Below, piece by piece: positions 1-21,158 of a stretch of DNA of 21,158 nucleotides. The DNA comes from a virus. Below the pieces are notes generated by a model that was not told where the DNA came from, ran no database searches, and was given only the letters and a program-made list of their open reading frames with translations. The translations under genes were made by a program, and so were the position numbers. The DNA lies in the IMG/VR virus record IMGVR_UViG_3300020473_001319, positions 1 to 21,158 of that record. The stretch is one strand, 5' to 3'. Positions within the stretch are counted from its first letter, which is position 1; each line of letters opens with the position of its first letter.

Positions 1-344
1 ATCATCCGTATTGTAATATAACAACAGTCTTCTTTTTCAATAATTTAGATGAGAATTTTTTGACGGATATAATAGCAAATAAAAATATAAAAAGAAATCA
101 CGGTGCGCCTGATTCAAAGCCAGGTAATACGGATGATGGTATATTAGAATTGGTTTATAATTCTGCAAATTATTTTGAACAAGGAACTTTTAGAATAGCA
201 GCAAAGGAAAAAATGTTTTTAGTATTTCCAGCACATTTGCTACATACTGTATATCCATTTATATCTGATGAGAACAGAGTAACTGTTTCTTTTAATTTCG
301 TAACTGAATCGGATATACAATTAGTTAATTATGGGAACAGATAA
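1..344 (+). CDS. 2OG-Fe(II) oxygenase, C-terminal part (5' end outside window)
   Basis: The frame is open from base 3 to the TAA at 342-344, so the gene enters from the left and only about 113 residues are visible. The visible part starts with His-Pro and a hydrophobic strand (VFFFNN). It ends with a core of the type FLVFPAHLLHTVYPF followed by ENRVTVSFNF. This matches the end of the putative 2OG-Fe(II) oxygenase family PF13759 (recalled, not searched), where the His of LLH would bind iron and the Arg of ENR would bind 2-oxoglutarate. Such enzymes hydroxylate or otherwise oxidise a substrate using O2 and 2-oxoglutarate; the substrate here is unknown. The stop overlaps the next ATG by one base (TAATG), which implies translational coupling. 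A TTG at 60 could be taken as a start, but the coding signal continues upstream of it. Confidence 0.75.
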   Translation, partial: HPYCNITTVFFFNNLDENFLTDIIANKNIKRNHGAPDSKPGNTDDGILELVYNSANYFEQGTFRIAAKEKMFLVFPAHLLHTVYPFISDENRVTVSFNFVTESDIQLVNYGNR

Positions 345-1837
345 TGAATGATTCTTTATATGTAAATGGCTATACTATAGTAGAAAACTTTTTTACAAAG
401 CAACAAGTTGATTTTTATATGAGTCAGGTAGTTGAGGAAATGAGTTTAAATCGATTACATTTAGCTGCTGATATAGAAAATGAAGAAAAGTTACATCCAG
501 CTACTTGGAATGTAAATTCAAATCCTATTTGGCAAAATACAATGTATAGTTTTTTGCCACAGATATCTAAAATCGTTGATGAAGAATTAGTTCCTATATA
601 TTCCTATCAGAGAATATATTTGAGAGGTGCTCAATTAGCAAATCATACGGATTGGCCTTGGTGTCAGATTTCATTATCAGTAAATTTAGGACAGTCACAT
701 CAATACCCTATGTATATAACTGATATGCAAAATAAAAATGATGTGGAAATAATACAAAAACCAGGGGATGCTATTTTTTATCTTGGACATAATACAACAC
801 ATTATAGAAATCAATTTGAGGGAGACTGGTATTCACAGTTATTTCTTCATTATGTAATTGCCAATGATGAACAAACAAAACATCATAGATTTGATCCTGA
901 AATTTTCAATTTCCAACTATCAGATAAAATGGAAAAAATCTTTTATCCTATAGAAACGGAAAAACTAAAGACTATGAAAATTTCATATGATATGAAAGAA
1001 CAAAATAAAGGATATGTGAAACCTTTAGATTCAATGGAATATAAGACAACAAATCGAATTCCTAGAATTGAGATAGATGATGTTACTCCTGATGCAAAAA
1101 TGAAAGGTGGTCAATATAAAACTAAAAAACTTGACCAATTTATGGATTCTGTACACCAAACAAGAAAAGCATTATCATCAGATTTTTGTAAAGAACTTAT
1201 AGATTTTTATGAAGATTATAATGGTAAAGGAAAAACATTTCACGGACTAACTCATAAGGGATTAGATAATAAATATAAGAATACGGGTGAACTTAATTTA
1301 TTAGATTTGCCTGAACTTAAACCTGGAGAAAAGGGAGAACATTTTATTTCTAAAATAGTAACCGCTTCAGACCATTGTATATTACAATACACTAAAAAGT
1401 ATGGATTATTAGAACATTATAATCCATCAGAATTGGGTGCTGGTGGAGCATATTATCCTGTATGGGAAATACATAAGTATGATAAAGGTGTTGGACACTA
1501 TGAGTCTTGGCATACTGAAGGATCACATCTTTACGAATACGGTAATAGAATGTTTGTTAGTATGTTTTATCTAAATGATGTAGAAGAGGGTGGAAGAACT
1601 GTATTTCCATTTGCGGGTGCTGGTATAAAATGTGAAGAAGGAAAACACTTAACATTTCCTTGTATGTGGCCTTATGTACATTACGCACAAACTCCAGAAT
1701 CGGATGATAAATACATACTCACTACTTGGCTTATGAAATTATGGCCTGATCATTATATGCAAACTTTTTCTAAAGTAGAGGGGCATGAAAAACAAAAAGA
1801 TGTTAGAAAAACAAAGTTTATTTTTGAGGGAAAATAG
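344..1837 (+). CDS. Tandem 2OG-Fe(II) oxygenase with two catalytic domains
   Basis: The 497-aa protein has two double-stranded beta-helix oxygenase domains. The N-terminal domain (about residues 5-175) has His101-Thr-Asp103 and a distal His153 followed by Arg155. The C-terminal domain (about 275-465) resembles prolyl 4-hydroxylases: His390-Thr-Glu392, then YLNDVEEGGRTVFP at 409-422, distal His446 and Lys456 in KYILTTW. Using HxE rather than HxD in the second domain is less common but can still bind iron. The stretch between them (about 180-270) is charged and probably a linker. A prolyl-hydroxylase-like role on a protein or peptide is an inference; the substrate cannot be read from sequence. 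The ATG at 344 overlaps the upstream stop, and the next gene starts 2 bases after this one ends, so it belongs to the same transcript. Confidence 0.8.
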   Translation: MNDSLYVNGYTIVENFFTKQQVDFYMSQVVEEMSLNRLHLAADIENEEKLHPATWNVNSNPIWQNTMYSFLPQISKIVDEELVPIYSYQRIYLRGAQLANHTDWPWCQISLSVNLGQSHQYPMYITDMQNKNDVEIIQKPGDAIFYLGHNTTHYRNQFEGDWYSQLFLHYVIANDEQTKHHRFDPEIFNFQLSDKMEKIFYPIETEKLKTMKISYDMKEQNKGYVKPLDSMEYKTTNRIPRIEIDDVTPDAKMKGGQYKTKKLDQFMDSVHQTRKALSSDFCKELIDFYEDYNGKGKTFHGLTHKGLDNKYKNTGELNLLDLPELKPGEKGEHFISKIVTASDHCILQYTKKYGLLEHYNPSELGAGGAYYPVWEIHKYDKGVGHYESWHTEGSHLYEYGNRMFVSMFYLNDVEEGGRTVFPFAGAGIKCEEGKHLTFPCMWPYVHYAQTPESDDKYILTTWLMKLWPDHYMQTFSKVEGHEKQKDVRKTKFIFEGK

Positions 1838-1839
1838 TT

Positions 1840-2850
1840 ATGTCAATGTTTGCTGAATCATTATCAAAATATGGTATAAATCATCCTTTGATCATACCTC
1901 ACGAAAATACTAATGGTACTGCTTTGGCAAATCCTAGTATATTGAATTACAATGAAAAACTTTATATAAATATAAGGATGTTAAACTACACTCTTTATCA
2001 TTCCATAGGTGCTACAGAATGGATGGGTGAGGGTGGTAAGTATCAATCAAGATGGGGTCCTTTAACATATGTTCATCCAGAAAATGATCATAGACTTATT
2101 ACGGATAATTATTTAGGTGCGTGGAAAGAGAATCCAACTTTTAAAAAAATACATATGTCATTAGACCTTGATCCGATTTGGGATTTTGTAGGATTAGAGG
2201 ATGCTAGATTAGTAAATTGGGACAATAAAATATATGTTACGGGAGTTCGAAGAGATACAACAGAAAATGGTCAAGGAAGAATGGAGTTATCTGAGATAGT
2301 AGATTTAGAAAATAATCCAAGAGAAGTTTCAAGAGTAAGAATAGAACACCCAACAAATCCTGATGCTTATTGTGAAAAGAATTGGATGCCAGTTAGAGAT
2401 TTACCATTTCACTATATTATGGATTCGAATCCTACTAGATTAGTCAAAGCAGATCCTAAAACTGGAGAATGTCAATTGATAACAGTAGGAGAAAAATTAG
2501 ATATTAGTGGCAATATGAGGGGTTCTTCTCAACTGATAACACATAATGGTGGATATTTTGCTGTACTACACGATACTAATTGGTGGAGATTTGAGGGTAG
2601 ATGTGATGAAAACAAAGATGCTATATATAGTCACAGATTAGTACATTGGGATAAAAATTTTGTTGTACAAAGAGTTTCTAAACCATTTAGTTTTATGAAT
2701 GGACAGATAGAGTTTTGTTGTGGTATGGACAGACTCGAAGATTCTTTTTATATAACATTTGGATTTGAAGATAACTCAGCACATTTACTTGAAGTGAAGT
2801 GTGATGTTTTGGATAAATGGTTTGATAATAATTTGGAGTATAGTAAGTGA
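1840..2850 (+). CDS. GH130-like five-bladed beta-propeller protein
   Basis: This 336-aa protein shows repeated W/Y-rich beta-blade patterns and motifs typical of glycoside hydrolase family 130 and related propellers. They are GLEDARLV at 118-125, EKNWMPV at 179-185, a GSSQLI strand at 228-233, and a closing segment at 290-319 (IEFCCGMD ... YITFGFEDN). GH130 enzymes are mannosyl phosphorylases or hydrolases; related phage copies often sit beside glycosyltransferases. Whether this copy is catalytic is not certain: the Asp121 region is kept, but the other phosphate-binding residues cannot be assigned by eye. Start ATG 1840 has a GAGGG run about 10 bases upstream. The last 4 bases (GTGA) are shared with the start of the next gene. 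Alternative: a non-enzymatic glycan-binding propeller. Confidence 0.65.
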   Translation: MSMFAESLSKYGINHPLIIPHENTNGTALANPSILNYNEKLYINIRMLNYTLYHSIGATEWMGEGGKYQSRWGPLTYVHPENDHRLITDNYLGAWKENPTFKKIHMSLDLDPIWDFVGLEDARLVNWDNKIYVTGVRRDTTENGQGRMELSEIVDLENNPREVSRVRIEHPTNPDAYCEKNWMPVRDLPFHYIMDSNPTRLVKADPKTGECQLITVGEKLDISGNMRGSSQLITHNGGYFAVLHDTNWWRFEGRCDENKDAIYSHRLVHWDKNFVVQRVSKPFSFMNGQIEFCCGMDRLEDSFYITFGFEDNSAHLLEVKCDVLDKWFDNNLEYSK

Positions 2851-5138
2851 ATCTAAAAATAAAATCATTACTGGAAGATTATGGTAAAGACACTACCAAT
2901 ATACGAATTCAATTAGATTTAGCAAGAGAGTATTATGACGAAAAACAATATGCTTCTGCTATGTCATATTTGAATAGAATAGCGGAGATGTCCGATGATA
3001 GTAATATTGTATATGAGAGTTTATGTTTAGCTTCACAATGTTTTTTCTTTCAAGGAAATAGAAATATACATACTAAAGTTTGTTTGTATCACGCAATTAG
3101 TGTTTTGCCAAATAGACCAGAGGCTTATTACTTATTATCCAAAACGATGGAAATTGATGAACCATTTCAATGTTATAGTTACTGTACAATTGGTATAAGT
3201 CATAAAGATAATGCTAGAAGAGTAACAAAATTACCATTTGAGTATGATTATTATAGATTATTATTTCAGAAAGCTGTAAATGGGTGGCATGCTCAAAAAA
3301 TAGAAGAATCGCGAGAAATATTATATGATTTACATATGAATCATACGATGAATCCATTTTATACAGAGCTAGTTGTTTCTAATCTGAATAATATAGGATG
3401 GCCTGAAAAAAAAGAAGAATTAGAAAAACCTATATTGGAAGAAATTGTTCCTGATCCTGATGACATACCAAATATCGAAAGTGAACAGGCTAATCCTAAG
3501 TGGAGTGTAACCGAATTTCCTACATTAGAAATTACAACTGTTATACCAAAAAAAGGATGCGTAGTTGATTGTGTTTTTTGTCCACAAGAAATACTAAAAA
3601 AATCATATAATGATGAGATGTGGTATATGTCTATGGCTGATTTTAAAAGAGCTATTGATAAAGTACCGACAGAGGTTAGGATAATATTTTCAGGTTTCAT
3701 AGAACCATTTATGAACAAACACTGTTCTGATATGATGATATATGCTCATGAAAGGGGACATCCTGTTGCAGTATTTACTACGGCAGTTGGTATGACAATA
3801 GATGATGTTGAAAAAATAAAACATATACCATATGATGATGGTCCTAATGGTGGTTTTACATTACATTTACCTGATGAAGAACATCTGGCAAAACATCCTG
3901 TTACTAAACGATATATAGAAGTTATAAAGGCTATAAAAGAAGCTAACCTAAATAGTTTTTATTTGATGTCAATGGGTAAAGTTGATGATAAAATATTGGA
4001 TTTGAATCTTTGGTCTGAAGATGAGATTCATATACCACAAATGTGGTCTAGAGCTGGAAATTTGAGGGGTGAGGCTATGGTAAAGCCTGAACTCAGAAGA
4101 GTAGCTGGAAGAGTATCAGACGCTGCTAAGTTCAATGAAGAGAATTATAAAGATGTAGAGTTGACTTGTGGGTGTGTAGAAGATTTATATCATAATATTT
4201 TACTACCCAACGGTGATATATCTTTATGTTGTATGGATTATGGTCTTGATCATATTACTGGTAATTTATATGAACAATCATTTGAAGATGCTATACCTGA
4301 AAACAATCAATGCTTTGATTTATGTAGAAAATGTGAAAATGCGGTGCCTGTAAACGATAAAAAACAACTTACATTAGGTGATAAATTTATTCAGTCTCAG
4401 AAAACAGGAGATGGCAAAGTTACTAGAAAAGATCTTGGTAATTTACAAGATATACTAGATAAATCGGAGAAAAATGAAAAAAAATGGGGTGGAGACATTT
4501 ATTCTGCTAAAAAAGAAAAAGGTCAGTCTATGTATAGACTTACACAACCGATAGTTCGTCCAAGTAATAACCCAACTATAGTGGTGGTTGATAATTTTTT
4601 AGATAATCCAGATGAAGTTAGGCAAATAGCACTAAATATACCTAACAGTGAATATGAAAAGCGTGGTTCGGTTGGACTTAGGTCTAAACCTTATCCATAT
4701 GGAGAGGTTTATAGACCAGTATTTGAAGAGTTGTTGGGTATAAAAACTGAAGATGCTGAATGGGGTGGAGATGGTGGTACGCACGGATGTTACCAATGGT
4801 CTCCAGCATCAACTGGGCAAGTAGTTCATTGTGATGCCACAGATTGGGCTGCTGTTATTTTTCTAACTCCTGATGCACCACCTAGAACAGGTACTTGGTT
4901 GATGAAACATAAAGATACTGGTAAAAAAATGAGGGATGAGGGTCTTGATGATGTATTCATAGGTAATGAAGCACAATGGGACACACATCCATTTGAAAAA
5001 ATAGATGACATTGGAAATGTATATAACAGATTAATTTTATGGAATGGAAGACATTTACATACGGCTGGTTCATATTTTGGTGAATCAATTGATAATTCAA
5101 GGCTATATCAAGTCTTCTTTTTCAATGAAAAGAAATAA
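2847..5138 (+). CDS. TPR-like / radical SAM / SPASM-like / 2OG oxygenase fusion protein
   Basis: This 763-aa protein starts at GTG 2847, with GGAG at 2834-2837, and overlaps the upstream stop by four bases. Residues 1-190 are alternating helices resembling TPR units (for example LAREYYDEKQYASAMSYL). Residues 220-425 form a radical SAM core with the cluster motif Cys238-x3-Cys242-x2-Cys245 (GCVVDCVFCPQ). Residues 441-496 hold a second cysteine set (441, 443, 461, 462, 489, 493, 496) around LLPNGDISLCCMDY, as in SPASM domains that carry an auxiliary Fe-S cluster. After a charged linker, residues 568-760 look like a DUF6445-type 2OG oxygenase: IVVVDNFLDNPDEVRQIAL, His661-Cys-Asp663, His736/His738 and Arg752. 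Radical SAM/SPASM enzymes often modify peptides or sugars. The joined oxygenase suggests two successive oxidative steps on one substrate, which is an inference. Confidence 0.8.
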   Translation: MNLKIKSLLEDYGKDTTNIRIQLDLAREYYDEKQYASAMSYLNRIAEMSDDSNIVYESLCLASQCFFFQGNRNIHTKVCLYHAISVLPNRPEAYYLLSKTMEIDEPFQCYSYCTIGISHKDNARRVTKLPFEYDYYRLLFQKAVNGWHAQKIEESREILYDLHMNHTMNPFYTELVVSNLNNIGWPEKKEELEKPILEEIVPDPDDIPNIESEQANPKWSVTEFPTLEITTVIPKKGCVVDCVFCPQEILKKSYNDEMWYMSMADFKRAIDKVPTEVRIIFSGFIEPFMNKHCSDMMIYAHERGHPVAVFTTAVGMTIDDVEKIKHIPYDDGPNGGFTLHLPDEEHLAKHPVTKRYIEVIKAIKEANLNSFYLMSMGKVDDKILDLNLWSEDEIHIPQMWSRAGNLRGEAMVKPELRRVAGRVSDAAKFNEENYKDVELTCGCVEDLYHNILLPNGDISLCCMDYGLDHITGNLYEQSFEDAIPENNQCFDLCRKCENAVPVNDKKQLTLGDKFIQSQKTGDGKVTRKDLGNLQDILDKSEKNEKKWGGDIYSAKKEKGQSMYRLTQPIVRPSNNPTIVVVDNFLDNPDEVRQIALNIPNSEYEKRGSVGLRSKPYPYGEVYRPVFEELLGIKTEDAEWGGDGGTHGCYQWSPASTGQVVHCDATDWAAVIFLTPDAPPRTGTWLMKHKDTGKKMRDEGLDDVFIGNEAQWDTHPFEKIDDIGNVYNRLILWNGRHLHTAGSYFGESIDNSRLYQVFFFNEKK

Positions 5139-5152
5139 CATAGGAGTATAAT

Positions 5153-5446
5153 GTGAGTGATACAAACAAAGTAAGTGAAGAAGAACTAAAATCTATTACA
5201 GATTTGGGTGTAAAATACAATACTATAAGAGATAATTTTGGACAACTCAGAATTCAAAGGCTGTTAATTGAACAGCAATTGGAACAGATTGTGGAAAATG
5301 AAGATAAACTTGAACAAGATTATATTGAAACTCAGAAGATTGAAAGAGAATTATTAGAGAGTCTCAATAGCAAATATGGTCAGGGAGTGTTAAATCCACA
5401 GACTGGTGAATTTACACCTCGTAATACTGAAGAAGATCCAAAATAA
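5153..5446 (+). CDS. Small prefoldin-like coiled-coil protein of unknown function
   Basis: This is a 97-aa acidic protein. The GTG start at 5153 is preceded by AGGAG at 5142-5146 at good spacing; the ATG two bases earlier runs straight into TGA, so GTG is the likely start. Residues 8-75 are heptad-like and rich in Glu, Gln and Leu, with a break near 35-40, suggesting an antiparallel coiled coil. The C-terminus has a KYGQGVLNPQTGEFTP motif. Small proteins of this shape, with a KYG-G-L-x-GEF-P tail, are recalled from other marine T4-like phages as conserved hypotheticals. It has no cysteine and no leader-like tail, so it does not look like a substrate peptide of the preceding radical SAM enzyme. 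It lies between the enzyme cassette and the sheath gene. Confidence 0.75.
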   Translation: MSDTNKVSEEELKSITDLGVKYNTIRDNFGQLRIQRLLIEQQLEQIVENEDKLEQDYIETQKIERELLESLNSKYGQGVLNPQTGEFTPRNTEEDPK

Positions 5447-5489
5447 ACTTGTATATATGTGTATTTGGGAAATTTACTTTATACTTATA

Positions 5490-5497
5490 TATAAATT
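5490..5497 (+). promoter_or_regulatory. Candidate T4-type late promoter before the sheath gene (TATAAATT)
   Basis: The 84-base gap before the sheath gene contains TATAAATT, one base from the T4 late consensus TATAAATA, 33 bases upstream of the sheath ATG. The ribosome site AAGGAG lies at 5519-5524. Position and the need for heavy sheath expression support it; high AT content makes chance matches likely. Confidence 0.45.
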
Positions 5498-5530
5498 TAT
5501 TAACAACCTCAATAATTAAGGAGAAAACAC

Positions 5531-7981
5531 ATGGCAGAGAGAATTGTCAGTCCAGGTGTATTTACTCGTGAAAAAGATTTATCCTTTTTGCCTGCTGGAG
5601 TTGCGGCAATTGGAGCTGCTATTGTTGGTCCTACATTAAAAGGTCCTTCATTTGTTCCTACACAAATAAATACTTTTCAAGAGTTCGAAAATACTTTTGG
5701 TGGATATACCAAAAACTATTATACACCTTACACCGTAAGAGAATATTTAAGGTCTGCAGGTTCAGTAACCGTAGTCAGAGTTGGATATTTAGGCGGATAT
5801 AAAGCTAATGGAGTTAATTTGGTGATGAGTCGTTCAGCTGGAGCAGCTAAACAGGTAGTTGCAACATTTTTACCAGCTGTAAATAACACAGGTGGTGCTG
5901 TTTCAGCATCGCGTGGTAATGACTTTCATGCTGGTAACATTGATATAAACCTAATAGGTTCAAATGCTACTGCTAGTCTTACTAATCTAAGTATAATGGA
6001 AACAGCTGCTAATTCAGCTGATTACTTACCAAAGAAAGTCGATACAGATGCTAATATTCAAACAATCGATGGTACTTCAGCTCCACTTTACACTTATAAG
6101 TTCTTTAGAACTGCTGTATCACAATCAATCAAAGCTGGTTCTCTAGCTTCTGCAGCTAGTATGAGTATTGAAGTTCATGCTTCATCTGAATTTGATTTTG
6201 AAGGAGCTACTCAAAGTGTAAATGCCAGTACATATGTAACCACATTCAATGGAAGTAGTGGTGCTATGGCTGGACGCACACCTATGATTTTAGACCAAAA
6301 CAGTAATGAATTATTCAGACTCTATATGAGATCGGATGGTACTAATACTAATGATTATTATGTAGTAATAAAAGATGTAAAACAAGCTGCTAGTACAAAT
6401 GCTGCTGAAAATTATGCTGAATTTTCTTTACAACTTTATGATGTAGAGGGTAATCCTGTTGGTAATGAAATGACTCAATTGAATTTCGATCCTGCTTCAC
6501 CAACACATTTTGCTAAAGCAATTGGTGATCAATTTCAAGAAGTAGATAACGATGGAAATATAACAGTGCACGGAGACTATCCAAATCGACATGCTTGGCT
6601 TAGAGTGGGTGATGCTAACTATGATAACCTAAAAGCATCTAAAAATGCTCAACCAATGGGATTTTCTAAAGTATATGAACCCATTATTGCTACTGCTCAA
6701 GTACCTACTGGTTCAATAAATAGGGTACAAGAAAAGAACACTAATGTAGGAGCATATAATCCTGATGTTGCTTATGGATTTCAGTTGAATCCAAATCATT
6801 TTTCTGAAATTGATATAAATGATGCTAGACAATATCTGGCACCGATTCCAAAGGGTGCTGATACTGGAGTAAATGCTCACTTTCTATTAACAAATATGAA
6901 AGGGTTCGGTACTGGTGCTGATCTAACAACACTACAGACTCAATATGGTGCTGAGTTTGCTGGTTCTGCTACCAGTTTGAATATATCATCTTCTGCTGTA
7001 CAGTTGAAATTTGCTGTACCAATGCAGTATGGATTTGATGGTATAGCTCCAAACGCTCTTTTGAATACTGGTAATGATATAACAGCTGCTAATGTGATGG
7101 GATTTGATTGTAGTACTTCTGCTAAGAGTGGTTCTATTGCTTGGAGAAGGGCTATTAACTCTGTAAGTAATCCAGATGAGATAGATATTAATATGCTAGT
7201 AACACCTGGTGTAAATCATAGTCTACATCCATCAGTTACCAATCATGCAATAGATAAAGTTGAAGCTAGAGCTGATGCTTTTTATGTGATGGATGGTTCT
7301 TCTTGGGGAGACTCTGTTGCTGCAGCAATTAGTAATATCAAAACATTAGATACTAACTATGTTGGTACATATTATCCTTGGGTAAAGATAGATGATCCAG
7401 ATACTGGTGAGGGTGTGTGGGTGCCACCATCAGTAGTAATTCCTGGTGTTATTGCTTTTACAGATAATGTGGCGCACGAATGGTTTGCTCCTGCTGGATT
7501 AAATCGTGGTGGATTAGCTAGTGTAAGAATGGCTAAGAAAAAACTAACTCATACAGATAGAGATAGATTGTATGAGGGTCGTGTGAATCCGATTGCTACA
7601 TTTCCTGGTCAAGGTGTTGTGGTGTTTGGACAAAAAACATTACAAGCTAAACCATCTGCTCTTGATAGAATCAATGTAAGACGACTACTTATCAGATTGA
7701 AGAAATTTATTGCTTCTTCAAGTAGATTCTTAGTGTTCGAACAAAATGATAGTGCTACAAGAACTAGGTTCTTAAATATAGTGAATCCGTTCTTAGAATC
7801 AGTACAATCCAATAGTGGATTGTCAGCATTCAGAGTTGTAATGGATGAGTCTAACAACACACCTGATGTCATAGACAGAAATCAGTTAGTTGGACAGATA
7901 TTCATACAACCAACAAGAACTGCTGAGTTCATTGTATTGGACTTCTCAGTATTACCTACTGGGGCAGCATTTCCTGAATAA
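5531..7981 (+). CDS. Tail sheath protein (T4 gp18-like)
   Basis: This 816-aa protein forms the contractile outer tube of the tail. The N-terminus is characteristic: SPGVFTREKDLS, a small-residue segment AAIGAAIVGPTLKGP, then the FGGYTKNYYTPYTVREYL region with a VTVVRVG strand by residue 84. The C-terminus carries the conserved sheath core: NPIATFPGQGVVVFGQKTL, then INVRRLLIRLKKFI, and a final strand ending near ADF-type FIVLDFSVLPTG. The middle (about 90-600) is Ala/Ser/Thr/Asn-rich and variable, as expected for surface domains. T4 gp18 has 659 residues, so this one is clearly longer. ATG 5531 has an AAGGAG site at ideal spacing. A strong terminator follows directly, so the gene probably ends its transcript. 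Confidence 0.95.
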   Translation: MAERIVSPGVFTREKDLSFLPAGVAAIGAAIVGPTLKGPSFVPTQINTFQEFENTFGGYTKNYYTPYTVREYLRSAGSVTVVRVGYLGGYKANGVNLVMSRSAGAAKQVVATFLPAVNNTGGAVSASRGNDFHAGNIDINLIGSNATASLTNLSIMETAANSADYLPKKVDTDANIQTIDGTSAPLYTYKFFRTAVSQSIKAGSLASAASMSIEVHASSEFDFEGATQSVNASTYVTTFNGSSGAMAGRTPMILDQNSNELFRLYMRSDGTNTNDYYVVIKDVKQAASTNAAENYAEFSLQLYDVEGNPVGNEMTQLNFDPASPTHFAKAIGDQFQEVDNDGNITVHGDYPNRHAWLRVGDANYDNLKASKNAQPMGFSKVYEPIIATAQVPTGSINRVQEKNTNVGAYNPDVAYGFQLNPNHFSEIDINDARQYLAPIPKGADTGVNAHFLLTNMKGFGTGADLTTLQTQYGAEFAGSATSLNISSSAVQLKFAVPMQYGFDGIAPNALLNTGNDITAANVMGFDCSTSAKSGSIAWRRAINSVSNPDEIDINMLVTPGVNHSLHPSVTNHAIDKVEARADAFYVMDGSSWGDSVAAAISNIKTLDTNYVGTYYPWVKIDDPDTGEGVWVPPSVVIPGVIAFTDNVAHEWFAPAGLNRGGLASVRMAKKKLTHTDRDRLYEGRVNPIATFPGQGVVVFGQKTLQAKPSALDRINVRRLLIRLKKFIASSSRFLVFEQNDSATRTRFLNIVNPFLESVQSNSGLSAFRVVMDESNNTPDVIDRNQLVGQIFIQPTRTAEFIVLDFSVLPTGAAFPE

Positions 7982-7994
7982 CAAGGAGGTGTGA

Positions 7995-8048
7995 ATGATT
8001 AAAGGGGCTCAATTACGAGCCCCTTTTTTTTTATTTGAAAAACTATAA
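7995..8048 (+). other. 17-codon mini-ORF with strong Shine-Dalgarno, overlapping the terminator
   Basis: Immediately after the sheath stop, AAGGAGGTG (7983-7991) is one of the best ribosome sites in the window. It is followed 5 bases after GGAGG by ATG 7995, opening a 17-residue frame (MIKGAQLRAPFFLFEKL) that reads through the terminator stem and T-tract to a TAA at 8046-8048. There is no protein-level support. It may be a leader peptide, a decayed gene start or coincidence. Confidence 0.25.
8004..8032 (+). terminator. Rho-independent terminator after the sheath gene
   Basis: A perfect 7-bp GC-rich stem, GGGGCTC (8004-8010) with GAGCCCC (8017-8023), has a 6-base loop and is followed by nine Ts (8024-8032). 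Three flanking A-T pairs can extend the stem. It is the only clear terminator in the window and separates the sheath gene from the tube gene. Confidence 0.9.
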
Positions 8049-8102
8049 AAAAACTATGAAAGAAAAGAGAAAATGATTTGAACGAAAATTCGATTTAGAT
8101 GA

Positions 8103-8110
8103 TATTTATA
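8103..8110 (+). promoter_or_regulatory. Candidate promoter element before the tube gene (TATTTATA)
   Basis: After the terminator, the tube gene needs its own promoter. The 111 bases between terminator and tube ATG hold GATATTTATATAC at 8101-8113, about 34-43 bases upstream of the start. The same ATATTTAT core recurs before the genes at 9866 and 20633. No matching -35 box is seen. The assignment rests on position and recurrence only. Confidence 0.35.
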
Positions 8111-8143
8111 TACGAAGAATTAAAAATTTATAGGAGAACTGAA

Positions 8144-8632
8144 ATGCCAGACTTAATAGATCCTTCAGAGATAATGTTCACTCCGTTTGAACCTAAACTA
8201 AAGAACAGGTTCATTATGTACATTGAAGGCGTTCCTGCTTACATTATAAAAAGTGGTAATAGACCACAAATAAATTTTGAAACCATTACTTTAGATCATA
8301 TCAATGTTCAAAGATATGTGAAAGGTAAAGGTGCGTGGCAAACATTGGAAATCACATTATATGATCCAATTGTACCATCTGGCGCACAAGCAGTAATGGA
8401 ATGGGTAAGATTATCACATGAATCTGTTACGGGTAGAGATGGATATTCAGATTTTTATAAAAAAGATGTTACTTTCAATATGTTAGGTCCTGTAGGAGAT
8501 AAAGTAGAAGAGTGGACATTGAAAGGTGCTTACATACAAGCAGCTAACTTTGGTAGTATCGATTGGTCTGTAAATGAACCAGCTGATATCACACTAACAC
8601 TACAATACGATTACGCTATCCTACAATTCTAA
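8144..8632 (+). CDS. Tail tube protein (T4 gp19-like)
   Basis: This is a 162-aa protein, against 163 in T4 gp19. It polymerises into the inner tube through which DNA passes. Recognisable features are the opening EIMFTPFEPKLKNRFIMYIEGVPAYIIK, the strand pair ITLDHINVQRYVKGKGAWQTLEITLYDPI, a VMEWVRLSHE helix and a closing DITLTLQYDYAIL strand. An in-frame ATG at 8099 would add 15 residues, but ATG 8144 has AGGAG at 8132-8136 with 7-base spacing and gives the family length, so it is preferred. The sheath precedes it across a terminator, and a small membrane protein follows after 9 bases with its own AAGGAG. Confidence 0.93.
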   Translation: MPDLIDPSEIMFTPFEPKLKNRFIMYIEGVPAYIIKSGNRPQINFETITLDHINVQRYVKGKGAWQTLEITLYDPIVPSGAQAVMEWVRLSHESVTGRDGYSDFYKKDVTFNMLGPVGDKVEEWTLKGAYIQAANFGSIDWSVNEPADITLTLQYDYAILQF

Positions 8633-8641
8633 GGAGTTTAT

Positions 8642-8851
8642 ATGAGTTTTTTCAGAGAAATGCTTTCGAGTGATGCGAAGATTTCAAGTAAAAGATTTGT
8701 CGGTTTTATGGCATTCTTTATGTTGATATGTAGTTGGGGTGCTGACACCTTTTCCGCATTCGAAGTAAAAGACAAAATTTTAGAATGTTTTATGTACATT
8801 TCAGTAGTTGGACTTGGTGTCACAGCAGCTGAAAAGTTCGGTAAAAAATAG
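8642..8851 (+). CDS. Small two-helix membrane protein, possible holin
   Basis: This 69-aa protein has two hydrophobic segments, about residues 18-38 (RFVGFMAFFMLICSWGA...) and 47-63 (ILECFMYISVVGLGVTAAEK), with a short charged turn between them and a Lys-rich end. The SSKRF stretch just before the first helix is recalled from small phage membrane proteins annotated as holin-like. A holin would form lesions in the inner membrane at lysis, but no endolysin is in the window, so a role in anchoring tail assembly or as an antiholin cannot be excluded. ATG 8642 is preceded by AAGGAG in the tube gene's 3' end. The reverse-strand frame over it is a shadow. Confidence 0.7.
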   Translation: MSFFREMLSSDAKISSKRFVGFMAFFMLICSWGADTFSAFEVKDKILECFMYISVVGLGVTAAEKFGKK

Positions 8852-8884
8852 TTATAGTACGAAACTAAATCATAGGAGTCAAAT

Positions 8885-9628
8885 ATGGCTGAAGTCAAAT
8901 TTCCCACAGAAGTGGTAGATTTGCCGTCAAGAGGATTATTATATCCAAAAGATAATCCAATGTCTAGCGGTAAAATTGAGATAAGATATATGACAGCAAA
9001 GGATGAAGATATTCTAACTTCACCCAATCTAATAAAACAAGGTATTGTTGTTGATAAATTATTAGAAAGCATTGTTGTAGATAAAAGTATAAATTTAAAT
9101 GAAATGTTATTAGGAGACAAAAATGCTCTTCTTATAGCGGCTAGAATATTAGCATATGGAAAGGATTATAAAGTCAAAGTTGGTGATGAAGATATAGTTA
9201 TTGATTTGACTAAACTAAAAGATAAATTTTTAGATGAGAAATTAGTTGTGAATGGTAATTTATTTGAGTATGAGTTACCTATGACTAAAGTGAAAGTACA
9301 ATTCAAATTCATAACTTCAGCTGAAGAAAATTCAGTACAAAAAGAAGTAGAGGGATTGATGAAAATAAGTGGTGGTGTATCTTTTACTTTGACTACCAGA
9401 ATGAAACATCAGATAGTGTCAGTAGGTGGGAATGCAGATAGAGCTTATATAAATGATTTTGTAGACAATCAACTTTTATCACGTGACGCTATTTCACTTA
9501 GAGGTCACATTGAAGACATTTCTCCTGATGTCGATATGAGCTGGGAATACACAGACAGTACAGGAGAAAGGAGGGAAACAACGGTCCCGATGACCGTTCA
9601 GTTTCTTTGGCCTACCGCTAGAATATAA
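8885..9628 (+). CDS. T4 gp26-like baseplate hub / tail assembly protein
   Basis: This 247-aa protein matches the T4_baseplate family (PF12322, gp26-like) as recalled: VVDLPSRGLLYPKDNPMSSGKIEIRYMTAKDEDIL at the N-terminus, a LLESIV helix, and at the C-terminus a D-LSRDAISLRGHI region ending with PMTVQFLWP. ATG 8885 has AGGAG about 7 bases upstream. In phage tails such proteins help assemble the hub or chaperone the tape measure. The last 35 bases overlap an open frame in +1 that continues 172 bases past the stop, so part of the product may be extended by frameshifting. T4 gp26 has about 208 residues, so this copy is slightly longer. Confidence 0.8.
   Translation: MAEVKFPTEVVDLPSRGLLYPKDNPMSSGKIEIRYMTAKDEDILTSPNLIKQGIVVDKLLESIVVDKSINLNEMLLGDKNALLIAARILAYGKDYKVKVGDEDIVIDLTKLKDKFLDEKLVVNGNLFEYELPMTKVKVQFKFITSAEENSVQKEVEGLMKISGGVSFTLTTRMKHQIVSVGGNADRAYINDFVDNQLLSRDAISLRGHIEDISPDVDMSWEYTDSTGERRETTVPMTVQFLWPTARI
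9580..9598 (+). promoter_or_regulatory. Hairpin upstream of a possible +1 frameshift site
   Basis: A perfect 7-bp inverted repeat, AACGGTC (9580-9586) with GACCGTT (9592-9598), has a 5-base loop. It lies 3 bases before TTT-C (9602-9605) and after a GGAGGG run (9570-9575). The local GC content is higher than in its surroundings. Together these could stimulate ribosome slippage, but function is inferred only. Confidence 0.4.
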
Positions 9629-9800
9629 GAACGAAATTCACGAACAAATATTCCAAATAGCATTCAACTCACAAGGAATGTTTTCTTTTACAGAAGTATA
9701 CAATATGCCAATTCATATGCGTACTTTCTATCTAAAAAGATTAGTAAAACATTACAAAGAACAACAAGAAGAATTAGAAAAAGCTAGAAAAGGTTTCTAA
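9594..9800 (+). CDS. +1-frame ORF, probable tail assembly chaperone extension
   Basis: The frame is open from the TGA at 9591-9593 to the TAA at 9798-9800 (68 codons), in +1 relative to the gp26-like gene, which it overlaps by 35 bases. The product contains LPLEYKNEIHEQIFQIAF, then FSFTEVYNMPIHMRTFYLKRLV, then a charged helix EQQEELEKARKGF. The VYNMPIHMRTFYLK type of motif is recalled from a small gene after gp26 in marine T4-like phages. There is no ATG until 9678 and that one has no usable ribosome site (AAGGA abuts it), yet coding character begins before it. The simplest reading is that it is made as a +1 extension of the gp26-like protein near TTT-CTT-TGG-C (9602-9611), giving about 304 residues. 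Confidence 0.6.
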   Translation, partial: PFSFFGLPLEYKNEIHEQIFQIAFNSQGMFSFTEVYNMPIHMRTFYLKRLVKHYKEQQEELEKARKGF

Positions 9801-9818
9801 TAAAAAATAGTACTTTGT

Positions 9819-9828
9819 GATATTTATT
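9819..9828 (+). promoter_or_regulatory. Candidate promoter element (GATATTTATT)
   Basis: The 65-base gap between 9800 and 9866 has GATATTTATT, sharing ATATTTAT with the gaps at 8102 and 20605, about 38-47 bases upstream of the next ATG. It may serve the long run of genes from 9866 onward. Only position and recurrence support it. Confidence 0.3.
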
Positions 9829-9865
9829 ATTGTATAGTTCCAATCTTATAATCACGGAGTATTTT

Positions 9866-10051
9866 ATGAAAAAATTGACGACAGAGAATATGATAATGAG
9901 ATTCTACGAGAAGTGGAAAAACAAGAAATTGAATAAAGCTGCTCAACAAACTTTGAAAAAGAATCCACAACTACAAAAAGATCTAGAAAAGTTAGATAGT
10001 ACATTGAAAGATATTGCTAACGACTTAAAAAAGGGATACGCCCCTTACTAA
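9866..10051 (+). CDS. Small basic coiled-coil protein, unknown function
   Basis: This is a 61-aa Lys-rich protein with an amphipathic helical stretch from about residue 10 to 55 (RFYEKWKNKKLNKAAQQTLKKNPQLQKDLEKL...). ATG 9866 has CGGAG at 9855-9859 with 6-base spacing. An upstream in-frame TTG at 9830 lacks a ribosome site, so the shorter form is preferred. It lies between the putative chaperone pair and the tape-measure-like gene, which begins 6 bases after its stop without a clear ribosome site of its own. Translation of the next gene is therefore probably coupled to this one. Its function is not recognised; a tape-measure-associated role is a guess from position. Confidence 0.65.
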   Translation: MKKLTTENMIMRFYEKWKNKKLNKAAQQTLKKNPQLQKDLEKLDSTLKDIANDLKKGYAPY

Positions 10052-10057
10052 TAAATT

Positions 10058-11602
10058 ATGGCAAATAGAACAAGAGATGATATAGCCTTATTGGAAGAAC
10101 AGATAGCTAAGTTAGAAGCACTAGCTATTGGTCAGAAAAATTATGGATTAGAAGTCAAAAAGGGTATGGACCGTATAAAGGAGTACAATAAGACTTTAGA
10201 AAAAATCAAAGCTGCAGAAAAAGAGATTATAGGGGTAAAAAAATCTCAACGAGACTTAACATCACAGATGAATGATTTCGGAAAAACCTTTGGTGATCAA
10301 GCAGAAAAAACTTTAGGTATTGAGGGTATGCGAGAGGTTATGAAAGAAGCAGCTGCTTCAAATGACAAAGAGGCTATCAGACAATCAAAAGAATTAGGAA
10401 AAATAATGGAAGGTGTCCTGAAAGGGGAGATGGATCATTTAGATGTACAAGAAGCTGCTCTTGGTTTATCTGGCAAATTCAGGGACGCTGCTGAGGATAT
10501 AGGAAAAACAGTTGAAAACTCACCGAATATAGGGAATGTATTCAAAGTAAAACAAGAACTCTTTGGTGCTATAGATGGAATGATGGGTGGAATAATGACC
10601 ACAATTCGAGGTATAATGACCGCTACAGGTCCTATTGGACTAATAGTTGCTGCTGCTATTGCTTTAGTAAATTATCTTATAGGAGTTGCAAAACAAGCTA
10701 AAGAAATGAGAGATGAGTTGGGTATTTCCGCTATCGAAGCTGGTAGACTCTCAATTAATATGGAAGCAGCTGGTATGGCTGCTCTTATGGCTGGTGGATC
10801 TATGGAGAAAGGTAGAGAAGCTGTAAAGGGTATGGCTGAAGCATTTGGTGATTTGAGTGTTATCTCATTAAGTACCTCAGCTGCAGTTGGTGATTTAGTT
10901 GCTCACACTGGATTAGCAGGAAATGAAGCTGGAGCATTACTAAAAATTATGACTGATGTAAATGGACAATCTATTGAGACAAATGTAAACACATTAAAGT
11001 CACTTGATAATTTGGCTGAATCTTCAAAAGTTGCACCTGCTAGAGTTATGTCACAGATTGCTAAAGATACAGATTTATTTGCCAGAGCTGGAGCAAAAGG
11101 TGCTGATTCATTATTTAGAGCTGCTATTGAAGCAGAGAAGATAGGTTTAGAACTTAGTAAATTAGATAGTTTAGCAGATAGTATGCTAGATGTAAAAAAG
11201 GTTATGGAATCAAGTGCTCAGTTGAGTCAAGTACTTGGAAGAAATGTTGATTTAACAGGTATGATACAAGCTGCTAATATGAATGATATGGGTGCTTTAC
11301 AACAACAAATCAGACAACAATTTACAGCAGCTGATCTTGAAAGAAATCGTACAGTACAAAATATGCTAACAGATGCTCTTCCTGGACTAACTCTTTCTGA
11401 TTTACGAGCAATAACAACTGGTGGTAGTATAGAGGCTGGTCGTAATGTAAAACCACCACCTGCTAAAGATCAATTAGAAGCATCTAATAAAACTAATGAA
11501 AAAATGGATGATTTGGTAAAAGAAACAAAGGCTCTCAGAGAAGCAAATACCGAAGAAAATGAAAAAGTTATTAGAAAACTTGGACAAATTGGGAGTGGCT
11601 AA
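10058..11602 (+). CDS. Tape-measure-like tail protein (T4 gp29 position)
   Basis: This 514-aa, largely helical protein has a coiled-coil N-terminus (residues 5-70, LLEEQIAKLEALA ... EKIKAAEKEI). A strongly hydrophobic segment at about 178-203 (MTATGPIGLIVAAAIALVNY) follows, then a long Ala/Met/Gly-rich helical region (EAAGMAALMAGGSMEKG) and a charged tail. A coiled-coil, membrane-like and helical layout in this position, after tube and chaperone genes, is typical of tape measure proteins, which set tail length and enter the host envelope. T4 gp29 has 590 residues, so a somewhat shorter tail is expected. The stop overlaps the next start by one base. An alternative is another internal tail or hub protein. 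Confidence 0.65.
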   Translation: MANRTRDDIALLEEQIAKLEALAIGQKNYGLEVKKGMDRIKEYNKTLEKIKAAEKEIIGVKKSQRDLTSQMNDFGKTFGDQAEKTLGIEGMREVMKEAAASNDKEAIRQSKELGKIMEGVLKGEMDHLDVQEAALGLSGKFRDAAEDIGKTVENSPNIGNVFKVKQELFGAIDGMMGGIMTTIRGIMTATGPIGLIVAAAIALVNYLIGVAKQAKEMRDELGISAIEAGRLSINMEAAGMAALMAGGSMEKGREAVKGMAEAFGDLSVISLSTSAAVGDLVAHTGLAGNEAGALLKIMTDVNGQSIETNVNTLKSLDNLAESSKVAPARVMSQIAKDTDLFARAGAKGADSLFRAAIEAEKIGLELSKLDSLADSMLDVKKVMESSAQLSQVLGRNVDLTGMIQAANMNDMGALQQQIRQQFTAADLERNRTVQNMLTDALPGLTLSDLRAITTGGSIEAGRNVKPPPAKDQLEASNKTNEKMDDLVKETKALREANTEENEKVIRKLGQIGSG

Positions 11603-14600
11603 TGCCTGAATATTTATCAGAGGAACAGATACAAGCAAAAATCGATTTATGGAAGAATAGTCAACCTGATAGAAATACTTTATCAGCTGATAAAACTGGT
11701 GCTACTATAACTAATCCGATAGATAGTCAAATTGCTTATGGTGTAGACTTTTTTGATGATGAAACCAGTAGTCATACTGGATTTGTTCCAAAAACAGACT
11801 TAGAATCAAGATACCATCAGATGCAGGATGCTACAATTGCTCCTGCTTGGCCTGACGCTGCTGTAACCAGTGAAAAAACAAGAAATGCTTATGACAATAA
11901 TTTAGTAGGACAAGAAAATTTAGGTGCAGGTTTCAGACCTGATGGTGGAATTGGTTTATCAATCACTTCACATATATTAGATACTGATGTAATTGCCGCA
12001 CCAGGTGGGGGTGTTTCATATTTTGGTAATTTACTACCAATTGAGGGTCGTGCTAGTTTATTTTTTAGAGATCCTGACATTTATTCTTGGAATAATTGGG
12101 GTGCTATACCGCCAGGGGTACATAATGAGAGTATCTATCCAAACACAAATAGAGTATATCCAAACTTTGATATAACTCAACAGACAACTTTATATAATAT
12201 ACCAGATCTAAATGGTGGTACTTTTAGTTTTGATAATTCCAATTATACACCAACAGACCCATACGCAGCAAATGCTTTGACTACACCTTTTATGGGCACA
12301 CCAATTAATGGTTTCGGTATAGGTGCTACTTATCTATCTAATGAAGATATTCCTAACCAAACATCAGTTTATACTGTATTACCTATTGAATCAAGTGCTG
12401 CTGCTAATACTATGTTGGGTACTACTGCTAATTATCTTGGAACTTCAAATTTAGGTGGGTTTGACTTTCCTCTAAGTACATATGGTTATCCAAGTGTAGA
12501 AGATGGTGGTACAATATTAGACAGATACACAGCATTTACAGGAAATTATTTCGAATATGGTACTGATGGGGAAGCAGCTCCAGATTCACCAGCAAAACAT
12601 TATCCTATCAATGAATTTTTGAATGTACCAGCTGGATTAAATACATCCAATCTATTTGGTACTGATAGTATGAGAAATGTATCTAATACAGGTCCTCATA
12701 GTGGGGATTTTGATTTACATCCAATCATTATAAGAAATTTTGGTACTAATTGGTCAGATCAATTACCAGTTAATTTTTATCCTGCAGTCAATTCTGAATT
12801 TCAAGACCCATTTGGGTTGATATCAAATTTATATGTTAATATGAGTGCTGTTTGGACTGTAAGATTGAGAAAGTGGTCACAAAGTGTTGCTGGTGGAGTG
12901 TGGTATGCAGACCAACAAAAATTACAAAAATTAAATCCACAAGCTGAAACAAGAACTTTGAACTTTTCTGCATTATTTGGAGATTTGGGTAATACTAATG
13001 CTGATGCTATGTTAGCATACACACATAAAGCTAGACACCAATTCGCTGATACAAACAGATATGAAAAAATGATAAGAGGTGGAAATTTACCAGACTTCAT
13101 AGTTGATAATTTACCTGATGGATTGACTAATCCATCTGATTTACAAGAAGCACAAGAATTTGGATACGGTAGTAGAATAGCTATGCAGGGTAATTATGAT
13201 ATTTCACCTAATGTAAGAGTTGAATTTTCTTTATTTGGTGTACAAGGTGATTTTGAAGCTGGAGATTCACCATTACCTTTGAATTTAGGAATATTTTTTG
13301 CTAACCCTAATAGGTATACCAGTACATTATCTTCAGCACCAGTAAGTATAGTTGACGGAATTCCATCTTTTACTATAAGTCCAGGTACAGGAGAGGGTAC
13401 AACTGCTAAATCCGATGCTGATAGTATATTGGCTAAACAAGGTGGAACTTTCAATGTGGATTCCAATCAATTAGAGACTGACCGAAGTGGTATAGCTCAA
13501 AGATATGCCACACTTGCTTATGGTAGGTTGAATAAACAACATAGTTATGAGAAAGAATTAAAAAGTCCTGGAGAATTACTTGGATTTATAAAAGATGCTG
13601 ATTTATCACCTGGAAGTATTTTTCCAAGTGCTGTGTTTCAAGGAGATGTTTTTGGTTATGATTTTACAATTTCAGTAGGAGATGTTCCGTCAGTTGGTAA
13701 ACATCAACGAAGAAAGAAAGATAAAAAAATAGTAGATGCTATTGGAATGCACCAAAAACAAACTAATCCTGCCACAAGTTTAGTAGAAACAGTAGACCCT
13801 AAATTGGGTGTTATAAAAAAGAGTGTATTCGATGTTAGTGGATTGGGTATACCTGGCGGAGTAAGTGATGCTGTTGATAAAATAAATTATGCCAGATATG
13901 GTGCTCGTGTTCAAGGTGAGGATGTCTTTTACACAAAAACCCAAAAGGCGAGAGATTTTATAAAGTTTAGATTTTATGATGTGATGAATAAAAAATACAT
14001 TGTTTTCAGAGCAATATTGAATGGGATTCAAGATAGTATTACTACAGATTATGGAGAAGAAAAATATATTGGTAGACCTGATAAACTATATATCTATAAA
14101 GGTGCTGATAGAGACATAAGTTTTTCATTCAAAGTTTATCCAAAAACAAAACAAGAGTTACCATTCTTAATGGAGAAACTAAATTACCTAATAGGTATGT
14201 GTTATCCAAAGATATCACAACAAGCAAGAATGCAAACACCATTTATGAGACTTACTTTAGGTGATATGTTTGATGAAGCTCCTGGACTACTTCGTTCAGT
14301 AAGTGTAAGTGTAGATGATAATACAACTTGGGAATTAGATCGTTCTTTACAATTTCCTAAACATATCAATGTTTCTTGTCAATTTAGATATATTGGTGCT
14401 CATGTACCATCAAATCAATCAACAGAATGGTATAGTGGTCTCAAAGGTAGTGATATTGAACCATCACTGGCAGATATATTTGATAGTTACTTTACATTTG
14501 ACTTAGGTGTGGAAGGAACTCTTGTAGATACTGCTATTGGTGCTATAAAGGATAGTGAGACAGTACAAGAAGCATATGCTGCTGGTAAAAAGTGGGTTGG

Positions 14601-14616
14601 TGGTCTTTTTAAATAG
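11602..14616 (+). CDS. Large virion protein with baseplate tube-junction-like C-terminus
   Basis: This is a 1004-aa protein. The first ~700 residues are rich in Asn, Gly, Pro, Thr and aromatic residues, with few charged runs and many short loops, as in extended structural proteins; no domain is recognised there. From about residue 780 the sequence resembles the C-terminal domain of phage baseplate tube-cap proteins (T4 gp48/gp54 type): FIKFRFYDVMNKKYIVFRA, KYIGRPDKLYIYKGADRDISFSFKVYP, LPFLMEKLNYLIGMCYP, and RLTLGDMF followed by SVSVDDNTTWEL. Such domains copy the tube fold and start tube growth on the baseplate. This protein is far longer than T4 gp48 (about 364 residues), so the N-terminal part is an addition. 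ATG 11602 overlaps the previous stop by one base. Confidence 0.6.
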   Translation: MPEYLSEEQIQAKIDLWKNSQPDRNTLSADKTGATITNPIDSQIAYGVDFFDDETSSHTGFVPKTDLESRYHQMQDATIAPAWPDAAVTSEKTRNAYDNNLVGQENLGAGFRPDGGIGLSITSHILDTDVIAAPGGGVSYFGNLLPIEGRASLFFRDPDIYSWNNWGAIPPGVHNESIYPNTNRVYPNFDITQQTTLYNIPDLNGGTFSFDNSNYTPTDPYAANALTTPFMGTPINGFGIGATYLSNEDIPNQTSVYTVLPIESSAAANTMLGTTANYLGTSNLGGFDFPLSTYGYPSVEDGGTILDRYTAFTGNYFEYGTDGEAAPDSPAKHYPINEFLNVPAGLNTSNLFGTDSMRNVSNTGPHSGDFDLHPIIIRNFGTNWSDQLPVNFYPAVNSEFQDPFGLISNLYVNMSAVWTVRLRKWSQSVAGGVWYADQQKLQKLNPQAETRTLNFSALFGDLGNTNADAMLAYTHKARHQFADTNRYEKMIRGGNLPDFIVDNLPDGLTNPSDLQEAQEFGYGSRIAMQGNYDISPNVRVEFSLFGVQGDFEAGDSPLPLNLGIFFANPNRYTSTLSSAPVSIVDGIPSFTISPGTGEGTTAKSDADSILAKQGGTFNVDSNQLETDRSGIAQRYATLAYGRLNKQHSYEKELKSPGELLGFIKDADLSPGSIFPSAVFQGDVFGYDFTISVGDVPSVGKHQRRKKDKKIVDAIGMHQKQTNPATSLVETVDPKLGVIKKSVFDVSGLGIPGGVSDAVDKINYARYGARVQGEDVFYTKTQKARDFIKFRFYDVMNKKYIVFRAILNGIQDSITTDYGEEKYIGRPDKLYIYKGADRDISFSFKVYPKTKQELPFLMEKLNYLIGMCYPKISQQARMQTPFMRLTLGDMFDEAPGLLRSVSVSVDDNTTWELDRSLQFPKHINVSCQFRYIGAHVPSNQSTEWYSGLKGSDIEPSLADIFDSYFTFDLGVEGTLVDTAIGAIKDSETVQEAYAAGKKWVGGLFK

Positions 14617-14625
14617 GAGTAAATT

Positions 14626-14916
14626 ATGTCTAGATATAAATCTGCTAAATATAAAATTGATAAAAATGGTAAGAGGTATTTTTTACCTACAATAGTACCA
14701 CAAATCCCGTTGAGTGATAGTGATATTTTTATAAGGCCAGTTGTAGGAGAAAGATTCGATTCATTAGCTCAAAAATTTTATGGGGATTCAAGTCTTTGGT
14801 GGATAATTGCGAAAGCTAATAATTTAAGTAATGGAAGTATAGTTTTAGATTCAGAAAAAAAAATTAGGATACCAATTAATATACAAGTAATATTGAGTAA
14901 TCTTGAAAGGAGTTAG
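14626..14916 (+). CDS. LysM-domain baseplate protein (gp53 / tail protein X type)
   Basis: This is a 96-aa protein whose residues 40-90 form a LysM-like unit: RPVVGERFDSLAQKFYGDSSLWWIIAKANNL, followed by a short strand ending IRIPI. Small LysM proteins of this type, including the LysM part of T4 gp53 and P2 gpX, occur in baseplates and bind neighbouring hub or wedge proteins. ATG 14626 has TAGGAG 8 bases upstream. It sits between the tube-junction-like protein and the hub-like proteins, which fits a baseplate role. Phage LysM units in baseplates are structural and need not bind peptidoglycan. Confidence 0.8.
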   Translation: MSRYKSAKYKIDKNGKRYFLPTIVPQIPLSDSDIFIRPVVGERFDSLAQKFYGDSSLWWIIAKANNLSNGSIVLDSEKKIRIPINIQVILSNLERS

Positions 14917-14918
14917 TA

Positions 14919-16397
14919 ATGGCTGAAATAAATTACATTGAAAAGCCAATACAAGAAGAACTAAGAAGAAGAGAATTGATAACTGGACGGATAAAAGATG
15001 CCGTTCCAATTCCTGGTTCATCTAAACCAGCAAGTTTACAAGACTATATGTCGAAAGTTCCATATGCTGTAATGTCAACTAATGCAAAAGATAGTGGTAA
15101 TAATATAGCTCTTAGTGCTGGAGAGGTACATCCACAGAAAAGTGAAAATATAATTGATTTTGCTTTGAGTTATGCGGGTTTAGCTAAGGAATCAGTTAAG
15201 ACTAGAAAAATGTTTTGGGGTTTTGATTCAAGCGGAATGGGTGGTTATAGAGCTACCGATACATTGGGTTCTAAAGCTCAAGGAAGTGATGTTGGTATAA
15301 GACCAGTTGGTGGTATAAAATCAATAACTTGTGAATACCTTACGACTCAAGGATTATTTGGTGCTGGTAGAATGGCAACTATTTCTTGGTCTGCTCCAAG
15401 TTTAGAATCTCTACAACAATATGAAATTTTTCTTACACCTGGTTTTGAGGTTGCTTTACAATGGGGATGGGTGTCTGGCAATGCTAAATTAGATAATGAT
15501 CAGGGGTTTATAGTAATTACAGATAATGGTATAGCAATTGATCAAGAACTATTTCAAGCACCCAATAAAAAAATATCGCTATCAAATGGCAATATGGATG
15601 CTTTAGGTGGAATGATAAAAGACTTTTCTATGAAACTTCGAGACGATGGCGGCTTCGATTGTACAACAGATATAATTGGCATAGGTTCAATGGGACAAGG
15701 TGCTAGTGGTGCTGAAGATGCTGAGGGTGGTTTGGGAATGGTATTACCTAAAAATTTTAGAGCACAACTTGAAGATATAAAAAAAGGTTTTCAAACAACT
15801 TTTCAAAAATTATCTATGCAAGATATAACAAAGGGGGCTGTTAAAGTTGAAGATCTTTTCAAAGGATTCGGTGGGTATAATGAACCAAGTGAAGAAGAAG
15901 TAATGGCAACACAAGACCATATGCTAAATGCTTTACTGAATTTAGATGCTATAGCAGAGTCTTATATAACTGAAGAAGATCTTGTGGAAACTGTACAATT
16001 AGTAGGTGCTGATGGAGTGGTAGGATACCAAGCACACGAAACAAAAACAGATTCTCTAGGTAATAAAAAAGAACCTAAAACTGCAGGTACAAATCAAAAG
16101 TCAGGAAATACAGCAACATATGGAAGTACAAACCCAACTGCAGACTTGAATAATCTTGGTGGTGGATTATTTGGGTGCTGGATAGCAGCAGAAATATATG
16201 GTGGTTGGTATGAACCAAAAACTATTTTAGCTAGAAAATTTGTAAATAGTGATGAGTTTCCTAAGTGGTTATATAATTTGTATATGAAATATGGAAAGGA
16301 AATAGCTAACTTTATTAGAAAATATAAATTTATCAAACCAATTCTTAAACCAATTTTTGATATTTTTGTCAAAAGGGGCAAGAGATATGAGTTATGA
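14919..16397 (+). CDS. Baseplate hub-like protein, N-terminal segment, with CFI-box-like C-terminus
   Basis: This is a 492-aa protein. Residues 120-190 (IRPVGGIKSITCEYL, then ATISWSAPSLESLQQYEIFLTPGFEVALQWGW) fit the 'TPG...EWGW' segment recalled from large baseplate hub proteins of marine T4-like phages. Residues 190-360 continue as variable structural sequence. After a Gly/Asn/Thr linker (380-413), residues 414-492 look different: GGGLFGCWIAAEIYGGW, then ILARKFVNSDEFPKWLYNLYMKYGKEIANFI, and a basic end. That layout resembles the CFI-box C-terminal domain (CFIATA-YG ... LR-FRD ... YY--SP-IA). ATG 14919 lies 2 bases after the previous stop with AAGGAG upstream. The 3' end overlaps the next gene by 11 bases. 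Hub assignment is from motif memory and order. Confidence 0.6.
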   Translation: MAEINYIEKPIQEELRRRELITGRIKDAVPIPGSSKPASLQDYMSKVPYAVMSTNAKDSGNNIALSAGEVHPQKSENIIDFALSYAGLAKESVKTRKMFWGFDSSGMGGYRATDTLGSKAQGSDVGIRPVGGIKSITCEYLTTQGLFGAGRMATISWSAPSLESLQQYEIFLTPGFEVALQWGWVSGNAKLDNDQGFIVITDNGIAIDQELFQAPNKKISLSNGNMDALGGMIKDFSMKLRDDGGFDCTTDIIGIGSMGQGASGAEDAEGGLGMVLPKNFRAQLEDIKKGFQTTFQKLSMQDITKGAVKVEDLFKGFGGYNEPSEEEVMATQDHMLNALLNLDAIAESYITEEDLVETVQLVGADGVVGYQAHETKTDSLGNKKEPKTAGTNQKSGNTATYGSTNPTADLNNLGGGLFGCWIAAEIYGGWYEPKTILARKFVNSDEFPKWLYNLYMKYGKEIANFIRKYKFIKPILKPIFDIFVKRGKRYEL

Positions 16398-17706
16398 TTT
16401 TAAGGCATATGTATCTCAAGCTAAAAACTTTATCCACTTCAGAGATGAAGATACAGTAAAATCAAAAACAACATATGTAAGGTGGGGTTGGTTTGAGGAT
16501 AATATAATATCCAAATATACTGCTATGGTAGGTACGGATACAAATGATCCAAAAATAACATTTAGGAGTTTAGTATATCCCAAAGATACTACAGGACAAA
16601 TTCTTAGAGACGGGAACAAAGTATCTACATATTGCACTGATTATTATTTACTAAAACCTATAAACTTAGGTCACTCTTTAATATTCAAATCTACTGGATT
16701 ATATGGATCTACATCTGGAAAAGGTGTTGAGGGTTTTAATGCAGGAGTGCTTGGTATGGTTATGGCATCTGTCAATCAGATTATATGTAGTACAGATGAT
16801 GACAGACCAAGTAGACAATTTGATGTTACAGGAGTAGGTGTAAAAGAAGCAACAGATGCATCTAATCCTGTTGGGACTGGTAAGGTAAGAAATATATATG
16901 TCAATGTAGACAAAATACAAAAAGCATTTGGCATTGATATGAAGAACATAGGAAATCCAGACCAAGACAATTATTATAGCTCTGGAATAAATCCACAACA
17001 AAGTATCCGTAATGGAATATTGAATATAATGGGACAAGTAAGTAATAACTTTTTCAATATGTGGAATTGGGATCTTAGGGTTGATCCCGAAAACCCTAAA
17101 AATAATATTTTAGTTGATAATGGTTATCAGGGACTATCCAAATACTCATATACAAGATATGCAGAGGATGTATCTACTGAAATAGTTTCCGATGTAGGTG
17201 TTTATAAATTTCCAAGTTTCAAAGTATCTAGTTTAGTAAAAAATCAAGAATTAGATATGTCAGTTGGTGCTAATATGGCTTATTTGGCATTTATGGGAAA
17301 CACTACTTATAATACTGTAGCAAGTTCAAATAGAGATATACAAAAATTTCAAGAATTTGCACAAGTACAAAGATTGAATATTGATATGAATGAACGTGAG
17401 GATGGTGGTACAAATTTATCAAAGGCTCATTTAGTAAATCCAAAGGCTGGTTATGTTGGGGGAGAAGAATCTTCTAAATTTACTACTAATGCTAATATGG
17501 ATCACTACTCTAGATTAAAAGATGCGAATATTACATGGAAAAAATATACACCAGCACCAGACGAACCTGCATCATTGGGTACGAGAAAAGCTAAAGTCGA
17601 TAGACCAATAGATAAACGATCAATAGATTGGAGAGATGGAAAATTTGTTAGAGTTGCGAATACGGAAGCTGCAAAGGTATCTGAAAAAGATAGTGAGACT
17701 GAATAA
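16387..17706 (+). CDS. Baseplate hub-like protein, middle segment
   Basis: This is a 439-aa protein. Residues 29-44 (TYVRWGWFEDNIISKY) match a segment that in related hub proteins follows the 'EWGW' part. Further hub-like stretches are KVRNIYVNVDKIQKAF at 156-171, an ILNIMGQVSNNFFNMWNWDL helix-strand at 201-220 and FPSFKVSSLVKNQELDMSVGANMAYLAFMG at 265-294. An in-frame ATG at 16357 would add 10 residues, but ATG 16387 directly follows a purine-rich AGGGGCAAGAGAT run and is preferred. The gene starts inside the end of the previous gene and its stop overlaps the next ATG by one base (TAATG). The C-terminal ~70 residues are charged and look like linker. It probably assembles with its neighbours into one hub. 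Confidence 0.6.
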   Translation: MSYDFKAYVSQAKNFIHFRDEDTVKSKTTYVRWGWFEDNIISKYTAMVGTDTNDPKITFRSLVYPKDTTGQILRDGNKVSTYCTDYYLLKPINLGHSLIFKSTGLYGSTSGKGVEGFNAGVLGMVMASVNQIICSTDDDRPSRQFDVTGVGVKEATDASNPVGTGKVRNIYVNVDKIQKAFGIDMKNIGNPDQDNYYSSGINPQQSIRNGILNIMGQVSNNFFNMWNWDLRVDPENPKNNILVDNGYQGLSKYSYTRYAEDVSTEIVSDVGVYKFPSFKVSSLVKNQELDMSVGANMAYLAFMGNTTYNTVASSNRDIQKFQEFAQVQRLNIDMNEREDGGTNLSKAHLVNPKAGYVGGEESSKFTTNANMDHYSRLKDANITWKKYTPAPDEPASLGTRKAKVDRPIDKRSIDWRDGKFVRVANTEAAKVSEKDSETE

Positions 17707-19718
17707 TGCCAATATTTGGAATATATAATTTACTTAATTGGAAATCTAGTGATGAAGAACCTGAACAGGTAACAACTGTAGAGACTTATACATTAACTCC
17801 AGAGGGGATGAGTACATCAACAGAAACAGGGTTGCCAGGTATGATAAATGAACTTAGCAATGCCAATATGGGGAACTTGAGCTTGAATCCACAGGCTGAT
17901 AATTGGAGTGACAAACTAACAAAAGATTCGAGAGATCTAAAATTCAATGCCGACAGTGATAGGATTGGAACTTATCAGACTATGGGAGATGATATTGATG
18001 AAGAAGATACTCTAGAAGGCTATGAGGGAACACAACATAAAGAAATAATAGCTGAAGTGAATCAAGCAGGTGATACGAACTTTATACCAAATGCTGTAGT
18101 GGAAGCAGAAACTGAAATCACTTCCGAAGTAGAAGAAATACATCACCTATATCAAGAAGCTGAGGGGACAGGTTTTATATTAGATAGAATTAGCTTGAAA
18201 GAAAATATAAAAAAGTTAATTTTTACGAAAAAGGATGGTCCTGGAGATGATAATGTTCCTTTATCAGATACTATGAAAGAAGTAAATATGAGTATAACTA
18301 TTGATGGTATTTCTGGAATAAAACCAGGAGATATATTTCAAACTGATTATATGCCATTGAATTATAATAAAGAAGTAATTGATATCGACTCTAAAGCGGA
18401 TTTAGGTCCTCCATCATATTTTAAAGTGATATCACACACACAAGAAGTTAGTGACAGTGGATGGACTACTAAAATTGAAGGTCTCATTCATCCAAATACG
18501 GATGCTATGAAGTCTATACAAAAAATGAGAGCAGCAGGAGTTTATGATTATTTTAGATTGACAGGTCCTAGATCTTTTGGAATAAACCAATTACCTTTTG
18601 ACTTCATAAGTAAAATATCAGGCTACATAGAAATGGCAGACCAATTCTTACAAAGAGGTAAGGGTTTTATGAAAGATGCCACAAAATATAGAGAAGATCA
18701 AAAAGTATTGAAATCACTTGCTAATGCTGAAACTGAAGCAGAAAAACAAAAAATTAGAAGTGAGTTTGATGGAGAGGTATTTCCAAAAGGAGAATATAAT
18801 GGGGGATTTTTTGGTGAATTGGCTCAAGTAGCTGGTGCTACTGTTCACGCAGCTGGTGTTGGTATCGGTGCTGGATTATCAGGCGCTGCAACAATTGCTA
18901 AGGGTGTTGGTGTTGGATTTGGAAAAATAGGTGCTGAAGCAGCAACTAGACCATTCAACTTTTTAGGGGAAGATAGAGAAGAACCTGTAGCTGACGGAAA
19001 AACTAATCCTGCTGGTGGTACAACAGTAACAGAAAAAATAAAGAAAACTGATGTTGGTGGACAATCTGATAAGCTACCTATAAATGTTCAAGATGAAAAA
19101 ACTGAAGAGTTTAGTCCGTGGATAGATATAAAAAATAAAGTATTGGGCTTATCATTGAACAACTATTTTAGAAAAAAGGCAAAAGAACGAAGACAGAAAA
19201 ATGTAAAAGTTGCTAATTCTACTGGTGTTGTGCCCGAAGCAAAGGCTTTATTAGAAAAAATAACCTTTACTGATGAAGAGGGATTACTTGATGAGGGTAC
19301 AGGTGGATTGGTTACTGTAACAATAACTACTGAGGGATTTTATAAAGGAGAGATAATATCGGAAATGGGATCTGCTCAGTCAACCACTGTTAAAAAAGCT
19401 ATAGATATAGCTAAAAAGGAAAATAGAGATAAAATAGCAAACGCATTTTATGTAAAATTTCCAAATGACCCAATAGCTAGTCCTGAGGGTGGAGTTGCTG
19501 GGGACGGACCACAAAATCCTGGTTATCCATTTACTGGGGAAAACTTTGGTAAATCACCATTTGGTGGTTATGAAAGTGCCGAATTAGCTAGAGAGGCACA
19601 AGCAGCTGCTTTCGGTTTTGATAGCTGGTCTGCTTATACAGATGTAGCCAATGGTGGGTATGATAATCAAACAAGAAAAAATCATTGGGATGGTGATTCA
19701 TCTCTTTGGTCACCATAA
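17706..19718 (+). CDS. Baseplate hub-like protein, C-terminal segment with extra tail
   Basis: This is a 670-aa protein. Residues 1-145 are acidic and low in pattern. Residues 184-262 hold the hub motif MSITIDGISGIKPGDIFQTDYMP, then SYFKVISHTQEVSDSGWTTKIEGLIHP, which in single-chain hub proteins lies near the C-terminal end. Beyond it are a helix-rich region (290-350), an Ala/Gly-rich hydrophobic stretch (365-405, QVAGATVHAAGVGIGAGLSG), a basic segment near 480-505 and a small alpha/beta-looking part (510-590, VTVTITTEGFYKGEIIS ... VKKAIDIAKKENRDKIANAFYV). The C-terminus is Gly/Asn/Trp-rich. These last parts are not recognised. The start overlaps the previous stop by one base. Confidence 0.55.
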   Translation: MPIFGIYNLLNWKSSDEEPEQVTTVETYTLTPEGMSTSTETGLPGMINELSNANMGNLSLNPQADNWSDKLTKDSRDLKFNADSDRIGTYQTMGDDIDEEDTLEGYEGTQHKEIIAEVNQAGDTNFIPNAVVEAETEITSEVEEIHHLYQEAEGTGFILDRISLKENIKKLIFTKKDGPGDDNVPLSDTMKEVNMSITIDGISGIKPGDIFQTDYMPLNYNKEVIDIDSKADLGPPSYFKVISHTQEVSDSGWTTKIEGLIHPNTDAMKSIQKMRAAGVYDYFRLTGPRSFGINQLPFDFISKISGYIEMADQFLQRGKGFMKDATKYREDQKVLKSLANAETEAEKQKIRSEFDGEVFPKGEYNGGFFGELAQVAGATVHAAGVGIGAGLSGAATIAKGVGVGFGKIGAEAATRPFNFLGEDREEPVADGKTNPAGGTTVTEKIKKTDVGGQSDKLPINVQDEKTEEFSPWIDIKNKVLGLSLNNYFRKKAKERRQKNVKVANSTGVVPEAKALLEKITFTDEEGLLDEGTGGLVTVTITTEGFYKGEIISEMGSAQSTTVKKAIDIAKKENRDKIANAFYVKFPNDPIASPEGGVAGDGPQNPGYPFTGENFGKSPFGGYESAELAREAQAAAFGFDSWSAYTDVANGGYDNQTRKNHWDGDSSLWSP

Positions 19719-19732
19719 TAAGGAGATAAAAA

Positions 19733-20581
19733 ATGGCATATTCAGCAGAGAGTATGTATGGAATGACAGTAGAAGAGGCTCAAGAGGTTAGTCAACAACA
19801 GATTCAATCTTATGATGACCGTACTCAAGAAAAACTTCAAGAAATGATAAATCAAAAAGAACAAAGGGGTGGTACTAAGAAAAAAGTTTCTCCGAGAATA
19901 GCAACTATACATAAGGAAAGTGTTAGGGTAGTTACCAATAGAACTGCTAAAAAGAAAGAATTTAATTATTCAAATGGAAGACCTGTACCAAAGGGATTCA
20001 AATATCATACACATTACACTAAAAATTTTGAAGAATATAATATGACAGGTGGAAAACATAAACCATCATCAAAATTAATATGGAGAAGTAAACCGACTTC
20101 CTTTAGTTTATATAAAGGACTAAAAGGTAATATAGCACCTTTGAAATTAGAGTCAGAAATAACTAAACCTACAAGAAAAGATCGTACTAGAGGATTTATG
20201 TTTAGGTATTTTGCTAAAAAAACAAATGAGGAATCAGGACCAATAGAAATATCAGAACAAGATTACAATACAAGTAGTTTATATGACTATGAGAGAATTA
20301 GTTGGCATATCAAGGGTACACCAAATTATGTAAATGAACTAAATCAACTTTCCGTTGCTAGAGCAGAAATAAATGTTCCAGGTATAAATAAACTTTTACC
20401 AGCTTTACAATATTTTGAGGGTACTCTAACAACTTTACCATTAAAACAAGCTATTCAAGAAACTCTAGGAATAACCGAACCACAGGAACCTGTAGTTGAA
20501 GAAGAAAATACACAAACAGCACCATCTGGATACAATGCTGGTTCAGGAGGACCACCTCCTGGTTTTGGTGGAGCATATTAA
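19733..20581 (+). CDS. Probable T4-like virion/baseplate protein, unknown role
   Basis: This is a 282-aa protein. The N-terminus (1-60) is Gln/Glu-rich and helical. Residues 75-118 (EFNYSNGRPVPKGFKYHTHYT ... YNMTGGKHKPSSKLIW) fit a 'YxGYYHxH...M-G-xH' structural motif recalled from marine T4-like phages. Residues 165-235 (GFMFRYFAKKTN ... EISEQDYN ... ISWHIKG ... VARAEINVPGI) fit a baseplate-associated pattern in which 'RYFVKxxN' precedes a W-x-I-x-G strand. The end is Pro/Gly-rich. ATG 19733 has AAGGAG 7 bases upstream. Position after the hub genes supports a structural role; the exact function is unknown. Confidence 0.6.
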   Translation: MAYSAESMYGMTVEEAQEVSQQQIQSYDDRTQEKLQEMINQKEQRGGTKKKVSPRIATIHKESVRVVTNRTAKKKEFNYSNGRPVPKGFKYHTHYTKNFEEYNMTGGKHKPSSKLIWRSKPTSFSLYKGLKGNIAPLKLESEITKPTRKDRTRGFMFRYFAKKTNEESGPIEISEQDYNTSSLYDYERISWHIKGTPNYVNELNQLSVARAEINVPGINKLLPALQYFEGTLTTLPLKQAIQETLGITEPQEPVVEEENTQTAPSGYNAGSGGPPPGFGGAY

Positions 20582-20605
20582 TCTGTATTTGGGATTTTTA
20601 GATAA

Positions 20606-20617
20606 TATTTATAAATA
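20606..20617 (+). promoter_or_regulatory. T4-type late promoter candidate within a 12-bp palindrome, before thyX
   Basis: TATTTATAAATA is a perfect 12-bp palindrome; its right part (20610-20617) is the exact T4 late consensus TATAAATA. It lies in the 51-base gap before thyX. A start 6-7 bases downstream of the element would leave a leader of only about 10 bases, barely including AAGG at 20622-20625. Confidence 0.45.
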
Positions 20618-20632
20618 AATCAAGGTTATAAT

Positions 20633-21158
20633 ATGAAAATTCAAGTCTTAGATAAAGGCTTCATTGAAGTCGTAGACTCATTGGGTTCTGACCTAACTGT
20701 AGTCAATTCAGCTAGAGTATCATTCGGTAAAAGAAAAACAAAGTTCGATAAATCAGACGAAAGATTAGTTCGTTATCTGGCAAAATACAAACACTATTCA
20801 CCATTCAGGCATTTACAAGTTCAATTCCATGTAAAAGCACCTGAATTTGTAATGAGACAATGGTACAAGCACGTGGTTGGTATAGAAACCACATCTAATA
20901 GTTCAGCAAAAGATCATGCATGGAATGAGATAAGTGGTAGGTATGTGCCAGTAGAAGAGTTTTATGTACCTGAAGTTTGGAGAAAACAATCAGAAGATAA
21001 TAAACAAGCATCAGAGGGTGTATTAGATGACTTACAACAGAAGAGAATGTCGAGTGTTTTCAATGAGTATATGAGACAAGTAGAAATGGCGTATGATAGA
21101 ATGATTGATGCTGGTATGGCTAAAGAACAGGCAAGAATCATCTTACCACTAAATCAAT
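20633..21158 (+). CDS. thyX: Flavin-dependent thymidylate synthase ThyX (3' end outside window)
   Basis: The frame is open from ATG 20633 to the right edge (175 codons), so the C-terminus is missing. ThyX makes dTMP from dUMP using FAD, NADPH and methylene-tetrahydrofolate, supporting phage DNA synthesis. Diagnostic parts are ARVSFGK at 27-33, HYSPFRH at 54-60 and VMRQWYKHVVG ... WNEISGRYVP. The usual signature RHRxxSxNExSxRY is altered: Lys79-His80-Val81 stands where RHR is expected, and about 12 extra residues (through TSNSSAKDHAW) separate it from NEISGRY (98-104). AAGG at 20622-20625 is 7 bases from ATG. It is the only nucleotide-metabolism gene here and follows the structural block. Confidence 0.92.
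   Translation, partial: MKIQVLDKGFIEVVDSLGSDLTVVNSARVSFGKRKTKFDKSDERLVRYLAKYKHYSPFRHLQVQFHVKAPEFVMRQWYKHVVGIETTSNSSAKDHAWNEISGRYVPVEEFYVPEVWRKQSEDNKQASEGVLDDLQQKRMSSVFNEYMRQVEMAYDRMIDAGMAKEQARIILPLNQ

Follow-up and report, generated by a model that had tools for sequence, protein, structure and literature searches.

What might a phage modify with a single protein that combines oxygen-dependent chemistry with oxygen-sensitive radical chemistry? The question is raised by a gene at 2847-5138 of the window, that is, the whole stretch of 21,158 nucleotides of environmental phage DNA analysed here. The initial annotation divided its product into TPR-like, radical SAM, SPASM-like and 2OG oxygenase parts. 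The gene and its parts are:

2847..5138, + strand: fusion protein of 763 aa, TPR - radical SAM/twitch - linker - DUF6445
2847..3416, + strand: TPR scaffold, residues 1-190 (model and OGT fold match)
3519..4046, + strand: radical SAM core, about residues 225-400 (Pfam and BtrN fold)
3558..3581, + strand: CxxxCxxC motif, Cys238/242/245, invariant in 25/25 aligned radical SAM domains
4167..4334, + strand: auxiliary Fe-S (twitch/SPASM-type) Cys set, Cys441/461/462/493/496, invariant in the same 25/25
4575..5135, + strand: DUF6445 domain with 2OG-oxygenase-type fold, residues 577-763 (Pfam, PHROG and fold)
4827..4835, + strand: HxD, His661-Asp663, predicted Fe ligands (Asp663 in 28/28 DUF6445 domains, His661 in 27/28)
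5058..5060, + strand: His738, predicted third Fe ligand (28/28)
5100..5102, + strand: Arg752, predicted 2OG anchor (28/28)

The reading frame begins with GTG and overlaps the stop of the upstream gene by 4 bases. This start aligns with the ATG starts of relatives. In a survey of environmental phages, the order TPR-radical SAM-DUF6445 is complete in four distinct loci, the window included, and is seen in a further locus (L013) whose contig ends inside the gene. The window protein is 72-73% identical to the three other complete copies; therefore, the fusion is not an assembly error. The presence of TPR-like, radical SAM and oxygenase parts in one phage chain is borne out by Pfam, conserved residues and predicted folds. 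The relative placement of the domains is uncertain in the model (pTM 0.48).

Pfam Radical_SAM matches the protein at 8.2e-9, with 36.3 bits against a cut-off of 29.5. The predicted structure of residues 216-500 corresponds to BtrN, 2-deoxy-scyllo-inosamine dehydrogenase (4m7t; Z 15.9, 217 aligned residues, rmsd 3.3), and the likeness includes an aligned auxiliary-cluster stretch. DesII (8hzv) shares the fold at 4.7e-6. Together with the invariant motif, these facts confirm the radical SAM core that was proposed at Cys238/242/245. The sequence-level matches to BtrN and DesII are weak (0.0086 and 0.099), and neither enzyme has a fused TPR or oxygenase. BtrN acts on an aminocyclitol and DesII on a nucleotide sugar, both as single enzymes of antibiotic pathways. 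Matches to RlmN (phmmer E 0.15, profile E 0.052) could point to the modification of RNA or another nucleic acid instead. These E-values are at chance level, RlmN is missing from the list obtained with a 25-sequence profile, and the partners described below are of glycan type, which makes this reading very improbable.

The second Cys set at 441-496 is conserved and of Fe-S type, as was claimed, but in the window protein it lacks the full SPASM pattern. SPASM domains have two auxiliary clusters with a full Cys set for both. Here, only Cys441/461/462/493/496 are conserved, and residues 497-576 contain no Cys. A twitch-type single auxiliary cluster has the pattern CX9-15GX4C followed by CX2C, and the protein contains exactly C441-X14-G456-X4-C461 and C493-X2-C496. 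Pfam SPASM scores 19.6 bits in the window protein, below the cut-off of 21.5, and rises above it in relatives (e.g., 26.7).

The C-terminal domain passes the Pfam DUF6445 cut-off (7.6e-6; 26.5 bits against 24). A sequence search of PDB with this domain returned chance matches only. Its model resembles prolyl hydroxylase 6ey1 (Z 15.5) and PHD2 6yw3 (Z 15.3). The last 190 residues thus have a predicted oxygenase fold, and the oxygenase that had been recognised from HxD at 661-663 and Arg752 is well founded. The same domain matches phrog_1644, "minor coat protein", at 6e-26, from which a structural role in the virion could be proposed. The oxygenase fold and the conserved Fe and 2OG residues speak against such a role, and the PHROG label looks inherited; a coat protein is hardly credible.

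The best structural matches of DUF6445 are protein hydroxylases, with no sugar enzymes among them, and the TPR arm also permits a protein substrate. The arm is modelled at a pLDDT of about 90-98 over residues 1-180. It matches the TPR of OGT (7yeh) with Z 16.3 over 170 aligned residues (rmsd 3.5, predicted structure), a middling Z of the kind common among helical repeats. It also matches the consensus TPR 8chy at 1.1e-5 and forms a superhelix of helix pairs. Pfam TPR_19 is below its cut-off in the window protein (16.6 against 25), and Pfam TPR is above cut-off in relatives (e.g., 31.7 in L117). The TPR-like N-terminus therefore stands by its predicted fold. In collagen prolyl hydroxylase, a TPR-type peptide-binding domain binds the polypeptide. 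By analogy, the oxygenase might hydroxylate a structural protein of the phage, such as a collagen-like tail fibre, at its side chains, and the radical SAM domain might modify these further, with the TPR binding the polypeptide. AspH among the Foldseek matches, the OGT match and the prolyl-hydroxylase-like model are consistent with this. The genomic surroundings bear on this question.

1840..2850, + strand: partner gene, five-bladed propeller of GH130-type fold, 336 aa, overlapping the fusion gene by 4 bases
344..1837, + strand: gene with two 2OG-oxygenase-like domains (PHROG families phrog_2954 at 4.6e-39 and phrog_2297 at 4.9e-10, and motifs recognised by eye)
3..344, + strand: 3' end of another 2OG-Fe(II) oxygenase gene, truncated where the contig stops (Pfam 2OG-FeII_Oxy_5 at 6.7e-8)

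The propeller gene belongs to the same unit as the fusion gene. Its model (pLDDT 90.3) resembles mannosylglucose phosphorylase 5ay9 with Z 24.9 (272 aligned residues, rmsd 3.0, predicted structure), well above the Z of 18.2 for GH43, and Foldseek places it in the GH130 fold at 7.7e-10. Residues E120, D121 and R123 are invariant in 78 sequences; this Glu-Asp-x-Arg aligns with Glu-Asp-Pro-Arg of 7fip. The fold is that of GH130 mannoside phosphorylases and is also shared with the MPT mannosyltransferases of Leishmania (6q4z). The propeller differs from both groups in that the Pro is not kept and Pfam GH130 stays below its cut-off among relatives (best 21.4 against 26); its catalytic activity is putative. 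A GH130 identity by sequence was rejected: the window propeller had no Pfam match at E up to 1, its single PDB sequence match (7fip, E 0.22) disappeared with a larger alignment, and a 78-row profile returned no GH130 chain and one chance antibody match.

The gene at 344..1837, whose product had no Pfam match at E up to 1, is possibly part of the same cluster. No glycosyltransferase other than the propeller was identified among the scanned window proteins. A conserved short precursor gene would be expected next to a RiPP maturase, a radical SAM enzyme that acts on peptides. The conserved 97-aa gene at 5153-5446 was considered as such a precursor peptide and rejected because it is also present in 74/80 sheath loci without the cassette. 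An 81-aa gene directly upstream of the propeller in three loci (L002, L004, L011) is absent from the window.

Across environmental phages, the parts of this cassette are a GH130-fold propeller, TPR, radical SAM, DUF6445, an FkbM methyltransferase and an unclassified domain. They are found in 16 multi-domain orders, a count in which FkbM and the unclassified domain ("FkbM2") are kept separate. The latter was tried as a second FkbM methyltransferase and rejected, with no Pfam methyltransferase in 5/5 proteins (L017, L090, L139, L151, L117) and an hhalign probability of 0.7% against the FkbM set. Propeller and TPR lie within 4 kb in 28/28 radical-SAM-seeded loci with 3 kb flanks, and DUF6445 is present in 15/28 of them. 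Since the scans took the best 80 of 221 radical SAM relatives, of at least 569 propeller relatives and of at least 598 sheath relatives, these frequencies describe near relatives. Forms of the cassette are also present in two isolates, the Synechococcus phages DSL-LC02 and S-SCSM2R.

The fusion is thus no singular case but one version of an enzyme set that is widespread among phages and freely reshuffled. The initial annotation knew of no described system with this exact architecture, and literature searches found no description of the TPR-radical SAM-DUF6445 order. The order is real, but the claim is narrow, as it concerns one of the 16 arrangements. Similarly, the physical coupling proposed for a two-step modification exists in this chain. 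A strict coupling through the covalent link is not required, because one operon often encodes the two domains in different genes, and L003, the relative at the shortest path in a tree that left out 12 loci with short flanks, has no radical SAM domain. Almost every pair of cassette parts is fused in some phage; a joint pathway is therefore directly testable.

The partners are of glycan type. The 88 TPR proteins carry FkbM (17), Methyltransf_24 (10), GT2 (4), GT25 (4) and WavE (2), and single cassette chains have matches to GT17, GT25 and GT2. In S-SSM7 and Sf-FS3, homologues of DUF6445 have annotated glycosyltransferases as gene neighbours; such annotation is absent near DUF6445 in the inspected stretch of P-SSM2, S-WAM2 and S-SSM4. 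A relative in Omnitrophota adjoins sugar-type genes, as read by eye, and a search of this genome for the propeller, run without a positive control, did not find it.

The cassette tends to come after tail-fibre genes. In 32/76 loci, a collagen-like run lies no more than 3 kb upstream of the propeller. The figure is 7/99 downstream, and 2/29 upstream of the sheath gene in cassette-free loci (29 of the 70 distinct sheath loci have 3 kb upstream). The cassette was seen in 0/80 sheath loci, perhaps since records near the sampled ones were left out, and this set is a control for the fibre neighbourhood only. The enrichment agrees with protein modification, but DUF6445 is no commoner beside collagen-like fibres (8/27 loci with collagen-like runs carry the domain, 20/40 without them, p 0.13), and collagen as the oxygenase substrate is not supported by this co-occurrence test. 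In the repeats, Pro makes up only 8% of the X positions, and Thr and Gln are abundant. Moreover, protein modification leaves the propeller, methyltransferases and glycosyltransferases unexplained, and is rather unlikely.

The cassette mosaic, the GH130-fold propeller, the TPR-linked glycosyltransferases and methyltransferases, and the fibre-gene neighbourhood favour sugar chemistry over peptide chemistry. The original leaning towards a peptide substrate is disfavoured by these partners and by BtrN and DesII as the nearest solved radical SAM folds. The most likely function of the cassette is to assemble or change sugar chains, and the fusion protein can be considered, with moderate confidence, as a scaffolded multi-domain enzyme of it. 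The TPR arm probably holds the substrate or a partner. Judging from its fold, the propeller could handle a beta-mannoside-type residue as a transferase or phosphorylase. The radical SAM domain, assisted by one putative auxiliary Fe-S cluster at the Cys set, may oxidise a sugar carbon or cause its rearrangement by way of a 5'-deoxyadenosyl radical, in the manner of BtrN with its cyclitol. DUF6445 would act as a hydroxylase on this sugar unit or on one next to it, with the aid of Fe(II), O2 and 2-oxoglutarate. Elsewhere among phages, these slots are occupied by FkbM methyltransferases or glycosyltransferases; the cassette therefore works like exchangeable tailoring modules.

The product might be carried by the tail fibres of the phage or by the surface of the host. 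It can be speculated, tentatively, that aquatic T4-like phages decorate the tail fibres of their own virions with chemically unusual sugars by a combinatorial assembly line on a TPR scaffold. If so, the adsorption surface is diversified chemically, and not by sequence, when radical SAM, Fe(II) oxygenase, methyltransferase and glycosyltransferase modules are shuffled. A variant within sugar chemistry is that the cassette alters the host O-antigen or surface polysaccharide, for example to block other phages, and leaves the virion unmodified. This variant agrees with the presence of WavE and GT25, families of LPS type, in TPR proteins, and the available text of PMC7029224 proposes such a role for fibre-region glycosyltransferases of pelagimyophages, where radical SAM cassettes vary. 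The location, directly after fibre genes and close to late structural ones, suits virion modification equally or better; host alteration is possible, if somewhat doubtful. The cassette thus bears on fibre glycosylation by phages versus rewriting of the host surface. It also gives a context for DUF6445 and for phage BtrN-like radical SAM enzymes.

Glycan chemistry by such a cassette can be compared with three viral systems. Pelagimyophages have a tail-fibre hypervariable region with LPS glycosyltransferases, and their radical SAM gene cassettes differ between relatives (PMC7029224). As here, these are marine T4-like phages with variable genes by the tail fibres and with exchangeable radical SAM and glycan genes; the fusion, the GH130-fold partner, DUF6445 and a radical SAM mechanism are not described in the available text. 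Mimivirus L230 is a lysyl hydroxylase and glycosyltransferase acting on viral collagen (PMC9546862, PMC9614988). It resembles the fusion as a viral chain joining a hydroxylase with a second modifying enzyme, in a setting of collagen-like viral proteins. By description, it differs in belonging to a giant virus, with no radical SAM or TPR mentioned in the available text, and the Pfam scan of the window protein found no glycosyltransferase domain to pair with its hydroxylase. PBCV-1 A064R joins two glycosyltransferases to a methyltransferase within a single polypeptide and builds the capsid glycan; as described in the available text, it is without radical chemistry or an oxygenase, but it is likewise a multi-domain viral enzyme that strings together glycan-building and methylating domains (PMC9614988).

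The fusion protein encoded by ORF 2847-5138 (+) is a recurrent piece of a larger cassette, whose individual parts are of known kinds. The initial annotation described it as a single phage chain; the fusion is real and recurrent, and the unit to which it belongs is larger than was described there. IMG/VR was scanned for relatives, using the best 80 of 221 for radical SAM and the best 80 of at least 569 for the propeller encoded next to the fusion. In all, the 248 loci analysed correspond to 184 groups once near-copies are merged. Custom profiles applied to complete ORFs gave 16 multi-domain orders, including the following.

Domain orders in complete ORFs and number of groups
TPR, radical SAM, DUF6445: 4 groups
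TPR, DUF6445: 1 group
Propeller, FkbM, radical SAM: 10 groups
TPR, FkbM, radical SAM: 8 groups
Propeller, radical SAM: 4 groups
TPR, unclassified domain: 40 groups
Propeller, DUF6445: 1 group
Propeller, TPR: 1 group
Radical SAM, FkbM: 1 group

By these profiles, nine of the ten possible pairs of propeller, TPR, radical SAM, DUF6445 and FkbM occur fused, and DUF6445 with FkbM is the sole pair without fusion. By Pfam, a 987-aa chain of one relative (L034:6831-9794) reads as FkbM at one end (44.2 bits, cut-off 22.7); its opposite end reads as DUF6445 at 23 bits, just below the cut-off of 24. Weak GT25 and GT17 matches are also seen in this chain. Spanning about 205 residues, the unclassified domain follows TPR and precedes later domains (L007:12583-13212, with relatives in 57 groups); it has a Pfam match in 0/5 proteins, and profile comparison shows no relation to FkbM.

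Among groups seeded by radical SAM and flanked by 3 kb on each side, propeller and TPR are each found within 4 kb in 28/28, and DUF6445 in 15/28. Propeller-seeded groups contain TPR in 43/44, radical SAM in 12/44 and DUF6445 in 11/44. On the propeller tree (92 rows, quick method), the presence of radical SAM requires 12 changes (at least 8 by starred branches) versus 30.9 in shuffles, and that of DUF6445 requires 9. The nearest row to the window by path, L003, is without the radical SAM domain; its protein is composed of TPR, a short linker and DUF6445. The cassette is also present, in varying form, in two isolates: TPR-FkbM-radical SAM with DUF6445 as a separate overlapping gene in Synechococcus phage DSL-LC02, and TPR, the unclassified domain and DUF6445 in Synechococcus phage S-SCSM2R. 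The propeller is present in only 3 of 50,697 phage records, the third match being at 22.8% identity. This distant propeller, in Actinomycetia phage DSL-LC01 (L174:4382-6912), adjoins methyltransferase and TauD-type dioxygenase genes. A radical SAM domain relative is encoded on its own among head genes (L008:6001-6741) of a virus with a Methanomicrobiales assignment (vir524).

In the 763-aa fusion protein, Radical_SAM and DUF6445 pass the Pfam cut-offs. SPASM and TPR are under the cut-off here, and pass it in relatives. All residues named in the initial annotation are at their positions and conserved. Of the radical SAM domains, 25/25 keep Cys441/461/462/493/496 as well as the three cluster Cys; in the DUF6445 alignment, Asp663, His738 and Arg752 are seen in 28/28 and His661 in 27/28. 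The spacing of the auxiliary Cys fits the twitch-type pattern, with a single predicted auxiliary cluster, better than a full SPASM.

The AlphaFold2 model built from 51 sequences has a mean pLDDT of 81.4 and a pTM of 0.48, so that single domains are usable and their relative placement is not. By VIA-align, residues 216-500 match BtrN (Z 15.9, 217 aligned, rmsd 3.3), and the C-terminal part (model ranges starting at 504-536, ending at 763) matches prolyl hydroxylases (Z about 15). Residues 1-197 match the OGT TPR at Z 16.3, although VIA-align itself cautions that Z for helical repeats is weak evidence; the BtrN and hydroxylase matches of the model carry more weight. Foldseek places DesII at the top (4.7e-6), with anSME, AspH and OGFOD1 also among the matches. 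A Satyrvirus GT2-like protein is among the top BFVD rows, together with FkbM methyltransferases and glycosyltransferases of phages. The label "minor coat protein" (PHROG 1644, window 4575-5135), also given to DUF6445-type proteins in RefSeq cyanophage records, is at odds with their oxygenase fold.

The partner gene 1840-2850 (+) is without a Pfam match. Its model (pLDDT 90.3) matches GH130 mannoside phosphorylases (Foldseek 7.7e-10, VIA Z 24.9), versus Z 18.9 for Leishmania GDP-mannose transferases and at most 18.2 for GH43 enzymes. Glu120, Asp121 and Arg123 are unchanged across 78 sequences, and the Glu120-Arg123 stretch is aligned to Glu-Asp-Pro-Arg in 7fip. Since its relatives fail the Pfam GH130 cut-off (best 21.4 versus 26), the partner is named GH130-fold, not a GH130 member. 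Upstream, ORF 344-1837 contains two 2OG-oxygenase-like domains with the PHROG labels "ferrochelatase" and "DNA endonuclease"; at least four oxygenase-type domains lie in 5.2 kb of the window (3-344, two in 344-1837, and DUF6445). Three close relatives have an 81-aa gene immediately 5' of the propeller (L002:5681-5926, L004:5671-5916, L011:4057-4302), with a CPTC motif in the first two; it was not found upstream of the propeller in the window.

The 21,158-base record contains a T4-type tail module, and its sheath is closest to that of Microcystis phage Mel-JY01 (44.6% identity, best among 2604 phage records).

5531-7981, sheath (PHROGs)
8099-8632, tube (PHROGs)
8885-9628, baseplate hub (PHROGs)
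Right end of the window, ThyX (Pfam)

The window ends upstream without reaching a fibre gene, and fibre adjacency is seen in relatives. Collagen-like runs (at least 10 Gly-X-Y, within 3 kb) are present upstream of the propeller in 32/76 groups, versus 7/99 downstream (Fisher p 3e-8) and 2/29 upstream of control-locus sheath genes (Fisher p 4e-4). Pfam matches in 140 upstream protein fragments include Collagen (15), S74 chaperone (11) and 2OG-FeII_Oxy_3 (9), and tail fibre families are at the top of the PHROG matches upstream of the cassette. DUF6445 presence is not associated with a collagen-like neighbour, and therefore fibre adjacency alone does not identify the substrate. Thr occupies 35% of X and 30% of Y in the repeats, and Pro 8% of X. 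Such Thr-rich, Pro-poor repeats would make better substrates for O-glycosylation than for prolyl hydroxylation.

Three lines of sequence evidence together favour sugar as the putative chemistry of the cassette: the families in TPR proteins, the neighbours of DUF6445 in cyanophages, and the loci of a genome scan. The 88 TPR proteins contain FkbM (17), Radical_SAM (17), Methyltransf_24 (10), DUF6445 (9), GT2 (4), GT25 (4) and WavE (2), and single cassette chains contain GT17, GT25 and GT2 matches. DUF6445 neighbourhoods were inspected in five cyanophages among 26 records with homologues. Glycosyltransferase genes flank the homologues in S-SSM7 and Sf-FS3; in S-WAM2, P-SSM2 and S-SSM4, DUF6445 adjoins fibre genes or genes of replication type, and none nearby is annotated as a glycosyltransferase. 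The genome scan, with two peptide patterns, found at least three loci: a fragment from Acidimicrobiia, a contig of WOR-3 and a gene from Omnitrophota. Genes beside the Omnitrophota one resemble, by eye, sulfotransferases and glycosyltransferases. The WOR-3 locus (L176:7965-11716, in a "chromosome") is probably phage sequence within the bin; its radical SAM gene adjoins a T4-type DNA polymerase-like gene (by eye), with an N stretch nearby.

No paper on DUF6445 was found in the full-text literature search, and no title or abstract on the TPR/radical SAM/FkbM/oxygenase/GH130 phage architecture was found in that search, which covers few subscription journals. Within the literature searched, the combinatorial use of known parts on a TPR scaffold alongside a GH130-fold partner seems undescribed. 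Earlier reports describe radical SAM gene cassettes and genes for LPS glycosyltransferases in the hypervariable region of pelagimyophages, for which host O-chain alteration was proposed (PMC7029224), and 12 radical SAM genes in one T4-like genome (PMC5332604). Mimivirus L230 and chlorovirus A064R (PMC9546862, PMC9614988) are the nearest working analogies to the cassette in that literature.

Follow-up and report, generated by a model that had tools for sequence, protein, structure and literature searches.

Tail assembly chaperones of the lambda gpG/gpGT type are made in a short and a long form from one gene that precedes the tape measure gene, with the shift near the end of the short frame. Both products are made in a fixed ratio and neither occurs in the virion. 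These lambda-type frameshifts are mostly -1 events on slippery heptamers. In phage T4, gp26 is the short protein, and gp51 consists of the gp26 fold plus a C-terminal extension according to profile comparison. The two T4 proteins are encoded by separate genes, 26 and 51, and a 2016 review named T4 as the exception to chaperone frameshifting. The tail chaperones of T4-like phages were identified by Vladimirov, Gautam and Davidson in 2022 (cited in PMC12846349 and PMC10885494). As far as that study is represented in these sources, it argues for another mechanism in T4-like phages, and PMC10885494 reports from it that in some T4-like phages the short form and a fused long form have a gene each, with no frameshift. 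PolyT -1 sites were already known in T4-like phages (PMC12846349). Given this work, novelty cannot be claimed for the T4 pair, nor perhaps for the -1 branch described below.

Several described systems shift by +1 or move the mRNA in other ways. RF2 (prfB) and YopN-TyeA-like UUU_Ynn sites slip +1 where a pyrimidine follows UUU or CUU, and RF2 also has a Shine-Dalgarno (SD)-like sequence upstream. UUU_Ynn is especially +1-prone in bacteria, and among RF2 shift sites CUU_U works most efficiently (PMC5009743). In known cases of SD stimulation, a +1 shift needs a spacing of 3 nt and a -1 shift needs 9-14 nt. The tail chaperone of the haloarchaeal myovirus HSTV-2 very likely shifts +1, in an archaeal host (PMC5009743). 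In the T4 gene 60 bypass, a hairpin just 5' of the take-off codon is proposed to pull the mRNA backwards while folding, and the ribosome hops 50 bases to a matched landing codon.

The window, which is the whole stretch of 21,158 nt analysed here, contains a tail assembly chaperone gene of the T4 gp26 type that very probably undergoes programmed +1 ribosomal frameshifting, as judged from comparative sequence analysis. The initial annotation had proposed such a shift giving a chaperone fusion, and the relatives support it. The features are as follows.

8885-9628, plus strand: short tail assembly chaperone (TAC-N), T4 gp26-like, 247 aa, frame 0 (phrog_150, E 1.4e-8)
9568-9574, plus strand: AAGGAGG, full anti-SD match, 27 nt 5' of TTT, or 8 nt with the hairpin looped out
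9580-9598, plus strand: hairpin AACGGTC-ccgat-GACCGTT, 7 bp, with covariation, ending 3 nt before the shift site
9594-9797, plus strand: whole open stretch of the +1 frame, 68 codons, stop at 9798-9800
9602-9613, plus strand: putative shift site UUU CUU UGG CCU, codon 1 being TTT in 81/81 non-redundant sequences
9606-9800, plus strand: +1-frame extension giving the predicted long form (TAC-NC), 64 codons, in +1 in 105/105 distinct relatives
10058-11602, plus strand: tape-measure-like gene downstream of the chaperone, 514 aa (BLASTP)

The gene order is sheath (5531-7981), tube (8099-8632, phrog_4542), chaperone and tape-measure-like gene, and the chaperone gene thus sits between the tube and tape measure genes, as in the G/GT type. 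The tape-measure-like protein matched the same-position protein of Microcystis phage Mel-JY01 (BLASTP, E 1e-12) and the annotated tape measure of Flavobacterium phage immuto (E 9e-5). The placement of a T4 gp26-like gene before the tape measure gene, claimed earlier, was thereby borne out. Two small ORFs (8642-8851 and 9866-10051; 69 and 61 aa) lie among the tube, chaperone and tape measure genes, and no convincing family match was found for either. The frame-0 chaperone ends in F-L-W-P-T-A-R-I at the TAA of 9626-9628. It overlaps the +1 frame by 35 bases (9594-9628), and the first ATG of the +1 frame is at 9678; every coordinate given earlier for the overlap, the 68-codon frame and this ATG was correct. 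A +1-frame TGA (9591-9593) lies between the SD match and the open +1 stretch. The extension runs from TTT GGC CTA (FGLPLEYK...) to the TAA at 9798-9800, and the predicted fused product has 304 aa.

By sequence comparison, the frame-0 protein is a member of the T4 gp26/gp51 family (phrog_150, PF12322). Both T4 proteins belong to phrog_150, gp26 over 14-235 and gp51 over 13-280 of 282. One relative (L008) matched PF12322 above the cutoff (E 1.8e-11), and the window frame-0 protein alone gave no PF12322 match. Profile comparison linked gp51 to gp26 (E 2e-8), the cyanophage -1 fusion to gp51 (E 5e-15), the extension of that fusion to gp51 (E 2e-8), and the window-type extension to the cyanophage extension (E 2e-6). 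This suggests that the window extension corresponds to the C-terminus of T4 gp51, with the link running via the cyanophages and phrog_150. When window-type fusions were compared by hhalign with a narrow T4 gp51 set and with T4 gp26, the result was not significant. AlphaFold2 models were made of the frame-0 part and of one T4-type gp51. The frame-0 model (pLDDT 89.9) matched SP-15 and T4-like hub chaperones in BFVD, and its best four matches of 642 PDB chains were 3fgx, 3klu (YqbN), 2ob9 (HK97 chaperone) and 5ir0, with low Z scores of 5.7 to 3.9. We take 3fgx, 3klu and 5ir0 to be chaperone relatives. Foldseek gave no match of the T4-type gp51 model to the PDB at E 0.001, and a PDB sequence search with T4 gp26 and gp51 returned nothing relevant. 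The low structural Z to chaperones and the non-significant direct comparison of the window family with gp51 weigh against the frameshift reading. No frame-shifted extension was seen in T4 gene 26 itself, which runs up directly against gene 25.

Searches of IMG/VR and phage records yielded 105 distinct loci of the window's family from many samples, including the isolate genomes of Mel-JY01 and immuto. In all 105, the extension lies in +1 and, at the same position, stays open beyond the stop of frame 0; no conserved -1 extension was found in these loci. The overlap with frame 0 ranges from 23 to 116 nt, and the +1 frame closes 56-100 codons past the frame-0 stop in every locus not cut by a contig end. 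The conserved +1 protein begins FGLPLEYK, right at the shift site. No ATG occurs at or before the site in 93/105 relatives, 11 lack an ATG throughout the +1 frame, and 4 lack GTG and TTG there as well. In the remainder of the family the first ATG varies widely in position. A +1-frame stop lies at most 45 nt upstream of the site in 91/105, and between the SD and the site in 42/67. An overlapping second frame that is conserved, keeps a fixed frame relation and lacks a start of its own is what characterizes the G/GT type. The -1 slippery heptamer, usual but not essential in that type, is absent from the window gene; unlike the lambda-type genes, the window family would shift +1 at UUU-Y with its signals upstream.

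The second frame is under selection as a protein. Among close relatives, the nonsynonymous/synonymous ratio was approximately 0.10 in +1 codons 9-24, which lie past the frame-0 stop and before the window's first ATG, and 0.05 in the codons after that ATG. The +1 protein is thus under purifying selection even 5' of the first ATG, in agreement with the earlier remark that the sequence there looks protein-like.

The motif of the shift site across relatives is TTT YTT T.. CCN. TTT YTT is present in 104/105, the exception being L089 with TTT TTA. Codon 1 ends in T in 81/81 non-redundant sequences, compared with TTT at 82% elsewhere in the gene; the naive probability of this bias, 1e-7, is too small because the sequences share ancestry. 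Codon 2 is CTT in the window and in 14 other non-redundant relatives. The A-site codon at the window site is not a stop and is not obviously slow, a point against the frameshift reading. No signal of structure was detected downstream of the window site (z -0.42).

Upstream of the site, an anti-SD match of at least 6 nt was found within 18-45 nt in 49/81 non-redundant sequences, against 6.8% of gene-background positions. These matches mostly end 22-28 nt before the shift site. The GGAGGG reported earlier at 9570-9575 is present and is part of the enriched match AAGGAGG. Codon usage changes in the same region: Glu is GAG in 86/127 cases within the SD region vs 270/1433 elsewhere, and Arg is AGG in 15/19 vs 71/658. 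This enrichment indicates selection on the RNA beyond the protein alone.

The perfect 7-bp hairpin, also pointed out in the initial annotation, is present, and comparative evidence shows it to be structurally conserved across the window's clade, where it lies between the SD match and the shift site. In the 22 clade members aligned in this register, 5/7 pairs change on both sides and 91.6% of hairpin cells pair. Double-change cells numbered 21, vs 6.5 in shuffles, and 0/500 shuffles reached this number; the set leaves out a few members of the clade whose hairpin sits in a shifted register, so the count leans towards this structure. In the hairpin test, 37/81 sequences exceeded 95% of control positions in the same gene. 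Permutation of the arms gave z 5.5 for exactly the window's register. The 26-nt hairpin segment folded with z = -3.1, whereas a 45-nt segment with more flank showed no folding signal (z = -0.2), so the evidence for the hairpin comes from comparison. Looping it out would shorten the spacing from SD to site to 8 nt in the window and to 3-10 nt in most of the clade.

Which codon slips is a question within the frameshift reading. A slip of tRNA-Phe from UUU (9602-9604) to UUC (9603-9605) is favoured, since the third base of codon 1 is invariant, UUU-Y occurs in all, and UUU_Ynn is +1-prone. The same frameshift might instead occur at codon 2, with tRNA-Leu moving from CUU to UUU and UGG in the A site, as at CUU UGA in RF2. 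We consider this possible but rather unlikely, and it remains a live rival within the window's subclade: the CTT-bearing relatives have the CUU_U preferred in RF2 (PMC5009743), and Streptococcus phage GXN1 (TTC TTT CGT) could re-pair only at its second Phe codon. However, a slip at codon 2 would free the third base of codon 1, which does not vary, and L089 and LR756508 (TTT CTA) could re-pair at codon 1 only. UUU plus a pyrimidine is common to L089, LR756508 and GXN1. For the earlier claim of a tRNA-Phe slip on TTT-C/CTT-TGG-C, the sequence TTT CTT TGG C stands at 9602-9611 with its invariant codon 1, and the slip at UUU is favoured over CUU-U. The predicted tryptic junction of the window fusion would be ETTVPMTVQFFGLPLEYK after a slip at UUU and ETTVPMTVQFLGLPLEYK after a slip at CUU, that is, ...VQFFGLPLEYK or ...VQFLGLPLEYK.

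Explanations outside frameshifting fare far worse. A reading in which the second frame forms a gene of its own, with initiation at ATG 9678 or re-initiation past the frame-0 stop, would fit the presence of that ATG and the small ORFs annotated there in the deposited immuto and SP-15 genomes. It is nevertheless highly improbable, because purifying selection acts upstream of the ATG, first-ATG positions scatter or are lacking altogether, and +1-frame stops close off most approaches to the site, often between SD and site. Transcriptional slippage at the T run followed by ordinary translation deserves slightly less credence still. Many relatives do contain an unbroken run of seven T (TTT TTT TGG), but the window and its sister loci have the broken run TTTCTTT with the same frame relation, and the SD and hairpin point to translation. 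Nothing was found in favour of an indel from sequencing or assembly or of gene decay, and the probability of this reading is negligible: the same arrangement recurs in the 105 distinct loci, isolates included, which contradicts a sequencing error. Taken together, the fixed +1 arrangement and the selection before the ATG rule out an indel error and leave a separate start very improbable.

We therefore return to the programmed +1 frameshift and how it might work. Most ribosomes would produce the 247-aa short form, and a fraction would slip +1 base at UUU CUU UGG to produce the 304-aa long form, which would set the ratio of the two chaperones. Peptidyl-tRNA-Phe would re-pair from UUU to UUC, and the hairpin, together with the SD-like sequence that it brings to about 8 nt from the site, would probably raise the efficiency of the shift. 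By analogy with lambda gpG/gpGT, both forms probably serve to coat the tape measure and to bring in tube subunits. The linear SD distance of 22-28 nt, vs the 3 nt known for +1 stimulation, counts against the model. So does a freshwater/Flavobacterium clade in which the site and SD are kept and the hairpin is absent. In L106, L110, L115, L118, L122 and L129 of this hairpin-free clade, GAGGAGG is kept at 25-26 nt from TTT, and inspection by eye of several of its loci found no +1-frame start codon downstream of the SD.

Compared with RF2, the window site has no A-site stop, its SD is 27 nt away instead of 3 nt, and a hairpin lies in between; it does not form the RF2-type cassette of SD at 3 nt, CUU and A-site stop. 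Since the hairpin stops 3 nt short of the slip codon, the ribosome would still enclose its 3' arm. It is quite conceivable, if somewhat short of probable, that the upstream hairpin drives the one-base shift, completion of the helix pulling the mRNA by one base with or without the distant SD being reached. This would be a small version of the gene 60 motor, with the 3' arm inside the ribosome while UUU is in the P site; unlike gene 60, the shift is of one base and has no matched landing codon. To our knowledge, no other +1 frameshift of a single base has a hairpin stimulator upstream.

Elsewhere in the family, the direction differs. S-PM2-type cyanophages have a homologous short form and extension with the same junction, but the extension is in -1 at U UUU UUC in 57/57 distinct loci. 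An anti-SD match of at least 5 nt is present in 14/27 of them, then 8-11 nt upstream, and a downstream hairpin, often strong, in 16/27. The annotated 57-aa cyanophage gp51 is this -1 extension. In Synechococcus phage S-PM2 (L072:4472-5364) and loci L153-L232, gp26/gp51 is apparently one gene with a -1 frameshift. Other genomes were judged by eye for their frame relation. The giant phages 121Q (L066), Paride (L067), Atu_ph07 (L068), RaK2 (L069) and LR756511 (L053) have a homologous-looking -1 extension at U UUU UUC. Distant +1 relatives are Bacillus SP-15 (L065, TTT TTT C), Listeria LIS04 (L050, TTT TTT A), Streptococcus GXN1 (L051, TTC TTT C) and Rhodothermus RM378 (L052, TTT TTT TGG). The same gene family thus appears, from these sequences, to shift +1 in some branches and -1 in others at the same junction.

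Most gp26/gp51 branches looked at appear to shift frame in one direction or the other, and T4 has two genes in the family to which the window gene belongs, where the window type has one gene and a frameshift. The +1, -1 and two-gene branches form a natural series for the evolution of frameshift direction. Literature searches found no described +1 shift in the gp26/gp51 family, subscription papers being beyond their reach. Three features look new for a T4-related chaperone gene: the forward (+1) direction, the site UUU-Y, and the signal formed by the SD with the upstream hairpin. UUU-Y with the upstream hairpin is a compact signal that is directly testable by reporter. Ahead of the tail genes, window positions 1-5138 hold large ORFs resembling iron/2-oxoglutarate oxygenases and a TPR/radical-SAM-like protein. 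The chaperone gene itself would be wrongly annotated in many phage records. The 36-aa hypothetical protein of immuto (L048:3839-3949) and the 39-aa hypothetical protein of SP-15 (L065:3755-3874) are apparently fragments of the frameshifted extension.
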